The translations under genes and the position numbers were made by a program. From NCBI GenBank assembly GCA_017434045.1, contig JAFRGA010000062.1, forward strand, positions 1-64,000: a DNA stretch of 64,000 nt, in the 5' to 3' direction. This document shows positions 1 to 64,000 of this stretch, one piece after another. The stretch is from Eggerthellaceae bacterium (GTDB lineage Bacteria > Actinomycetota > Coriobacteriia > Coriobacteriales > Eggerthellaceae). Each line of letters opens with the position of its first letter. Position 1 is the first letter of the stretch. Below the pieces are notes generated by a model, which was not told where the DNA came from, did no database searches, and saw only the letters and a list, made by a program, of their open reading frames with translations.

Positions 1-613
<613 letters not shown>

Positions 614-688
614 TTAGCTGTAGACACTACAACCGATGATTGGAATGGTAATCTGGACGGCTCTCCTGTAGGTTTCTGGCTTGTTAAA

Positions 689-1639
689 CTAGTGACCGTA
701 GTGGTCCTTGCCGGTAACGGCTTTCCAGATGTCGTCGAACGAATCACCGACCTGCTCGCCCACAACCTGATCGAACACGCCCGTTGCAACGGCTTCCTTG
801 CTGAAGGTCATGAACAGGACCTTGCCCTCGTCATTCATGTTGATGATGGCCAGGTACTCCTTCATCGAAGGGCCGTAGAAGACGGCGATGCCCCCGTTGT
901 TGCCGTCGAAATACGAGTCTTCGACGACGCAACGCGCCGCACCGTTAAGCGCTTCTTGCGGGGAATTGTATCCGGCGACGACGTTCAAGCCTATGCAGAC
1001 GATTGCCCCGCCCGTCTCGTTCATCTGGTCGTAGGTCTCGCGCGTGTACACGCCCGTCTCTTTCCAGGCGCTATAGTTTGCACCGTCGGACGCGCGAATC
1101 CAGCTGTACTGGCTCTCATCCCACCTGTACCCTTGCTGGTCGAGCAGGGTCTCAAGCTGCCAGCCCTTCAACTCGGTGAGCGCGTAGAGCGTGACATTGC
1201 CGTACTTGTCGGTGCACTCGTCGACGAAATCGAAGCCTGTCGCTGCCCCGTACGTCACTTCCTCTGCGGAACTTTCTTCCGACTCGGCCTCTTCCGCAGC
1301 TTCCTCTACAACTGCTTCGGCCGCCGTTCCCGGCAGCGCCTCGGTGACGGCAGACTCTGAAGTCGCCAGGATTTCCGAGCTCTCCGCGGATGCGCTTTCA
1401 GATGATGCGCTCGACGGAGAAGCGGCCTCCGCGTTTGCCGACGCAACCGATTCCGTCGCCGCGCTGCTCGACGCCTCCGATGCTGCTGCCTCATCGCTGC
1501 TCGCTGCGGCCGAGCTCGCCGCCGCATTCTCCGAAGCCGCGCTAGTGGAGGATGACGACCCTGACGATCCGCAAGCGCACAAGCACGCCGATAGCGAAAG
1601 AACTGCCGACAAGAACGCCATGGTGAGCAATCTCCTCAT
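689..1639 (-). CDS. Secreted lipoprotein with Ser/Ala/Glu-rich linker
   Basis: A 316-residue protein with a short lipoprotein signal: a basic MRR start, a hydrophobic core and cysteines at residues 19 and 23 (LSAC, LCAC), either of which could be lipidated. Residues about 24-125 are almost only Ser, Ala and Glu, a flexible or wall-spanning linker. The folded C-terminal part, about 130-316, contains several aromatic residues (WDESQYSWIRASDGANYSAW) and shows no family I recognise. It probably sits on the outer face of the membrane. It lies between gdhA and a P-loop NTPase gene, all on the same strand but with sizeable gaps, so no operon is implied. Confidence 0.8.
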   Translation of the reverse strand: MRRLLTMAFLSAVLSLSACLCACGSSGSSSSTSAASENAAASSAAASSDEAAASEASSSAATESVASANAEAASPSSASSESASAESSEILATSESAVTEALPGTAAEAVVEEAAEEAESEESSAEEVTYGAATGFDFVDECTDKYGNVTLYALTELKGWQLETLLDQQGYRWDESQYSWIRASDGANYSAWKETGVYTRETYDQMNETGGAIVCIGLNVVAGYNSPQEALNGAARCVVEDSYFDGNNGGIAVFYGPSMKEYLAIINMNDEGKVLFMTFSKEAVATGVFDQVVGEQVGDSFDDIWKAVTGKDHYGH

Positions 1640-1804
1640 GAAGACCCCTTCCCTCGGATTATCTTGACAATGGTTGATTATCTCATAGGGGGCATCAAAT
1701 CAGACTGTCCTGGCGGTAAAACGTCAAGGTGACCGATGACGGGCATTTCAGCGAGAACGCTATTAAAACCGGGCCTGATTGCAAGCCATCGGATTTCGAA
1801 TCTC

Positions 1805-2416
1805 CTAAGCGCTCTGGCCTTCCAAGAAAGACGAGATGGCCGCCGTAAGACGGACCATCTTCTTCTCGAAGTCCGTCGCATTGTCTATTACACATAGGTG
1901 CGGATGCCCCGACCATGCCGCCTTAAGCCTGTCATCAAGGGCAATTGCCTCCGCAACGGTCTCCGTACGCGCCTCGTTGTTGGCGACCGTGTAGAATTCG
2001 ACGGCCCCTTTTGCCGCTGTCACCAGATGGAATACCGCATCATATCTTGCGCAGAGCCCCTCTTCGGTCTCCCCGAGCATTTCAAGCATCTTCTCAAAAT
2101 CAGCCTGATCCAAATACGCCTTGCAATCTAAGGCGCCCCTATCGCACACGATGAGCGCCTCCTCGACATCCATGGTCTGCGCCGCCAGCTCGAATACGCG
2201 CTCCTTCTCCACCTGGAGCATGTGCTGGAACAGATGGTATTCGAGGCGGCTCCCACACGTCCAAGGAGCTACCCCTCCGGCTATGAGTTCCGTAGCCGTT
2301 TCCGGGATGAAGAGGACAACCCGCCCCTCTTGCGTGAACGTGCGCCTTACCCAAACCTTCGCGTCCGACTTGCCCGCACACGGGCCTCCGGTGATAACGA
2401 TTTTCGTTATCTTCAT
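1805..2416 (-). CDS. P-loop NTPase of the AAA_28/NadR-like type
   Basis: A 203-residue protein with a Walker A motif GGPCAGKSD at residues 10-18 and a likely Walker B strand ending in VCDRGALD. The layout (KIVITGGPCAGKS, then VVLFIPETATELIAGG) matches the small AAA_28 group that resembles the kinase domain of NadR; these may phosphorylate a nucleoside or small metabolite, but no substrate can be named. The start ATG follows an AAGGAG site. A perfect 16-bp-arm palindrome at 2434-2466 lies directly upstream of the ribosome site and could affect its transcript. Confidence 0.75.
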   Translation of the reverse strand: MKITKIVITGGPCAGKSDAKVWVRRTFTQEGRVVLFIPETATELIAGGVAPWTCGSRLEYHLFQHMLQVEKERVFELAAQTMDVEEALIVCDRGALDCKAYLDQADFEKMLEMLGETEEGLCARYDAVFHLVTAAKGAVEFYTVANNEARTETVAEAIALDDRLKAAWSGHPHLCVIDNATDFEKKMVRLTAAISSFLEGQSA

Positions 2417-2433
2417 GCTCTCATTCTCCTTAG

Positions 2434-2466
2434 AATGTGGAAAAGGGTCTGACCCTTTTCCACATT
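2434..2466. repeat. Palindromic repeat, GTGGAAAAGGGTC type
   Basis: Perfect inverted repeat with 16-bp arms around one central T. The arm ends in GTGGAAAAGGGTC. The same palindrome recurs at 51534, 52133 and 54360. Here it sits just before the ribosome site of the minus-strand NTPase gene. Confidence 0.9.
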
Positions 2467-2584
2467 ACGCATCCTCTTCTTCCGTTTCACACAGTGCCTA
2501 TTCTACCAAGCAGCCGGCAAGGCGTTGGTCGGCTATACTGGGATTTGCTTAGCCAGGCTTTCCATTCGACCGGGAGGTTGCGCC

Positions 2585-3127
2585 ATGACCCGAGGAGAAT
2601 TCCTGCTCCAGCGCCTGAAAGACGAATGCAGCATGTACCGGGTGATCAGCATTGTCTGCTTTGTCGCTGCAGCTGCCTCAATCGCATTGATGGTTGCCGT
2701 CGTCGCCACCGGGAAGCCGGAAGGCTTGATACCCTTCACGGGAATGTTCTTGTTCTTCATCACGTACGGATTGACGGGCAAGAAGCAAAGCGAGGGCTTG
2801 GCTGCCGTGATCGACGAGGTTGGAGACGACCCCAAGGCAATCGTCGAGCGCCACGACCTCTCCAAATCCACCGTGCTCACGATTGTGAACATGCAACGGC
2901 CCGTGAAAGAATATCTCCAGCAATTCATCGCCTACGGCTCATGTGCCCTCATGATGCTTGTCCTCGGGATTCTGCTGATCGTGTTTACGCAAGAGTATGG
3001 CGAGCCAGTCTTCTGGGGCTTCTCGGCACTCATCCTCTTGGGCGCCCTCTGGCTCGGCGTCCTTGCATTCCAGGCTATTCGGAACTGGCGCGCGGCCAAG
3101 CAGCTCGAGGCTATCTCCGAGTACTAG
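2585..3127 (+). CDS. Small four-helix membrane protein, function unknown
   Basis: A 180-residue protein starting at an ATG preceded by GGGAGG. Hydrophobic segments at about residues 20-42, 48-64, 120-140 and 144-165 suggest four transmembrane helices in two pairs, with a soluble loop (about 66-115) between them. The sequence contains no enzyme motif I recognise. It converges on the capA-like gene: the two stop codons overlap within 3124-3127, so both genes end with no spacer and antisense read-through is possible. Confidence 0.75.
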   Translation: MTRGEFLLQRLKDECSMYRVISIVCFVAAAASIALMVAVVATGKPEGLIPFTGMFLFFITYGLTGKKQSEGLAAVIDEVGDDPKAIVERHDLSKSTVLTIVNMQRPVKEYLQQFIAYGSCALMMLVLGILLIVFTQEYGEPVFWGFSALILLGALWLGVLAFQAIRNWRAAKQLEAISEY

Positions 3128-4416
3128 GCGCCATTTCCGTCGCTCGAGGCGGCGCTTGCAGAGGCGCCGTCGGCAGAGGCGCTCTCTGCGGAAGCGCCGG
3201 CGACTGCGTTTCCGGCTGAAGTGTCGTTGACGGACGCGTCGTTGGCGGAAACGCCTCCGGTAGCGACTGTTTCAATAGGAGTGATGTAAGCCTTGCCATC
3301 GCGGATGTCGAATGCCGTGTTCATTCCCTCAGAAATCTGCTCGAGGCGGGAGAGGGTTTCCTGAGCTTGGCTTCCCGTCGCGAAATGGGGAATACCATAC
3401 TTATCGTCGAGGTAGAGCGGGGTGGCCACGACGTTCTTGACCCCCTCGTCGGTCATGTCGAAGCTCAGCAGATACGACTCGTGGGTATGGTCGTATTTCT
3501 GCCAGAACACGCAATTCCCATGGGCATACGCGATGAGTGCGCCTTTGTAGAACTCGATTCCCTCGATGACGTGCGGATGGTTGCCCAGGATGACGTCCGC
3601 GCCCGCATCCACCAGCTGATGAGCCGGCTCGCTTTGCAGGTAATCGGTGATGTAGTCCTCGTACTCGACACCCCAGTGCATAGCCACGATGACGATATCG
3701 TGCGTCGCCTTCGCCTCGCTCACCCTCTTGCACGCATCGGCCATGTTCATGCGCGCCGACACCACCCCCGGCTCGTCGCCGAAAGCCAGGAAGTAATCGG
3801 GCACAATGTCGGTCCACGAGAAGAACGCGATGGAGACGCCATCGACCTCCATCTCGGCCATTTTGGCAGCCTCGTTTTCCGTAAGCCCTGCTCCAGCATA
3901 TAGCACGCCAGCCCCGTCGAGCGCCTTGAGCGTATCCTCCAGGGCGGGCTTGCCGTAGTCCATGATATGGTTGTTTGCCAACGAAGCCAGGTCGATGCCG
4001 CTGTTCTCGATGCTCTCGATAGCCGACGGCTTCCCGATGATGTAGACGTCCTTATCGGTGATCGGCTCGCTCTCGTCTTTGCTGAGAGGGCTCTCCACGT
4101 TCGCAATGGTCACATCAGCCTGGGCAAGAAAATCGGAGATGTTCGCCATGGCGCTGGCGCCGCCGTTCTGGTCGATGTAATCGCCGACCTCGCGCCAGAA
4201 GATGAGGTCGCCGGTCGAGGTGAAGGAAATGGAATACGGCTTCGCCGCCTTCTCCCCTTGCTCGCTGGCAGAATCCGAGGATCCCGGCGAACCGTCCCCC
4301 GCCCCGCCTCTTAGAGAACCAATTTGACCGAACAAGTTGGATGCAAGGGCGACGATAAGAATGGCGGCCACGACGGCAAGCGCCCCAAGAACGAGCTTTC
4401 CTCTTGCGTTTCCCAT
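3124..4416 (-). CDS. CapA-family metallophosphoesterase-like protein
   Basis: A 430-residue protein with one N-terminal membrane anchor (about residues 7-29), a Gly/Ser linker, then a CapA domain (poly-gamma-glutamate synthesis family, calcineurin-like fold). Visible family motifs are FTSTGDLIFW, NVESPLS, LANNHIMDYG, AMHWGVEY and LGNHPHVIEG, whose Asp, Asn and His residues normally coordinate metals. The domain faces outward and could act on a cell-wall or capsule polymer; no capsule genes are nearby, so polyglutamate synthesis is not supported. The last 60 residues are an Ala/Ser-rich tail like those of the lipoproteins in this window. Confidence 0.85.
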   Translation of the reverse strand: MGNARGKLVLGALAVVAAILIVALASNLFGQIGSLRGGAGDGSPGSSDSASEQGEKAAKPYSISFTSTGDLIFWREVGDYIDQNGGASAMANISDFLAQADVTIANVESPLSKDESEPITDKDVYIIGKPSAIESIENSGIDLASLANNHIMDYGKPALEDTLKALDGAGVLYAGAGLTENEAAKMAEMEVDGVSIAFFSWTDIVPDYFLAFGDEPGVVSARMNMADACKRVSEAKATHDIVIVAMHWGVEYEDYITDYLQSEPAHQLVDAGADVILGNHPHVIEGIEFYKGALIAYAHGNCVFWQKYDHTHESYLLSFDMTDEGVKNVVATPLYLDDKYGIPHFATGSQAQETLSRLEQISEGMNTAFDIRDGKAYITPIETVATGGVSANDASVNDTSAGNAVAGASAESASADGASASAASSDGNGA

Positions 4417-4835
4417 ACGTCACCTCTGTCTTCCCGGAAACACGCAAGGCCATTGTAGCGTGATGCCGCCGTTAGCGTAATCGCCGCTGGGCTCCTCTGA
4501 TTGAAGCTGCCGCTTCTTTGTTCCAAATAACGTCCGGGAGGGGTTCCGCCTACGGCGTCCTCGTCGGATGTTTTACGAGCTTATTGTGTTCCTGACTGCA
4601 CTTCGCGCATTCAGGAAGCGGTTCTGGAAGCATGTACGGGGCAAGCTAATGCTTGCCCCGTACATGCTGAAAACAGCCCACAGGCGCGTTTGTCTTGGTC
4701 TGAACTTAATTGAAAGAGAGCCATAGCGTTCTGGCACACCTGCATTTACAGGGATTATGGCCGCCGGACAGCGTGTGGCATAGCGAGGCGCAAACGCTCG
4801 CGGTACCGCCAATCATCTGATTTGGTGCCGTTGGT
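4417..4835. other. Intergenic region with one strong hairpin
   Basis: No convincing gene is present between the capA-like start and the end of the RiPP precursor. The only clear structure is the inverted repeat at 4629-4668. Short open frames on the minus strand have no ribosome site or recognisable product. Confidence 0.5.
4629..4668. repeat. 18-bp perfect inverted repeat
   Basis: The arms AGCATGTACGGGGCAAGC and their exact reverse complement flank a TAAT loop. No T-tract follows on either strand, so it is not a textbook intrinsic terminator, though it lies downstream of the minus-strand RiPP precursor gene and could stabilise that transcript end. Confidence 0.8.
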
Positions 4836-5036
4836 TTACCGGCCGACGCCGTAGACGCCGCATTTATCAGCAGGGCAGCCCCACTCGTGTTCCGAGCACC
4901 AACCGCCGGCGATTCCGTCGAGCGCCTCATCGGGAAGCTCCATGCCTTCCTCCTTGGCGAGCTCGAACAGCTCCTCGGGCGTGTGGCACGTGCGCGCCTT
5001 ATCCTGCAACTCGGGGGACAAATCGTCGATGTTCAT
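4836..5036 (-). CDS. Nif11-type RiPP precursor peptide (orphan)
   Basis: A 66-residue peptide starting at ATG 5036-5034 with a well-placed AAAGGAG. Residues 1-45 look like a Nif11/nitrile-hydratase-type leader: SPELQDKARTCHTPEELF, an acidic helix, then LDGIAGG, a double-Gly cleavage motif at 44-45. The 21-residue core (46-66) contains three cysteines (47, 54, 59), two Trp, one His and several Gly. Such cores are usually modified and exported by a C39-peptidase transporter. No lanthionine synthetase, radical SAM maturase or transporter lies near, so the maturation enzymes, if any, are elsewhere. A TATAAT at 5190-5195 on this strand may be its -10 box. Confidence 0.75.
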   Translation of the reverse strand: MNIDDLSPELQDKARTCHTPEELFELAKEEGMELPDEALDGIAGGWCSEHEWGCPADKCGVYGVGR

Positions 5037-5410
5037 CTTTTCTCCTTTCGGTTGCCAGAAGCTTTCCAACCACGCCGACCCTCCGCCGGTGATGTTGCCA
5101 TCGAGCTCTGCAATCGAGTCGAACGGCCCATTTGCTCAGGCATGTCGCACGCTTCTCGCCGATACGTGCAGTCTTCCGCTTCTCGAATGATTATACGAAC
5201 GCTGTTTCGTTTTCATCCCACAATTTTGCGGCAAATTACTGAGCTCGATTGCAATCGTAAGTCGAACACCCCTGCAAGGGTAACCGCAACGGTCGCAGTT
5301 AGTCCAGCTGAGGCTTTTTTCTTGCAGGCAAATCAAGCTATGCCGTCAAAGTCGACAAAATGCGTATCATTATCTGTAATCAGAGCTGTGCCGAGAGAAG
5401 GACCCACATC
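5037..5410. other. Divergent promoter region
   Basis: This 374-bp gap separates the RiPP precursor from the alcohol-dehydrogenase/DUF2804 fusion, which are transcribed away from each other. A TATAAT on the minus strand (5190-5195) is the only clear promoter element. No gene or RNA is evident. Confidence 0.45.
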
Positions 5411-7756
5411 ATGAACGAGACACTGGCAAGGGCACGACAGCTGGCCGTATCGCGACTGCAGCACACCCAGCTGCAAATGCAACCCGAACTCATCGAAGGA
5501 CCGGGGTCGCTCTTCGACCTAGCGCAAGTCCTCAAGGACCAAGACGTCCGTTGTGCGATGGTCGTCACGATGCCGGCCCTCGTGAAAGACGGAGCAATTG
5601 GAGGTTTTCTCAACGCGCTTCTCGGCCAGGGGATCACGGCGGCCGTTTTCTCGGACTTGAAACCCCAACCCGATTATGAATGCATTGAACGCGCCGCGTC
5701 GTTCTACCTCTCGCGCAACTGCGACTCCATCGTGGCCATCGGCGGCGGCTCCACCATCGATTGCGCGAAGGCCGCCGGCGCTTTGGTTGCGCGGCCCGGG
5801 AAAACGCCACGCGAACTCGTAGGAACGATGAAAATCCGCAAGCAACTCCCCCTCCTGGTCGCGGTACCCACCACGGCGGGAACCGGCTCCGAGGTGTCGG
5901 CGACGGCCATCCTGCTCGACCCCGATGACAAGCGGATGCGCACCATGCGCGATTTCTCGCTGATTCCAACCTTCGCGGTGCTCGACCCCACCCTCCTCAC
6001 GAGCCTCTCGGCGCAAATGACCGCCTATTCGGGCATGGCAGCGCTTTCCCATGCCGTCGAAGCCTACATAAACCGTTTTGGAACACTGCAAACGCGTCGG
6101 TACGCGCGAATGGCCGTAGAGACCATATTCCAGCATTTGAAGGCGTCGTACGATGACGGGAAGAGCCTTGACGACCGCCACGCCATGCTCATGGCCGCCC
6201 ATTGGGCCGGTATCGCGTCGACAAACGCGTCCCTCGGCTACGCCCATGCGCTGTCGTTGAGCGTCTGTTCGCACTGCAACGTTCAGTACGGGCTGGCAAG
6301 CGCCGTCCTGTTGCCTATGGTGCTGGAAGAATTCGGCGACAGAATCGAAGCGCAGCTCGCCGACCTCGGAGAAGCCATTGGACTCGAAGGGGCGACCGAT
6401 TCCGAGCTTGCCCGACGTTTCATCGGCGAGATCCGAGCGCTCTCGACAAGCATGGGCATTCCCGCGGGCATCTCGGATCTCATCGACCAGGATATCCCGA
6501 ACGTGGCCGCAGCAGCTGACGAGGAGGCCAATCCTTCATTCCCTGTTCCGATTATCTGGCATTATTCCACGCTCCAGAAGGTGTTGCGACGTGCGGCGAA
6601 AGCACTGCCCATTCCATCGGGCTCGGAGACCTCCTCGGCTACCCGCTCAAACACCGAGGCAATGGCGACCGACGCTCCGCTTTCCACCTCACCTTCGAAA
6701 CCCGACCAAATCGAGATTGCGAGCCACGGCCCGCTTCTCGATGACAAAGGCCGCCTCACCGCACTCGGATACGCCAAGTCGCTCGTGCTCGATTACAGCA
6801 GGAAACGGATCAAGGCCTCGCCGCTGCGCATCAAGGAATGGGACTACTACCTGGTGAACGACGGCGAATACGCGCTCGCCCTCACAATCGGCGACATGGG
6901 ATACGTCGCGCTCGTATCCGCATCGCTCATCGATTTCAAACAGGGGGCTTTCATCACGCAAAGCACGATGGACTTGCTCCCGCTCGGCAAGCTGGGGCTT
7001 CCCAGCTCCTCGTCGGCAGGCGTCACCTCATACAAGGACAAGCGCGCCACAATGGGCTTCGAAGTCGCAGAGGGACTGAGGCGGCTTTCCGTGTCATTCT
7101 CCGATTTCGCAGACGGCCAGACACTCGAAGCCGAGGTCGTGCTCGACCGCGAACCGCATGATTCCATGGTCATCGCCACACCGTTCGCCGAAGACGGAAG
7201 CGCGTTCTATTACAACCAGAAGATCATCGGCATGCGCGCCCTCGGCGGCCTGACGCTCGGCGATTTGCACCATGATTTCCACGAAAGCTCGTCGTTCGGC
7301 CTGCTTGATTGGGGACGCGGCGTCTGGACGCGCGACAACACCTGGTACTGGTCGGCCGCGCAAGGCCTCCAGGATGGACATGTCTTCGGTTTCAACTTGG
7401 GCTACGGCTTCGGCGACACCTCCGCTGCATCCGAGAACATGCTGTTCGTAGACGGCACCGCCCATAAGCTCGGGCGCGTCGACTTCGGCATTCCCGTGAA
7501 AAACGAGCGCGCCCGTGCGATCGGGGACCTTTACGACCTCATGACCCCCTGGCATATGGCTGATGACGAAGGTCGGCTTGACCTTGTATTCCAACCGGAG
7601 ATCGACCGCTGCGACCACATGGACTTCAAGGTGGTCGTCAGCGACCAGCATCAGGTTTTCGGCCTGTTCAATGGCACTGTCACACTCGACGACGGAACCC
7701 AGCTTCACATCAGCGACCTGCGCGGTTTCGCCGAAGCCGTCCACAACGTGTACTAA
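5411..7756 (+). CDS. Fusion: defective iron-type alcohol dehydrogenase + DUF2804
   Basis: A 781-residue two-domain protein. Residues about 1-405 are an iron-containing alcohol dehydrogenase fold with the nucleotide motif GGGSTIDCAKA near residue 110 and PTTAGTGSE. Two of the four metal ligands known from this family are changed: Ala210 stands where the Asp of GMDALTH should be and Tyr293 replaces the last His, while His214 and His279 remain with correct spacing. A Ser/Thr linker (about 405-435) leads to a DUF2804 domain (about 440-781), a beta-rich family of unknown role. The start follows AGAGAAGGA. The N-terminal half probably binds nucleotide without normal dehydrogenase activity. The coding sequence is continuous, so this is not a simple assembly frameshift. 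Confidence 0.85.
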   Translation: MNETLARARQLAVSRLQHTQLQMQPELIEGPGSLFDLAQVLKDQDVRCAMVVTMPALVKDGAIGGFLNALLGQGITAAVFSDLKPQPDYECIERAASFYLSRNCDSIVAIGGGSTIDCAKAAGALVARPGKTPRELVGTMKIRKQLPLLVAVPTTAGTGSEVSATAILLDPDDKRMRTMRDFSLIPTFAVLDPTLLTSLSAQMTAYSGMAALSHAVEAYINRFGTLQTRRYARMAVETIFQHLKASYDDGKSLDDRHAMLMAAHWAGIASTNASLGYAHALSLSVCSHCNVQYGLASAVLLPMVLEEFGDRIEAQLADLGEAIGLEGATDSELARRFIGEIRALSTSMGIPAGISDLIDQDIPNVAAAADEEANPSFPVPIIWHYSTLQKVLRRAAKALPIPSGSETSSATRSNTEAMATDAPLSTSPSKPDQIEIASHGPLLDDKGRLTALGYAKSLVLDYSRKRIKASPLRIKEWDYYLVNDGEYALALTIGDMGYVALVSASLIDFKQGAFITQSTMDLLPLGKLGLPSSSSAGVTSYKDKRATMGFEVAEGLRRLSVSFSDFADGQTLEAEVVLDREPHDSMVIATPFAEDGSAFYYNQKIIGMRALGGLTLGDLHHDFHESSSFGLLDWGRGVWTRDNTWYWSAAQGLQDGHVFGFNLGYGFGDTSAASENMLFVDGTAHKLGRVDFGIPVKNERARAIGDLYDLMTPWHMADDEGRLDLVFQPEIDRCDHMDFKVVVSDQHQVFGLFNGTVTLDDGTQLHISDLRGFAEAVHNVY

Positions 7757-7782
7757 TAGAGGGTACCCGGGCAGACCGCATC

Positions 7783-7810
7783 GGGGATTCCTCGCTACGC
7801 TCGGAATGAC
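7783..7810. repeat. Intergenic repeat-like stretch
   Basis: The stretch GGGATTCCTCGCTACGCTCG followed by GAATGAC has the look of a common bacterial intergenic repeat. Only one copy was noticed in this window. It sits between the fusion gene and the end of selA. Confidence 0.35.
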
Positions 7811-7859
7811 AACTATGGCGTGATGAAGTGCCGGGCAGTTTGACACGCCTCTAAAAGCG

Positions 7860-9299
7860 TTAATCCAGGCGGTCGAAGTACTCCTTGAACGCTTTGGCAA
7901 TCTCCTCGATTTCGTCCTCGTCCAACACGGTGCGACCGTCGAGCCGTATGCACTCGCTGCTGATGCGTGCGATGACCGGCAAGTCGCGCTCCGACACCAG
8001 ATACCGCTCGCAGCTCTGGGCGGTTCCCCGCTTGAACGCGACGCGCACGACATACGTCGGGATATCGCACATGGGCAAAGCCCCGCCGCCCGCGCGGGAG
8101 GTGTCTTTCTCGAGCTCGAGCTCAACATCGCCTTCATCTAAAGCGCTCTTGAGCGCGTCCATTATGGCCTGGGTGCGGGGCAGCACCTCTTCGGCTTTCT
8201 CGGTGAGCATACGAACCGTGGGTATGAATTTGCGCGCCTGGGCGTCGTCCAGGTAAAGCCGCAGCGTCGCCTCCAAAGCGGCGATGGACATCTTGTCGAG
8301 TCGAAGCACACGTGCATAGGGACTCTTCTTCAGACGGTCGATGAAGTAGCTGTTGCCGACGATGATGCCTGCCTGCGGTCCGCCGAGCAGCTTGTCGCAC
8401 GAGAACGACACCAGATCGGCACCTTCGGCGAGTGCCTCGCGCACGGTCTTCTCGTGCATGCCGTCGCTTGCAATATCGGTCAATGCGCCTGACCCGAGGT
8501 CTTCGTAAACAAGAACCTTGTTAGAAGGCTCGCGCTTTCCGTTCACCTCGTCTGCAAGGCGGCGCAAGTCCTTCAGGCTGACGCTCTCGGTGAAGCCGGT
8601 CATGCGGAAATTCGAGGGGTGCACCTTGAGCAACATGGCAGTTTGCTCGCTGAGCATGTTCTCGTAGTCGAACAGGTGCGTCTTGTTCGTGGTACCGACC
8701 TCGACCATCTTCGCGTTCGACAACGCCATGATGTCGGGAACGCGGAACGACCCGCCAATCTCGACAAGCTCGCCACGAGAGATGATAGCCTCGTGCCCAG
8801 CAGCGAACTCCGAAAGCACCATCATGACCGCTGCAGCGTTGTTGTTAACCGCCAAAGCAGCTTCCGCGCCAGTCAACGTGCAGATCATGCGCTCGTAATG
8901 ATCGTGCCGGCTTCCACGCGCCATGGTGGAGCAGTCGTACTCGAGCGTCGAATACCCGCGGGCCACCTGCGTCACGGCTGCGACAGCGGGCTCTGCAAGC
9001 ACGCTTCGACCGAGATTCGTGTGTATGATGACGCCCGACGCATTGATGACGCGCTTGAGGGAGGGCTTCTCGAGCAGCAACGCGCGGCGGAGAACGTCTA
9101 TGGCAAGAGAATCAGCTGAAGAGTCAGGCTCTCCGCCGTCAAGGATAGAGTGACGGACCGCATCGATCGAATCGCGTACCATATCGACGACAAGCTCGCG
9201 CGGTAACACGTTGATGAGCGCCTGAACGGCTTCATGGCGTAAAAGCTCTTCGACCTGCGGCAAGGAACGCAAGGCATCTTGTTGTGTCGTTGTCGGCAT
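7860..9299 (-). CDS. selA: L-seryl-tRNA(Sec) selenium transferase
   Basis: A 479-residue PLP enzyme that converts seryl-tRNA(Sec) to selenocysteyl-tRNA(Sec) using selenophosphate. Family features include INASGVIIHTNLGRSVL, the GYSTLEYD segment, VNNNAAAVMMVLSEFA, and SCDKLLGGPQAGII, whose Lys is the expected PLP-binding residue. The start ATG 9299-9297 is preceded by GGAG; the frame stays open further upstream but overlaps the next gene and has no better start. Length fits the family. selB, selD and tRNA(Sec) are not in the window, so the rest of the pathway must lie elsewhere. The gene implies that the organism makes selenoproteins; none with a readable in-frame TGA was found here. Confidence 0.95.
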   Translation of the reverse strand: MPTTTQQDALRSLPQVEELLRHEAVQALINVLPRELVVDMVRDSIDAVRHSILDGGEPDSSADSLAIDVLRRALLLEKPSLKRVINASGVIIHTNLGRSVLAEPAVAAVTQVARGYSTLEYDCSTMARGSRHDHYERMICTLTGAEAALAVNNNAAAVMMVLSEFAAGHEAIISRGELVEIGGSFRVPDIMALSNAKMVEVGTTNKTHLFDYENMLSEQTAMLLKVHPSNFRMTGFTESVSLKDLRRLADEVNGKREPSNKVLVYEDLGSGALTDIASDGMHEKTVREALAEGADLVSFSCDKLLGGPQAGIIVGNSYFIDRLKKSPYARVLRLDKMSIAALEATLRLYLDDAQARKFIPTVRMLTEKAEEVLPRTQAIMDALKSALDEGDVELELEKDTSRAGGGALPMCDIPTYVVRVAFKRGTAQSCERYLVSERDLPVIARISSECIRLDGRTVLDEDEIEEIAKAFKEYFDRLD

Positions 9300-9536
9300 A
9301 CTCACTCCATTACTAATCGGAACAGTAGTTGCCAGTATACCGCGATTCAGAGGGCGGCCGACAGGTACAATATGCTCAGGATTTGAAAAGCATGCCGCCT
9401 GCATTGGAGCGCCAACGGCGTTTCCCGTACCGCCAAGACCGCTTCGCGAGCTTCGGCGCTGTGGGGCACGGCGGAAGAGCAAAAGCCGCCTGCCAGGTTG
9501 GCGATTGTGCAACGGAATTGAAAACAGGGGTGCGTT

Positions 9537-10262
9537 ATGACATTGGAAGCAACACGTGACTACCGCCTTAGGTGGATGGATTTCGATCGGTACGGGCGCA
9601 TTCAGCCCGCTGCTGTCCTGGACATTTTCCAGGATATGACCACTTTGCACGCAGTTGAACTCGAAATCGACCGGGACTCTCTCTCGGACGTAGGTGTGAT
9701 CTGGGTCGTCACCCGAAGCAAGCTCGAGATGACGAGCGCGCCTAAGCATTTCCAGGTGGTCACGGTTCGCACCTGGCCCCATTCGCTTTCGAAGTTCTCG
9801 TTCATGCGGGATTTCACCATGCACGCAGAAGACGGCATGCTGCTTGCCAAGGCATCCCAGGAGTGGATCCTCATCGATGAGCAAACGCGCAAGTTCGCCT
9901 CGCCAAAAGACTATTACCAAGGTCCGACCGATTTCTGCGAGGACCGCGCGTTCCTTAAGAAGCCCCGTAAGAGCCCTGATTTCGATGTGGAGGGGCTCAC
10001 CCCCTACCTCATCGTACCCAGCTTTTCCGACATAGACGTCAACGGGCACGTCAACAACGCCAAGTACGCCAACTACGTCATCAACGCCCTCAATCCAGGA
10101 CCGGAGGGCACTGTGAAAACCTTCCAGCTGGATTACCGCTACGAGGTGCTGCCCGGCAAACCGCTCGACATATACACGCTCGTCGAGGACGGGCGCGTGT
10201 TGTCAAAGGGCGTCCGCGAAGACGGCAAGACCGCCTTCTCCTGCGTAATCGAACTCGGCTGA
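9537..10262 (+). CDS. Acyl-ACP thioesterase
   Basis: A 241-residue double-hotdog protein. The N-terminal hotdog has RLRWMDFDRYGRIQP and FQDMTTLHA; the second carries SDIDVNGHVNNAKYANYV, matching the conserved Asp/Asn/His motif of FatA/FatB-type acyl-ACP thioesterases. It should release fatty acids from acyl carrier protein in the cytoplasm and so set chain length or supply free acids. The start ATG 9537 has only a weak AGGGG site. It is divergent from selA across 237 bp in which I see nothing else. Confidence 0.85.
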   Translation: MTLEATRDYRLRWMDFDRYGRIQPAAVLDIFQDMTTLHAVELEIDRDSLSDVGVIWVVTRSKLEMTSAPKHFQVVTVRTWPHSLSKFSFMRDFTMHAEDGMLLAKASQEWILIDEQTRKFASPKDYYQGPTDFCEDRAFLKKPRKSPDFDVEGLTPYLIVPSFSDIDVNGHVNNAKYANYVINALNPGPEGTVKTFQLDYRYEVLPGKPLDIYTLVEDGRVLSKGVREDGKTAFSCVIELG

Positions 10263-10268
10263 TAACCG

Positions 10269-10288
10269 CCATCCCGAAAGCGGGATGG
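10269..10288. terminator. Short hairpin between convergent genes
   Basis: CCATCCCG and its complement flank an AAAG loop just after the thioesterase stop codon. There is no T-tract, so terminator function is only possible. Confidence 0.3.
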
Positions 10289-10376
10289 ACGCAAAACAAT
10301 AAGAGCTGCTTAGCGTAAAACGATAGATGGGCGGCGTCGCCTTTGACTACGCCATCATCGGAAGTCCCGCTCGAAG

Positions 10377-11087
10377 CTAATCGCGGCCCTTCGGCACGTC
10401 GATGCTCCAATCGAGGACAGTCCAGCCCCTTCGCTTGGCAATCCGCGAGAGCCCCGAGTTGGGCGAGACGACGAACGGAAGCTCTGCTGCCAGGAGGAGC
10501 GGTTCGTCCGAATGGTGATCGCCGTACGCATAGACGAGCTTCCAGCCCCCCTCGCCGAAATGACCATCGCACCAATGCTTCAGGGCAACGATCTTCTCCT
10601 CGCCCTCGATGGGCCGTCCGTCGACCTCGCGGGTGTAGCGTCCGTCGGCATCCACCTTCATCCTCGTCGATATCTGATGATGAAAGGGGTGCTTTTCCAT
10701 GGCGCGCAAGACGATGGGCTCGAATGAGGCGGACACGACGATGACCCTGCACCCTTCCTCGGCGCATGCGCGCATCGCCTCGTCGGCTTTCGGGCGGAAG
10801 CGCTTCTCGATGTACTCGTCGTAGAAGTTCGTGAGATACGCATCGACTTCGGCCTTCTCCTGCCCATTGAAAGCCTTGAATACCTGGCCGCGCACCCAAG
10901 CCTCGTTTTGGGGGAGATGCCATTTGTAGAACAAGCCCCAGAAACCGATTTTCAAGGACGTGAGCGGCGAAATCCTGCGCTCGAAAATCAACCGGTTCAC
11001 GAGCCATGACGGCGACGATCCTTCGATGCTCGTGCCATCGAAGTCGAACACTGCGATTTTTACTTTATCTGTTGGCAGTCCATCCAT
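10377..11087 (-). CDS. HAD-IB phosphatase (SerB/PSP-like)
   Basis: A 236-residue HAD-superfamily phosphatase. Motif I is VFDFDGTSIE (residues 12-21, nucleophile Asp then general acid Asp), motif II is VVSASFEP, a lysine follows in GEEKIVALK, and the acidic motif is AYGDHHSDEP. The helical cap between motifs I and II is typical of the IB group, which includes phosphoserine phosphatase and lipid-linked phosphatases. The cap is Trp/Tyr-rich (GFWGLFYKWHL), hinting at membrane contact. The substrate cannot be named. Confidence 0.8.
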   Translation of the reverse strand: MDGLPTDKVKIAVFDFDGTSIEGSSPSWLVNRLIFERRISPLTSLKIGFWGLFYKWHLPQNEAWVRGQVFKAFNGQEKAEVDAYLTNFYDEYIEKRFRPKADEAMRACAEEGCRVIVVSASFEPIVLRAMEKHPFHHQISTRMKVDADGRYTREVDGRPIEGEEKIVALKHWCDGHFGEGGWKLVYAYGDHHSDEPLLLAAELPFVVSPNSGLSRIAKRRGWTVLDWSIDVPKGRD

Positions 11088-11197
11088 AGCCTTGCTATTT
11101 TACCAATGAGTGGTCCATTAGGGCAAATCTGCCGCGCTTCCGCACGTCGGCGAATGAAACGGTTTTTATACAGGCCGGCGCCTTGCAGCTTTTTCCA

Positions 11198-11206
11198 TGC
11201 GATAAT
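11198..11206 (+). promoter_or_regulatory. Extended -10 promoter candidate
   Basis: TGCGATAAT is an extended -10 box about 50 bp before the pseudo-AAA gene. No good -35 box is visible. The same CATGCGATAATACAG string occurs at 62779 before the AlbA_2 gene. Confidence 0.4.
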
Positions 11207-11257
11207 ACAGACTGGATAACTGGTGAGTAGCACATACGGAGAAAAGGAGGTTGGGTC

Positions 11258-13420
11258 ATGGCCACAGCATTCGGCGCAAACGAGACGCCCAACCACAACG
11301 ATTGCAGCGAATCCTACAACGGTTACCTGAAGCGGGCAGCAGATGCCTGCGAGGCCGGCGACCTCGTCTTGGGCATGCACCTCTACCTCGCCGCCTACGA
11401 GAAAGCCGTGATCGACCCCGCCATCCCCGACGGCATGGGTCTCGCCGGCCTGCGCGAGGCATGGCATCTGGCCTGCGACCTTAAAGAGCGTTCTTTAGCC
11501 GAGTACGTCTTCGAGAAACTCGAGCCATACCTGACAGGCGACGAAATCGCGAATTGCGCCCAAATGCTCCAGAACCTGGCGCTCGACCGGCTCGAGCAAT
11601 ACGGCTTCTCACGCGAAGACCTCGAGAACATGGCCCAGCTCGTCTCCCAGGACTTCACGGGCGACGGGTCCGTCGTGAAAGTCGAGAGCATCACCATCCC
11701 CAACGTCGGCATTCTCGGAGCGTCAGCAACCCCGTCCGCCGGCGAGAACCCCACCACCCCCATGCGAGGTGGCGCCTCCCCTGCTTCCAATGGAGCAGAT
11801 CAGTCTTCGGCGCTCCCCGCCCCTTCGTCCGATATCGCAGAACCCACGAGCACCCCGTCGGACGCTGGGAACGACGCTGCAGCGAACACCGCTTACACGC
11901 ATAGGATCGAAGCGGCCATGCCCAATTGGGACGATCCGACGACCGGGCGCACATCCGGCATGCCAGAGGAGCTTGTCCCGAAACAGGAAAAGCCCAACCA
12001 CGTCGGAATGAGCTCGGCTCCTGCCGATGATTTCAATCCATACGACGAGTACCGCGATTACTCCATCGGCAAAAGCTATTACGCCGCCACGAACGAAGGC
12101 TCAGGCGCTCACGTGTTCACGCGCGACCTCGATCGAGCCGAAGCCGGCGAGAAGGCGAAAGCCGAATCGGAAGCGAAGCAGCAGGAACAGCAGCTCGACG
12201 CCGAGCGGTTCGCCAAGCAACTTGCCGAGCAGCTTGCGCAGAAGATCAACGGGCAAGCCAATGCCGAGCAGCCCGATCAGCAGGCGGAAACCGAACAGCA
12301 AGATCCCGATAAGCCAGTAGCCGCCCAGAACGTTGCAGAGGCTATCGGAGGCATGTTCCTGGCTGGCTCCATGCCGGCATCCCTCGAGCCGATCCCATCC
12401 CAGGACGCCCAGCTTCAAGCGCCCCCAGCACAGGCCGCCCAACAGGCGCCCAAGCAGGCAAGCGCTCAAACGGGCGTATCCGCCTTCGACATGGAACCCG
12501 TACTCTCGTATCAGAACCTCGTAGGCTACGACGAAATCATCTCGATCATGCGCGATTTCGGCATCGGCCTGCAGCACAACGACCAGTTCATAAGCCTCAT
12601 CTCATCCCTGAACAGCCAACATGGCCTCGACCGCGCCCCCGCCATGGACACGCTGCTGTTCCGTGCCCCCACCATCGAGGACGCGAACCGCTTCGTGGAG
12701 GCGACCATCGGCGAAATCGGCCTTCCTTCGCTGCGCATGTCGATGGAAGAAGGCATGCAGGGCATGCCGGTGCTGTGCGTGACCACGCAAGGCAACAACC
12801 GTCCGCGTATGAACCATGCCCACAACCGCTTCGAGGCGCCGGCGATGCTCGTCATCGAGGACCTTGACTCCTGGGTGCTTCCCACCGTACCCGAAACCGC
12901 CGAGGGCATGAATGCCTTCATCATGGCCAACATCTCGCGCGGCGCGCGCGAGGCCGTCAGCATGATCCGCTCGGCAGTCGAAGATCCCGACGTGTTCGTC
13001 CTGGCCACAGCCACCACGACAGGTGAGCCCGATCCGTTCTTCTACGACATGCTCGAACCGATGACCGTCGTGGAAATCGGCTTCCCGAACGACAAGGAAC
13101 GCATCGACATCTGGACCGAGATAGCCCAGAACCACCCCTCGATGCGCGCAATCAACCGGCAAAAGCTCATGGCCTTCTCGGAAGGGCTGTCGCGCTACGA
13201 CATCTACATCGCCGCACGCGAGGCCATCGAGGAAGCCTACAAAACCGGTCTTGTGCAGCGCAGATATGTTCCGGTAACGCCCTACAACATCTACGAGAAG
13301 CTCTCCGCATGCCATCCGCTCGATTCCGAGACGTATCACGCCATCGAGGAGGAAATCATGCAGAGCTTCCACGAAGAGCTCGAGCAGCTAGAAGATTACT
13401 TCGACTCCTCGGAAAGCTAG
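11258..13420 (+). CDS. Large protein with degenerate AAA+ domain
   Basis: A 720-residue protein with AAAGGAGG before its ATG. Residues 1-150 are helical and TPR-like. Residues 150-415 are a low-complexity linker with a Gln/Glu/Ala-rich probable coiled coil (about 290-350). Residues about 420-700 align in layout with an FtsH/CDC48-type AAA+ module: a Walker-B-like strand AMLVIEDLD (about 528-536), a sensor-1-like strand VFVLATATTT, and a lid ending in EGLSRYDIYIAAREAIEEAY. At the Walker A position the sequence is TLLFRAPTIEDANRFVEATIG, lacking GxxxxGK[ST]. ATP binding is therefore doubtful and a structural or adaptor role more likely. The downstream glycosylase gene starts 8 bp after its stop, suggesting co-translation. 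Confidence 0.7.
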   Translation: MATAFGANETPNHNDCSESYNGYLKRAADACEAGDLVLGMHLYLAAYEKAVIDPAIPDGMGLAGLREAWHLACDLKERSLAEYVFEKLEPYLTGDEIANCAQMLQNLALDRLEQYGFSREDLENMAQLVSQDFTGDGSVVKVESITIPNVGILGASATPSAGENPTTPMRGGASPASNGADQSSALPAPSSDIAEPTSTPSDAGNDAAANTAYTHRIEAAMPNWDDPTTGRTSGMPEELVPKQEKPNHVGMSSAPADDFNPYDEYRDYSIGKSYYAATNEGSGAHVFTRDLDRAEAGEKAKAESEAKQQEQQLDAERFAKQLAEQLAQKINGQANAEQPDQQAETEQQDPDKPVAAQNVAEAIGGMFLAGSMPASLEPIPSQDAQLQAPPAQAAQQAPKQASAQTGVSAFDMEPVLSYQNLVGYDEIISIMRDFGIGLQHNDQFISLISSLNSQHGLDRAPAMDTLLFRAPTIEDANRFVEATIGEIGLPSLRMSMEEGMQGMPVLCVTTQGNNRPRMNHAHNRFEAPAMLVIEDLDSWVLPTVPETAEGMNAFIMANISRGAREAVSMIRSAVEDPDVFVLATATTTGEPDPFFYDMLEPMTVVEIGFPNDKERIDIWTEIAQNHPSMRAINRQKLMAFSEGLSRYDIYIAAREAIEEAYKTGLVQRRYVPVTPYNIYEKLSACHPLDSETYHAIEEEIMQSFHEELEQLEDYFDSSES

Positions 13421-13427
13421 ACGCAGC

Positions 13428-14318
13428 ATGCCCAACTGGTCTGACGTGGCCCTCTCGCGCGATGAGTTCATCGGGAAAATCCAAGAGGAAGGATCCAGCC
13501 TGTACCGCGACCTGCCCTGGCGCAACATCGACGACGCCTACGGGGTGCTCGTCTCGGAAGTCATGTTGCAGCAAACGCAAGTTTCGCGTGTGATGCGCTA
13601 CTGGCAACGCTGGATGGACCTCTTCCCCACGATCGACGCGCTTGCCGCGGCCGACACGGCTCTCGTCTTGGAAATGTGGCAAGGGCTTGGCTACAACCGC
13701 CGCGCACTTGCGCTGAAGCGCGCCTGCGAGACCTGTTCGGCCGAGTATTCGGGCCGTCTGCCCCTGACGGCGGAGGAGCTCGTGAAGCTTCCCGGCATCG
13801 GGCCGGCAACTGCCGGGGGCATCGTGGCGTTCGCCTACAACCAGCCCGCCCTCTACCTGGAAACCAATGTGCGCAGCGTGTTCTTACATGAGTTGTTCCC
13901 CAAATGCGTAAGCGTTTCCGACAAGGAGCTTGTTCCCTACATCGTCGACACGTGCCCTGCCAAACCCTTGGCCGATCAGGGCGAAGAACAGTCTTGGGGG
14001 CCGCGTTCATGGTATTACGCGCTGCTCGATTACGGGGCGCATCTCAAAGCGAGCGGAGCGAACCCTTCAAGACGTTCGGCCCACCACACGCGTCAGAGCA
14101 AGTTCGAAGGATCGCATCGCGAGAAGCGCAGCTTCGTGCTCAAGCAGGTTCTCGCAGCGCCTGACGGCATCGATTCCGAAGAGGTGCATCGCCTGTTGAA
14201 CGCATACGAACAGGATGCTGGACGATGCGGAATCGACGTTTGCACATTTAAAGCGCTTGTGGAAGAGCTTGAATCCGAAGGCTTCTTCCATCATCATGAC
14301 ACCTTGTTGGTTCCTTGA
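13428..14318 (+). CDS. MutY/EndoIII-superfamily DNA glycosylase, no Fe-S site
   Basis: A 296-residue HhH-GPD glycosylase. PWRNIDDAYGVLVSEVMLQQ carries the MutY-like catalytic Glu (E44) and QQTQ mismatch motif, and LPGIGPATAGGI (121-132) is the helix-hairpin-helix. The catalytic Asp of MutY (LDGNV) is replaced by Glu145 in LETNV. The C-x6-C-x2-C-x5-C cluster and the NUDIX-like C-terminal domain of full MutY are both absent; after LLDYGAHLKASG the sequence becomes basic and winged-helix-like. It probably removes adenine from A:8-oxoG, but the changes leave specificity open. Start by coupling to the upstream gene. Confidence 0.75.
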   Translation: MPNWSDVALSRDEFIGKIQEEGSSLYRDLPWRNIDDAYGVLVSEVMLQQTQVSRVMRYWQRWMDLFPTIDALAAADTALVLEMWQGLGYNRRALALKRACETCSAEYSGRLPLTAEELVKLPGIGPATAGGIVAFAYNQPALYLETNVRSVFLHELFPKCVSVSDKELVPYIVDTCPAKPLADQGEEQSWGPRSWYYALLDYGAHLKASGANPSRRSAHHTRQSKFEGSHREKRSFVLKQVLAAPDGIDSEEVHRLLNAYEQDAGRCGIDVCTFKALVEELESEGFFHHHDTLLVP

Positions 14319-14357
14319 GGAAATGCTTATGGGTGCAAATTGCAGAGGGGGTAGGCA

Positions 14358-14936
14358 GTGGGCTTCGTAGAGCTGTTCCTCGTTGCCGTCGGGCTTTCCA
14401 TGGACGCCTTTGCCGTCTCGATTTGCAAGGGACTTGGGATGGCCCGCCTCGATTTGCGGCAAGCCACGCTCATCGCCTTGTTCTTCGGCGGCTTCCAGGC
14501 ACTCATGCCCCTGCTCGGCTGGGTGCTGGGCGAGCAGTTCGCGCATTTCGTCACCACGTTCGCCCATTGGATCGCCTTCGCACTGCTCGCCTTCATCGGC
14601 GGCAAGATGCTGTGGGAGGCATTTCACGAAGACCATGAACACGAAGACGAAGACGATGGACGAACGGATTTGAAAGAGCTGGTCATGCTCGCGATTGCCA
14701 CGAGCATCGACGCGTTCGCGGTCGGCGTCACGTTCGCGTTCCTCGACGTCGCCATCGTGCCATCGGTGACGCTCATCGGCATCACGACATTCGTCATCTC
14801 GTTTGCCGGCGTCGCGATAGGGCATCAATTCGGCAGACGGTGGGAGAAGCCCTCGACCATTGCGGGCGGCATCGTCCTCGTGCTCATCGGCGTGAAAGTG
14901 CTCTTGGAAGGCTTGGGCGTTTTCCCGTCCCTTTAA
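14358..14936 (+). CDS. mntP: Manganese efflux pump
   Basis: A 192-residue six-helix membrane protein with two homologous halves. The MntP signature acidic motifs GLSMDAFAVSICKG (N half) and ATSIDAFAVGVTFA (C half) are both present, and a His/Asp/Glu-rich loop (HEDHEHEDEDD) lies between them. It exports Mn(II). The start is GTG 14358, forty bases after the glycosylase. No yybP-ykoY manganese riboswitch fits in that gap, so Mn control is not visible here. Confidence 0.9.
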   Translation: MGFVELFLVAVGLSMDAFAVSICKGLGMARLDLRQATLIALFFGGFQALMPLLGWVLGEQFAHFVTTFAHWIAFALLAFIGGKMLWEAFHEDHEHEDEDDGRTDLKELVMLAIATSIDAFAVGVTFAFLDVAIVPSVTLIGITTFVISFAGVAIGHQFGRRWEKPSTIAGGIVLVLIGVKVLLEGLGVFPSL

Positions 14937-14942
14937 CACGCC

Positions 14943-15596
14943 CTACTTGCCGCAGGAGGGGCATACGTCCACGAGGAAGCATTCGTCGCACTTGGGACGT
15001 TTGGCGTTGCAGATCTCGCGGCCGAACAATATCCACTGGTGGTTGACCGGTTCCCAGAGTTCCTTCGGGATGAGCTTCAGCAGGTCCTGTTCGGTCTTGC
15101 TCGCGTCCTTGGCATTCGAGAGCTTCAACTTATGGGCGATTCGGAACACATGCGTGTCCACCGCAATGCCCTCGACAACGCCGAACCCGGCATTCATCAC
15201 GATGTTGGCGGTCTTCCGACCCACGCCGGGCAGGCGCTGAAGGCCTTCGTAGGTCTGCGGCACCTCTCCCCCGAATTCGGAGAGGACCATCTGGGCGCAT
15301 TTGATGCAGTTGGCTGCCTTCGTGCGGAAGAACCCTATGGAATGCAGTATCTCCGCCACGTCCGACACGTTCGCCGCAGCAAGGTCCTCGATGGTCGGGT
15401 ATCGCTCCCAGAGCACGGGAGTGACCTTGTTCACGGCGGCGTCGGTCGTCTGGGCTGAAAGCAACACGGCTATGGTCAGGCGGAAGGGGTCACCGCCAAA
15501 CTCGAGCGCAGGTTGCGCGTTAGGATAGTGCTCCGCCATGCGCTCGCATACGGTAAGCGCCCTTTCGCGTTTTGACTTCATAGACTCGCGTGGCAT
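14943..15596 (-). CDS. nth: Endonuclease III
   Basis: A 217-residue DNA glycosylase/AP lyase for oxidised pyrimidines. It has SAQTTDAAVNKV, the HhH LPGVGRKTANIV with the catalytic Lys, VDTHVFRIA with the catalytic Asp, and an intact C-x6-C-x2-C-x5-C [4Fe-4S] motif near the end. The start ATG 15596-15594 follows AAGGAAGG; an internal ATG fifteen bases downstream lacks a ribosome site. It converges on mntP with a 6-bp gap. Confidence 0.95.
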   Translation of the reverse strand: MPRESMKSKRERALTVCERMAEHYPNAQPALEFGGDPFRLTIAVLLSAQTTDAAVNKVTPVLWERYPTIEDLAAANVSDVAEILHSIGFFRTKAANCIKCAQMVLSEFGGEVPQTYEGLQRLPGVGRKTANIVMNAGFGVVEGIAVDTHVFRIAHKLKLSNAKDASKTEQDLLKLIPKELWEPVNHQWILFGREICNAKRPKCDECFLVDVCPSCGK

Positions 15597-15648
15597 GCTT
15601 TTCCTTCCTTTGCAACGAGCCAGACAAGCGAACAGCCCTCTGAAAACT

Positions 15649-15737
15649 GCGCTCCATCCACCCCGACGCTGTTTCGCGGACTGCGACAAGCGCAGGAGCG
15701 GTTTGCCCGCACTTAAGCGGAGGGGCGGATGGGGCGC
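15649..15737. repeat. Inverted-repeat-bounded element, short copy
   Basis: A 89-bp stretch bounded by 16-bp arms with two mismatches (GCGCTCCATCCACCCC at 15649-15664 and the near complement at 15722-15737). Read on the minus strand, its core (CCTCCGCTTAAG, GCGGGC, AACCGCTCC, then TGCGCTTGTCGCAG and CAGCGTCGG) matches in order a longer element at 59199-59366. Confidence 0.65.
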
Positions 15738-15742
15738 TCCCC

Positions 15743-16660
15743 CTACAAGTTATCGCGGACCCATTGTATGTCTGCCTTGATCGTGCTGATGAGCGTTTCG
15801 GTGGAATCGAACTTGATCATGGGGCGCAAATGCTCGACAAACTCGACGGTGATGGGCTGGTTCACCAGATCACCCTCGAAATCAAGGATGTGCACTTCCA
15901 TATTGGCAGTGGACGTGGCCTCGAACGTGGGCGACACCCCCACCGATACGGCAGCCTTGCAACGCGTGCCGTCAACAGTCGCGTAGGCAGCGTACACGCC
16001 CTCGCCGAGCACGCGGTCGTGAGGCTGGACGATCAGGTTGGCCGTGGCGAAACCGAAGCCGCTGCCCTGCCCACGACCAGGCCGGACGGTCTCGCGCAGC
16101 GAATACGGATGCCCCATCAAACGCGCAGCCTCCTTCACATCGCAGCTGAGCAGCAGCTTGCGGATGCGCGTGGCCGTCACAGGAGTCCCGTCCGAGGTCA
16201 CCAGGTGATGCGGATGCACATCGCATCCCGTGTGCCTTCCCCACTCCTGAAGCGTCTCCACGGTGCCGGCAGCCTTGGCGCCGAAACGGAAATCTATTCC
16301 AACATGCAGATGAGCCGGCGCGCCATCGGAGAAAGCGAGGGCAAGGAACTCCTCCGGACCAAGTTTGTACAACGGCTCCGTAAAGGGTATTACCACCACA
16401 TCGTCGACGCCCGACTTCGTCAATGCGTCGAGCCTGTCGGCGTTTCTCATGAGCTTCTTCAAACGCTCGGGATGAAACACCTCGTCGGGGTCGATATCGA
16501 ATGTGATGGCCGCCGACCGGGATTCACCTTGCGCCGTTCCCACGGCCTGGCCAATGAGGTACCGATGCCCGACGTGAAGCCCGTCGAACACGCCAATTGC
16601 GCACGACGCGCCTGCGAAGAGCCCATAATCGAACGTGTCGTCCATCGTGTATAAAGCCAT
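15743..16660 (-). CDS. ribF: Bifunctional riboflavin kinase/FAD synthetase
   Basis: A 305-residue enzyme that phosphorylates riboflavin to FMN and adenylates FMN to FAD. The N-terminal nucleotidyltransferase has IGVFDGLHVGHRYLI with the HxGH motif and TATRIRKLL; the C-terminal kinase has GRGQGSGFGFATANL and later VEVHILDF-like sequence MEVHILDFEGDL. The gene stands apart from the ribDEBAH operon, as is usual. The region between it and nth is filled by the repeat element at 15649-15737. Confidence 0.95.
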   Translation of the reverse strand: MALYTMDDTFDYGLFAGASCAIGVFDGLHVGHRYLIGQAVGTAQGESRSAAITFDIDPDEVFHPERLKKLMRNADRLDALTKSGVDDVVVIPFTEPLYKLGPEEFLALAFSDGAPAHLHVGIDFRFGAKAAGTVETLQEWGRHTGCDVHPHHLVTSDGTPVTATRIRKLLLSCDVKEAARLMGHPYSLRETVRPGRGQGSGFGFATANLIVQPHDRVLGEGVYAAYATVDGTRCKAAVSVGVSPTFEATSTANMEVHILDFEGDLVNQPITVEFVEHLRPMIKFDSTETLISTIKADIQWVRDNL

Positions 16661-16707
16661 GTCGTTCCTTTCGGCCCAAACTCCTTGGCGCGTAGCTATC
16701 CGCGCTG

Positions 16708-17376
16708 TTATCGGGCCTCGTCAATCTCACGAACCAGCGCGGGTATGTCTTCCGGATGCTCGGCAAGCTTGGTAGCCCCCTCGAGCTCCTCCCGCGAGCC
16801 GTAGCCATATAAACAGCCTATGCTCGCCAGGTCATGCGCGCGCGCAAGTTCCAAATCCTTGTACCGATCGCCGACGGCGATATACGGACCAGCCACCTCG
16901 TCTCGGATGGTCAGGAAAATCTCTTCCTTCGGAGCGCCGCCGAACTGCTCGGAAGTGTAGTAGCGGTCAAACCAGGCATCGAACCCGAATGACTTTCGCA
17001 CGGCATCGCAGTAGGCATTGCGGCAGTTGCTCAGGAACACGAGCGTGTAACCCGCTTCTTTGAGCTGCGCCAGCATTTCGGGAACCCCGGGGTACAGACG
17101 CGCCGTCCCATCGGAGATGAGCTCGTCCATCATCCGACCCACCCGCGCGGCAGCGTCTTTCGACACGCCCCAGGGGATGTCGGGGCAGATGCGGCCCCAA
17201 GCTTCCTGTGCGGTCAAGCCGATATTTGCGGCCATGTCGGCTTCGGTCAGCGTTCGCTGCGGCGCTTTCCCTTGCTCGACGAGCCATTGATACCCACGAG
17301 CGAACGCGATGCGGTAGATGTACAGGCTATCGTGCAACGTGCCGTCGAAATCGAATATGATCGTGGATGCTGTCAT
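16708..17376 (-). CDS. HAD hydrolase (phosphoglycolate-phosphatase-like)
   Basis: A 222-residue HAD-superfamily phosphatase. Motif I is IIFDFDGTLHDS, motif II VFLSNCRN, the Lys is in APKEEIFL, and motif IV is AVGDRYKDLELA. The helical C1 cap and the GYGSREEL tail fit the Gph/PGMB group; the substrate is not known. I chose ATG 17376-17374 because homologous folds start there; a GTG at 17427 would add 17 residues of poor quality. Neither start has a strong ribosome site. Confidence 0.75.
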   Translation of the reverse strand: MTASTIIFDFDGTLHDSLYIYRIAFARGYQWLVEQGKAPQRTLTEADMAANIGLTAQEAWGRICPDIPWGVSKDAAARVGRMMDELISDGTARLYPGVPEMLAQLKEAGYTLVFLSNCRNAYCDAVRKSFGFDAWFDRYYTSEQFGGAPKEEIFLTIRDEVAGPYIAVGDRYKDLELARAHDLASIGCLYGYGSREELEGATKLAEHPEDIPALVREIDEAR

Positions 17377-17436
17377 TAGGTAATCCAAATCCAAATGAAG
17401 ATGCAGGTCATCGGCTTCAAGCGCCACCGCTCGCCT

Positions 17437-17524
17437 ATGTAACTCATCGAGCGTGCCTCAAAACGTCGCAGCTCGCCCATGGCAAGTCAGCGAGCGTGCC
17501 TATGGTAAGTCAGCGAGGGCGCCT
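17437..17524. repeat. Degenerate 23-bp direct repeats
   Basis: Two adjacent 23-bp copies at 17479-17501 and 17502-17524 share AAGTCAGCGAG and CGCCT/CGTGCCT with two differences. A third, weaker copy lies at 17437-17458. They occupy the gap between ribH and the HAD gene; no function is apparent. Confidence 0.6.
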
Positions 17525-17607
17525 GTGGTGCCACAGATTGGCTTGAAGCGCGAGCGAAGCGGCCTTCGCCAAGATGGGGTACCACAGGTCGGCAGAGCAA
17601 ATCACCG

Positions 17608-18078
17608 TTAGGAAATTTGCCTAATAAGGTTCACCATCTCGATGGCACCAGTGCCGCATTCGAAGCCCTTGTTGCCCGCTTTCGTGCCCGCGCGCTCGAT
17701 GGCCTGCTCGATCGTGTCGGTCGTCAGCACGCCGTTGAGGACGGGAATCCCGTACTTGAGCGAAACCTGGGCGATGCCCTTCGAGACTTCGTTGCACACG
17801 ATGTCGTAATGGCTCGTCGCGCCACGGATGACGGCGCCGACGGCGATGATCGCGTCGTATTTGCCGCTCTCGGCGAGCTTCTGGGCAATTACCGGGATCT
17901 CGAACGCGCCCGGAACCCAGGCGACGGTGATGTCGTCCTCGGACACGTTATGGCGCACAAGGGCATCGATCGCCCCGCCGATGAGCTTGCTCGTGATGAA
18001 CTCGTTGAAACGTGCACCGACTATGGCAACCTTGATTCCCTCGCTTACGACGTTGCCTTCCAAGTACTTCACTGCCAT
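17608..18078 (-). CDS. ribH: 6,7-dimethyl-8-ribityllumazine synthase
   Basis: A 156-residue lumazine synthase that condenses 5-amino-6-ribitylaminouracil with dihydroxybutanone phosphate. Conserved segments are [43 protein letters not shown] with the catalytic His, and [12 protein letters not shown]. It is the last gene of the rib operon, 78 bp after ribBA. The protein normally forms icosahedral shells. Confidence 0.97.
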
Positions 18079-18156
18079 GTTCTCTCCCTTCCTGGCAACA
18101 GGCTCTTCTCCTTATGCCGACCTGCCGCCTCGTTACCTGTTCCTAACTCGAATTCC

Positions 18157-19353
18157 TCAGAGCACATCTTCGAGCATGTGGCCCATTTTCACAGCCTTCG
18201 TCTGCAGGTACTTAAGGTCATGCTCCTGCGGGGCCACCTCGATGGGCACGCGCTCGGTTATCTCCAAGTTGAAGTCCGTGAGTCCGTAAATCTTGTCGGG
18301 GTTGTTCGTGAGCAGGCGAATCGTGCGACACCCCAGGTTGCGCAAGATCTGCGCGCCGCTCCAGTACTCGCGCAGGTCAGGCTCGAAGCCGAGCGCCACG
18401 TTGGCGTCGACGGTGTCGAGGCCCTCCTCTTGCAGCTTGTACGCTTTCAGCTTGTTCATGAGCCCGATGCCGCGGCCTTCCTGGCGCATGTACAGCAAGA
18501 TCCCACGGCCTTCGGCCTCGATCTGCTCCATGGCGCGGTGCAGCTGCTCGCCGCAATCGCATCGACGGCTCCCGAACACATCGCCTGTCAGGCATTCCGA
18601 ATGCACGCGGCACAGCACATCGCGCCCGTTTCCAATCTCGCCTTTCACCAGGGCAATATGCTCTTCTCCCGTGATGTCGTTCACGAAGCCGTGTGCCACG
18701 AAGTCGCCGAAGTCGGTGGGCAGGCTCGCGACCGCCACCTCCTGCATGTGATTATCATGCGCGCGGCAGTAATCCTGCAGCTGCTTGATGGAGATGAACG
18801 CGATGCCCCACTCCTCCGCCTTCTGCATGAGCTCGGACGTGCGCATCATCGTGCCGTCCTCGCGCATGACCTCGCAGCACAGGCCCGCTTGCTTCATGCC
18901 GGCATGGCGGAGCAGGTCGACCGTCGCCTCGGTATGACCATTGCGCTCGAGCACGCCACCTGGCTTGGCAACGAGGGGGAACATGTGCCCGGGTCGGCGG
19001 AAATCCTCGGGGCGCGAGCTTTCCTCCACGACCTTGAGCGCCGTCACCGAGCGCTCCGCGGCGGAGATGCCCGTCGTCGTGTCCACATGGTCGACCGAAA
19101 CCGTGAAAGCCGTTTCGTGGTTGTCGGTGTTCTCGCTGACCATCTGCGTGAAATTGAGCTTATGCGCAAGCTCGGAGCTCATGGGCATGCAGATGAGCCC
19201 CTTGGCGTTCGTCGCCATGAAGTTGACGTTCGCCGTCGTGGCGAACTGGGCCGCGCAGATGAGGTCGCCCTCGTTCTCCCGATCCGGGTCGTCCACGACC
19301 AAGATCAGATGACCGACCTGCAATTCGCGGATTGCCTCTTCAACCGTGTTCAT
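18157..19353 (-). CDS. ribBA: DHBP synthase / GTP cyclohydrolase II
   Basis: A 398-residue fusion. The N-terminal domain (about 1-200) makes dihydroxybutanone phosphate and shows [27 protein letters not shown] and [11 protein letters not shown]. The C-terminal domain (about 205-398) opens GTP; its zinc cysteines are in [18 protein letters not shown] and it carries RQEGRGIGL and NNPDKI. It supplies both precursors for lumazine synthase and lies 25 bp after ribE. Confidence 0.97.
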
Positions 19354-19378
19354 CGGTTACTCCATCCCTCTTTCCGTC

Positions 19379-20044
19379 TTAAAAACCGTTCGCTTGTAGA
19401 TACTCCAGAGTTAGGCCCTTACCACTGGAAACGGGCTCCTTCCCGGATTCCGCAGTTATGTCCGATAAAAGCTTCTGAACGTACTTCCCCACGATGTCGT
19501 TTTCCAGATTCACCATGTCGCCGGCGCGTTTCTTCAACAGCACCGTCTCGGCAGCCGTATGGGGAATGATGCTCACCGTAAACGACGCCTGCGCCACCGA
19601 TGCAACCGTCAGGGAAATGCCGTCGATGGCTATCGAACCCTTCTCCACGATGAGCCTCATGATGTGAGCCGGCGCTTCGATGCTGACCACAACCGCGTTC
19701 TGCTCTTGGCGCATCTCCCTGATCCGGCCGGTGCCGTCGATGTGACCCGAGACGATATGCCCGCCGAAGCGGCCGTCGGCGGCCATCGCCCGCTCGAGGT
19801 CCACCGGATCGCCCACCTTCAACTGCCCGAGCCCCGTTTTCCGCAGGGTTTCGGGCATCACGTCGGCGGTGAACTCGTCATCCCCGAGCGCAACGACGGT
19901 CAGGCACACGCCGTTAACCGCAATCGAATCGCCCGTGCGCGTGCCCTCGAGCACCTTGTGCGCGGCGATGACGATCTTCCCCGCACGAGACCCTGGCAGC
20001 ACGCGCCGGACGCTTCCCAGCTCTTCGACTATACCGGTGAACAT
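19379..20044 (-). CDS. ribE: Riboflavin synthase, alpha chain
   Basis: A 221-residue enzyme that dismutates two lumazines to riboflavin. It has the typical MFTGIVEELG start and two lumazine-binding repeats, marked by SIAVNGVCLTVV and SIAIDGISLTVAS, with GHIDGTGRI at the junction. Its ATG overlaps the ribD stop codon (TGATG), indicating translational coupling. Confidence 0.97.
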   Translation of the reverse strand: MFTGIVEELGSVRRVLPGSRAGKIVIAAHKVLEGTRTGDSIAVNGVCLTVVALGDDEFTADVMPETLRKTGLGQLKVGDPVDLERAMAADGRFGGHIVSGHIDGTGRIREMRQEQNAVVVSIEAPAHIMRLIVEKGSIAIDGISLTVASVAQASFTVSIIPHTAAETVLLKKRAGDMVNLENDIVGKYVQKLLSDITAESGKEPVSSGKGLTLEYLQANGF

Positions 20045-21294
20045 CAGCGCTCACCTCTCCCCGATTGTCCAAAGGAGCCGCCCTTCCCATCTGAATCGGC
20101 GGCTTTGCCCGTAACGACAGCACCGCTTGCAACGGATGCCTCGCCCACAACAGCGGAAGCATCATGCGAGACGCACCCGTACGTGAGTTTCACGTCGTTG
20201 CCAAACAGCTCGACCTTCGGCTCGCCCAACAGGTAAGCTTCTGCCATCAGGTCGACGCCCGCACCTTCGACCGGGCTCTTGGCATCGATGCCCCCTACCA
20301 CTTTCGGAGCGACGTACACGGTTACTTGATTCACCAACCCCACTTTAAACAGGGCTTCGTGAAGTCCGCCTCCGCCTTCCGCAAGCACGGAGTCGACCCC
20401 GCGCGCGCCGAGCTCGTCCATGAGAGCCGCCAAATCGACCTTTCCGAAATCGTTCGGAACGCTCACGACCTCCACGCCGAGCTGCGCCAGGCGAAGCGCC
20501 TTCGGGTCGTCCGAACGCAGCGCCGTCGCCACGAGCACGGGAACCTCACGCGCGGTGCGTACGAGCTGGCTTTCCTTTGAAATGCTGAGCCGCGAGTCGA
20601 CCACGATGCGCAGGGGCTGGTTGCTCGGCTCGTCACGACGGGCCGTCAGAGACGGGTCGTCCCGCGCAACCGTGCCCTTGCCCACCATGATTGCGGCAAG
20701 CCTATGCCGGAGCTCGTGCACGTCTGCGCGCGACTGCTCGTTCGAAACCCAACGGGAATCGCCCGTGTGCGTGGCGATCTTGCCATCGAGCGTCATAGCC
20801 CATTTCGAGACGACATAGGGACGCCTGGTGGTGATGTAGTGGAAGAAGATCGGGTTCAGCGCGTCGCATTCGTCACGCAGGACATCTTCGACGACCTCGA
20901 TTCCCGCCTCGCGCAGAAACGCGTTGCCCTTGCCCGCCACAAGCGGGTTGGGATCGCGACTGCCCACGAACACGCGCGCGATGCCCGCCTCGACGACAGC
21001 CTCGGTGCACGGCGGCTGCTTGCCCGTATGGCAACACGGCTCCAGCGTCACGTACATCGTCGCGCCAGCCGCGCTCTGGCCGCGCGACGCGCAATCCGCC
21101 AGCGCGTTCCGCTCGGCGTGGGCCTGTCCGTAGCGCTCATGGAAGCCCTCGCCGATAATGACCCCATCTCGTGCAATTACAGCTCCCACCAACGGGTTCG
21201 GGTTTGTCCATCCCGCGCCCGCGCGCGCAAGCTCCACAGCACGCCTCATGCACGCGCAATCGAGCTCCGTTATGTCTTTAACCATATCGGCCAT
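20044..21294 (-). CDS. ribD: Riboflavin-specific deaminase/reductase
   Basis: A 416-residue bifunctional enzyme. The deaminase domain (about 1-150) has the zinc motif HAERNALADC and PCCHTGKQPPC; the reductase domain (about 155-370) has SKWAMTLDGKIATHTGDSRWV and VLAEGGGGLHEAL. A 40-residue Ala/Gly/Ser tail follows. The start ATG 21294-21292 follows AAGGAGG. It is the first gene of the rib operon and lies behind an FMN riboswitch with a terminator. Confidence 0.95.
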   Translation of the reverse strand: MADMVKDITELDCACMRRAVELARAGAGWTNPNPLVGAVIARDGVIIGEGFHERYGQAHAERNALADCASRGQSAAGATMYVTLEPCCHTGKQPPCTEAVVEAGIARVFVGSRDPNPLVAGKGNAFLREAGIEVVEDVLRDECDALNPIFFHYITTRRPYVVSKWAMTLDGKIATHTGDSRWVSNEQSRADVHELRHRLAAIMVGKGTVARDDPSLTARRDEPSNQPLRIVVDSRLSISKESQLVRTAREVPVLVATALRSDDPKALRLAQLGVEVVSVPNDFGKVDLAALMDELGARGVDSVLAEGGGGLHEALFKVGLVNQVTVYVAPKVVGGIDAKSPVEGAGVDLMAEAYLLGEPKVELFGNDVKLTYGCVSHDASAVVGEASVASGAVVTGKAADSDGKGGSFGQSGRGER

Positions 21295-21354
21295 TCGTAT
21301 CCCTCCTTCGCACAGCGACATGACGTGCCGACCAGACGCCTCCTGCCAACAGGC

Positions 21355-21381
21355 AAAAGAAAAGCCCGCACATCTGCGGGC
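21355..21381 (-). terminator. Riboswitch-linked intrinsic terminator
   Basis: On the minus strand GCCCGCA and TGCGGGC form a stem around GATG, followed by TTTTCTTTT. Its place between the FMN aptamer and ribD marks it as the expression platform that stops transcription when FMN is bound. Confidence 0.8.
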
Positions 21382-21510
21382 CAAAGGAACTGCAAGTACG
21401 CTCCGCAATGCAAGGGCCTGGAGACGAGCCTCGGGGCCCCTCGCGCACCGACATCTGCGCACAGCGCGCGCCATTGCAAAAGCCGGGCACGAAGCATTGC
21501 TTCGCATGCC

Positions 21511-21632
21511 TGTTCTTCCATCCGGACTTTAACCGTTGGTCCTGGACTTTCACCAGGTCAACCGCTTTCGCGGGTCGCGGACTCCGGGATATGCCCGTTA
21601 CCGCCAGTGAGGAGTTCCACCTCGCCCTGAAC
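21511..21632 (-). promoter_or_regulatory. FMN riboswitch (RFN element)
   Basis: Read on the minus strand, the leader contains the conserved RFN blocks in order: a start near CAGGGCGAGGTGGAACTCC, then CTGGCGGTAA, CCGCGACCCGC, TTGACCTGGTGAAAGTCCAG with GACCAACGG, and AGTCCGGATGGAAGAACAG. The terminal stem pairs the two ends. It senses FMN and controls the ribD-ribE-ribBA-ribH operon. Confidence 0.93.
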
Positions 21633-21645
21633 AGATACATACGAG

Positions 21646-21651
21646 AGTATA
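21646..21651 (-). promoter_or_regulatory. -10 box for the rib operon
   Basis: On the minus strand the sequence TGCTATACT is an extended -10 box (TATACT at 21651-21646), placed about 15-20 bp before the riboswitch start. A -35 box is weak. Confidence 0.6.
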
Positions 21652-21775
21652 GCAAACTGCATCCTCGCGCAAGCGCCGTGGGGCTTCAATCGACCCGATT
21701 GCCGCAACCCGCGCCCGCTTGCCACCACCAACGCCTAGCTGCCGCCACCCCAACCCGCTCGCCGCTCTCCCCTGT

Positions 21776-22366
21776 TTACGAGAGTCGCACGACTTCGGCG
21801 TCGGTCACGATAATTCCGACAGACAAGTCGTGGACATCGCGGTCGATCGGGTCGTCCTGCAGGAACTTGCTGCGGCAAAGCCCCACGGACACACCGGGGA
21901 ACGCCGAGAGGAACGTGTCGTAGAAACCGCCGCCGTAGCCAAGCCGATAGCCCTGGCGGTCGAATTCCAGGCCGGGCACCAGGGCGACTGCGTTTTCCGA
22001 TTGTGACGGATCCACTTCGAACGCGGGATTCTCGGCGGGCTCGTCCACGCCGAAACGGCTCTTCACCAAGCCGTCGAACGATTCAACGCGATACCAGCGC
22101 ATTTCGCGCGTGCCCTCGACGCAGCGGGGCAACGCCACCGTCTTCCCCTTCGACCACGCATCGCGGATGATCGCGCGCGTATCGATCTCGGCCCCGAACG
22201 AGAGGTACGGGAGCACCAAGTCGGCCTGCTGGTATTCGGGAAGCGCCTTCAACTGATCGGCAATCGCCGCATCGACGGCCGCACGGCCCTCTTCTCCCAT
22301 ATCCGCGCGCGCTGCCATCAGCTCTCGACGGCGCAGCTTTTTCACCTCGTCTTTGCTCGAGCTCAT
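21776..22366 (-). CDS. 5-formyltetrahydrofolate cyclo-ligase
   Basis: A 196-residue MTHFS-family enzyme converting 5-formyl-THF to 5,10-methenyl-THF with ATP. It shows the basic N-terminal KKLRRRELMAAR, the strand VLPYLSFGAEIDT, PRCVEGTREMRWY, and the C-terminal signature LVPGLEFDRQGYRLGYGGGFYD. The start ATG 22366-22364 is preceded by GGAGG. It lies upstream of the FMN riboswitch and is not part of the rib operon. Confidence 0.93.
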   Translation of the reverse strand: MSSSKDEVKKLRRRELMAARADMGEEGRAAVDAAIADQLKALPEYQQADLVLPYLSFGAEIDTRAIIRDAWSKGKTVALPRCVEGTREMRWYRVESFDGLVKSRFGVDEPAENPAFEVDPSQSENAVALVPGLEFDRQGYRLGYGGGFYDTFLSAFPGVSVGLCRSKFLQDDPIDRDVHDLSVGIIVTDAEVVRLS

Positions 22367-22737
22367 ACGACCTCCATCACCAGCGGAATTCCGTGAAACC
22401 ATTGCCCTCAAAGAGTACTGCAAACAAGCAGCCTCCCGCTACGTGCATGACGGAAGAAGACTCGTAAACCCAGAACCGGCCTGGGTGAGAAAACGCGGCG
22501 GATAATTGACCCCTAGACAACGGAGGTCAACGTCAGAATCGCGATAAGTTGAGAAATACCCAAAGGCAATCACAGGCTCGAAACCTGAGAACGACTACAT
22601 AATGCCTGATCAGTGGCTTTAAGCTTATATTTCAAAATCGCGCTGACTGAAGGTTAACGGCCCGCAAGAACAGGGAGGGACAGACGGGGGAGTTTTGCGC
22701 GATAATGGGACCGCACGGCAACAGAAAAGAGGTTCCC
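22367..22737. other. Divergent intergenic region
   Basis: This 371-bp gap holds the promoters of the cyclo-ligase gene and of the next plus-strand gene. GCGCGATAATGG near 22699-22710 may be a -10 region for the latter. No gene or RNA is evident. Confidence 0.4.
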
Positions 22738-23148
22738 ATGATTCAAGGCACGTTCGACATCGCAGTGGACACCCCCAAGCGCCACAAGCGCGGAACCCTG
22801 GCGCTCAAAAGCGAGGGCGAGCGTATAATCGCACGCCTCGTGATCGGGGACGAGCTCGACATGGAGTTCGAAGGGTCTTGTGCCGACAAGGAGTTCGACT
22901 TCGCGGGAACCACCGAAATCCCAGACTACGGTCCAATCGAGTATTCGGCGCATGGCAGCACCTGGGGCAACTCCGTCACCGTCTCGTGCAAGTCGAACAT
23001 CGGGGCCATAGAGATCTTCGGCACTCGCCTCTCCACCTCGGCGGGCGAGTTCAAGAGCTCACATGACTACATCATGTCGGCTTCAAATGCCGAGTTCGAC
23101 AACAATGACAGCACCATGTACTCGGGCCTTTACGCCGACGGCGGGTAG
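22738..23148 (+). CDS. Small beta-rich protein, function unknown
   Basis: A 136-residue soluble protein starting at ATG 22738 after AGAGG. The pattern of alternating hydrophobic residues (GTFDIAVDTP, RIIARLVIG, SVTVSCKSNIGAIEIFG) suggests a beta sandwich or barrel. There is no signal peptide or enzyme motif. Its end overlaps the convergent gene by 19 bp. I do not recognise the family. Confidence 0.6.
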   Translation: MIQGTFDIAVDTPKRHKRGTLALKSEGERIIARLVIGDELDMEFEGSCADKEFDFAGTTEIPDYGPIEYSAHGSTWGNSVTVSCKSNIGAIEIFGTRLSTSAGEFKSSHDYIMSASNAEFDNNDSTMYSGLYADGG

Positions 23149-23408
23149 TCAAGCACCTTCTCCTCCACAAACCAACGCGGGTCCTCGTGGAAAAGGTACG
23201 TGGTGGCCTTCCCTATGCGCACGAGGTAGCGCACACCGGTGCCCCCCACTTTCAACGAGGCGGCCTGGCGCACGTCCAGCACGCGGTCGATCTCGAACGT
23301 TCTCCCATCGTCCCAGGTTATGGAAACGGGCGTGATGTGACCATCCTCGTCGGTGCGCGCAAGCACCTGCACGTAATGCTTGCGACGACTCTCGATTCCC
23401 TTCACCAT
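23130..23408 (-). CDS. Small protein next to dinB
   Basis: A 92-residue protein of two likely beta sheets (HYVQVLARTDEDGHITPVSITWDD split by a turn, then RYLVRIGKATTYLFHEDPRWFVEE). The pattern resembles small proteins found beside translesion polymerase genes in actinobacteria, but I cannot assign a family firmly. It is downstream of dinB on the same strand with a 212-bp gap, so a functional link to DNA damage tolerance is inference. Confidence 0.55.
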   Translation of the reverse strand: MVKGIESRRKHYVQVLARTDEDGHITPVSITWDDGRTFEIDRVLDVRQAASLKVGGTGVRYLVRIGKATTYLFHEDPRWFVEEKVLDYPPSA

Positions 23409-23620
23409 GACCTCTCACCTACCTTTGGGTTCTATGCTCATCGGGCAAAAGAACGGTTGCCCTTCTGAGCGTCCCGCCCTTCCACCAGGAAAGACGCAGC
23501 CCCTTTCCCAACGCCCCTCACAACCAGACAGCTTCGAGGCGGAGAGGCCCGGGGTATAACGAAGCCGAAATCCACACCCCCTTGCAACCCGCCAGGTGCC
23601 AGACAAAACGACTCCGGGCG

Positions 23621-24889
23621 TCATCGATGGAAGTACCCCACCGGATGCACCGTGTTCTCGTCCTTGATGTCGAGCCCCGCAAGTGAGGCGTCCAGCAGCT
23701 CGGTGCCGCGCACGATGCACGTGTTGCCGAAACGGCGGCGCAGCTCGTCGATGCACAGGTCGAGCCCCTCCCAATCGGGGCAGGCGGGCTCGAACAGCGA
23801 GAGCTGGCAGACGGGATCGACTTCCACCAGGTCGGTTGCCCGCACATGCAGGGCGCGTACGGGATGCTCCTCGTCGAACGTCTCGCATGCTGACAAGAGC
23901 GCCCAGGCCGCATGCGCCACCAGGCGCGTGGCCGCCGTGGGCTCCTTCAACTTCGTCTGGCATCCGTAACCCGAAAGGTCCACATCGCTGCGCACGCCGA
24001 TGGCGATGGTGCGGGCCCTCACGCCGTCGGCGCGCATGCGCTGGGCCACCGACTCGGAAAGCAGCCAGATAAGGGCGCGGGCGTCAGCGGCGTCGGTTAT
24101 GGGATGCGGTGCCGTAAGGCCGTTGCCATAGCTTTTCACCTCGCGCCACACGTCGCGCGCGGTCGGGTCGTACGGTTTCACGGGCGTGTCGTCCAACCCG
24201 AGGGCGAAGGTGCGCAACACGAACCCGACCTTGCCGAAACGGCGCCGCAAGTATGCATCGGATGCGCCCGCCAGCTGGCCGATTGTGCGTATGCCGTACG
24301 CATGCAGCTTGCGTTCGGTCGCCGGGCCCACGTACAGCAAATCGCGCACGGGCGACTGCCATACGATGTCCTTGTAGTTGCGGCGCGTGATGGGCGTGAT
24401 GGCATCGGGTTTCTTGTAGTCACTGCCGAACTTGGCAAAGATCTTGTTCCATGAGACGCCGATGGAGACGGTGCATCCCAACTCTGCCTTCACGCGTTCC
24501 GAGATCTCACGCGCCACGACAAGGGCATCGCCTCCGTGAAGGGGCAGCGAACCCGTCACGTCGAGCCAGCATTCGTCGAGCCCGAACGGTTCGACGAGGT
24601 CGGTGTACTGATAGTAGATGTTGCGCGCCATCTCCGAATAGCGGCGGTACAGCTTGTAGCGCGGCGGCAGCACGATGAGGTCCGGGCATTTCGCACGTGC
24701 CTGCCATAGGGCCTCAGCCGTCTTGATACCGTATTTCTTGGCCTCGATGCTCTTCGTCAGCACGATGCCATGGCGCAGCTCCTCCTTCCCCGCTACCACG
24801 ACGGGCTTCCCCCTAAGCTCGGGCCGCTCGGCCTGCTCGACGCTCGCGTAGAACGAATTCATGTCGCTGTGCAAGATGACGCGGTCCAC
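23621..24889 (-). CDS. dinB: DNA polymerase IV (Y family)
   Basis: A 422-residue translesion polymerase. The palm motifs VILHSDMNSFYASVEQ and PFGLDECWLDVTG carry the metal-binding carboxylates, and VSIGVSWNKIFAKFGSDYKKP is the fingers/palm signature. The HhH region (VGPATERKLHAYGI) and little-finger domain follow. QLSLF near residue 370 is a beta-clamp binding motif. A consensus LexA box lies about 105 bp upstream, so SOS induction is likely. Confidence 0.95.
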   Translation of the reverse strand: MDRVILHSDMNSFYASVEQAERPELRGKPVVVAGKEELRHGIVLTKSIEAKKYGIKTAEALWQARAKCPDLIVLPPRYKLYRRYSEMARNIYYQYTDLVEPFGLDECWLDVTGSLPLHGGDALVVAREISERVKAELGCTVSIGVSWNKIFAKFGSDYKKPDAITPITRRNYKDIVWQSPVRDLLYVGPATERKLHAYGIRTIGQLAGASDAYLRRRFGKVGFVLRTFALGLDDTPVKPYDPTARDVWREVKSYGNGLTAPHPITDAADARALIWLLSESVAQRMRADGVRARTIAIGVRSDVDLSGYGCQTKLKEPTAATRLVAHAAWALLSACETFDEEHPVRALHVRATDLVEVDPVCQLSLFEPACPDWEGLDLCIDELRRRFGNTCIVRGTELLDASLAGLDIKDENTVHPVGYFHR

Positions 24890-25295
24890 AAGTCCTCCTT
24901 CCGCCGTATTCGCGCACTGAGCTAAGCCTTGTGTAAGGCCTGTTCAAAAGCAAGTTTTCCGCAAGAGCCCGCCGGCTCCCTCTCCTTTTATTCAAACATA
25001 TGTTCGCACTATTGGAGGGGGTTCGTCAATCGAACAGACTATGGAGAATTGGAAACGCGCCCGGCCCGCAGGGGAACGGAAGCGCACCCGGTCCGCGCTC
25101 GTCCTTGGGACCTGCCCAGTCGCCTATGGCAAGCTCTCAAAGACCCACTCGGCCCTCCCCCGCGCTCGTTTTTAGAGCCCGCCTGGCCCGCCCGCGCTCG
25201 TTCTGCACGAGTTTTCGGCAAATCAACCCTTCAGGCGCAAAGCGGAGCCAAGCTGGGTTACCATCGTTCAAAGGCAAGCGCGCGAAAGGGGCATC
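24890..25295. other. Divergent region between dinB and NUDIX gene
   Basis: The 406-bp gap carries the LexA box at 24993-25006. The rest is GC-rich with two short CCCGCGCTCGTT direct repeats (around 25160 and 25190). No gene is evident. Confidence 0.5.
24993..25006 (-). promoter_or_regulatory. LexA (SOS) operator for dinB
   Basis: On the minus strand the site reads CGAACATATGTTTG, an exact fit to the Gram-positive/actinobacterial LexA consensus CGAACRNRYGTTYG. Its place upstream of dinB makes LexA control very likely. Confidence 0.8.
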
Positions 25296-25979
25296 ATGGC
25301 GCAGCATCCGAAATTGACGGGTATCGAGCAGCTGTCGAGCGGCTGGGTGAACAAATACATCCTGACGTACGAGATGCCCGACGGCAGAATGCACAGCTAC
25401 GAATGCGCCTCGCGGAAAAAGCTCGAAGCTTTCCGCGCAGGACTCGAGGAGCGGGGCCGCATCAGCCGGGCCGTTCTTGCGGAAAGCGCAGCCTCGCCCA
25501 CGGGATGCGAAACAGCCTCTACGCCCTCCGCCGATGCGGCGGGCGACCTGAACCAGGCAACGCCTGATGCCGTGTGCATCGTCGCGCGCACGCCGCGCGA
25601 CACGCTCGTGATGATCCGGGAATTCCGCTACCCGCTGAACAGCTGGTGCATCGCATTCCCTGCCGGCCTCATAGATCCGGGAGAGGACGTGGTGCGCTGC
25701 GCCTGCCGCGAGATGGAAGAGGAAACCGGCTACACGGTGTCCGCTGACGCGCAGGTCAGGGTGTTGCCGCAAGCGGGCTTCTCTTCGACGGGCTTCACCG
25801 ACGAGACGGTACAGGTGGTGTTCGTCGAAGCCGAGAAGGCCAGCGAGGCCCACACCGAACCCAACGAGCTCATCGAGGTCTTCGAGCTGCCCATAGCCGC
25901 TATACCGGAATTCCTGAACACGAATCCCCTTCCCATAGGCACGCGTGCCCAACTGGTTTTGGAGTCGTTCATACAGTAG
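25296..25979 (+). CDS. NUDIX hydrolase (ADP-ribose-pyrophosphatase-like)
   Basis: A 227-residue hydrolase. The Nudix box G-x5-E-x7-REUXEE-x-GU is complete in GLIDPGEDVVRCACREMEEE and the following TGY. The preceding RDTLVMIREFRYPLNSWCIAFPAG and the following QAGFSSTGFTDE match the ADP-sugar pyrophosphatase group. An Ala/Ser-rich insertion (about residues 55-90) is unusual. The physiological nucleotide substrate cannot be set from sequence. Confidence 0.87.
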   Translation: MAQHPKLTGIEQLSSGWVNKYILTYEMPDGRMHSYECASRKKLEAFRAGLEERGRISRAVLAESAASPTGCETASTPSADAAGDLNQATPDAVCIVARTPRDTLVMIREFRYPLNSWCIAFPAGLIDPGEDVVRCACREMEEETGYTVSADAQVRVLPQAGFSSTGFTDETVQVVFVEAEKASEAHTEPNELIEVFELPIAAIPEFLNTNPLPIGTRAQLVLESFIQ

Positions 25980-26131
25980 GAAAGCGAGAGATTACCGGAA
26001 TGCGCCGTCGAACATCGCGGAGCGCCTTTCCGAACCCGATTTTGCCGATATAGTGACCAGATAAATCAATAATGACTGCTGAGCAGGCAGCAGACTTGCT
26101 GTAATTTGTCGGGTCATTTCAGGGTGAGCGG

Positions 26132-26140
26132 TGGTATAAT
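26132..26140 (+). promoter_or_regulatory. Extended -10 promoter of small RNA candidate
   Basis: TGGTATAAT is a perfect extended -10 box (TATAAT at 26135-26140). It lies about 290 bp before dnaX and about 100 bp before a strong terminator, so it should drive a short RNA. Confidence 0.6.
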
Positions 26141-26145
26141 CCCCG

Positions 26146-26278
26146 TAAACGGTTTTGTTGTGCAAACACGCTTTTTCTACGACGTGGAGCCTTGTTTCTG
26201 GGAGGGGACGAACTCCACCGTCTTCTTGGAGAGGAAGCCGCCGCATACCTAAGGGGCATGCGGCGGCTTCTTGCTTTT
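26146..26278 (+). ncRNA. Small structured RNA candidate
   Basis: Transcription from the TATAAT box would give an RNA of about 130 nt. It can form a middle hairpin pairing GTGGAG (near 26194) with CTCCAC (near 26213), extended by GAC/GTC, and ends in the 13-bp terminator stem at 26234-26270 followed by TTGCTTTT. There is no ribosome site or credible ORF. It may be a free regulatory RNA (a 6S-like RNA should be tested) or an attenuated leader of dnaX. I do not recognise the family. Confidence 0.5.
26234..26278 (+). terminator. Intrinsic terminator upstream of dnaX
   Basis: GAAGCCGCCGCAT and its exact complement form a 13-bp stem around an 11-nt loop, followed by a T-rich TTGCTTTT tail. Confidence 0.75.
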
Positions 26279-26430
26279 GCTGCATCGCCAACATAGTAAA
26301 ATGGATGCTGACAACTAGACACAACGCAAGAGGGCATCAACACGTCCAACGCACCAAGCGTCGAAAGCACCCGATGCCCCGATGAAACGCACTCCCTGTT
26401 GCAACAGGGGACGCATAGGAACGGAAGCTC

Positions 26431-28773
26431 ATGGCCGAAGCACTGTACAGGAAATACCGCCCTCAAGTGTTCGAGGACGTGGTGGGACAAGAACCCATCG
26501 AACGCACGCTGAAAAACGCCATCGCCCAAGACAAGGTCAGCCACGCCTACCTGTTCTGCGGGCCGCGCGGCACCGGCAAGACGACCACCGCCCGACTGCT
26601 GGCAAAAGCGCTGCTCTGCCAATCGGGTCCAACGCCCGACCCCGACGGAACATGCGAGGACTGCCGCCTCGTGGCCGAAGGCCTGCATCCCGACGTCTAC
26701 GAGCTGGATGCCGCAAGCCGCACGGGCGTCGAGAACGTGCGCGAAGAGATCATCAGCCGCGTCCAATTCGCACCGACGCGCGGGCGCAGCAAGGTCTACA
26801 TCATCGACGAGGTCCATATACTGTCGGTGGCCGCGTTCAACGCGCTCCTGAAAACGCTGGAAGAGCCTCCGCCCCATGTCGTGTTCGTGCTCTGCACAAC
26901 CGATCCGCAGAAGGTCCCCGAAACCATCCATTCGCGCTGCCAGCGGTTCGATTTCCGCCGCATCACCCCCGAATCGATGGTGTCGCGCCTCGGCGCCATC
27001 TGCATTGCCGAGGACGTGGAATTCGAGGGCGAGGCGCTCGACCTGATCGCGCACCGCGCCGAAGGCGGACTGCGCAACGCGCTCACCTCGCTCGAGCAGA
27101 TCATCGCCTTCGAGAACGGCAAGGTCACGTTGGCAGGTGCCGAGCGGTTGCTGGGCTCGATCGATTCGAACGACATGGCGGAGATCGTCAGGCATGTGGG
27201 TAGACGAGACGTTGCGAGCTGCTTCCGCTGGACAGCCGCCTATGTCGAGACCGGCGCCGACTTGGCGCAATTCGTGCGCGACATGGCCGAGCGTGTTCGC
27301 AACCTCTACGTGTTGTCGCTCGTCGGAGACGATGTCGACCTCGAGATAAACGAGACGACGCGCCACGAGCTCATAGACGAGCTGCAGTGGTTCGGCCCCG
27401 ATCGCCTCGCCCGCCTCATGGGCGTGCTCGGCGATTTGTCCTCCGAACTCAAGACATCGTCCAATCCACGTCTGGCATTCGAGATAGCCCTCACCCGCAT
27501 GGTGCGCCCCGATTCCGACTTGACCTTGGAAGCGCTCGCCGAGCGCATCGAGGCCTTGGAGAGCGGCTATTCCGCAGTTGCCCATGTTGTGCCCGGACAG
27601 CCCCTGCACAATGCTTCCCTCAACCCCATCGAAGACGATGAAATCGCAGGCCAAGCCTTCGATGCCGAGACGAATTTCGCACCTCAACCTCAAGATTCCC
27701 CGAAAGTGCGCGTTCACATGATGGGAAGCGCGAAGGTGCAACCCTCGCGTGAATTCAAGATCACAGCTGACGACTTTCCTATGCAAAACCATGGCGCCCA
27801 GCCCGGGCAAACCTATGCTTCCGAGCGTTCGTCGGCTCCAAAACACGCCCGTGCTGACTCGATGGACAGTTACGCCATGACTCAGGAAAACGCCCCATCG
27901 GGCACAGCACCTCTAGCGGCCGAGACTTCCTCCGAATCGCCCGACGCAGGAAAGCTGGCCATGCTCTCCAACCCCGCCACGGTCCAGCGCATCTGGCAAG
28001 CGGCTCTTTCCGCCGTGAAGAAGCAGAAGCAAGCCTACGGCGTGCTGTTCATGAACACCAAGGCGCGCTTCGACGAGAGCGCTGCCACATTGAGGGTCGT
28101 GTTTCCCGCTGAGGCGGCATTCGCCTACAGCGCCGTGCAGAAACCCGAAGTCCAAGACGCCCTCGCAAACGCGCTTGCGCATGCGGTCGGCACCCCTGTG
28201 CCGTTCACGTACGGGCGCGCAGACCAGCAGGATGCCCCGAAATCCCAGCGCACGCCCGACGTGCAAGCCGAAACCCAGCCTCAACGGAAAACGGCGGTTC
28301 AACCCAATTCGGCTGTAACAGCGCGCTCGGGCGCAATGGGCCAGCATTTTGCGGACGACGGCGCTATGCGGGGGTCGCACGCCGCCTCCCCGGAAGCGCA
28401 CGTTGCTCCCCTGGAGACGCACGTTGCTCCCCCGGAGGCGCAAGCTGTTTCGCCCGAGGCGCGCATTCGCCCGCCTGAAGCGCAAGCCGCTCCCCCCGCC
28501 GCCGACATGCCTCCGTACGATGATTTACCCCCTTACGAGGAAGTTCCCTACGAGGAGATCCCCTACGAGGACATCGCCTACAATGCAGCCCCTTACGACG
28601 CAGCCCCGTTCAAGGCAAGCGATGCACCTGCAAGCAACCCGTCTGCAAGTGTCCCGCCTGCGCAATCGAGCGCAGCGCCCAATGAAGCCCAAACCAAGGA
28701 GCCAACCGATGTCGAAGCCCTGCTGCAAGCAGGCTTCGGGGGAGGCGTTATCTTCAGCGAAGTTGACAACTAA
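26431..28773 (+). CDS. dnaX: DNA polymerase III gamma/tau subunit
   Basis: A 780-residue clamp-loader ATPase. Walker A GPRGTGKTT is at residues 44-52, Walker B/DExx is VYIIDEVHIL, and the sensor/arginine-finger region LCTTDPQKVPETIHSRCQRF is intact. The zinc module has Cys63, Cys75 and Cys78, but the second ligand position is Asp72 rather than Cys. After domain III (about 360) comes a long tau-like region with a conserved patch (ATVQRIWQAALSAVKKQKQ) and a tail of acidic, Pro/Tyr repeats (PPYEEVPYEEIPYEDIAY). No slippery A-run was seen, so a short gamma form is not predicted. First of the dnaX-ybaB-recR group. Confidence 0.95.
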   Translation: MAEALYRKYRPQVFEDVVGQEPIERTLKNAIAQDKVSHAYLFCGPRGTGKTTTARLLAKALLCQSGPTPDPDGTCEDCRLVAEGLHPDVYELDAASRTGVENVREEIISRVQFAPTRGRSKVYIIDEVHILSVAAFNALLKTLEEPPPHVVFVLCTTDPQKVPETIHSRCQRFDFRRITPESMVSRLGAICIAEDVEFEGEALDLIAHRAEGGLRNALTSLEQIIAFENGKVTLAGAERLLGSIDSNDMAEIVRHVGRRDVASCFRWTAAYVETGADLAQFVRDMAERVRNLYVLSLVGDDVDLEINETTRHELIDELQWFGPDRLARLMGVLGDLSSELKTSSNPRLAFEIALTRMVRPDSDLTLEALAERIEALESGYSAVAHVVPGQPLHNASLNPIEDDEIAGQAFDAETNFAPQPQDSPKVRVHMMGSAKVQPSREFKITADDFPMQNHGAQPGQTYASERSSAPKHARADSMDSYAMTQENAPSGTAPLAAETSSESPDAGKLAMLSNPATVQRIWQAALSAVKKQKQAYGVLFMNTKARFDESAATLRVVFPAEAAFAYSAVQKPEVQDALANALAHAVGTPVPFTYGRADQQDAPKSQRTPDVQAETQPQRKTAVQPNSAVTARSGAMGQHFADDGAMRGSHAASPEAHVAPLETHVAPPEAQAVSPEARIRPPEAQAAPPAADMPPYDDLPPYEEVPYEEIPYEDIAYNAAPYDAAPFKASDAPASNPSASVPPAQSSAAPNEAQTKEPTDVEALLQAGFGGGVIFSEVDN

Positions 28774-28815
28774 TCCCGCCGCATAACCGCAACCACTAGG
28801 TAAAGGAGCCTTTCC

Positions 28816-29124
28816 ATGGATATGAACGACTTGATGATGCAAGCGCAGCAGATGCAGCTCGAACTCGCCCGCGCACAAGAGGAAGTCAACGACATGACGT
28901 TCAGCGCCACCGCAGGCGGCGGCATGGTGACGGCGACGGCGCTCGGCAACGGAACAATCGAGAGCATCGAAATCAACCCAGACGCCGTTGACCCTGACGA
29001 CATCGAGATGTTGCAAGACATGGTCGTCGCTGCCGTGAACGGCGCACTGCGCGGCATCTCGGAAGCAGGCGAACAGAGAATGGCAGCCGTGACGGGCGGC
29101 CTCAATCTTTCGGGGCTGTTCTAG
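28816..29124 (+). CDS. YbaB/EbfC nucleoid-associated protein
   Basis: A 102-residue DNA-binding protein of the YbaB family, with a methionine-rich N-terminal helix (MNDLMMQAQQMQLELARAQE) and the core TFSATAGGGMVTATALGNG. It forms dimers that bind DNA as tweezers. It lies between dnaX and recR, the classic arrangement, with an AAAGGAGC ribosome site. Confidence 0.93.
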   Translation: MDMNDLMMQAQQMQLELARAQEEVNDMTFSATAGGGMVTATALGNGTIESIEINPDAVDPDDIEMLQDMVVAAVNGALRGISEAGEQRMAAVTGGLNLSGLF

Positions 29125-29126
29125 CC

Positions 29127-29723
29127 ATGCAATCGGCACCGGCCCTTCAAAAGCTCCTCGACGAGCTGGAGCGCCTTCCAGGCATCGGCGCCAAGTCGGC
29201 GCAGCGCATCGCGTACTGGATGATGAATACGGATGCTGCCACCGTATTGCGCCTGGCGGACGCCATCACCGAGGTCAAGCAAACCGTGCATTTCTGCAAT
29301 CGGTGCTTCAACTACGCTGAAGCCGAGCTTTGCGAGATCTGCCAATCCGACGACCGCGATGGCACGGTAATCTGCATCGTCAGCGAGCCGCGCGACATCG
29401 CCGCCATCGAACGCACGGGATCGTTTGCGGGGTTGTACCACGTGCTCGGCGGCGAGCTCTCCCCCATGGAGGGTATCGGCCCCGACGACTTGCGGATCGC
29501 CGAGCTTCTGCGCCGCCTATCCTCCGAGGACGTCACGGAGGTCATCCTGGCCACGAATCCCAACGTGGAAGGCGAAACCACTGCCGCCTACATCGCGCGG
29601 CTGGTGAAGCCGCTCGGCATTACGGTCACGCGACTCGCCAGCGGCATGCCCGTGGGCGGCGAGCTTGATTTCGTGGACGAGGTCACGCTCTCCCGCGCCA
29701 TCGAGGCGCGCCGTCAACTGTAA
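29127..29723 (+). CDS. recR: Recombination protein RecR
   Basis: A 198-residue recombination mediator working with RecF/RecO at gaps. It has the HhH LPGIGAKSAQRIAYW, the zinc finger CNRCFNYAEAELCEIC, and the Toprim domain with VSEPRDIAAIERTGSFAGLY and GELSPMEGIGP. It starts 3 bp after ybaB, so the two are co-transcribed. Confidence 0.96.
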   Translation: MQSAPALQKLLDELERLPGIGAKSAQRIAYWMMNTDAATVLRLADAITEVKQTVHFCNRCFNYAEAELCEICQSDDRDGTVICIVSEPRDIAAIERTGSFAGLYHVLGGELSPMEGIGPDDLRIAELLRRLSSEDVTEVILATNPNVEGETTAAYIARLVKPLGITVTRLASGMPVGGELDFVDEVTLSRAIEARRQL

Positions 29724-29732
29724 AAATGAGAC

Positions 29733-29754
29733 AAAGGGGTCACACCTTTGTCAA
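29733..29754. repeat. Palindromic repeat, GACAAAGGGGTC variant
   Basis: An imperfect palindrome, GACAAAGG and CCTTTGTC around GGTCACA, lying just after the recR stop codon. Its centre resembles the GGGTC-N-GACCC palindromes elsewhere in the window. Confidence 0.55.
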
Positions 29755-29771
29755 AGTCTCGTTTGCCGGAA

Positions 29772-30425
29772 CTAGCGCTTCCGCGAGCTCAAAGCCCCCT
29801 TGATGGCGCCGATGATGCCTGGCAAAACCGAGATGAGCACGATGCCCACGACGATGGTGCTGAAATGCTGCTGCACGAACGGCACGCCGCCGAAGAAGTA
29901 GCCCACCAGCACGAACAGGCTCACCCAGCTGATTCCGCCGATAGCGTTGAACAACGTGAACTTGGCAAAGTTCATATGGCCCGTCCCGGCGATGAACGGC
30001 GCGAACGTGCGGAAGAACGGCATGAAACGCGTGATGACGATGGTCAGGCCACCGTATTTCTCGAAGAAGTGGTCGAGCTTGGCCATGCGCTCGGGCGTGA
30101 GCGCCTTGACCTTCCCCGAGTCGATGATCCGGCTGCCGAAGAAACGGGCGATCCAGTAATTGGACGTGTTGCCCAGGATGGCGGCTGCATAGAACACGCC
30201 CAGCGTGACGAACAGGTTGAGCCCCCACCCCTCAGCCGAGAAAACGCCGCAGGCGAATAGCAGCGAGTCGCCTGGCAAGAACGGGAAGAACACCACGCCG
30301 GTCTCGATGAACACGACCAAGAACAGCGGGCAGTACACGAGAACGGGTCCAAGCGCTGCAATCCAAGCCGCGATCTGCGTCCGCGGGTCCTTCAAGAAGC
30401 TGATTATGAAATCGATGAAACCCAT
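29772..30425 (-). CDS. DedA-family membrane protein
   Basis: A 217-residue integral membrane protein of the DedA/VTT family, implicated in lipid-carrier or phospholipid transport across the membrane. Family motifs are FIETGVVFFPFLPGDSLLF, the GxxxN segment GNTSNYWIARFFG, and the amphipathic re-entrant region TRFMPFFRTFAPFIAGTG with conserved Arg and Pro. It converges with recR. A basic SSRKR ends the protein. Confidence 0.9.
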   Translation of the reverse strand: MGFIDFIISFLKDPRTQIAAWIAALGPVLVYCPLFLVVFIETGVVFFPFLPGDSLLFACGVFSAEGWGLNLFVTLGVFYAAAILGNTSNYWIARFFGSRIIDSGKVKALTPERMAKLDHFFEKYGGLTIVITRFMPFFRTFAPFIAGTGHMNFAKFTLFNAIGGISWVSLFVLVGYFFGGVPFVQQHFSTIVVGIVLISVLPGIIGAIKGALSSRKR

Positions 30426-30460
30426 GGTCTCCCTATCGCAACTACTGCGCTATTCATAAT

Positions 30461-30491
30461 CGCATTAATGGGGACAGTCCCCTTTAATGCG
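30461..30491. repeat. Palindromic repeat, CATTAAWGGGGAC type
   Basis: Arms CGCATTAATGGGGAC and GTCCCCTTTAATGCG (one mismatch) around a central A. It lies upstream of the DedA gene. A second, degraded copy follows at 30498-30524. Confidence 0.85.
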
Positions 30492-30497
30492 TTTTGC

Positions 30498-30524
30498 CAT
30501 TAGAGGGATCAGCCCCCTTTAATG
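30498..30524. repeat. Degraded palindromic repeat
   Basis: CATTAGAGGG-ATC-AG-CCCCCTTTAATG is an imperfect copy of the neighbouring palindrome at 30461-30491, in tandem with it. Confidence 0.6.
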
Positions 30525-30635
30525 ACGAAACCCCAAAGCTATGCGTATTGGCTCGTGAGCTGATCGCAGCGGCCTTCGTGCCGTAAGCGAAGCTCGAATG
30601 CCAAGACGATGCGCCTCGGGGCTTAGCAGCGAAAA

Positions 30636-30740
30636 GAGTCCCGAAAAGACTAGGACGCTCACCAGCGGTCCCTTATGGCTGCTTCCTCCCGGACCTGACC
30701 AGGTTCGGAACATAGCGCCGTCCTAGTCCTTTCGAGACTC
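30636..30740 (-). ncRNA. ffs: Signal recognition particle RNA (small bacterial type)
   Basis: On the minus strand the conserved apical domain GTTCCGAACCTGGTCAGGTC, CGGGAGGAAGCAGCC and ATAAGG is present. The two ends pair through a long helix (GAGTC/GACTC, CGAAA/TTTCG, GACTAGGACG/CGTCCTAGTC). The RNA is about 105 nt and lacks an Alu domain. It binds Ffh and targets membrane proteins. Confidence 0.93.
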
Positions 30741-30838
30741 TCGAACAACTGCAAGAAGGCAGTATAACGGAGTTGGAGCACCCAGACGAGTTCCCACGTG
30801 TGTGCGAACCAAAACCACACACGTCTGCGAAAGCCCGG

Positions 30839-31675
30839 CTAAAACCCTTGGCTCACGTATTCCGCAAGCTCCTCGGCACGCATATCTTCCAACCGCCGAT
30901 AGTCTGCGTGAAGCGCCTTGGCAAGCCGTTTTGCACGCTGTTGGGCCGTGCGAGTACCACCGCTCGAATCGATGAAGTAAATCGGCACGTTCCTCTTCTT
31001 GCAGAACTCGCCAAATCCGCTGATGACATGCGCTGACGACATGTTCCGCGAACGATCGTAGCCGCCATCTGAGAGGAGAACCACCTCGGCAGGCTCGTCC
31101 TGCACCCCATCCAGCAGCCGCATGGCAAGCCTAAACGCATCGAGCAGCGGCGTCGAGCCGCCACCCTTGGCCGCATCGATACGCTGAGCGGCCATTTCAG
31201 CGGAAGACGTGAGCGGCAAGATCAGCCGCGCCTTCATCCCTCCGTAGCCGACAATCGCGACTCTCGTTCGCGTGACATAGGCATCGCTGAGTAACGAGAC
31301 CACGCATCCCTTCACAAGCGACAAGCGTCCCGACGCGATCATGGACCCGCTCGTGTCTACGATGAACAGGATGTTCCGCCTACCGCGTCCGGCGATCTTG
31401 CGATACCGCACATGCTCCTCGCGCAAACCGTCTTCGAGAGTCTCACCTGCTATAAGTTGGGTGACGACGCTTCCGACAGCATGGATTTCGCCTGACGAAC
31501 GGTTCTGGGTGTAGCCGATGCAACGCCCCTTCTGCATCGTCTTTCCCTTGATGCCGCGGCGCGCCAAGATAGCCCGGTCAACACGGCTTTGAACCGATTC
31601 TATCGGCTTTGCGCGAAACTCGGCCGTCTTGACGTCGGTCAGGGGCAGCGTCCGGCTACGCGCTGCCCCTATGCT
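30839..31675 (-). CDS. VWA part of chelatase D subunit, probably read by -1 frameshift
   Basis: This frame encodes 278 residues of a ChlD/CobT-like VWA module. The MIDAS motif is complete: IVDTSGSM (DxSxS), GGSTPL (Thr) and LLSDGGYD (Asp). The basic stretch RAILARRGIKGKTMQKGRC before it resembles the linker preceding VWA in ChlD proteins and continues upstream without a normal start: the first possible codon is a TTG at 31567 with no ribosome site. The frame is open back to the A-run at 31675-31681 at the end of the AAA gene and is in the -1 frame to it. A slip there would give a 619-residue AAA-VWA protein. Initiation at the TTG would give 242 residues. Confidence 0.85.
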   Translation of the reverse strand, partial: SIGAARSRTLPLTDVKTAEFRAKPIESVQSRVDRAILARRGIKGKTMQKGRCIGYTQNRSSGEIHAVGSVVTQLIAGETLEDGLREEHVRYRKIAGRGRRNILFIVDTSGSMIASGRLSLVKGCVVSLLSDAYVTRTRVAIVGYGGMKARLILPLTSSAEMAAQRIDAAKGGGSTPLLDAFRLAMRLLDGVQDEPAEVVLLSDGGYDRSRNMSSAHVISGFGEFCKKRNVPIYFIDSSGGTRTAQQRAKRLAKALHADYRRLEDMRAEELAEYVSQGF

Positions 31676-31681
31676 TTTTTT
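31641..31681 (-). promoter_or_regulatory. Programmed -1 frameshift signal
   Basis: On the minus strand the AAA gene ends GGA AAA AAA GCA TAG. The seven A's (31681-31675) form a slippery A-AAA-AAA in the right phase. Four bases later starts a perfect 10-bp stem, AGGGGCAGCG with CGCTGCCCCT around a 10-nt loop, covering the stop codon. Slippery run, short spacer and hairpin are the classic components. After the slip, translation continues AGC ATA GGG into the VWA frame. Confidence 0.8.
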
Positions 31682-32697
31682 CCTTCGTCCACAGCTCCCG
31701 ATGGCAGCTCGACGGGAACAGACACGGGTTCAGCGTCGGACACGTCCTCGTCCTTGGGCGCTTGGATGCCGCGTTCCTCAAGCGCGTTCATCGCGCGCTC
31801 CAACACCTTGTCGTCGAGGGCGACCTCTTCGAACGGAAGGCGCTTCAAGCGGTGCGGCAAAACAAAGCGCGCCGCCGTCAGGACATCGTCCCGCGTCACG
31901 CGACCGCGTCCATCGAGAGCTGCCTCAGCCCGAGCAGTGCGCATCATCGCGATATCGGCACGGTAACCGTCGACCGACACCTCCGAGCACAACCCTGAGG
32001 AGAATTCAGCCACGTCATCAGGAAAAACAACGTTAGGATACAGTTCCTTGGCGCGCGCGATCTCGAAGGCCAGGCGCTGCTCGCTCGCGCTGAAGCGTGC
32101 ACAGAACGCTTCAGCATCGTCCTCGAACGCTTCTTGCCTGCGGACGAGCTCAAGGCGTTCTTGCAGTGAGAGGCTGCCCGTGACGCGCACCGATAGCCCG
32201 AACCGATCGAGCAACTGCGGCCTCAATGAACCCTCTTCGGGATTCATCGTCCCCACCAACACGAATCGTGCGGGGTACTCCTCGGACATGCCCTCTCGTT
32301 CGACATGGCACACGCCTGTGGCGGCGGCATCGAGCAACAAGTCGACAATATGGTCTTCCAACAGGTTGATCTCGTCCACGTAAAGAATCTGGCCGTCAGC
32401 TTCCGATAGAACGCCGGGAACGAACTTGCGCTCGCCGCTCTTCATGAGGGCGCCCACGTGCAGCGTGCCGACCACCCGGTCCTCCGTCGCATTCAGGGGA
32501 AGTTCAACAACGCGCGTTTTATCTCCCAGGATTCCCGGCATCGCGCGCACAGCCGTCGTCTTCGCCGTACCGCGTTCGCCCAATATGAGCACGCCACCGA
32601 TTTTCGGCTGCACTGCAACGAGCAGAAGCGCCCGCTTCATAGCGTCTTGACCGACGATCGCAGAGAAAGGATAGGAGATGCGCTTTCGCTGGCTCAC
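31669..32697 (-). CDS. Metal-chelatase AAA+ subunit (ChlI/BchI-like)
   Basis: A 342-residue AAA+ protein of the magnesium/cobalt-chelatase family. It shows the family start YPFSAIVGQDAMKRALLL, Walker A GERGTAKTT, Walker B ILYVDEINLLEDHIVDLLLD with the ChlI hairpin around it, GTMNPEEGSLRPQLLDRFGL, and a C-terminal helical lid. The acidic, Pro/Val-rich tail resembles the start of a D-subunit linker. With a downstream -1 frameshift one gene could give both the short I-like and the long D-like subunits. No large catalytic subunit (CobN/ChlH) is in the window; cobalt insertion fits the corrinoid proteins nearby. Confidence 0.9.
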   Translation of the reverse strand: MSQRKRISYPFSAIVGQDAMKRALLLVAVQPKIGGVLILGERGTAKTTAVRAMPGILGDKTRVVELPLNATEDRVVGTLHVGALMKSGERKFVPGVLSEADGQILYVDEINLLEDHIVDLLLDAAATGVCHVEREGMSEEYPARFVLVGTMNPEEGSLRPQLLDRFGLSVRVTGSLSLQERLELVRRQEAFEDDAEAFCARFSASEQRLAFEIARAKELYPNVVFPDDVAEFSSGLCSEVSVDGYRADIAMMRTARAEAALDGRGRVTRDDVLTAARFVLPHRLKRLPFEEVALDDKVLERAMNALEERGIQAPKDEDVSDAEPVSVPVELPSGAVDEGKKA

Positions 32698-32851
32698 CGA
32701 CAGGCCTCCTTTTCACAGTGGGTCATTGACGCCCCAATAGCCCACGTATCAGCATGCCCTCGACAACTCATCGTGCAAGTATATCGTGTAAGGCAAGTTT
32801 TATCTGACGGGGCCATAATAGAAGAGCGGGATGCTGATTTCTGCTGGCCTC

Positions 32852-33544
32852 TTATCCGCAACAGGCAAGCGAGAATGCATCCGCCACTGAATACTCAATG
32901 TCGTCCACCTCGGTGAAGACGTTCGTCACAGGGGCGGGTGACCCATTCGCATCCACGGTTTGCTTGCTCATTTGCACAATTCTGCCAGGGGTAACATCTT
33001 CGAGGTTTGCGATGCCGGCCTTTGCGAGCTCTCCGGTCAGTTTGGCCCAATCCCCATCCGGGGCGTCTCGCTTAGGTTCGTAAACGTACACCATCGCTGT
33101 GCCGCCAGCCGTATTCACACCCTTCTGCGCAAGAGAAACCATGTTCTTGGACAACCCCGCTTCAGGATCGGCAATCGCGACAACAGCTCGGACTCTGTTT
33201 TGGGCAAGCCAAGCGAACTGATCTGAGCTGATCAGATCAGTTCGGTCCGCATTGCTCAACCCATATGTCTTCACCAGGTATTCAGCCTCATCAATGCCGA
33301 AATCATGTTCGGGCATCTCCCCAGTAGGGATTTCGCACACATCGGAGTCGGCAGAATCGGATGCTTCTGAACCGCTCGGTTGTTCTCGCGACGCGCTCGA
33401 AACATCGGAAACGCTCGACCGTTCTTGCGAAGTGCTTGAAGTGGAAGAGTCGCTTGCCTGTTCTTGTGAGGTGGTTGAACTTTGGCTGCAGCCAAATAAC
33501 ACACATAGGGAAACGGGACAAACCGCAATCAGGGTTTTCTTCAT
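32852..33544 (-). CDS. Lipoprotein with Ser-rich linker, function unknown
   Basis: A 230-residue protein starting at ATG 33544-33542 after GGGAGGAG. The signal peptide MKKTLIAVCPVSLCVLFGC ends in a lipobox with Cys19, and a 55-residue Ser/Glu/Thr linker follows. The mature domain (about 75-230) has alternating short helices and strands (RVRAVVAIADPEAG, GGTAMVYVYEP) and ends in Cys-Cys-Gly. I recognise no family. Confidence 0.7.
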   Translation of the reverse strand: MKKTLIAVCPVSLCVLFGCSQSSTTSQEQASDSSTSSTSQERSSVSDVSSASREQPSGSEASDSADSDVCEIPTGEMPEHDFGIDEAEYLVKTYGLSNADRTDLISSDQFAWLAQNRVRAVVAIADPEAGLSKNMVSLAQKGVNTAGGTAMVYVYEPKRDAPDGDWAKLTGELAKAGIANLEDVTPGRIVQMSKQTVDANGSPAPVTNVFTEVDDIEYSVADAFSLACCG

Positions 33545-33692
33545 CAAACCATCTCCTCCCAAAACAGTAGGAATTATAGTTTATTGCAAGCCTTTCGCCT
33601 TTAATGGAACGCCCTCTTACGTCGAGCGCCACCACTTGTGCGATATAAAACACGAATGCTGCAGAAGGCCCGGTCATCCGCCCTTTTCCCAA

Positions 33693-33719
33693 AATGCGAC
33701 AAAAGCCGTTTGTCGCATT
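33693..33719 (-). terminator. Hairpin after the methyltransferase operon
   Basis: A perfect 11-bp stem (AATGCGACAAA and complement) with a 5-nt loop lies 15 bp beyond the stop codon of the last minus-strand methyltransferase gene. On that strand TTGGG follows, so the U-tract is weak. It could equally be another dispersed palindrome. Confidence 0.5.
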
Positions 33720-33733
33720 CCTTCTACTGAGGG

Positions 33734-34762
33734 CTATCCAGCGGCAACTTCCGTCTCTCTAACCGCCTCGAGCACGGCGCGAACGTTCTCGGATGGGGAG
33801 CCCATGCCGAGTCCGCATGCCGGGGCGATGATATCGGAACCGTTACGTATGCACGTCCTGGTAAGTTGGCGTACCTTCTCGGCATCCTTGCGCTCGATGG
33901 CGAACGTGCTCACATTGCCCATGACGATGCGCCCAGGCAGGTTCTTGCGTGCCTCCTTGATGGGCACGACCGCGTCGAAGGACAGTGCATCGGCGCTGAT
34001 CTGCGCAATCTGATCGTACACCGAGTGCATTTGCCCGCATATGTGCACGATGGTCTTCGCACCTGCATCTTGGCACGCACGCTGGAGCTTCTCGATGTAG
34101 GGCACGGCGTATTCCTGGAACGGTCCCGGTCCCATGATCTCTCCGGTGCCACTGGGGTCGGCGATTGCGATGACATCAGCTCCAGCTTCGATCTGGGCAA
34201 TGCCGAAGCGGATGAGCTCGTCGGTAATCCAATCCATGTACTCGTGCGAAAGCTCCCTCTGTTTGCGCAGCTGCTTGTAGTACTTCACGGCATCCATGAC
34301 GGAGCTGGCCACGCTGATCGGGCCGACGAGGTTGCCGACGATGGGCACCCCATCGTCGTACGACTTGAGAATCTTAATCGCGTCGAGCACCACTTTCGCA
34401 CGACCCGATTCCAAATCCATCGGTTTAACCTGTTTGTAGTTGCGCACGTCGTCAAACGCATAGTCGGTCACATGCGGCTCGCGGTCCTTGCGCCCCATGG
34501 TAACCTCGGCGCCCATGGCCTCGGCCTCGACGGTCATGCAGAACGGCACCCCGTAGTTTTCGAAAAAGCCCTTGTCGTAGACGGCCTTTGCAAGCGCCGC
34601 CATCTTCTCGGCATCGTAATGGGCCTCGGGGAAGAATACCTCGATTTCGTCTTGCAGACCGACTGTGACCATATTCATCATTCCGCCAGAGCAGATGCAA
34701 GGTGGACGATCAACATCCTCTCCATCGAGCACCGAAACGAGCCTGTCGCGCGCAGTAAGCAT
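33734..34762 (-). CDS. URO-D-family corrinoid methyltransferase (MtaA-like)
   Basis: A 342-residue TIM-barrel protein of the uroporphyrinogen-decarboxylase/MtaA/CmuA family. It has the zinc ligands of the methyl-transferring members: His and Cys in VHICGQMHS and a late Cys in APACGLGMGSPSEN. The N-terminal TARDRLVSVLDGEDVDRPP and GNLVGPISVASSVMDA are also typical. Such proteins move a methyl group between methyl-cobalamin and a thiol, or, in some members, take it from the primary substrate. It is the last gene of the cluster, after the DUF1638 gene. Confidence 0.87.
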   Translation of the reverse strand: MLTARDRLVSVLDGEDVDRPPCICSGGMMNMVTVGLQDEIEVFFPEAHYDAEKMAALAKAVYDKGFFENYGVPFCMTVEAEAMGAEVTMGRKDREPHVTDYAFDDVRNYKQVKPMDLESGRAKVVLDAIKILKSYDDGVPIVGNLVGPISVASSVMDAVKYYKQLRKQRELSHEYMDWITDELIRFGIAQIEAGADVIAIADPSGTGEIMGPGPFQEYAVPYIEKLQRACQDAGAKTIVHICGQMHSVYDQIAQISADALSFDAVVPIKEARKNLPGRIVMGNVSTFAIERKDAEKVRQLTRTCIRNGSDIIAPACGLGMGSPSENVRAVLEAVRETEVAAG

Positions 34763-34826
34763 CTTTTGTCCTTCCCTCTAACGGGTTGTGCAAAGCGACT
34801 CGCCCCAACCCGCATTCACTATTGCC

Positions 34827-34851
34827 ATCGAAGAGGTCTGTCCCCTTCGAT
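34827..34851. repeat. Degenerate palindrome
   Basis: ATCGAAG and CTTCGAT flank AGGTCTGTCCC, a centre like that of the palindromes at 34861 and 54360. It lies directly before the 34861 copy. Confidence 0.5.
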
Positions 34852-34860
34852 TCGTTTTCG

Positions 34861-34887
34861 CATTAAAGGGGACTGTCCCCTTTAATG
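34861..34887. repeat. Palindromic repeat, CATTAAAGGGGAC type
   Basis: Perfect 13-bp arms (CATTAAAGGGGAC) around a central T. It overlaps the last two codons of the DUF1638 gene, supplying its CAT codon and TAA stop. Confidence 0.9.
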
Positions 34888-35682
34888 TTTCTTCTCTTTC
34901 CAGTCGTCGAAGTCTTCCTGCATAATCGCCCGACCCGGCTCGCAGACCAGGATGTCGCAATCCCATCTACCGGACAGGAGCTTCTCCATGACGTCGTTGC
35001 TGCCCGGATCGACGCGAATGCCCACATCGAGTGCCTTAGCGCATGTCTGAGCGTAGCTTTCCACATCTTCGAGGTCATAGCAGCCGTTGTCGATGAGCGA
35101 AACCGCATGGTAAGCGCCCCACATCGACTTCATCAGGCGATCCGCTCGACGCTCACCGTATTTGCGCACCCACAGCTCACGCTGCCCAGTGACCATCGTG
35201 GCATCGTGCGCCCATCCGCGCGTCAGGTACATGACGCCCGCCTTCGCAAGGCCGCGGCAGGTGCGCTCGCCCGCTTGCAGCATCAGGTTGACGCAATCGT
35301 CGAAACGCGGCATGACGAGCGTTGCGCTCTTGCACGACAATCCCACAGCCCCGTTGCCGCACAGGCCGATGGCAAGCAGCACCTGCGTGGCCCCCGCTTC
35401 CTCGGCTTCGTCAATCATCTCCTGCAGTTTGGCGCGCAGGACATCGGGCTTCTCGTGGTAGCCTCGATCGACCCACATGATGCGCATACCTCGCCCGTGT
35501 TTCTCCCAAGCACAACGAACCTCGTCCTCCATCATCGCGCAGGCGATGAGAATGCGCCTGTCGGCGCCATCCTCGGTCATGCCGTAATAAGGCGCCGTGG
35601 CAGGGACCTCTGCAGGAGATCCGCTCCAACAAATGCCCGGTACGTTGGGCATGGACACCACATGCGATGATGAAGGCTCCAT
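34882..35682 (-). CDS. DUF1638 protein
   Basis: A 266-residue cytoplasmic protein of the DUF1638 family, which recurs beside corrinoid methyltransferase genes but has no established role. Visible conserved segments are ILIACAMMEDEV, LLAIGLCGNGAVGLSCKSATLVMPRFDDC, YLTRGWAHD and CDILVCEPG; the several Cys and His could bind metal or a cluster. The start ATG 35682-35680 overlaps the stop of the upstream gene (TGATG), so they are translationally coupled. The 3' end is formed by a palindromic repeat. Confidence 0.8.
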   Translation of the reverse strand: MEPSSSHVVSMPNVPGICWSGSPAEVPATAPYYGMTEDGADRRILIACAMMEDEVRCAWEKHGRGMRIMWVDRGYHEKPDVLRAKLQEMIDEAEEAGATQVLLAIGLCGNGAVGLSCKSATLVMPRFDDCVNLMLQAGERTCRGLAKAGVMYLTRGWAHDATMVTGQRELWVRKYGERRADRLMKSMWGAYHAVSLIDNGCYDLEDVESYAQTCAKALDVGIRVDPGSNDVMEKLLSGRWDCDILVCEPGRAIMQEDFDDWKEKKH

Positions 35683-36560
35683 CACGCAAGCACCAGCTCT
35701 CGGATCTTGCCGTTCGCGATGGCCACACCCGAATTCTTGATGCAAGCCTGACCCACGATCTTCAGCTGACCGCGCAGCTGGAGGATAGCCTCGAAGAAGT
35801 CGACCTTCTCCCCCAGATCGTGAACCACCACGTCAGCTAACCCCGTATCAATAAGCGCGTAGGCGAACTTCGGGCACAGCTGCAACACCATGGTGCCGTC
35901 GATGTGCTCGACGAGCTTTTTCATGAAGGGGTACGTAAACTCGCGCGTCGACCACTCCATGAGCTTGGGGCTGAGAATCTCGAGCGATCCGGCAGAATCA
36001 GAATACGTGATGATCTCGACCCCGCAATCCCGCGCTTCATCCACGTAGCGAAGCAGCTGGTCGCCGATCTTGTTCATGACCTCGACCGTCTTCTCGGGCT
36101 GCTTGCGCTGCATCTTGATCACCTTGCGCGACTCCATCAGTGACTGCATCTGAGTCCAAGGGCCGACTATCTCCAAGCATACATGCTCGCCGGCATTCGC
36201 CAGCATGCGGCACGCCTCGAGAACCTCGCGTACGCGCCCGCATGAAAAATCGATATCGGGCAGGGCGAGGAAGTCTTCGGGCGTCTCGCAGATGGGAACC
36301 GCGGAACGCGGACCCGTATTGGCGTCGCCGTAGTTGACGTTGCCGCCTACCGCTTCCATTTCGACCGTACGGCAGAACGGAAGCAGGCAAAAACCCTCGT
36401 TGTCATGCTCCTTGATGGCGAGCGCAAGCTTAGCCATGGTTTCAGCATGCTTGTAGGCATCGGGGAAATCCAAGCCGAGCCCAGACGTCACCTCTGCGCT
36501 CACGCCAACGGAGTTGGAATAGTCGCAATGGAAATCCCTGATTTTCGTTTGTTCGGACAT
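35682..36560 (-). CDS. URO-D-family protein lacking the zinc ligands
   Basis: A 292-residue member of the same TIM-barrel family, starting at ATG 36560-36558 after GGAGAG. It is about 50 residues shorter than the other two in the cluster. The HxC motif is altered: Gln227 stands where His is expected, with Cys229 retained (MVLQLCPKF), and no Cys is found near the C-terminus where the third ligand lies. Methyl transfer to a zinc-bound thiol is therefore unlikely. It may bind the primary methyl donor or the corrinoid protein. An Arg/Glu/Gly-rich EMEAVGGNVNYG segment is shared with the family. Confidence 0.75.
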   Translation of the reverse strand: MSEQTKIRDFHCDYSNSVGVSAEVTSGLGLDFPDAYKHAETMAKLALAIKEHDNEGFCLLPFCRTVEMEAVGGNVNYGDANTGPRSAVPICETPEDFLALPDIDFSCGRVREVLEACRMLANAGEHVCLEIVGPWTQMQSLMESRKVIKMQRKQPEKTVEVMNKIGDQLLRYVDEARDCGVEIITYSDSAGSLEILSPKLMEWSTREFTYPFMKKLVEHIDGTMVLQLCPKFAYALIDTGLADVVVHDLGEKVDFFEAILQLRGQLKIVGQACIKNSGVAIANGKIRELVLA

Positions 36561-36752
36561 ATTTAGCTCTCTCCAAGCGTAAGTAAGAATGCGATCTGGC
36601 GGATGGGATGCGAGCGATTCTGCAGGTACATTCTTAATCCTTTTCAAATGCTAACCGAAGCCAAGCGAGCACCCCATCCGCCAGGCCGCATCCCTTTGCT
36701 GGTCAGGAGGTGCGAGCAATCGTCCCCATCGAACCAAACGCTTCATAACCCC

Positions 36753-38552
36753 CTACGACACTGGGAACATCAGGCAATCCGAGAAGAGCCGCTCGTAATT
36801 CTCGGTAGCGCCCAGCTCCATGTAATCCATCTTGTGGGCGAGGCGTTCCATGTCGCGCTTGACATCAGCCGACATGAGCGCCATGTAGGCACCGGTTTTC
36901 GATGTGTTGCCGGCGTAAATGATCCGATCCTCCACCTCAGGTGGCAAAATGCCCGTGCCGGTGATGCTGTTGGGAGTCAGATGCGCACCGAACTGCCCGG
37001 CAATGACGACCTTGTCCAAATCGTCCATGCTGATGCCCGCTTTGTTCAGCAGCGCTACGAACCCGGACAGGATAGCGCCCTTCGCCAATTGGACCTGGCG
37101 GACGTCGCCTTGCGTGACGAGCAGCTGCTCAGGTTCCTCGGTCAGGATGAACGCCCTCTTCCCGTCTTCGTCCTCCACTATGCGCCCACGGCGCCAATCG
37201 CCTTCGTCCAGCTTCGCCAACTTGACGAAGGCGCCGTTCTTGCGCACGAACCCGCAGCGCAGGAGCTCGCGCATGACGGCCAAGATGCCGCTACCGCAGA
37301 GACCCGCAGGCTCCGTGTTGCCAATGATCTTGAACTCGTTGCCGCTCTCGGTGACCTTGATCTCCTCGATGGCCCCCTCGGCAGCGCGCATGCCGGCGCT
37401 GATGTTCATGCCCTCAAGGGCGGGACCCGCCGCGCATGAGCAGGACAGGAGTTTGCCATGCGAAGAGAGCACGATCTCGCCGTTTGTGCCAATGTCGATG
37501 AACAGCACGTTGCCCGGCTCCTTCTCGAGCTCGCACACGTACGCGCCAGCTACGATGTCGGCTCCGATATAGGCCGACACATGCGGTAGCGCATACAGGC
37601 GCGCGCCCGGGGCCACGTCGATTCCGATGGAGGCGGCCGGCAAATCCTTGGCGCGTGCGAAAGCGGGGGCGAAGGGCGCCTTGCCGATGCAGCGGGCGTC
37701 CACGCCGAGCAACATGTGCATCATCGTGCAGTTCGCACCGACCGTCAACTCGTAGATGGACGTGCGTGCAACGCCGGTCTCTGCGCAGATCTCGCCGATC
37801 ATGCCGTTGATGGATTTGACCATGACCTTCTGAAGGTTGGCCACACCGTTGTCGGGATGTTCGAGCTCGTAGGTGATGCGCGTGAGAACGTCGAGCCCGA
37901 ATACCTTTTGCGCGTTGATCTGCGAGGCGTTTGCCATGCGCTCGCCCGTTGCCAGATCCACGAGCTCGCAAACCACGGTGGTCGTGCCGATATCTATGGC
38001 GACACCGTACAACGAGCCGGTCGTGTCGCCGGGTTCGAGCCGTACAACCTGGTTGCCATGGAGCACCGCCGTCCAGTCACCTGGAACCAAGCTCGCCTCC
38101 GCAAGTACGTCGAGCGCGATGGCCTGCACGCCCAGCTGCTCGCATATCTGGTCCTCGAACGGCGTCTGGTCCTCGAGCGTAGGCCGGTGCACGAACACCG
38201 TCTGCTTTCGGGTTTCGGGCGCGAACTCGAAATCCGGCATGATGCCGGTGGTCAGAACCTCGTGCTTGCGCTCCTTGTGCACAAGCTCAATGCTCAGGTC
38301 CTCGGTAGGATCGATCAGGCATGAGAGGCGGATGCCCTGATCCAGGTCGCCTTGCGGCAATAGGCGGCGCTCCGTGTCCGACACGTCGAACTCCTGTCCG
38401 CCGACAAGTTTCACGCGGCATTTTCCGCACGTTCCCTTGCCGTTACAGGGATTGTTCACGAACACATCGTTTTCCAGGAGGATCTCCAGTAGCGATTTCC
38501 TCGGGACGTACTCGAACGCCCGCCCTCCCGGTTGCACCACCAATGTAGGCAC
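36753..38552 (-). CDS. Corrinoid reductive activator, RACo-like (2Fe-2S + ASKHA)
   Basis: A 599-residue protein. Residues about 1-90 are a plant-type ferredoxin domain with CNGKGTCGKCRVKL and a later SCL (C-x5-C-x2-C-xn-C). A middle linker leads to an ASKHA ATPase domain (about 205-599) with VAIDIGTTTVVCELVDLATG, FIDIGTNGEIVLSSHG and GLCGSGILAVM. RACo proteins use ATP to reduce inactive cob(II)amide on corrinoid proteins to cob(I)amide. I chose GTG 38552-38550 because AAGGAGG lies 8 bp before it; no ATG fits. The neighbouring corrinoid protein is its likely target. Confidence 0.9.
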   Translation of the reverse strand: MPTLVVQPGGRAFEYVPRKSLLEILLENDVFVNNPCNGKGTCGKCRVKLVGGQEFDVSDTERRLLPQGDLDQGIRLSCLIDPTEDLSIELVHKERKHEVLTTGIMPDFEFAPETRKQTVFVHRPTLEDQTPFEDQICEQLGVQAIALDVLAEASLVPGDWTAVLHGNQVVRLEPGDTTGSLYGVAIDIGTTTVVCELVDLATGERMANASQINAQKVFGLDVLTRITYELEHPDNGVANLQKVMVKSINGMIGEICAETGVARTSIYELTVGANCTMMHMLLGVDARCIGKAPFAPAFARAKDLPAASIGIDVAPGARLYALPHVSAYIGADIVAGAYVCELEKEPGNVLFIDIGTNGEIVLSSHGKLLSCSCAAGPALEGMNISAGMRAAEGAIEEIKVTESGNEFKIIGNTEPAGLCGSGILAVMRELLRCGFVRKNGAFVKLAKLDEGDWRRGRIVEDEDGKRAFILTEEPEQLLVTQGDVRQVQLAKGAILSGFVALLNKAGISMDDLDKVVIAGQFGAHLTPNSITGTGILPPEVEDRIIYAGNTSKTGAYMALMSADVKRDMERLAHKMDYMELGATENYERLFSDCLMFPVS

Positions 38553-38685
38553 CCTCGGCGCCTCCTTCCAATCTGCAACGCTTGACTTAGGTGGACCCCA
38601 AGTTGCGCTTGCCTGTAATCCCGCCGCCTGCTTCGACGGCGAAAATGCGGCCAAAGAGGAAACCCCTTTGACCGCATACTTATCC

Positions 38686-39342
38686 CTATTCGATGCCGAC
38701 GAGCTGTTTCGCGACCGCCACGGCCTCGACTGCGTTGACGGAATATCCTTCTGCACCGATCTCGTCTGCAAACTTGCGCGAGATGGGGCTTCCACCCACC
38801 ATGACCTTAACGCGGTCTCGGATGCCGGCTTCCTTCAGCTTCTCGATCACGGTGCCCATGCCGCTCATCGTCGTTGTCATGAGCGTCGACATCGCGATGA
38901 TATCGGCGTCAACTTCTTTGGCCTTCTCGACGAAAGCATCGAGCGGCACGTCGCGGCCGAGGTCGTAAATCTCGAACCCAGCAGTCTCAAGCATGATCCT
39001 GACCAGGTTCTTTCCGATGTCGTGGGTGTCGCCTTCCACAACGCCGATGACGACCTTCTTGGCCTCGCCATCCACATCGGACGCCTCCAGATGCGGGCGC
39101 AGAACCTCGAGGCCGGCATACAGCGCATCCGAGCAGAGCAGCACGTCGGTCACGAAGTACTCTTCTTCGTCGTAAAGCTCGCTCGCCTTGTTCATGCCCG
39201 CCACGAGGCCTTCCATGATGCCGTCGTAAGCGTTGTAACCCGCTTCCAGGTACTCGTTGCATACGTCGACCACGTCCTCGTCTTCCATCTCGACGACGCA
39301 CTCGTATAGCTTCTCAATCAACTCTTCCTTGCCAGCGGCCAT
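38686..39342 (-). CDS. Methyltransferase corrinoid protein
   Basis: A 218-residue MtaC/MtbC-type protein. A helical cap domain (1-85) precedes a Rossmann B12-binding domain with the His-on motif GDTHDIG (about residue 104), MSTLMTTTMSGM and VMVGGSPIS. The His replaces the lower cobalamin ligand. It carries the methyl group between the methyltransferases of this cluster and is reactivated by the downstream RACo-like protein. Confidence 0.95.
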   Translation of the reverse strand: MAAGKEELIEKLYECVVEMEDEDVVDVCNEYLEAGYNAYDGIMEGLVAGMNKASELYDEEEYFVTDVLLCSDALYAGLEVLRPHLEASDVDGEAKKVVIGVVEGDTHDIGKNLVRIMLETAGFEIYDLGRDVPLDAFVEKAKEVDADIIAMSTLMTTTMSGMGTVIEKLKEAGIRDRVKVMVGGSPISRKFADEIGAEGYSVNAVEAVAVAKQLVGIE

Positions 39343-39564
39343 CGTCCGCTCTCCTTCCAGTTCTACGCGCTATTCCTTCTAGCGCGGTTGGCGCTGCCTT
39401 CTGCAAGCACGCGCCATTCCGTTCCCTGAACGCGAGGCCGCAGGTCTCATTCTGCGCGCCTCGTTCGCATAACCTGTTTCGGCTCGAAGAAACGTAAGGA
39501 TTATGCTCGTTCCCTCTCATCGCTTAAGCTTGAGCAAGCTTTCGGCCTCTTCCCCGCTCCTCAT

Positions 39565-40683
39565 CTAAGCGTTCAGCATTCCCTTCGGCATGCAGCCCTT
39601 CTTCGCGCCGGCGCCATAGATGCGCGCAGCGTAAACGAACGCTTCGAAATTCTCGCGCGATGTGCCAATGGGCACCTGGCAACCTGTGCCCAGGTTGTAT
39701 CCCTTCGGGCTCTCGGCACCGTCGCGGATGCAGTTCTTGCAGGCCTCGACGACCTCCTCGGGCGTGCCGAGCAGCATGACATCGACTGGGGCCACATTGC
39801 CCACGAGCGCGAACTTGTCACCGAGCTGCTCCTTGGCATCAGACAAGCTCTCGCAGTTGTCGACGCTGAAACTCGCAACCTCCAACGTCGCGATCTCGTC
39901 CCACAACGGACTCGTCTTGCCGCAGATGTGCAGACCGGGCTTCTTTCCGAGCAACTCGGTCAGCCCCGCAATCAAATCCTCGAGCTTAGGCTTGGAAACC
40001 TCGACGAACTGCTTATGGCTGAGGATGCCCGCGCAGGTGAACGGATCGCAGACGTTGCATCCGCCGCCGCCGAACTCCTCCACGAACATCTTGACCCACG
40101 ACAACGTGTGGTAGTTCGCAAGGTCCATGAGCTCGAAGACCGCGTCCCGATGCTTGACCGTCTCGCGAAGCAGCTTGTCGGCGCCGAGCACAGTCGATGC
40201 CACGGTAATCGGCCCGGTGACCATGAAACCTATGCCCATCTCCGGGAAATGATCCTTCAGTATCCTCAGGCGCTCGAGAATCGCCAGATACACCGGGTGA
40301 GTGAACGGGTCGATGTCCATGAGCGTGTTCAGGTCCTTGATGTTGTCAATAGCGGGTGCCACCACACGGTCGATGCCGACCTCGGGGAAGAAAATATCCG
40401 ACCCGAGGGCCTGGCCAACTGTACGCAAGCGCAAACCGGAGGCGAGGCCGACGATGCCGAACTCCTCGCGGCGCCTCTCGAGAATGTCGATATGCACCTT
40501 CGGATCGTCTCGCCACTGGGCAGTCGTATAGCCGAAAATGCCCGCCATGGCCTCCTCGTTGCTCTGAATGGAATAGGGGATGTGATCGGCTTCTTCACCA
40601 GAAGCGTAAGCCATCGCACGCTCCCCCTGCGTCATCTTGTCGACGTATGTCTCGAAATGACGCTTGATGTCATCTGATAGCAT
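39565..40683 (-). CDS. URO-D-family corrinoid methyltransferase, longer form
   Basis: A 372-residue TIM-barrel protein of the MtaA/CmuA family. The zinc motif is intact: HICGKTSPLW and a late Cys in GTGCQVPIGTSREN. Compared with the 342-residue paralogue it has an extended N-terminus and the metal-rich loop FGGGGCNVCDPFTCAG, whose three cysteines are unusual. It is placed directly before the corrinoid protein gene, the usual place of a dedicated methyltransferase, so it could be either the substrate-specific or the thiol-methylating enzyme. Confidence 0.85.
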   Translation of the reverse strand: MLSDDIKRHFETYVDKMTQGERAMAYASGEEADHIPYSIQSNEEAMAGIFGYTTAQWRDDPKVHIDILERRREEFGIVGLASGLRLRTVGQALGSDIFFPEVGIDRVVAPAIDNIKDLNTLMDIDPFTHPVYLAILERLRILKDHFPEMGIGFMVTGPITVASTVLGADKLLRETVKHRDAVFELMDLANYHTLSWVKMFVEEFGGGGCNVCDPFTCAGILSHKQFVEVSKPKLEDLIAGLTELLGKKPGLHICGKTSPLWDEIATLEVASFSVDNCESLSDAKEQLGDKFALVGNVAPVDVMLLGTPEEVVEACKNCIRDGAESPKGYNLGTGCQVPIGTSRENFEAFVYAARIYGAGAKKGCMPKGMLNA

Positions 40684-40889
40684 GATTTGCTCCCTTCCGC
40701 CGCCTCACTTGACGGCGCAAATCGATCAACCGGGCGAGGTTGTCGTAGTTTATTGGGCAAGGCAAAGGGGCGGGAGTTTGTCTCGCCCCCCAACTTGATT
40801 CCCTGGGTGTCCTCCCGCGCAAACAATTGCGCCGGGACAACACCCGACGCAGCATGTTTCGCAACTCCTAGCTCCGCGCCACGACCTCC

Positions 40890-42044
40890 TTACAGCATTT
40901 CAAGGAATGCCTGGATACGCGTGGTGAGCTGTCCGGCGTCGGTCGTTGAATAATCTGTCTCGACCTTCAGGAACGGCAAGCCGCGCTTCTCTGTGACGTG
41001 CTTCTCGATGCTGTAGGACTCGACGTTGTAGGTATGGCAGCCCTGCAGCGTCATCTCGACGACACCGTCAGCTTTGAACTCGTCGATGAGCTCGTCGAGC
41101 AGCTCGAAGCGGTAGGTATCGGGCGACATGACGGAGCAGCCGATCTTGAAATAACGCTCGGCCAAGGCCTCGTACACATCGGGATTCTCCTCGTCAACCA
41201 GGCGGTAGTAGTTCTTGAGGCCCGTGCAGTTCTCGTAGCCCACGATGACGCCGCCGTTCTCTTCGATGATGCGGGCGATTTTCTCGGTCGCGCCACCCAT
41301 CGGGCAGCCCGATACGATGATGCGCGGCTTGTGGCCGATCTTGGCAGCGTTCTCCTCGGCTTCCTCGAGGATGCGGTCCTTCATCTCGCGCAGCTGCTTG
41401 ACCGCCTGCTCGCGATCAAACGTAAACGACGCACCGTACACGACCTTGAACAGGTCGTAACCCATGACGGGAACCGGATCCGCCTTCATGATGCTCAGCA
41501 GGTCCAAGGCCGCCTTACGCTCCTCGTTGCGCAGCTTGATGGCGTCGCGGATGGCGTCTTCGGTAATCGTGACGCCGAAGAAATCCTCGAGCTTCTCCTT
41601 GAAGCGGATGACCTCGTTCTTCCACATCTTGAAGCCGTCCTCGTCCTGCGCGTTGGGCAGCTGCATGACGTAGGTCGGCTTGAAATCGTTCATGATCTCG
41701 TACATCTTCTTCTTGCCGTCGCAAGTCGTCTCACCGACGATCAGATCGCTGAAATAGAAGAACGGGCACTTGTCGGCCTTGCCGAAACCGTAGCTCGACT
41801 TGATAAGCGGACAGAGGCTCGCGGGGAGATCCTGCTCGGCAAGGGGAATGGTTTCATCCGACATCGAGCAGAGGCCTACGGTGGCGGCGTTCATGGCCAT
41901 CGGCAGCTCGACGGGCACATACGTGCAGTACGTTCCCACGAGAGGCAAGTCTTTGTCTTTCTGCTGTTTGGCGGAAAGGAAGGCTTTCTTCCTGCCCTCT
42001 GCGAACTCTTCGAAAATCTCAGGCAGTTCTTTCCTGATGTCCAT
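40890..42044 (-). CDS. Double-cubane-cluster reductase-like protein (HgdB/BcrC superfamily)
   Basis: A 384-residue member of the 2-hydroxyacyl-CoA-dehydratase beta-subunit superfamily. VPVELPMAMNAATVGLCS, CPLIKSSYGFG, LIVGETTCDGKKKMYE, SGCPMGG, GYENCTGLKNYY and LQGCHTYNVES place it with double-cubane-cluster proteins (DCCP), which hold an [8Fe-9S] cluster and do low-potential reductions. Its usual ATP-driven partner (BadF-type, about 260 residues) is absent; the RACo-like protein is the only ASKHA ATPase in the cluster. It is the first gene of the methyltransferase set and diverges from an XRE regulator. Confidence 0.85.
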   Translation of the reverse strand: MDIRKELPEIFEEFAEGRKKAFLSAKQQKDKDLPLVGTYCTYVPVELPMAMNAATVGLCSMSDETIPLAEQDLPASLCPLIKSSYGFGKADKCPFFYFSDLIVGETTCDGKKKMYEIMNDFKPTYVMQLPNAQDEDGFKMWKNEVIRFKEKLEDFFGVTITEDAIRDAIKLRNEERKAALDLLSIMKADPVPVMGYDLFKVVYGASFTFDREQAVKQLREMKDRILEEAEENAAKIGHKPRIIVSGCPMGGATEKIARIIEENGGVIVGYENCTGLKNYYRLVDEENPDVYEALAERYFKIGCSVMSPDTYRFELLDELIDEFKADGVVEMTLQGCHTYNVESYSIEKHVTEKRGLPFLKVETDYSTTDAGQLTTRIQAFLEML

Positions 42045-42361
42045 CTCTACACTCTTTCTCTCGTCATCGTCCCTTGACCGCTCTCACAATTGCGAGCTTG
42101 AGCGGCTCAATCATACTGCCAACAGAACAGCTCGACTGCGCACTCAAACTTGTTCGAATTACCCATTTCGTCCTCATGATGAATTTTTGGGACTTTGATA
42201 CCTATTTATTCGAAAGATTAATTACCATTGGAATAGCATATGCATGGAGAACAGGTGAATTGCCGCTAGCTGTTATTACCATTAGTCCAAGCTGCTTGGA
42301 CTGCTCTTGGACTTGTCGGCTTTAATCTGCTGCCATCACCTGCAATTCATGCCCTGCTCAT
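42045..42361. other. Divergent control region
   Basis: The 317-bp AT-richer gap holds the palindromic operator candidate at 42284-42313 and presumably the promoters of both the DCCP-led operon and the XRE gene. No gene or RNA is evident. Confidence 0.5.
42284..42313. promoter_or_regulatory. Operator candidate
   Basis: AGTCCAAGC-T-GCTTGGACT is a perfect 9-bp-arm palindrome (42284-42302), followed by a third half-site CTTGGACT at 42306-42313. It lies 49 bp before the XRE gene, a typical self-regulation site, and may also control the divergent methyltransferase operon. Confidence 0.6.
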
Positions 42362-42727
42362 ATGAAGCATCTGAACTTGGAGATGGCTTTGGGTATCAAA
42401 GACGACATACGCACCAACTTGAACGAACTCATGACCGCCAAAGGGGTCAAGAACGTTGAGCTTGCGCGGGCTGTCGGCGTATCCAAAGTTGCGGTCACGA
42501 ACTGGCTCAACGGCAACAACTCCATCGATATCGAACGGGTACCTTCCATCTGCGAGTTCTTTGGCGTTAGCATTGACGCTTTCCTCAGCCACTCGAGCCC
42601 AGACGCCATCGACCCAAGAGAAGCACGGCTGCTGAGCCTCTATCGAATGGCCGACGAAAACGGCAAGCAGGCCATCCTGAATGCAGCCCGCCACTCACTC
42701 GCGAATAGCGGGCTGCGCAAGCCTTAA
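42362..42727 (+). CDS. XRE-family transcriptional regulator
   Basis: A 121-residue regulator. The helix-turn-helix lies at about residues 20-72 (NLNELMTAKGVKNVELARAV, then SKVAVTNWLNGNNSIDIERV). The C-terminal part is helical with no ligand domain that I recognise. It sits between the methyltransferase operon and the ABC transporter operon, both on the opposite strand, so it probably controls one or both. The start has no clear ribosome site. Confidence 0.85.
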   Translation: MKHLNLEMALGIKDDIRTNLNELMTAKGVKNVELARAVGVSKVAVTNWLNGNNSIDIERVPSICEFFGVSIDAFLSHSSPDAIDPREARLLSLYRMADENGKQAILNAARHSLANSGLRKP

Positions 42728-42859
42728 GCACCTGAACGGACAAGCTTTGGAGGGAAGGAACCCGCCAGATGCTCAAGTGGTTGGTGAGCCGACGTCTGCG
42801 CACGTCGACCCGTCAACTTACCTGTAACTACATCTTCGCGATGCAGCTTCACTCGGCCG

Positions 42860-43618
42860 TTAGTCGTTCAACGTCCAGTGCAGCGCTTTCGCTTGAATCT
42901 TGTCGAACACAAACATCACGAGCACTAGCACGATTGCAGTGAAGATGAAGCCGAAGAGCACCAAGTCGTAGCGCGCGAAATCGGAGTAGTAGACGACAAA
43001 CCACGCCAGGCCCGAATCGGCGCCGAACATCTCGGCGACGGCCAGCATCATGAACGACAGCGTGAGCGCAACGGAACAACCCGTGAAAATAGCCGGGGAT
43101 GCTGCAGGAAGCACGATGCGGAACAAGCGCTCCATGCGGGGCATCTCCAACGTGGCCGCATTTTCAAGGTAGCGCCTGTCGATTGCCACCACGGCGCCAA
43201 TCGTCGTCGCCAAGATAATCCAGAACGCCGCAAGCCAGATCAAGAAGATCGATGCCGCCTTGAAGGTTGGAAGCACATTGATCGCATAGGGCGTCAACAG
43301 TGGAACCGGGATTGCCGTAAAAGCATGGATCCATGGGCTCACGTTGCGGCGGATCCCGCTATGAAGGCCGATATAGGTACCCAATGCTATTCCCGTAACC
43401 ACTGCAAGTAAGTAAGCGATAATCAGCAGGTACAACGAGCTTCCCAGGCATTGCATAAGCTGGCCGAGATATCCGACGCCGTTAGTCAGAACAACCGACA
43501 GGCTTGGGAACAGGAATGGATCCGCGATATGGGTCACGTCGGTCATAAGGATGTAGAACAAAACGATACCGACGCCGATGAGGATGGTACCTCCTCTATT
43601 TTTCAGGAACTTGCTCAC
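42860..43618 (-). CDS. ABC transporter permease (NitT/TauT type)
   Basis: A 252-residue membrane protein with about six transmembrane helices. It has the coupling-helix motif EMPRMERLFRIVLPAASPAIFTG-like segment near residues 145-165, typical of SsuC/TauC permeases. The start codon is GTG 43618 after GAAGGAGG. It is the last of a three-gene operon (ATPase, binding protein, permease) that imports an organic anion. Confidence 0.9.
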   Translation of the reverse strand: MSKFLKNRGGTILIGVGIVLFYILMTDVTHIADPFLFPSLSVVLTNGVGYLGQLMQCLGSSLYLLIIAYLLAVVTGIALGTYIGLHSGIRRNVSPWIHAFTAIPVPLLTPYAINVLPTFKAASIFLIWLAAFWIILATTIGAVVAIDRRYLENAATLEMPRMERLFRIVLPAASPAIFTGCSVALTLSFMMLAVAEMFGADSGLAWFVVYYSDFARYDLVLFGFIFTAIVLVLVMFVFDKIQAKALHWTLND

Positions 43619-43659
43619 GAAACGAGCCTCCTTCTTACACTTGAGCGTGCGTCAATCTC

Positions 43660-44856
43660 CTAGAAGTTGTTCTCCTTGAACTCCTCGTACTTTTTCTTAA
43701 GCCACTCGCTGTCCGGGTAATCGTCGACCAGAGAAGTGATGGCCTTCTCGTACACATCGGAATCGATGTAGTCGTCGATCTTGATGGCGTCGTTCGAGAG
43801 GTAGCCTATTTTGTGCATCTTGTCGAACATCTTCTCAACCGCATGCCTGTTCACGTCGGTGTTGTAGTTCATATGCGGACTCTTGACGAAGCTCTCGACC
43901 GTGGCCTTGTCGAGGTCGAGCTCCTTGACAACCAAGTCAACGCACTCGTCGTAATGGCCGTCACCATCCTTCAGGTACTCCTCGGCGCGGATGTAGGCGC
44001 GCAGCAAGCGATAGAGCGCCTCCTGATTCTCCGGATCCTCGAACCAAGCAGTCTTGGCAACCATACGGCAGCAGGAGTGGTTGGGCCAGTAATCATCTGG
44101 CCACATCTTGACCTCAAGCCCGAGGTCAGCAGCCTGCAGCTCGTAACCGGTTGCAGTGGTGCCGAAGTCGATCTCGCCCTTGGCGATGGCCTGTAGCACT
44201 TCCTGGTTCTTCTTGTACTCGACGAACTCGACCTGGTCGAGGATGCCCGCATCGTACAAGTCGCCCCTCAGGACCGTGTCGGCCGTGCTGAAACGGGTGA
44301 CGCCGACCTTCTTGCCAACAAAGCTGTTCATGTCTTTCCACTCGGTCTCGGGCTTGCCGAAGCAGGGGGTCTCGCCCGTGATCATGTAGCCACCGAAGAT
44401 CCTCAGATCCATGCCGCCGTCGATCTGGATGAGCGGGCCGCCCGTGCCATAGGTGGAAAGCACGTTCACGCCATCGCTGTTGAGCGCCGTGTAAGCATCG
44501 GCGTTGTTGTTGATGTAGACGAGCTCGACGTCGACGCCCTCTTCGTCAAGATAACCGTGTTCCTTAGCGAGGAACTGGAACACCTGGCCCGACGTGCTTT
44601 GCGCGGCGAGCTTGACCTTCTTGACGTCTGTCGGCTTTGCCGCAGCGCTTGCGGAAGCGGCAGAAGCTTCAGCGCTGGCAGAAGCGGCGGAAGCTGAGGC
44701 GGAGGAGGCCAACGCCTCGCTGCTCGCGCTTGCAGCGGAAGCTGAGGCGGAGGAGGCAGACGAGCCTCCGCTCGAGCAACCCGCCAGTGCCAGGCCAGCA
44801 GCTGTCGCTGCGCCCAGAGTTACGAACTGCCTGCGGCTAAACGTATCTTTCTTCAT
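43660..44856 (-). CDS. ABC transporter substrate-binding lipoprotein (Tat signal)
   Basis: A 398-residue NitT/TauT-type binding protein. The N-terminus carries a twin-arginine motif SRRQFVTLG and a lipobox LAGC, so it is probably exported folded and lipidated. A 50-residue Ala/Ser/Glu linker follows. The mature fold has VKLAAQSTSGQVFQFLAKEHGYLDEEG split by a turn, GPLIQIDGGMDL, and GKKVGVTRFSTADTVLRG. The ligand (sulfonate, aromatic acid or other) cannot be told from sequence. The nearby methyl-transfer cluster makes a methylated organic compound a reasonable guess. Confidence 0.9.
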   Translation of the reverse strand: MKKDTFSRRQFVTLGAATAAGLALAGCSSGGSSASSASASAASASSEALASSASASAASASAEASAASASAAAKPTDVKKVKLAAQSTSGQVFQFLAKEHGYLDEEGVDVELVYINNNADAYTALNSDGVNVLSTYGTGGPLIQIDGGMDLRIFGGYMITGETPCFGKPETEWKDMNSFVGKKVGVTRFSTADTVLRGDLYDAGILDQVEFVEYKKNQEVLQAIAKGEIDFGTTATGYELQAADLGLEVKMWPDDYWPNHSCCRMVAKTAWFEDPENQEALYRLLRAYIRAEEYLKDGDGHYDECVDLVVKELDLDKATVESFVKSPHMNYNTDVNRHAVEKMFDKMHKIGYLSNDAIKIDDYIDSDVYEKAITSLVDDYPDSEWLKKKYEEFKENNF

Positions 44857-44927
44857 TGCATCCCAACCTTTCTCTTATACCCTTCCCTGCTTTTTCTCTG
44901 AAGCAGGATAGTTACCATTTGGTGTTC

Positions 44928-45782
44928 CTAGTGCTTCTTCTTACCGCTGGTCTCACCGGCTGCAGCGGCTTGCTCTTTTTCGGCTTTGACTCGACGTGCC
45001 TTCTCCTGAATCTCATCGTCGATGATCTTGGTGAGCTTCTCGCGAAGGTTGACCACCTCGGGATCGGTGAAAAGACGGTCACGTGTAGGCTTCGTCTCGG
45101 GAGTGAAGTGATGCGTGTAGATGATTTTGCTCGGCGCCTGACCCAAAACCACGATATCGGTTGCCAGAATCAACGCCTCTTCAACGCTGTGCGTGACGAA
45201 GAAGATAGTCTTTCTGTTGTCGCCGCCTTTCTGCCACAAATCCACAACCGTGTCCTGAAGCAGCGCCTTGGTCACGGCGTCGAGCGCGCCGAACGGCTCG
45301 TCCATGAGCATGACAGGTGAATCGAGAGCGAACCCACGCGCAACGGCGAAACGCTGACGTTGGCCACCCGACAAATTGGCTGGAAGCTTGTCGAACAGGT
45401 CCTCATCGAGACCGAGATTGTTCATCCACTCGTACGCGACCTTCGCGCGCTGGCTTTTATCCCAGTCCTTGTACTTTTGCTTAAGCGCGATCATGATGTT
45501 CTCGCCAGCGGTCATCCAGGGAAACAGGCCGTAGTCCTGGAAGATCATGACGCGTTCGAGACTCGGAGCCGTAACAGGCTTTCCATTGACGAGCAGCTCT
45601 TCGGGATTAGACTTCTCGAGCCCTGCCACCAGGCGCAATAGTGTCGACTTGCCACAACCGGACTGGCCAAGCAGGCACACGAAGTCACCTTTGTTTGCTT
45701 CGTAGTCAACTCCACCGAGAACCATCTTGCCAGGTTCGTCGGGATAGGCGAACTTTAAATCCTTGAACACGATATCCTGCAT
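44928..45782 (-). CDS. ABC transporter ATP-binding protein
   Basis: A 284-residue ATPase of the SsuB/TauB type. Walker A is GQSGCGKST, the Q-loop FQDYGLFPWMT, the signature LSGGQRQRFAVAR, Walker B VMLMDEPFGALD and the switch His VTHSVEEAL. A Lys/Ala/Glu-rich tail is unusual. The frame is open to 45860; I prefer ATG 45782-45780 because it begins at the conserved first strand and GAAAGGA lies upstream. First gene of the transporter operon. Confidence 0.88.
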   Translation of the reverse strand: MQDIVFKDLKFAYPDEPGKMVLGGVDYEANKGDFVCLLGQSGCGKSTLLRLVAGLEKSNPEELLVNGKPVTAPSLERVMIFQDYGLFPWMTAGENIMIALKQKYKDWDKSQRAKVAYEWMNNLGLDEDLFDKLPANLSGGQRQRFAVARGFALDSPVMLMDEPFGALDAVTKALLQDTVVDLWQKGGDNRKTIFFVTHSVEEALILATDIVVLGQAPSKIIYTHHFTPETKPTRDRLFTDPEVVNLREKLTKIIDDEIQEKARRVKAEKEQAAAAGETSGKKKH

Positions 45783-46055
45783 TACATCAACGATCCTTTC
45801 TTTACGTGCTTCAAATCCAGCAGCGCCAACATCTGGCATACCAGGCGCCCATCCACTCATGCGACGCTCATGCCTACCGCTCCTTTACCAGCTCACTCAA
45901 CCAGCCCATCTTTTCGGACTGACACGCATCCAAAGCCAGCTTGGAAATGAGAAGGGGCATTCTGCGGACACATTTCGGAGGCGCCCGGAAATACAACAGC
46001 CCGAATCATTGGCAACCCTGTTCGCATAGATGCTCGACTAACGCTCCTAAACGTG

Positions 46056-46277
46056 TTATTCCCTTATGAACGTCGAGGGGGATGCCCCAAGAAACTCGCA
46101 GAGCATCACGTATTCTTCCGCAGTGAGCGTACGCTTCCCCTGCTGGAGATTGCTGATATCCATGCTGTTCAACCCTATCGTCGAGAGAAGAGCCTCAAAG
46201 TCCATCCTCTCGGTTTTTGCATAGGCGAGCACGCGTTGCGTGATAGTCGCTTCTAACCGCTCCTCAACAACCTGCAT
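46056..46277 (-). CDS. Small HTH (XRE-like) protein
   Basis: A 73-residue protein with a helix-turn-helix in MDFEALLSTIGLNSMDISNL followed by QQGKRTLTAEEYVMLCEFLG. It has no other domain. The AT-rich upstream region contains AAGTT and AACTT inverted half-sites near 46290-46312, which may be its own operator. Its closeness to the transporter operon suggests a local regulator. Confidence 0.7.
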   Translation of the reverse strand: MQVVEERLEATITQRVLAYAKTERMDFEALLSTIGLNSMDISNLQQGKRTLTAEEYVMLCEFLGASPSTFIRE

Positions 46278-46642
46278 ACAAGCCCCTCATAAAGTTCAGT
46301 ATTACTTAACTTTTAAAGTACAAAAATGCAGAAACAGCGATGCATGATTTATGGGCATGATGCGGCAATCAGAGCCGTTAGCCCTACAAGCAGAATGAAG
46401 TCCGATCTGAAGCAGAAATACCGAACTATGGTCATTATGGCATGTTTTCGTTTTTGGCGATTAGAATAAAAGCACCTGACTTGTGCGCGCGCAGCAACCA
46501 TTATCGAATGATTATTAACAAATTACCAATACAAGCCTAATCTGCTATTTCTTATTGATTATGTATTTAAATCCGCATTGAGTTTCAGAATGTATGTAGA
46601 GGACATGAAGCCGTCTTCCACTATTCCTACAAAAACGCTTGG
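46278..46642. other. AT-rich intergenic region
   Basis: This 365-bp gap is much richer in A+T than its surroundings and probably holds promoters for the small HTH gene. No ORF, RNA or clear repeat is seen. The lower GC could mark an old insertion point. Confidence 0.4.
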
Positions 46643-47221
46643 TTATTCCATGAACTCGACAACGCCGGTTTCAGTATGGTACAGCGCCGGTACGACTTTC
46701 AGGCCTTCAGACTGAACGAGATGGGCGATTTCCCCGTTTCCCAAAATCATCGACACCCCTCTACGGGCGTTCGCAATGCTCGCCGCACGAGGGTCGCGCT
46801 CCCCGCCGATGCTTGCGAACACGCCCGCAAGCAAGGGCTCCATAGCGCCTTCGGGCTTCGTTCCTGTTGCCAGGGCCTCCAGCGCCGAAGCCACGGCACC
46901 GCATTGGGTGTGACCCAACAGCACGATCAGCTTCACGCCCAGATGCTCGGCGGCATACAGGCAGCTCCCCAGCTCCATGTCGCCGATCAGGTTGCCCGCC
47001 ACGCGGATGGTGAACAACTCGCCGAGCCCGGTCATGAAGATGTGCTCGGGAACTACGCGTGAATCGGCGCAGGACACAATGCAGGCATAGGGAGCTTGCC
47101 CCTCTTCGGACAGCTGCTTTATACGCTCTTGCGAGATGTCGCCCGTATTCGCCGACGCATTCACGTACTCGGCGTTTCTAGATTTCAAACGCTCCAACGC
47201 CTCTTGTGCGCTCATTGCCAT
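46643..47221 (-). CDS. Beta-class carbonic anhydrase
   Basis: A 192-residue enzyme interconverting CO2 and bicarbonate. Zinc ligands and partners are in IVSCADSRVVPE (Cys, Asp, Arg) and LLGHTQCGAVAS (His, Cys). FTIRVAGNLIGD is the family signature. I place the start at ATG 47221 because GGAG lies six bases before it; an ATG at 47233 is also possible. It stands alone. Confidence 0.93.
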   Translation of the reverse strand: MAMSAQEALERLKSRNAEYVNASANTGDISQERIKQLSEEGQAPYACIVSCADSRVVPEHIFMTGLGELFTIRVAGNLIGDMELGSCLYAAEHLGVKLIVLLGHTQCGAVASALEALATGTKPEGAMEPLLAGVFASIGGERDPRAASIANARRGVSMILGNGEIAHLVQSEGLKVVPALYHTETGVVEFME

Positions 47222-47460
47222 TGCTCGCTCCATTCAGCCGTCTTCCTTGGCGGTACAAGTCGGTGGAAAGCCAACCTAGATATACAAGAGACTCCTTATA
47301 TATAAAGTAAGCTTTCGCATAGCCTCCTCTTGCCTTCGTGCGAAGCCATTATAGGTGGGGTTGGCATCGCGGAGACGCCAAACTTGATGCCCAAAGGTTT
47401 CCTGGGAAAGCAGGCATCTTTCTCTTAGTAAAATCTATCGTCCCGCCGAGAAGGCCCGCT

Positions 47461-48123
47461 TCACTTGACGCGGCCGGCGGCATCGACGCTGACCTTCGAA
47501 TTGCAGTAGGGGCAGAAACGCGACATACCGAGCGGTATGGTGATGTTGGCACCGCAGTTGGGGCATGACACGCCAACCGACGAGCTCATTCCGCTGGGGT
47601 CGAAATCCGGGTTCATCAACTCGTCTTCCTGCTCGATGCGCGTATCGCTCACCGAACCGGGCACCAGCGCCGCCTGACCGTTGAGCAGCCTGATGCCGAC
47701 AGTTGCCCCGCGGGGATAACGTGCGGCGTTCACGTCGCCCGTGTTGACGCGCGCTTCGCAGACCTGGCCGTTCTTCAAGTAGCGGACAACGAGCGTGATG
47801 CAGGGTTGGCCGTTCATCAGGATCTGGTAGTCAGGCTCGTAATCGAAAATCTTCCCCAAATAGGCTGCGCCTTCCGCGAGCACGGCATCGCTCGCATGCA
47901 TTTGGTCATGCCCGATCTTTGCGAAGAACCCGCCGATGCCGCAGAACATGGCGACGAAAATCAAGCCGAAGAACAGCGCACCGGGCTCGCGTGTGCCCAA
48001 TGCGGCCGCAATCCCTCCGCCGCCTATGAGCGCGCCGAGAACGACGAAAAGCATGCCCAGGTAGTACATGATCTTTCCCGGATTGGCGCCGAGGCCCGTC
48101 GTGCTGACTTCCATCCTCGTCAT
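47461..48123 (-). CDS. Membrane protein with C-terminal zinc ribbon
   Basis: A 220-residue protein. Two hydrophobic segments at about residues 16-38 and 44-62 form a hairpin in the membrane; a beta-rich DUF3592-like region follows, and a zinc ribbon CPNCGAN ... CPYCNS closes the protein. The start ATG 48123-48121 follows AGGAG; the frame is open further upstream. The role is unknown. Confidence 0.7.
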   Translation of the reverse strand: MTRMEVSTTGLGANPGKIMYYLGMLFVVLGALIGGGGIAAALGTREPGALFFGLIFVAMFCGIGGFFAKIGHDQMHASDAVLAEGAAYLGKIFDYEPDYQILMNGQPCITLVVRYLKNGQVCEARVNTGDVNAARYPRGATVGIRLLNGQAALVPGSVSDTRIEQEDELMNPDFDPSGMSSSVGVSCPNCGANITIPLGMSRFCPYCNSKVSVDAAGRVK

Positions 48124-48345
48124 TTCGCGCTCCTGTCTTCGAACGGTATTCCCCTTCATGATTGTAGCTTCTCGCACGTCACTTTCTAGACAGTCGTTTT
48201 CATTTTGGTAACCGCAGCGCATCAGCTGAATGCCAATTCAGGGTTGTTTCAGAAAGAATCTCTATACTCAACACTGAGATTACCTCAGCGTCAAAGTCCC
48301 CTCCCCTTTGACGCGCCACGACAGCAATGCGAGATGGAGACGAAC

Positions 48346-48735
48346 ATGAACGCAAAGCAGACCATCATCGACGTCAACCCCGTCGAGTTTTCCAGCAGCA
48401 GAATTCCCTCGCATGCCGCCGACCGCGCGCACGTGCATGCCAGCTCGCAGAGCGCCTCCTACCAGCAGCCCACGTGGAAGACCGCCTCGTCTTCCCAATC
48501 TGGGAACCATGACTCCGGACGGGTCTTCTACGGAAGCGCCTACACCCGGTTCGGCGATCAGACGGCATCCGCGAAACCCGTCGGCTCGGTCTTCGGCAGC
48601 CTCGCTCAGATCGCCGTGGGCGCCGGCTTGGTCCTTATAGGCATCCCGATGCTCATCCTTCCGGGCCCAGGCCTGCTCTCCATAGGCGCAGGCGCGGCAC
48701 TTGCCCTCAACGGATATCGCAAACTGTTCGGCTAG
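48346..48735 (+). CDS. Small protein with C-terminal membrane hairpin
   Basis: A 129-residue protein starting at ATG 48346 after GGAG. The first 75 residues are hydrophilic and rich in Ser, Gln and His. Residues 85-125 form one or two hydrophobic segments (IAVGAGLVLIGIPMLILPGP, then LLSIGAGAALALNGYRKLFG) with a central PGPG turn. It may be a tail-anchored protein. I do not recognise a family with certainty. Confidence 0.6.
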   Translation: MNAKQTIIDVNPVEFSSSRIPSHAADRAHVHASSQSASYQQPTWKTASSSQSGNHDSGRVFYGSAYTRFGDQTASAKPVGSVFGSLAQIAVGAGLVLIGIPMLILPGPGLLSIGAGAALALNGYRKLFG

Positions 48736-49142
48736 ACCTTTCAATCATCCAACAACCTCTTATAAACGCCCAACCCGACCGCCGAACCGCACCTGGTAAA
48801 CGCAGCTGTTACGGCGGTATGCCAAAAGCCCGGTCTCCCTGCTATAGGGTAGGCCGGGCTTGTCTGTAACATCCGATTGGAACCAAAATCACTAAAAGCG
48901 AACCTCGCATCTATGCGAGCACAATTATCATCCCAATGGATCAATTGATTCCGCGCGACCTGGGCGTATACGCATGTGCCTATCCCTTTCGAAAAGGTTT
49001 CGACGCTTATCCACGAGCAATAGTTTAAACTTTTAAATCATGGTCTTGCGTGTTTAGCGGATGCGCAGGAGAGGGGAAAATCACCAGCGCTTCCTTTGCG
49101 CAAGGCTCAGGTAGGAGACGAGTGTATGAAGGAGGAAAGCGC
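48736..49142. other. Intergenic region before the molybdoenzyme
   Basis: The gap holds a hairpin at 48826-48861 and a promoter region for the oxidoreductase. AGTTTAAACTTTTAAATC around 49022-49039 is AT-rich and may be a control site. No gene is evident. Confidence 0.4.
48826..48861 (+). terminator. Hairpin terminator candidate
   Basis: AAGCCCGG and its exact complement flank a 20-nt loop that contains a second small stem. The following bases TGTCTGT are only partly T-rich. Confidence 0.5.
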
Positions 49143-51533
49143 ATGTCAGAAGAGTCTTTCGTCTACACGTGCTGCCCCGGCTGGGGCGACCACGAGTTCT
49201 GCGCGATCAAGACCATCGTCAAGGATGGCAAGATCGTGCGAACCGAGAAGGCGGACTACACCGGTGCCGAGGCGAACGAGGGCTACATCTGCCAGAAAGG
49301 CATCATGTCCTGTCGCCAGCCGTACAACCCGAAACGCCTGACACGACCGCTCAAGCGCGTCGGCGAGCGCGGCGAGGGCAAGTGGGAGGAGATCAGCTGG
49401 GACCAGGCGATGGACGAGATCGCGGCCAAGCTGCTCGAGCTGCGCGACAAGTACGGCCCCGAATCGCTGGCCATGTGGGACGTCGTAGCGTCGGTACCTC
49501 CTTCGCAGGGCCTCGCCGCCGTGTTGTCATCCCGTTTCATCGGACTGTGGGGCGCCACTGACCCCATCCAGGCATACGGCCTGGACAACGGCCCGTTCTA
49601 TGCCGCGTTCTTCGATTTCGGCAACTTCTACAAGTACATGACGACCGACCCGAAGAACTTCGACACATCCGATTACATCATCGTGTGGGGCGCCAATCCC
49701 ATCGAGAACCAGCAGCGTATCGCAAAGCACCTCGTCGAGGCTAAGGCCAACGGCGCCAAAATCGTCGACATCGGCTTGCTGTTCGATGGTACGGCCGGCT
49801 TCGCAGATGAGTTCATCCCTGTCAAGCCCGGTTCCGACCCTGCGCTTTCCATGACGATGGTCAACCTCATCATCCAGCGCAAGCAGTACAAGGAGGACTT
49901 CCTGCTGGCTTACACCGTGGCGCCGTTCCTCGTGCGCGATGACGACGACACGTTCCTTCGCGACGCCGAGGGCAACTACGTGGTGTGGGACCTCGACGCC
50001 GATGCGCCGTGCTCGACCGTGCTCGGCCAGCAGGCGCTGCCGTGCGACAAACCCGAGCTCGACGGCGCCCATGTCGTCGACGGCGTTTCCTGTAAGACCG
50101 CCTTCGCACGCCTGCGCGAGCATGCGGCAAGCTACACGCCCGAGTGGCAGGAGGCCATCACCGGCGTGCCCGCCGAGGTCGCCATCCGCTTGACCGACGA
50201 GTACGTGGCCGCCCCCAACGCCTACATCTTCGGCGCTTTGGGCTTGCGCTACCAGAACCAGGGCGAGTCGTACCGCTCGTTCTACCTGCTGGGCGCTCTG
50301 ACCGGCAACCTGGGACGTCCCGGCGCCGGCGTCACGTCCGAGATGCTGCCGGCGGGCTTCCCGCTCGTCTTCAACGACGCCGCCATCACCATGCCCAACG
50401 GACGTGAGGGCTACAAGGGCAAGCTGTTGCGCCAAGCCGACTTCATCGAACAGGTGAAATCGCAAGAGCCCTACCCCATCAAGGCGTTCTGGGTCATCGC
50501 CGGCAACCCCGTGCACAACTGCCCGAACCGCGGTCTGTGGCTCAATGAGATTTTCCCGCAGATGGAGCTCATCGTCGACATCGATATTTGGATGACCGAC
50601 ACTGGCGAGTACGCCGACTACGTGCTGCCCGACTGCATGCCCTTCGAGCGCTACGAGCTCGTGGCATCCGCCGCTTACAACCATGTGGTGCTGCAGGAGC
50701 CAGCCATCGAGCCCATCGGCGAAGCGAAGGACCCGACGTTCATCTACTCCGAACTCGCCAAGCGCGTAGGTCTCGGCGAATACTTCGACAAGACTGCCGA
50801 GGAATGGATCGAGGTGCGCCTGCAGTCGCAGTACCCGATGATTGTGGGCATCCAACCACCGCTCACGTACGAGCGCCTGAAGAAGGAAAAGATGGTCCGT
50901 GCAGCCACGCCGCCGGTGAATTGGGACCCGTTCCTGGGCTTCAACTTCGACACGCCGCACAAGCGCATGGAGTTCTACTGCGAGAGGCTCGTTCCCGTGA
51001 ACGACCAGCTTGCCAAGTACCTGCCCCCGCTCGAGGCGCCCACGCCCATGAGCCTGGGCGACGGCACCGCGAAGGGCAAGTACCACTTCTTCAGCGGCCG
51101 CCAGCGCTTCTTCATGCAATCGATGTTCACGGACGACCCGGTCATGGCAGAGCTTTCGGGCGGCAAGCCCACTGGGCGCATTAACCCGATCGATGCCGAG
51201 AAGGAAGGCATCAAGGACGGCGACAAGGTCGAGGTCTACAACCATCGTGGGCATGTGGTCATCGAGATGCGCCTTGACCAGGTAATCCCACCCGGAACCA
51301 TCCAGGTGTGGTTCGGCTGGCGCCACGAGGCGTTCGAGGAGGGCATGTACTCCGAGCTTATCGTGCCGCTGGGCAGCTACGAGACCATCGACGACCGCGC
51401 CGAGAACTGGGTGAAATGCGTCGAGGCCGTCGGCGGTTACCAACCCGGCTTCGCGACGGGCGGCATCGGCGGCATGGCCGGCGCTTGGGACACCATTTGG
51501 GACTGCGCTTGCGATATCCGCAAGATCGACTAG
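49143..51533 (+). CDS. Molybdopterin oxidoreductase (hydroxytransferase/dehydroxylase-like)
   Basis: A 796-residue DMSO-reductase-superfamily enzyme with GAAGGAGG before its ATG. The N-terminal part has Cys10, Cys11 and Cys19 (YTCCPGWGDHEFCAIK) and a fourth in GYICQKG, fitting a [4Fe-4S] site. Bis-MGD-binding segments include DYIIVWGANPIENQQR, YQNQGESYRSFYLLGALTGN, FWVIAGNPVHN and IDIWMTDTGEYADYVLPD. There is no Tat signal, so it is cytoplasmic, like pyrogallol transhydroxylase and the catechol dehydroxylases of gut actinobacteria. Its partner is the Fe-S protein at 51627. The substrate, perhaps a phenolic, is unknown. Confidence 0.88.
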   Translation: MSEESFVYTCCPGWGDHEFCAIKTIVKDGKIVRTEKADYTGAEANEGYICQKGIMSCRQPYNPKRLTRPLKRVGERGEGKWEEISWDQAMDEIAAKLLELRDKYGPESLAMWDVVASVPPSQGLAAVLSSRFIGLWGATDPIQAYGLDNGPFYAAFFDFGNFYKYMTTDPKNFDTSDYIIVWGANPIENQQRIAKHLVEAKANGAKIVDIGLLFDGTAGFADEFIPVKPGSDPALSMTMVNLIIQRKQYKEDFLLAYTVAPFLVRDDDDTFLRDAEGNYVVWDLDADAPCSTVLGQQALPCDKPELDGAHVVDGVSCKTAFARLREHAASYTPEWQEAITGVPAEVAIRLTDEYVAAPNAYIFGALGLRYQNQGESYRSFYLLGALTGNLGRPGAGVTSEMLPAGFPLVFNDAAITMPNGREGYKGKLLRQADFIEQVKSQEPYPIKAFWVIAGNPVHNCPNRGLWLNEIFPQMELIVDIDIWMTDTGEYADYVLPDCMPFERYELVASAAYNHVVLQEPAIEPIGEAKDPTFIYSELAKRVGLGEYFDKTAEEWIEVRLQSQYPMIVGIQPPLTYERLKKEKMVRAATPPVNWDPFLGFNFDTPHKRMEFYCERLVPVNDQLAKYLPPLEAPTPMSLGDGTAKGKYHFFSGRQRFFMQSMFTDDPVMAELSGGKPTGRINPIDAEKEGIKDGDKVEVYNHRGHVVIEMRLDQVIPPGTIQVWFGWRHEAFEEGMYSELIVPLGSYETIDDRAENWVKCVEAVGGYQPGFATGGIGGMAGAWDTIWDCACDIRKID

Positions 51534-51560
51534 GTGGAAAAGGGTCAGACCCTTTTCCAC
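51534..51560. repeat. Palindromic repeat, GTGGAAAAGGGTC type
   Basis: Perfect 13-bp arms around a central A. It begins at the base right after the TAG stop of the molybdoenzyme gene and lies inside the two-gene operon. Confidence 0.9.
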
Positions 51561-51626
51561 ATTGGCACGTTTACATCTGCGGTAACGAGCAGCTTGCCCG
51601 TCGCCGCATTCGGATAGGAGCGATAT

Positions 51627-52025
51627 ATGGACGAGAAAACCATCTTGGTCGACCTGCAGCGATGCATCGGTTGCTGGACCTGCTCGCTTGCCTGCAAGGT
51701 CGGCAACAGGCTGCCCGACGAGGAGTTCTGGCTGACCGTGCGCACGCTGGGATCCGGTGAGGGCATCGACCGGCCGGCCGGCACCTGGCCCGACTTGCAC
51801 ATGAGTTGGATGCCCATCTGGTCGCAGAGCTGCGTGAAGTGCCCGAGCCGCATCGCAGCGGGCCAGAAGCCGTACTGCGTGAACTCGTGCCCCTGCGACG
51901 CGCTTTCCATCGGCGATGCTGCCGAGGCCAAGGCCGCCGAACTGCGCGACCGCGGCTTCCGCTTCTTCGAGCTGCCCGCATGGGAGAAGTCGAAAGACAA
52001 CGTTGTCTACGCCGAGAAGAAGTAG
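51627..52025 (+). CDS. Ferredoxin-like Fe-S subunit of the molybdoenzyme
   Basis: A 132-residue electron-transfer subunit. The first cluster motif is CIGCWTCSLACKVGN (C-x2-C-x2-C-x3-C) and the second is formed by CVKC and later CVNSCPCDAL. It is shorter than the four-cluster subunits of membrane complexes and probably carries two [4Fe-4S] clusters. TAGGAG precedes the ATG. A strong terminator follows, so the operon ends here. Confidence 0.88.
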   Translation: MDEKTILVDLQRCIGCWTCSLACKVGNRLPDEEFWLTVRTLGSGEGIDRPAGTWPDLHMSWMPIWSQSCVKCPSRIAAGQKPYCVNSCPCDALSIGDAAEAKAAELRDRGFRFFELPAWEKSKDNVVYAEKK

Positions 52026-52052
52026 GATGCAGGCTTAGATAGCTTAAGAGCG

Positions 52053-52090
52053 AAACGGGGATGCTGGCGCTTGCCAGCATCCCCGTTTTT
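52053..52090 (+). terminator. Intrinsic terminator of the molybdoenzyme operon
   Basis: AAACGGGGATGCTGGC and its exact complement form a 16-bp stem with a GCTT loop, ending in GTTTTT. This is the clearest terminator in the window. Confidence 0.93.
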
Positions 52091-52132
52091 ATGCCATTTG
52101 GGGCGCAGTCGGAACGCGCTTCCTGTGAGGTT

Positions 52133-52163
52133 ATGTGGAAAAGGGTCAGACCCTTTTCCACAT
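52133..52163. repeat. Palindromic repeat, GTGGAAAAGGGTC type
   Basis: Perfect 15-bp arms (ATGTGGAAAAGGGTC) around a central A, between the terminator and the rhodanese gene. Confidence 0.9.
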
Positions 52164-52292
52164 TCGTGTTCGAGACGCTTCCCATCGATAACCGTTATTA
52201 CCGCAATTTCGCCTATAACGAACGCTATCTGACCGTTCTTCCCGCATAAACTATAGCAAGTAGCTATTGTTGGCCGTTGCAAGGAGGATTTC

Positions 52293-52616
52293 ATGGGCTT
52301 GTTCGGCTTTTCGATAGGCAAGGGCATGGACGAATACGTGGCTGAAGCCGTTGAGCGCGGCATAACGATTGTCGATGTGCGCGAGCAAAACGAGTTCGCC
52401 CGGGGACACGTTCCCGGCGCCATGAACATTCCCCTGAGCACATTGCGGCAAGCTACGCAAGCCCTCGCAGACAAAGAGGCGCCCCTCTACGTTCACTGCC
52501 TCAGCGGCGGGCGCAGCTCGCGGGCGGCAAAACAGCTCGAGCAAATGGGCTTCACCAACGTCACGAACATCGGCGGAATAAACTCATACCGCGGACCGAT
52601 TGAAAAAGGACTCTAG
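52293..52616 (+). CDS. Rhodanese-like sulfurtransferase
   Basis: A 107-residue single-domain rhodanese. The active Cys lies in YVHCLSGGRSSRAA and the fold motifs TIVDVREQNEFARGHVPGA and GFTNVTNIGGI are clear. There is no signal peptide, so it acts in the cytoplasm, moving sulfane sulfur. AAGGAGG precedes the ATG. It lies 60 bp before a CoA-disulfide-reductase/rhodanese fusion, a sulfur-handling pair. Confidence 0.92.
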   Translation: MGLFGFSIGKGMDEYVAEAVERGITIVDVREQNEFARGHVPGAMNIPLSTLRQATQALADKEAPLYVHCLSGGRSSRAAKQLEQMGFTNVTNIGGINSYRGPIEKGL

Positions 52617-52676
52617 AGCGAAGCGGCATCTTAAATGTCGCTTCGCTCTCGGTTACAGCTTAGAAAGGGAAAAGCG

Positions 52677-54356
52677 ATGAAAGTTGTTATCGTAGGCGGA
52701 GTGGCAGGCGGAGCATCGGCGGCAACGCGATTGCGCAGGCTCGACGAGCAGGCAGAGATCGTTATGATTGAGCGCTCGGCGTACGTGTCGTACGCAAACT
52801 GCGGCCTGCCGTACTTCATCGGCGACGTCATCACGGATCGGGCAAAGCTCACCTTGCAGACGCCGGAGAGCTTCCGAACCCGCTTCAACGTGGATGCGCG
52901 CGTGAACCAGGAAGTTACGGCTATCGACCTCGCCGCCAAACAGGTCACGATCCTTAACCGCGCCGACGGCACGTCGTATGTTGAAAGCTACGACAAGCTC
53001 ATCCTCTCACCCGGCGCCAAGCCGGTCATACCCAATATCCCCATCGACGACAGCGACAAGCTGTTCACACTGCGCACCGTCGAGGACACGTTCGCGATCC
53101 ATGGTTACGTGCAGGCTCGCCAACCCAAAACGGCAGCGGTCATCGGCGGTGGGTTCATCGGTGTGGAAGTGGCCGAGAACCTGGCCGAGCGAGACATCGC
53201 CGTGACACTGTACCAGCGCCCGACACACGTCCTTCCCATCCTCGACGATGACATGGCCTCGTTCGTGCATGCCGAGATGACTGCCAAGGGCGTCGAATTG
53301 CGCCTGGGCGCAAACGTGAAAGCTATCTCGGATACGGGCGGGTCCATCGCAGTCGCAGACCAGGATGACGAGCGGGGTTTCGACATGGCAGTGCTCGCAA
53401 TCGGCGTGGCGCCCGAATCCACACTCGCCATACAGGCGGGCCTCGAAACGGGCGTCAAGGGCGCCATCGTCGTCGACGGGCACATGCGCACCTCCGACCC
53501 CGACATCTACGCCGTGGGCGATGCCGTGCAGGTAAAGCACTTCGTCACCGGCGCAGATGCGCACATCGCACTGGCAGGCCCGGCCAACAAGCAGGGCCGC
53601 ATCGCCGCCGACAACATCTGCGGCATTCCCTCTGTGTTCGACGGCTCGATGGGCTCGTCGGTGCTGAAGGTGTTCGACCTCACAGTGGCCGCCACGGGGC
53701 TTTCAGCGAAGAGCGCCTCGGCAGCCGGGCTCGATTTCGACTACGTGCTCCTCAGTCCGCCATCACATGCAACCTACTATCCCGGCTCCAACGTGATTCG
53801 CATGAAAGTGCTCTTCGAATGCGGTACGGGTCGCATCCTGGGCGCGCAGGCCATCGGCAAGGACGGCGTCGAGAAACGCATCGACGTCATCGCCACGGCA
53901 ATCCATGCGCACCTGGCCGGCCACGATTTGGCCGAGCTCGACCTTGCGTACGCCCCGCCCTTCTCATCGGCCAAAGACCCGGTGAACATGGCAGGCTTCA
54001 TGATTTCCAATATCGTAGACGACCTCGTCGAGCAGGTGCAGTGGGATCGTGCGCTTGCCCTTAAGGATGGAGAGATGCTGCTCGACGTGCGCACCCCGGC
54101 CGAACGCGGTCGCGGCTGCATCCCGGGAACGCTTCACATCCCCGTCGACGAGCTGCGCGAACGCATGAGCGAGCTACCACGTGATAAGCGCATCTTCGTG
54201 CACTGCCAATCGGGCGTGCGAAGCTACATCGCCTGCCGCATCCTATCGCAGAACGACTTTTCATGCGCCAACGTCGCCGGTGGCTGGGCATTCTACGCCA
54301 GCATCTACCAAAACAAGCTACAAGACGGTGCCGGCAAAGGCTCTTGCGGCCTGTAA
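52677..54356 (+). CDS. CoA-disulfide-reductase/rhodanese fusion
   Basis: A 559-residue flavoprotein. An FAD motif VIVGGVAGGASAATRLRR opens the protein, Cys42 in SYANCGLPYF is the single active cysteine of the family, and an NAD(P)H motif VIGGGFIGVEVAENLAE is central. The dimerisation domain ends near residue 455, and a rhodanese domain with Cys510 (FVHCQSGVRSY) follows. Such fusions reduce CoA persulfide, polysulfide or CoA disulfide. A CGL tail near the end adds one more Cys. AGAAAGGG precedes the start. Confidence 0.92.
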   Translation: MKVVIVGGVAGGASAATRLRRLDEQAEIVMIERSAYVSYANCGLPYFIGDVITDRAKLTLQTPESFRTRFNVDARVNQEVTAIDLAAKQVTILNRADGTSYVESYDKLILSPGAKPVIPNIPIDDSDKLFTLRTVEDTFAIHGYVQARQPKTAAVIGGGFIGVEVAENLAERDIAVTLYQRPTHVLPILDDDMASFVHAEMTAKGVELRLGANVKAISDTGGSIAVADQDDERGFDMAVLAIGVAPESTLAIQAGLETGVKGAIVVDGHMRTSDPDIYAVGDAVQVKHFVTGADAHIALAGPANKQGRIAADNICGIPSVFDGSMGSSVLKVFDLTVAATGLSAKSASAAGLDFDYVLLSPPSHATYYPGSNVIRMKVLFECGTGRILGAQAIGKDGVEKRIDVIATAIHAHLAGHDLAELDLAYAPPFSSAKDPVNMAGFMISNIVDDLVEQVQWDRALALKDGEMLLDVRTPAERGRGCIPGTLHIPVDELRERMSELPRDKRIFVHCQSGVRSYIACRILSQNDFSCANVAGGWAFYASIYQNKLQDGAGKGSCGL

Positions 54357-54359
54357 ATG

Positions 54360-54392
54360 AATGTGGAAAAGGGTCTGACCCTTTTCCACATT
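54360..54392. repeat. Palindromic repeat between convergent genes
   Basis: Perfect 16-bp arms (AATGTGGAAAAGGGTC) around a central T. It lies between the CoA-disulfide-reductase stop and the aldolase stop, overlapping the latter by two bases. Confidence 0.9.
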
Positions 54393-55296
54393 AATCCAAG
54401 AACGCCTCGTTTACGGTCAGGTTGTATGCGCGGGCAATGGCACGTAAATCGTCATCGGAAATTGTGTTGGCGAACTCACCTGAACCGCCGTTCATCATGA
54501 GCGCCTGACCGTGTATCGACGCGGCCTTCTGTATCGCATGCATGAGCCCGAACGCCGAGTCGAAATCTGGACCAGAGCAGAAAAGCCCGTGGTTCGCCCA
54601 GATAACCGCCTCGTATGTTTTCATGAGCTCGCTCGTGGCGCGCGCGAGATCAATTCCGCCAGGCACCATCGTTTCTGTAACGCCAACACCCGCTGGGAAC
54701 AACATGACGCATTCGGTCATGGCTTTCCAAAGCACACGGGTGATGGCGCGCGCATCTAGGGGCATGACCTTCGTCAGGGCAATCACGCTTTCGGGGTGCG
54801 CATGGTACAAAACACGACAAGCCCCTCCCGTCGCAGCCACGCGCACGCTATGGTTCATGACGTGGCTGGCGAACTCGCTTGTAGGCTTTCCGCCATCCTT
54901 TAAGCCCCACACAAGACGCCAGGCATCGCCGGCATTGTTGATCTGCACGATGCCGACGTTGAACGCAGGATCAAGCTGAACGTTTCGCATATAACGGCCT
55001 GCACCGGTCGTCACGAAGTATGCCCCGCGCAAATTGTCGGCTTGCACGCCCATGGCAACCCAGCTGCTGGGATTGTCGTAGAAGAACGGACGCGCCGCTT
55101 CCACTTCCGCCTCGGTCATGCGATACGTCAAGTTCCCTCCATTGCGCTCATGCCAGCCTTGCAGCCAGCCGTCATTGCACATCCGGATAAAACCTCGCAT
55201 AAATGCCTGGTTCTCCACGGCGACACCCGACACTGCGCCCTTAACGACCGAAGCGCCCTTGCCGATCATGTCCTGAGCACTGTCCAATACGCCCAT
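54391..55296 (-). CDS. Class II aldolase (rhamnulose-1-phosphate-aldolase-like)
   Basis: A 301-residue zinc aldolase of the RhaD/FucA type. The metal-binding His residues are in LYHAHPESV (two) and IWANHGLFC (one), and WHERNGGNLTYR is the phosphate-binding N-terminal motif. FFVTTGAGRYM-like YFVTTGAGRYMRN also fits RhaD. The start ATG 55296-55294 follows GGAGG. No rhamnose genes are nearby, so the true substrate is open. Confidence 0.85.
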   Translation of the reverse strand: MGVLDSAQDMIGKGASVVKGAVSGVAVENQAFMRGFIRMCNDGWLQGWHERNGGNLTYRMTEAEVEAARPFFYDNPSSWVAMGVQADNLRGAYFVTTGAGRYMRNVQLDPAFNVGIVQINNAGDAWRLVWGLKDGGKPTSEFASHVMNHSVRVAATGGACRVLYHAHPESVIALTKVMPLDARAITRVLWKAMTECVMLFPAGVGVTETMVPGGIDLARATSELMKTYEAVIWANHGLFCSGPDFDSAFGLMHAIQKAASIHGQALMMNGGSGEFANTISDDDLRAIARAYNLTVNEAFLD

Positions 55297-55409
55297 ATGC
55301 GCTCGCCTCCAACCTGTAGCAATTTGAATTACACGCTCAATGATAGGCAAGTCATGATGCTTTTCCCTCATCGTAAGACAACGGTTGACGGTTTTTCAAA
55401 AACGACCCT

Positions 55410-55455
55410 TGCATCGTCACATTTAATTGTATACAATTTAATTGTTAACAATTAA
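55410..55455 (+). promoter_or_regulatory. OhrR-type operator and promoter of the peroxidase gene
   Basis: TTGCAT (55410-55415) and TACAAT (55433-55438), 17 bp apart, form a promoter. Over the -10 box lie ATTGTATACAAT and the perfect 18-bp palindrome TTAATTGTTAACAATTAA. The repeated CAATTTAATTG/TTGTATACAA arrangement closely resembles known OhrR operators of Gram-positive bacteria. Confidence 0.7.
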
Positions 55456-55520
55456 TCAAGTGCGAGCAGCGGACGGATATGAAAACCCCGCCGACCACGC
55501 CCCGAAGAATGGAGGAGAAC

Positions 55521-56063
55521 ATGAGCATTTACGATTTCACCGCCACCAACCTCGACGGCACGGAAGCTTCCCTCGCGGATTACAAGGGCAAGGTGCTTCT
55601 CGTGGTGAACACGGCCACCGGCTGCGGCTTCACACCGCAATACGAGGACCTCGAGGCAATGTACGCCGAGTTCAAGGACCGGGGCTTCGAGATCCTGGAC
55701 TTCCCCTGCAACCAGTTCGCCGGCCAGGCGCCCGAGAGCGACGATGAGATTCACGAGTTTTGCACGCTGAAGTTCGGCACGGAGTTCCCCCAGTTCAAGA
55801 AGATCGACGTTAACGGCGAGACGGCGCACCCGCTGTTCGCGGAGCTCGCCACCCAGATGCCCTTCGAAGGCTTCGGCAAGGGCCTCAAGGCCAAGGCGCT
55901 CGAGAAATTCGCGAAGGCCAATAACAAGGCGTTCGGCGACAAGGCCTACATCATGTGGAACTTCACCAAGTTCCTCATCGACCGCGAGGGCAACCTGGTC
56001 GCGCGCTTCGAGCCCACCGTCGAGATGGACGAGGTCAAGGCCAAGGTAGCTGCAGCCCTCTAA
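55521..56063 (+). CDS. Glutathione-peroxidase-family thiol peroxidase
   Basis: A 180-residue GPx-family protein starting at ATG 55521 after GGAGGAG. The peroxidatic Cys is in NTATGCGFTPQYEDLE, with the partner motifs FPCNQFAGQ (Gln, second Cys) and WNFTKFLID (Trp, Asn). It uses Cys, not Sec. Bacterial members usually take electrons from thioredoxin and reduce organic peroxides. The downstream OhrR-like gene and the operator upstream support a peroxide-induced operon. Confidence 0.93.
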   Translation: MSIYDFTATNLDGTEASLADYKGKVLLVVNTATGCGFTPQYEDLEAMYAEFKDRGFEILDFPCNQFAGQAPESDDEIHEFCTLKFGTEFPQFKKIDVNGETAHPLFAELATQMPFEGFGKGLKAKALEKFAKANNKAFGDKAYIMWNFTKFLIDREGNLVARFEPTVEMDEVKAKVAAAL

Positions 56064-56112
56064 TTCAGGAACCCCGGCAAAGCTACTGTTTCAAGAAGAT
56101 TCACGATCGGTT

Positions 56113-56571
56113 ATGTACATGGATAAGACCGCAAACGAAGCGTTCGACCCGCTGAGCCTGGACAACCAGCTGTGCTTCGCGCTTTACGCCTGCTCGCACG
56201 AGGTGATGCGCCGCTACGCGCCGCTCCTCGCCGAGCTCGACCTGACCTACACGCAGTACATCGCCATGATGGCGTTGTGGGAATCGGAACCGCTATCGGT
56301 TAAGGAGCTCGGTGAGCGCTTGAAGCTGGATTCGGGCACCCTTACGCCGATGCTTAAGAAAATGGAGGCGAAGGGCCTCGTGAGCCGCTGCCGAGACGCC
56401 AAGGACGAACGTCGCCTCGTGGTATCGCTCACCGATGAGGGCCGTGGCCTGCGCGAATCGGCCCTTCGCGTGCCGCTGGAAATGAGCAAGTGCGTGGACT
56501 TAGAACCCTACGAAGCTCAGGAGCTGCATCGACTCCTACATAAGGTCCTCTCGAGCTTCGGAGATGCTTAA
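56113..56571 (+). CDS. OhrR-like MarR-family peroxide sensor
   Basis: A 152-residue winged-helix repressor. LDNQLCFALYACSHEVMRRY carries the redox Cys (residue 21) and following Tyr residues at the positions used by one-Cys OhrR proteins. The DNA-binding wing is in KELGERLKLDSGTLTPMLKK and DAKDERRLVVSLTDEG. It should release the operator at 55423-55455 when its Cys is oxidised. It follows the peroxidase gene by 49 bp. Confidence 0.9.
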   Translation: MYMDKTANEAFDPLSLDNQLCFALYACSHEVMRRYAPLLAELDLTYTQYIAMMALWESEPLSVKELGERLKLDSGTLTPMLKKMEAKGLVSRCRDAKDERRLVVSLTDEGRGLRESALRVPLEMSKCVDLEPYEAQELHRLLHKVLSSFGDA

Positions 56572-56696
56572 ATCATCTGGATGCGAAAAGGGACGAGAGC
56601 CCACTTGAATGGCCTGGAGCTGCAGCGTTTTCCGCGTATACTACAGTTCGTATCGATTATTGCTGCCTCTAGCAGAACGTGGGTGGGAGGTATCTC

Positions 56697-58121
56697 ATGA
56701 GCATCGTTTCGGCAATAGCAGTACCGCATCCGCCGCTTATCGTGCCGGCAGTTGGACGTGGGCAAGAAGAGCGTATCGGGGCAACCATCGACGCCTACGA
56801 GAAGGCGGCGCGACTCGTCATCGACTCGAAGCCCGAATGCCTGGTAATCACATCGCCGCACGCGCCGCTGTTCCGCGACGGCTTCCACATCACCACAGAC
56901 GCACAGCTTTTCGGAAGCATGGCACGCTTCAACGCACCTCAGGAGAACCTGACGGCATCTTGCGATGTGGAGCTCGCGGAGACAATCGTGGAGCGCGCGA
57001 ACGAGGCGGGCATTCCCGCAGTCGGCAGCGATCGGTACCGCGACGACATGGACCACGCAACCTACGTGCCGCTGTACTTCCTGCGCAAGGCTTACGAAAA
57101 TGCAGGTTTGAGCGTGGACGGCGCAATCCCCACACCCATCGTGCGTATCGGCCTTTCGGGCCTCTCCCCTGAAACGCACCGCGCGCTGGGAAAGGTCATC
57201 GCCGAGGCGGCAGACGTGCTCGGACGACGCATGGCGTTCATTGCAAGCGGCGACCTCTCCCATAAGCTGTTGCCCGACGGCCCTTACGGGTTCGCGCCCG
57301 AAGGACCCGTGTTCGACCAGAAAATCGGCACTATCTTCGAATCGGGCAACTTGGAAGGGCTCTTCGAGTTTGACGAGGCGTTCTGCGACGCCGCCGCAGA
57401 GTGCGGCCTGCGTTCCTTCCAAATCATGGCAGGAGCCCTCGATGGGCTCGATTGTGATGTTCAATTGCTTTCCAACGAGGGGCCGTTCGGCGTCGGCTAT
57501 GCCGTGGCGACCATCAAACCGACTGGTGTTTCACCGGATGAGGAGGCAGGCGCTTCCTTTGTCGGTAATTCCGAATGCGACGATGACGCCGACCCCTACG
57601 TGGCGCTCGCGCGTCTTTCGGTGGAAACCTATGTGAAGACGGGGCGCGCAGCCAAGCTTCCCGCCAATGTGCCTAGCGAGCTGTTGGAACAGCAGGCGGG
57701 CACCTTCGTCTCGCTGCACGAGCACGGCGAGCTGCGCGGCTGCATCGGCACGATTGCCGCCACGAAGTCCTCAGTTGCCGAGGAAATCTTGGCCAACGGC
57801 ATCTGCGCCTGCAGCCGTGACCCGCGATTCGACCCCGTCCGCCCTGAAGAACTCGATTACCTCGAGTACTCCGTTGACGTGCTCGGCGATGCAGAGCCTA
57901 TATCCTCCCCCACCCAACTCGACGTGAAACGCTACGGCGTCATCGTCACGAAGGACTGGAAACGCGGACTTCTCCTCCCCAACCTCGACGGCGTCGACAC
58001 CGTCGACTACCAGCTGGAAATCGCCAAGCGGAAAGCGGGCATCAGCCCCTACGACGACGATGTGGACCTCGAGCGCTTCGAGGTCGTGCGCCATACGCGT
58101 GGCGGGAGGCCCCGCAAATGA
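56697..58121 (+). CDS. AmmeMemoRadiSam protein: Memo/LigB + AMMECR1 fusion
   Basis: A 474-residue fusion starting at ATG 56697 after GGGAGG. Residues 1-265 are a class III extradiol-dioxygenase-like (LigB/Memo) domain with AVPHPPLIVPAVG, ITSPHAPLF, DDMDHATYVPLYFL and FIASGDLSHKL; the His residues could bind iron. Residues about 300-474 are an AMMECR1 domain with HEHGELRGCIGTI and SRDPRFDPV. These two domains plus a radical SAM protein define the AmmeMemoRadiSam system, conserved from bacteria to eukaryotes and with no agreed function. It overlaps the radical SAM gene by four bases. Confidence 0.9.
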   Translation: MSIVSAIAVPHPPLIVPAVGRGQEERIGATIDAYEKAARLVIDSKPECLVITSPHAPLFRDGFHITTDAQLFGSMARFNAPQENLTASCDVELAETIVERANEAGIPAVGSDRYRDDMDHATYVPLYFLRKAYENAGLSVDGAIPTPIVRIGLSGLSPETHRALGKVIAEAADVLGRRMAFIASGDLSHKLLPDGPYGFAPEGPVFDQKIGTIFESGNLEGLFEFDEAFCDAAAECGLRSFQIMAGALDGLDCDVQLLSNEGPFGVGYAVATIKPTGVSPDEEAGASFVGNSECDDDADPYVALARLSVETYVKTGRAAKLPANVPSELLEQQAGTFVSLHEHGELRGCIGTIAATKSSVAEEILANGICACSRDPRFDPVRPEELDYLEYSVDVLGDAEPISSPTQLDVKRYGVIVTKDWKRGLLLPNLDGVDTVDYQLEIAKRKAGISPYDDDVDLERFEVVRHTRGGRPRK

Positions 58122-58957
58122 GAACGTCCGCAACCTGCACCGCCTGCCCGCAAACCTGCATGGTCGAGGAAGGCCAGCTCGGCTATTGCCGGTCTCGCCG
58201 CTCCATCGATGGCAAGGTGAAACCCGAGGGATACGGGCGCATAACGTCGATTGCGCTCGACCCGATCGAGAAGAAGCCCCTCGCCCGCTATATGTCGGGC
58301 ACGACGGTGCTCTCGTTGGGAAGCTATGGATGCAACATGGATTGCCCTTTCTGCCAGAACGCCTCGATCGCGCATGCAGCTGCCGATGACATCGAATGGC
58401 GCACCATGCAACCGCAGGAAGTGGTCGACCTGGCCTTGGAATTGCGCGACCGCCGATGCGTCGGCATCGCCTACACCTATAACGAACCCCTTGTGAACTG
58501 GGAGTTCCTCCGCGATACCAGTGAACTTGCACATGAGGCGGGCCTTGTGAACGTGGTCGTCTCGAATGGCATGGCCACCACGCGCACGCTCTCGAAAGTC
58601 GCAAAGCTCATCGACGCCGCCAACATCGACCTCAAGTGTTTCACCGAGCAAGGGTACCTTCGGCTCGGCGGGAACCTGCGGGCCGTCCAGTACACCATAA
58701 GCCGCCTCGCAGAGCTTCCCACCTGCCACCTCGAGGTGACCACGCTCGTGGTGCCCGGCCTCTCCGACGACGAGGAGCAAATCGATGCAATGACCAGCTG
58801 GCTCGCCTCGCTTGACCCGAGCATCCCCTATCACCTCACGCGCTTCTTCCCACGGCACCGCATGGCAAAGGCGCAGCCCACGCCCATCGACACGCTCTAC
58901 CGACTCGCCGATGTGGCATCGCGCCATCTCGACGACGTGATGCTCGGGAACGTTTAG
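58118..58957 (+). CDS. AmmeMemoRadiSam radical SAM enzyme
   Basis: A 279-residue radical SAM protein. The cluster motif is GCNMDCPFC (Cys72, Cys76, Cys79), and an N-terminal set of four Cys (7, 10, 14, 24) could bind a metal. YTYNEPLVNWEFL and IDLKCFTEQGYLRLGG fit the AmrS/PflA-related group. Its ATG overlaps the stop of the previous gene (ATGA), so the two are co-translated and very likely work together. Confidence 0.92.
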   Translation: MRTSATCTACPQTCMVEEGQLGYCRSRRSIDGKVKPEGYGRITSIALDPIEKKPLARYMSGTTVLSLGSYGCNMDCPFCQNASIAHAAADDIEWRTMQPQEVVDLALELRDRRCVGIAYTYNEPLVNWEFLRDTSELAHEAGLVNVVVSNGMATTRTLSKVAKLIDAANIDLKCFTEQGYLRLGGNLRAVQYTISRLAELPTCHLEVTTLVVPGLSDDEEQIDAMTSWLASLDPSIPYHLTRFFPRHRMAKAQPTPIDTLYRLADVASRHLDDVMLGNV

Positions 58958-58988
58958 CAACGCCCATCTCCGCATTGCCAATAAATGT

Positions 58989-59181
58989 GTGGCCGGGACC
59001 ACTCCGACAGGCCCTCTGAGCGCCCTCCGGACAACCGCGCGCATAGGAAAGCGGCAATGCACGCGGCCGCCGCGGACTACGAGGCGCACGGCCAGTTGGT
59101 CGGCTCCAATCGCCGCTTTCTGTTAGCGCGGTTGGAAGGAGGAGTAAGCGCGAAGCGGCCTGGAGGGGTGGTCCCGGCCAC
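58989..59181. repeat. Inverted-repeat-bounded element A
   Basis: Perfect 14-bp arms GTGGCCGGGACCAC at 58989-59002 and 59168-59181 bound 193 bp of GC-rich non-coding DNA. AATAAA-like bases extend the symmetry outwards on both sides. The size and form suggest a small non-autonomous mobile element or a large hairpin. Confidence 0.65.
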
Positions 59182-59198
59182 GTATGTTTGCTTTATTG

Positions 59199-59366
59199 AG
59201 GTCGCCCCGAGGAACCCCTCCGCTTAAGCGCGGGCTAACCGCTCCGGCGCTCCGGCGCGGCAGCTGCGGAACTCGCCGCCTTCGGCGGCTCAGACAGTCC
59301 TCGCTCCCGCCGCGCCTGCGCTTGTCGCAGCCCGCGAATCAGCGTCGGAGTCCCTCGGGGCGACCT
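59199..59366. repeat. Inverted-repeat-bounded element B
   Basis: Perfect 14-bp arms AGGTCGCCCCGAGG at 59199-59212 and 59353-59366 bound 168 bp. The inner ends (CCTCCGCTTAAG, GCGGGC, AACCGCTCC; TGCGCTTGTCGCAG, CAGCGTCGG) match the element at 15649-15737, while the middle, with a CCGCCTTCGGCGG hairpin, is extra. It lies in tandem with element A. Confidence 0.65.
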
Positions 59367-59400
59367 AAAGAGATTGCCACAGAATACTTTCTGCAAAGGC

Positions 59401-60021
59401 TTAGCGGACGAAGTTGGTGAAGATCCCAGGTTCACGCTCGGGCAAGCCGAACTGCTCGCGGCCGAGCTGGATGCTCTTCATCAGGAACACCATGTTGCGC
59501 GCAAGCGTGCGCATCTGCTGCATGCCCTCGGCATCTTCCGAAGACTGGCCCGGAGCGGCTCCATGGACGCCGTTCCAGTACTGCCCCGAGGCGATGGGCA
59601 TCCCCGAGATGCCGAAGTACTTGTTGAGCTCGTCCCATGTTGCCGTGATACCCCCGCGACGTGCGCACGCAACCGACGCACCCACCTTCATGGCCTTGTC
59701 GAACGATGAGCTGTAGAACAAGCGGTCGAGCAAGCTGATAAGCGTGCCGTTAGCCGACGCGTAGTACACCGGGCTCGCCAGTACCAGACCGTCCGCCTGC
59801 TCGAGCTTCGCGGCGACCTCGTTGACGATGTCGTCATCGAAGACGCATTTGCCGAGCTTGCCACAGCCGCCACAGGCGACGCATCCGCGTATGATCTCCT
59901 TGCCGACGTTGAGGCACTCGACCTCGATGCCTTCGGCTTCGAAAATCGCCTTCATCTCGTCAAGGGCTCCCTGGGTGTTCCCGTCCTTGCGCGGGCTGCC
60001 GTTAATCATCAGAACCTTCAT
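59401..60021 (-). CDS. Iron-sulfur flavoprotein / NAD(P)H-dependent oxidoreductase
   Basis: A 206-residue flavodoxin-fold protein. MINGSPRKDGNTQGALDE is the FMN phosphate loop, and a compact Cys motif CVACGGCGKLGKC (C-x2-C-x2-C-x4-C) marks the iron-sulfur flavoprotein group, with SPVYYASANGTLISLLDRL following. The start ATG 60021-60019 follows GAGAGGA. It passes electrons in the cytoplasm; donor and acceptor are unknown. Confidence 0.88.
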   Translation of the reverse strand: MKVLMINGSPRKDGNTQGALDEMKAIFEAEGIEVECLNVGKEIIRGCVACGGCGKLGKCVFDDDIVNEVAAKLEQADGLVLASPVYYASANGTLISLLDRLFYSSSFDKAMKVGASVACARRGGITATWDELNKYFGISGMPIASGQYWNGVHGAAPGQSSEDAEGMQQMRTLARNMVFLMKSIQLGREQFGLPEREPGIFTNFVR

Positions 60022-60234
60022 CTGGGTATCCTCTCTCTCAATGCTCGCTTGGAGTATTGTCCCACAAAGCTGACCGGTTCGGATTGGTTCGCGCGGATGT
60101 CGACCCGATTTCGTCATCCATGATTCGAAAGATGCGCATTTCCAACAATGGAGTGGCTTACGGAACGGCGCTCGTCCATAATGGAACACAAGGTTCTTTC
60201 CCTATCACGTCAAGCACAAGTTAGGAGATGCCGA

Positions 60235-61104
60235 ATGAAGCTCAGCGACTGCCGATACGACGGACAATCCAAGTTCAAGCTTTCAGATTACCCCACCTCA
60301 GCGAAGATGGACAAGAAGCTCAAAACGGAGTACGCGGAGCTCACCGCGAAGAATACCCAGCTGATGTCCGAGCTGCAGGAAAAGCTCTACGCAGACGGGC
60401 GCGAGGGCGTCGTCATCATGCTCCAGGCGATGGACGCCGCCGGCAAGGACTCCACGATCAAGCACGTCATGAGCGGCGTGAACCCGCAGGGCGTCTCGGT
60501 CTACAGCTTCAAGACGCCCTCGAAGGAGGAGCTCGCGCACGATTACCTCTGGCGTGCCGTCAAGAACCTTCCGGAACGCGGTAAAATCGCCATCTTCAAC
60601 CGCTCCTATTACGAAGACGTGCTCGTCGTGCGCGTGAAAGACCTGCGCAAGACGTACGCCATGCCCAAACGTTGCCTCGAGATGCCCGAAGACGAGTTCT
60701 TCGACATGCGCTATCGCCAGATCCGCGACTTCGAGGAGTTCGTTTACGAAAACGGCTACCGCCTGTTGAAGATATTCCTGAACGTCAGCCTCGAAGAACA
60801 GAAGGAGCGCTTCATCGCCCGCATCGACGATCCCGCCAAGAACTGGAAGTTCTCGGCGAGCGACCTGGACGACCGTGCCCTCTGGCCCCAGTACATGGAC
60901 GCCTTCGAGCATGCCATCGGCAAGACGAGCTCGCCTCATGCGCCTTGGTACGTCATCCCCGCCGATCAGAAGTGGTACGCCCGCTGGCTGGTGAGCGAAG
61001 CCGTTGTGAGCGTGCTGAAGGATTGCGACCCGCAGTTCCCCACCGTGTCCGAGGAGGCGCTTGCGGAAATGGCAGCTTGCCGCGAGAAGCTCGCCAATTC
61101 ATAA
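60235..61104 (+). CDS. ppk2: Polyphosphate kinase 2
   Basis: A 289-residue PPK2-family kinase. Walker A is AMDAAGKDSTIKHV, Walker B lies in IAIFNRSYYEDVLVVRV, and the lid and Arg/Lys-rich region include RYRQIRDFEEF and PAKNWKFSASDLDDRALWPQ. It phosphorylates nucleotides from polyphosphate. The exact class (NDP or NMP) cannot be settled. TTAGGAG precedes ATG 60235. Confidence 0.92.
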   Translation: MKLSDCRYDGQSKFKLSDYPTSAKMDKKLKTEYAELTAKNTQLMSELQEKLYADGREGVVIMLQAMDAAGKDSTIKHVMSGVNPQGVSVYSFKTPSKEELAHDYLWRAVKNLPERGKIAIFNRSYYEDVLVVRVKDLRKTYAMPKRCLEMPEDEFFDMRYRQIRDFEEFVYENGYRLLKIFLNVSLEEQKERFIARIDDPAKNWKFSASDLDDRALWPQYMDAFEHAIGKTSSPHAPWYVIPADQKWYARWLVSEAVVSVLKDCDPQFPTVSEEALAEMAACREKLANS

Positions 61105-61209
61105 CGCGTATTCGACATTGCAGTTTAGGGCGGGCTTGAAGGGCTTCCCTTCCGGCCCGCTCCCCCAACGGTTCATGTTCTTTGCAAGATCAACGGAATG
61201 GAGCAGGTA

Positions 61210-61671
61210 ATGGCGATTCTCAACAACGAATCTGGCAAGTATGCAGCCAATTTCGTGCAAGATGCAGCGGGAGCGCCCGTCATGGACGAGGCGTTCAAGA
61301 CGCTTTACGATAAGTTCGCCCAGCGCATTTGCTGGATTGACGGCAAGGTGGTGCCCGGGGCATTCCAGATGAACACCGCCTGGTACTCAGCTGTCCCCGA
61401 GCGCGACCCCATCTTCGGGGAGCACTGCCATGACGACGCAGATGAGCTCATTGGCTTCATCGGCTCTAACCCCGACGACCCGAGCGACCTCGGCGGGGAA
61501 ATCGAGTTCACGCTGGGCGGCGAGGCGCACCTGCTGACGAAGTCGACGATCATCTTCGCGCCAGCAGGTACGCCCCATAACCCCATGCGTATCCTGAAGG
61601 TGGACCGCCCCATCTTCCACTTCTCGGTTGTCACAACCGCCATTTACGATGGGACGAACACGTACAAGTAG
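61210..61671 (+). CDS. Cupin-like protein
   Basis: A 153-residue protein with a small beta-barrel pattern. EHCHDDADELIGFIGSNP and later FAPAGTPHNPMRI give the His/Glu pair and the second His of a cupin metal site. The start ATG 61210 follows GGAG. Its role is unknown; it is not linked to the flanking genes. Confidence 0.75.
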   Translation: MAILNNESGKYAANFVQDAAGAPVMDEAFKTLYDKFAQRICWIDGKVVPGAFQMNTAWYSAVPERDPIFGEHCHDDADELIGFIGSNPDDPSDLGGEIEFTLGGEAHLLTKSTIIFAPAGTPHNPMRILKVDRPIFHFSVVTTAIYDGTNTYK

Positions 61672-61693
61672 GTCGGTGAGTATAACCGGCTAA

Positions 61694-62005
61694 CTACAGG
61701 AACTTCACCGCCGTGCCATAGGCGAGCATCTCCTGCGTGCCCTCCATGACCGAGGAGCCGGCGTAGCGCGCGCAAATGATCCCATCTGCACCAAGCGCCT
61801 GTGCTTCGGCGATCATGCGCTTCTCGGCGATTTCGCGGCCATCGTTCATCATGGCGGTGTAGCTCTTGATCTCGCCGCCGGCAAGGCTCTTCAGACCCGC
61901 CATCATATCGCGACCGATGTGCTTCGAGGTGACGACGTTACCGCGCACCAGACCGAGGATTTGCACTTGCTGACCGGGAAGTACGTCACATGTGGTGATA
62001 ATCAT
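61694..62005 (-). CDS. YbjQ/UPF0145 family protein
   Basis: A 103-residue protein of the YbjQ family, which forms pentamers. Conserved segments are TTCDVLPGQQVQILGLVRGN, GEIKSYTAMMNDGREIAEKR and AQALGADGIICARY. Heavy-metal binding has been suggested for the family without firm proof. It converges with the cupin-like gene. Confidence 0.92.
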   Translation of the reverse strand: MIITTCDVLPGQQVQILGLVRGNVVTSKHIGRDMMAGLKSLAGGEIKSYTAMMNDGREIAEKRMIAEAQALGADGIICARYAGSSVMEGTQEMLAYGTAVKFL

Positions 62006-62328
62006 GGCTCATCTCCGTTCCGCCACCCTACAGGGCGGCATAGCCTTTCCTACTTCTTGAAACCTTGAAGCCTCTTTATTGTATAAGAGCTCGAGGACAA
62101 CTCCGTGAACACCATACCGAATTTACGTAGCTTTTTCCTACCTCGTGAACTGCGCGTTGTTTAGCTTAACCATAGTAGATATGAATCTATAAACATGCAA
62201 TAACACCAGTTCATAGCGCTTTTCAGGATCATTAAGGTTCATTAACACAGAGACCCGAAAAGGATTATTCTTGACTGTTTTCTTGACGGTCAAGAATCAA
62301 GAAGCCGAACCAGAATAGGAGAAGCGCC
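62006..62328. other. AT-richer intergenic region with a palindrome
   Basis: The 323-bp gap contains the palindrome TTCTTGAC-G-GTCAAGAA (62280-62296) just after a TTGACT (62271-62276) that could be a -35 box, so it may be an operator for the next gene. No gene or RNA is seen. Confidence 0.4.
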
Positions 62329-62643
62329 ATGACGTTCATGACAGATTCCCAATGGAATGAAATTGTTGAAAGACACGAGCTTGCATACTTCTGCGCCGAC
62401 GTTTGCTTGGGGTCGCCCGAGTCATTCTCTCTCGACGAAAAGCGCGAAATCTGCGAGACGATGGCTACGAGCACCGCTGAAGTTGAAGCCGCGTTGAAAA
62501 ACGACTTCCGGTCTTGGAGCCCAACCGCCCAAGCTCGAATGCTGGACCTGTTGCAGCAAGCCGATCCCTGTCACTTCGATTGGTGGCTATCGCTTCTCGT
62601 TGACGAGATACCCGATTCGGTAAGCGATTTGCAGGCAAGCTGA
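62329..62643 (+). CDS. Small acidic protein, function unknown
   Basis: A 104-residue protein, acidic, helical and with several Trp (SQWNEIVERHEL, FRSWSPTAQARML, FDWWLSLLV). AGGAG precedes the ATG. It has no motif I recognise. A regulated promoter may lie upstream at 62271-62299. Confidence 0.6.
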   Translation: MTFMTDSQWNEIVERHELAYFCADVCLGSPESFSLDEKREICETMATSTAEVEAALKNDFRSWSPTAQARMLDLLQQADPCHFDWWLSLLVDEIPDSVSDLQAS

Positions 62644-62736
62644 AAGCAGTGAAAGCGAGGGCCGAGACGCAATGCTTCGGCCCTCCTTGAGTTGCGATGA
62701 ACCCAGCGATCGACTTCTTCGCAGCGCCGTTATACG

Positions 62737-62772
62737 CCAGTTTACATACCAGTTTACATACCAGTTTACATA
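62737..62772. repeat. Three 12-bp tandem repeats
   Basis: Three exact copies of CCAGTTTACATA in tandem lie 36-71 bp before the AlbA_2 gene, followed by a partial fourth (CCAACC). Such iterated sites can be operator or binding repeats. Confidence 0.85.
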
Positions 62773-62807
62773 CCAACCATGCGATAATACAGGCAGGAGG
62801 TGTTCGC

Positions 62808-64000
62808 ATGACGAAACTGGAAAAAATCGTTCTCGACTTGGTGGAACGCCCTGTCGAAGAGGAGTGGTTCGAGTTCAAGGAGAACTGGTACCAGTCCCGG
62901 GAGCTCGGAGAATACATATCATGCCTGTCCAACGCGGCAGCCTTCGAGGGAGCCGAGGCGGGATACCTCGTTTGGGGTGTGAACAATATCACGCACGAGA
63001 TCGTCGGCACGGACTTCACATGGAAGAGGGATGTCAAAAACGAGCCCCTTGAGCACTTCCTGGCGAGAATGACGAGCCCCGACGTCGCGTTCAGGTTCGA
63101 CGAGCTCGACGTGCGCAGCAAGCGAGTTGTCGTGCTCACGGTGCCGGCGGCATCCAAGGTCCCCACATCCTTCGACAGGGTTCGGTACTCCCGCATAGGA
63201 TCTAGCAAGGTGAACCTCGAGGAATACCCCGACCGGGAAGCGGCGCTCTTCGCCGTGCTCCTTCGCGGCCCGGCAACGATGGAGAACACGGAGGCTGAGA
63301 GCCAGGACCTATCCTTCACCAGGCTCTTCACGTACTATGCGGGTCGTGGAATCGAACTTCGTACCGAAACCTTCGCCGAGAACCTGGGGCTGCTCACGCC
63401 AGATGGCAAATTCAACCTCCTCGCGCAGCTGCTCTCCGACGACAGCCGCGTGCCGGCGCGCGTGTCCATCTTCACGGGAACGACCAAGGCAGCCCCGCTC
63501 TACTCGGTCCGTGAGTTCGGCAACACCTGCCTGCTTATCTCGCTCGACCGGGTGCTCGACTACATCGACGTGCTCAACGTGGTGCAGGCCGACGAGCGCA
63601 ACCGCGTGGTCGAGCGCAAGGACGTGCCGCTCATGGAGCCGAAACCCGTGAGAGAAGCGATAATAAACGCCTTCGTGCACAATCGGTGGATCGACGGCAA
63701 CGCTCCGATGTTCACCGTGTACAGCGACCGGCTCGAGATCGTCTCGCACGGCGCCATGGCACCGAAGCAGACCATCGAGGGCTTCTTCAAGGGCGTGTCG
63801 GTGCCGGTGAACCAGAAGCTTTCTGACATGTTCCTGCAGCTGCACATTAGCGAGCGCTCGGGCCGCGGCGTGCCGAAGATAGTCGAGGCGTTCGGGCGGG
63901 AAAGCTACGAGTTCCGCGACGGGTCGATTGCCTTGACCATACCGTTCAACCGAATAGATGCTATCGAATCTGAAAACCCGAATCCCGTAGCCAAAATCCC
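62808..64000 (+). CDS. AlbA_2/Schlafen-type ATPase regulator, partial
   Basis: The first 397 residues of a protein that runs off the right edge. The N-terminal AlbA_2 domain carries EWFEFKENWY and YLVWGVNN and may bind nucleic acid. A linker leads to a HATPase_c_4-like domain with REAIINAFVHNRW, SDRLEIVSHG and HISERSGRGVPKIVEAFG. Such proteins act as regulators or in phage defence, but no partner is visible. AGGAGG precedes the ATG. Confidence 0.85.
   Translation, partial: MTKLEKIVLDLVERPVEEEWFEFKENWYQSRELGEYISCLSNAAAFEGAEAGYLVWGVNNITHEIVGTDFTWKRDVKNEPLEHFLARMTSPDVAFRFDELDVRSKRVVVLTVPAASKVPTSFDRVRYSRIGSSKVNLEEYPDREAALFAVLLRGPATMENTEAESQDLSFTRLFTYYAGRGIELRTETFAENLGLLTPDGKFNLLAQLLSDDSRVPARVSIFTGTTKAAPLYSVREFGNTCLLISLDRVLDYIDVLNVVQADERNRVVERKDVPLMEPKPVREAIINAFVHNRWIDGNAPMFTVYSDRLEIVSHGAMAPKQTIEGFFKGVSVPVNQKLSDMFLQLHISERSGRGVPKIVEAFGRESYEFRDGSIALTIPFNRIDAIESENPNPVAKI

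Follow-up and report, generated by a model that had tools for sequence, protein, structure and literature searches.

Two AAA+ products very probably made from one chelatase-type gene of Eggerthellaceae by programmed -1 ribosomal frameshifting

Frameshifted magnesium-chelatase genes were predicted in Pseudomonas, Burkholderia, Delftia, Herpetosiphon and in methanogens (PMC3711429, 2013), and A_AAA_AAR sites and potential stem-loops were later discussed for such fs-chlD genes (PMC5009743, 2016). A stretch of 64,000 nucleotides from the MAG of an Eggerthellaceae bacterium, in the following called the window, contains a ChlI-like AAA+ frame that is followed by a VWA frame in another phase, which raises the question how the two halves of this gene are expressed and which cellular system their products serve.

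The gene is located on the minus strand, which an earlier reading made from the letters of the DNA (the sequence-only reading) had left unstated, and the coordinates of its features and of the neighbouring genes are collected in Table 1. The Shine-Dalgarno sequence AAAAGGAGG precedes the GTG at 32697 of the AAA+ frame, and this frame ends with GAC GAA GGA AAA AAA GCA TAG, in which the seven A's stand in slippery phase two codons ahead of the zero-frame stop; both the final codons and the slippery A7 had been described correctly. The A7 is the sole A/T run of at least seven nucleotides in the window; approximately 3.4 such runs are expected in 64 kb under a first-order Markov model, and they are thus, if anything, depleted. 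Translation of the -1 frame following a slip at A_AAA_AAA yields a fused AAA-VWA protein of 619 aa, and this length as well as the 342 aa of the zero-frame product, both given by the sequence-only reading, were reproduced. The VWA half is exactly in the -1 frame, as had been stated; however, this frame is open not just back to the A run but for 54 nt further upstream of the slip. No start codon is found within these 54 nt, so far in accordance with the claim that the VWA frame lacks a start, but TTG 31567 and ATG 31537, the latter with a weak AAGGG-like sequence upstream, are candidates 36 and 46 residues past the slip. A bacterial small SRP RNA (RF00169, 57.9 bits) is encoded just downstream of the VWA frame at 30639-30734, also on the minus strand.

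Table 1. Features of the frameshift gene and of the corrinoid gene array in the window.
Feature	Position	Strand	Remarks
VWA frame (-1), predicted to be entered via the slip	30839..31676	-	VWA_2; MIDAS DTSGS conserved
Putative stimulatory hairpin	31641..31670	-	10-bp stem AGGGGCAGCG/CGCTGCCCCT, 10-nt loop
Zero-frame stop TAG	31669..31671	-	
AAA+ frame (ChlI-like ATPase), zero-frame product 342 aa	31669..32697	-	GTG start 32697, AGGAGG; AAA_5, AAA_lid_2, Mg_chelatase
Slippery site A_AAA_AAA	31675..31681	-	T7 on plus strand
URO-D family methyltransferase (MtaA/CmuA type)	33734..34762	-	profile match
DUF1638 protein	34882..35745	-	profile match
URO-D family protein	35682..36647	-	profile match
RACo/RamA-type corrinoid activase (2Fe-2S + ASKHA)	36753..38795	-	profile match
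B12-binding corrinoid protein	38686..39342	-	profile match
URO-D family methyltransferase	39565..40683	-	profile match
HGD-D family protein, double-cubane-cluster reductase NF040772 match	40890..42044	-	524 bits, cut-off 350; proposed partner

The identities of both domains are fixed by matches to solved ChlI and BchD structures. For the AAA half, which carries the three AAA+ and chelatase domains of Table 1, the closest solved structure is ChlI (PDB 6l8d, E 3.7e-77), and for the VWA half (VWA_2, E 1e-13) it is the VWA domain of BchD (PDB 2x31, E 1.7e-9). The fused product matches the profile TIGR02442, "putative cobaltochelatase", in one single stretch from 60 to 604, and TIGR02442 is also the best NCBIfam model, under its cut-off, for the AAA+ frame. 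Scores stay below all curated chelatase cut-offs, namely 520 of 779 bits for TIGR02442, 329 of 467 bits for TIGR02030 and 280 of 500 bits for TIGR02031. Relatives keep Walker A (GERGTAKTT), Walker B (ILYVDEINLL), the NPEEG.LRPQLLDRF motif and the MIDAS D.SGS, and a Cys-containing insert, which follows Walker A in other ChlI-like proteins, is missing in most members of the Eggerthellaceae clade.

Among 138 genomes of the Eggerthellaceae family the frameshift gene was found in six, which are the window's own genome, G009, G421 (Eggerthellaceae MAG RGIG4379; same contig as L031), G422, G424 and G332. These carriers are six species from three genera, with G009 in the genus of the window's genome, and they range in completeness from 99% for the one-contig genome G332 and 96% for G009 down to four incomplete genomes of 70-77%, including the window's MAG with 77%. 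All six loci have their VWA half in the -1 frame. The slip sites read GGAAAAAAA in the window, GTAAAAAAA in G009, GAAAAAAAA in G421, CCGAAAAAA in G424 and GCAAAAAAA in both G422 and G332; the runs are A7 in the window, G009, G422 and G332, A8 in G421 and G-A6 in G424. The spacer from the slip site to GGGGC measures 5 nt in five loci and 8 nt in G424, the locus in which the slip site is only G_AAA_AAA. In the comparison of homologous loci that the sequence-only reading had proposed, phase, an A6-A8 run, spacing and the identical register of a 28-nt hairpin are retained in 6/6 loci, five of the hairpins being strong. An error of sequencing or assembly is ruled out by six genomes with the same arrangement. 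A decaying or misassembled fusion, in which the change of frame would be accidental, might be suggested by the 77% complete MAG from which the window derives, and MAG assembly could distort individual loci; however, six genomes from three genera, the one-contig genome among them, share the position of the frame change, and both halves are conserved, a conservation that already refutes this explanation and leaves it with virtually no probability.

Downstream of the A run, the perfect 10-bp stem with its 10-nt loop, placed four bases after the A7 and over the stop by the sequence-only reading, was borne out: the hairpin begins 4 nt past the A run and takes in the A and G of TAG. Its minimum free energy in the window is -22.2 kcal/mol (z -4.07), equalled by 0/200 shuffles, and the folding energy has P = 0.0002 when synonymous codons are shuffled under preservation of the -1 frame protein. 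Under the same codon-preserving null, P is 0.0004, 0.0022, 0.0042 and 0.0012 in four of the remaining loci and 0.049 in G332, where the hairpin is weak and its folding no better than chance (z -0.5). Core stem pairs are formed in 9/9 positions in five loci and in 7/9 in G332, and across the six loci 93% of the alignment cells pair, compared to 35-53% when the partner is slid. Pair changes consist of one swap of G-C to C-G and three cells changed to G-U; a change on both sides occurs at one pair only, a count that 84/500 shuffles reach, and the covariation support for the hairpin is modest by itself. The hairpin arms double as codons for the conserved GAA and LPL. An upstream Shine-Dalgarno-like element was considered as a further stimulator and rejected, given that GGGAG 13 nt upstream in the window and GGGGGAG approximately 10 nt upstream in G332 have no counterpart in the others, i.e., by eye such an element is not conserved across the six loci.

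Conservation of the protein, that of G421 included, starts at the slip, with KK-x-x-GAA....LP and then F.AKP.E....RV.RA..AR, and the linker immediately before the slip is variable and poorly conserved. This pattern bears on the explanation that the VWA half is translated on its own, without any frameshifting, by reinitiation or translational coupling after TAG from TTG 31567 or ATG 31537. Reinitiation was observed beside frameshifting in some of the tested fs-genes (PMC3711429), and the window does offer two candidate codons, a TTG 36 residues past the slip and, with its weak AAGGG-like upstream sequence, an ATG 46 residues past it. However, initiation at either codon would lose conserved residues; the stretch from the hairpin to the first ATG of the window shows dN 0.07 and dS 0.86 between the window's genome and G009, and the residues from the slip to this ATG are conserved with dN well below dS. 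Moreover, a start codon position common to all six loci is absent, and in G421, where the -1 frame extends no more than 6 nt upstream of the slip's end, neither ATG, GTG nor TTG occurs in this frame across 70 residues. The retention of A run, spacing and hairpin would also be unexplained under reinitiation, which gives no reason for keeping them, and we consider this route quite improbable.

Slippage of the RNA polymerase on the A run, by which some of the mRNAs would encode the fused frame, is likewise improbable. Such slippage has been described for runs of more than seven A's (PMC3711429), and seven or eight A's are present in 5/6 loci; yet G424 retains the gene with six A's, the window, G009, G422 and G332 have no more than seven, and a conserved hairpin 4-5 nt downstream is a requirement of the ribosome and not of the polymerase.

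Taken together, these sequence features make it very probable that the gene yields two AAA+ products by programmed -1 ribosomal frameshifting. Ribosomes at GGA AAA AAA would pause before the GC-rich hairpin 4-5 nt downstream; the majority would stop at TAG and release the AAA+ protein, and in a minority both tRNA-Lys would re-pair one base back, which would lead to the AAA-VWA protein. That slippage occurs in vivo, that it is ribosomal in nature and how efficient it is are points that we infer. As both products share one AAA+ domain, mixed rings would be expected as for ChlI/ChlD and CobS/CobT, with the VWA/MIDAS arm in contact with the client.

In a tree of the AAA domain the six Eggerthellaceae frameshift genes form one clade (100/100). 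A second frameshift clade consists of Desulfuromonadales and Omnitrophota genes with A9 runs, of which 1/4 has a strong downstream structure; these -1 chelatase loci are L037, L041 and L047 (Desulfuromonadales) and L038 (Omnitrophota), and the strong structure is that of L038. Other Coriobacteriia have in-frame fused genes, which group in a further clade (98/95), and a descent of the frameshift genes from them was rejected on account of these separate clades, although the root is unsure; with the same reservation about the root, the frameshift and the in-frame forms look separately acquired. Loci of Rhodobacterales and related loci that had been flagged as -1 were dismissed by gene length, as they hold separate chlI and full chlD genes in overlapping or nearby frames. 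Furthermore, L058 (4980-5172), on the contig of a rumen Lachnospiraceae MAG, encodes 58 AAA residues with 88% identity at the contig end; it is likely chimaeric and was left out of the comparison.

Concerning the function of the two products, the sequence-only reading had suggested the small subunits of a cobaltochelatase, i.e., of a classical CobNST-like cobalt chelatase for B12 synthesis. This role is held by fs-chlD elsewhere (PMC9227772), and the best profile is TIGR02442, putative cobaltochelatase, although under its cut-off. However, CobN/ChlH (PF02514) was not found in the window's genome, G009 and the essentially complete G332, the three carriers that the search covered, and among the 150 nearest relatives CobN was found in none except G093, a member of another family. 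An anaerobic route is indicated by CbiD in the same three genomes and by CbiK in 5/6 carriers, and close relatives without the frameshift gene are common. Carriers of an in-frame AAA-VWA gene occur both with CobN (G093, G192 and G234) and without it (G201). The absence of CobN in the genomes tested together with the presence of CbiK and CbiD makes the cobaltochelatase role very unlikely and leaves the suggestion unsupported, and since no CobN/ChlH was found and CbiK covers cobalt insertion, the client is probably not the H subunit of a tetrapyrrole chelatase.

The neighbourhood of the gene offers other candidates. In the window the genes run co-directionally in the order double-cubane, URO-D, B12-binding, RACo/RamA-type, URO-D, DUF1638 and MtaA/CmuA-type URO-D, followed by a small lipoprotein-like ORF and AAA-VWA; RamA-like and DUF1638 proteins were tied to B12 reactivation elsewhere (PMC5764234). 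The corrinoid setting noted in the sequence-only reading is thus genuine in the window but conserved only partly among the carriers: in G421 an orthologue of the MtaA/CmuA-type URO-D gene immediately precedes the AAA gene, and the array is away from the frameshift gene in G332 and G424 and is present without a frameshift gene in G085. In the latter genome (L119, G085:C84, 85% complete) a URO-D/DUF1638/RACo/B12 array was observed and no AAA-VWA gene was found, and its double-cubane-type gene differs, with 48% identity in a stretch that is truncated where the contig ends.

The double-cubane protein follows the frameshift gene more closely. Of the 138 genomes, the six carriers (6/6) and no others hold orthologues with 78% identity or more, and the next best has 58%, the cut at 78% having been chosen after the gap from 78 to 58 was seen; in 6/6 carriers the protein scores 504-524 bits against NF040772 (cut-off 350). 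If the two genes were independent, the chance of this exact overlap would be approximately 1e-10, and it is approximately 1/1260 when shuffled within the three genera, based on the minimum genus sizes seen. Two controls from the same stretch match the carriers less exactly, the URO-D gene being found in 4/6 carriers plus one non-carrier and the substrate-binding protein in 3/6 carriers plus one non-carrier. The double-cubane gene is directly upstream of AAA-VWA in G009, a 96% complete genome without a close URO-D orthologue; G009 is the only carrier in which the two are adjacent, and they are 1.3 Mb apart in G332. By these distributions the double-cubane protein appears as the most consistent partner of the frameshift gene. 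Between the window's genome and G009 (L091 8279-9433) it is 98% identical, with 77% for the AAA and 76% for the VWA half, and recent transfer or stronger constraint are possible explanations of the 98%. In G424 (L116 4041-5228) and G421 (L118 2926-4664) a cysteine desulfurase-like gene, and in G421 also a TusA-like gene, was identified by eye in the vicinity of the double-cubane gene.

An HgdC-like ASKHA ATPase adjoins two other double-cubane genes, one in G058 and the second copy in G421. Near the subtype considered here, no HgdC-type ASKHA activase was found in the stretches of the window's genome, G009, G332 and G422; in G421 an ASKHA activase is approximately 1.5 kb away beside the second double-cubane copy, and the contig of G424 is too short to judge. 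The AAA+/VWA motor possibly replaces the usual ASKHA activase of the double-cubane protein, and it would help to load or activate the metal centre of this protein or of the adjoining corrinoid system. On these correlational grounds, the double-cubane iron-sulfur protein may tentatively be named as the best candidate for the client, with the adjoining corrinoid system as the alternative. A frameshift motor that no longer serves tetrapyrroles and that builds or activates the double-cubane metal centre as part of corrinoid-based methyl transfer in gut Eggerthellaceae is an equally speculative picture, conceivable and not probable.

The mechanism class is already known, and the Eggerthellaceae gene adds a predicted member with a clear signal and in an unusual setting; in the main texts of the fs-chlD literature searched this family is not named. 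What is added is a compact and comparatively well-supported bacterial frameshift signal, in which the spacing hardly varies and the hairpin keeps a single register across three genera. It also sharpens the question which role chelatase-type AAA+/VWA motors play in organisms without an H subunit, for which the exact co-occurrence with one double-cubane subtype supplies a named and testable candidate client. Carriers of fs-chlD that have neither B12 or chlorophyll pathways nor the large subunit were listed before, Spirochaeta and Brevefilum are known examples in which the large subunit is missing, and such orphan chelatase-type genes were described as of unclear function (PMC9227772, 2022).

In E. 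coli, the frameshifting of three fs-chlD cassettes was 10% with A7, 40% with A9 and 63% with A11 (PMC3711429). Similar to fs-chlD, the AAA and VWA halves lie in overlapping frames with a -1 shift at an A-rich site and a structure downstream, and two subunits would derive from one gene. Unlike other fs-chlD genes, the Eggerthellaceae genes form a clade apart from those of Desulfuromonadales and Omnitrophota, which have A9 runs and in most cases no strong hairpin, and they occur, in the genomes tested, with CbiD/CbiK and without CobN. The A-rich heptamer, the hairpin shortly downstream and products sharing the AAA+ part are also features of the -1 frameshift of dnaX; here, however, it is the frameshift that would lead to the longer product, and an upstream Shine-Dalgarno-like element is not conserved in the six loci. 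CoxD, a BchI-like AAA+ ATPase involved in metal-cluster assembly (PMC3471820), is not the same protein and acts on another client than the one proposed as a candidate for the Eggerthellaceae motor; as a BchI-like AAA+ ATPase for metal-cluster maturation, it nevertheless sets a precedent for the proposed role.
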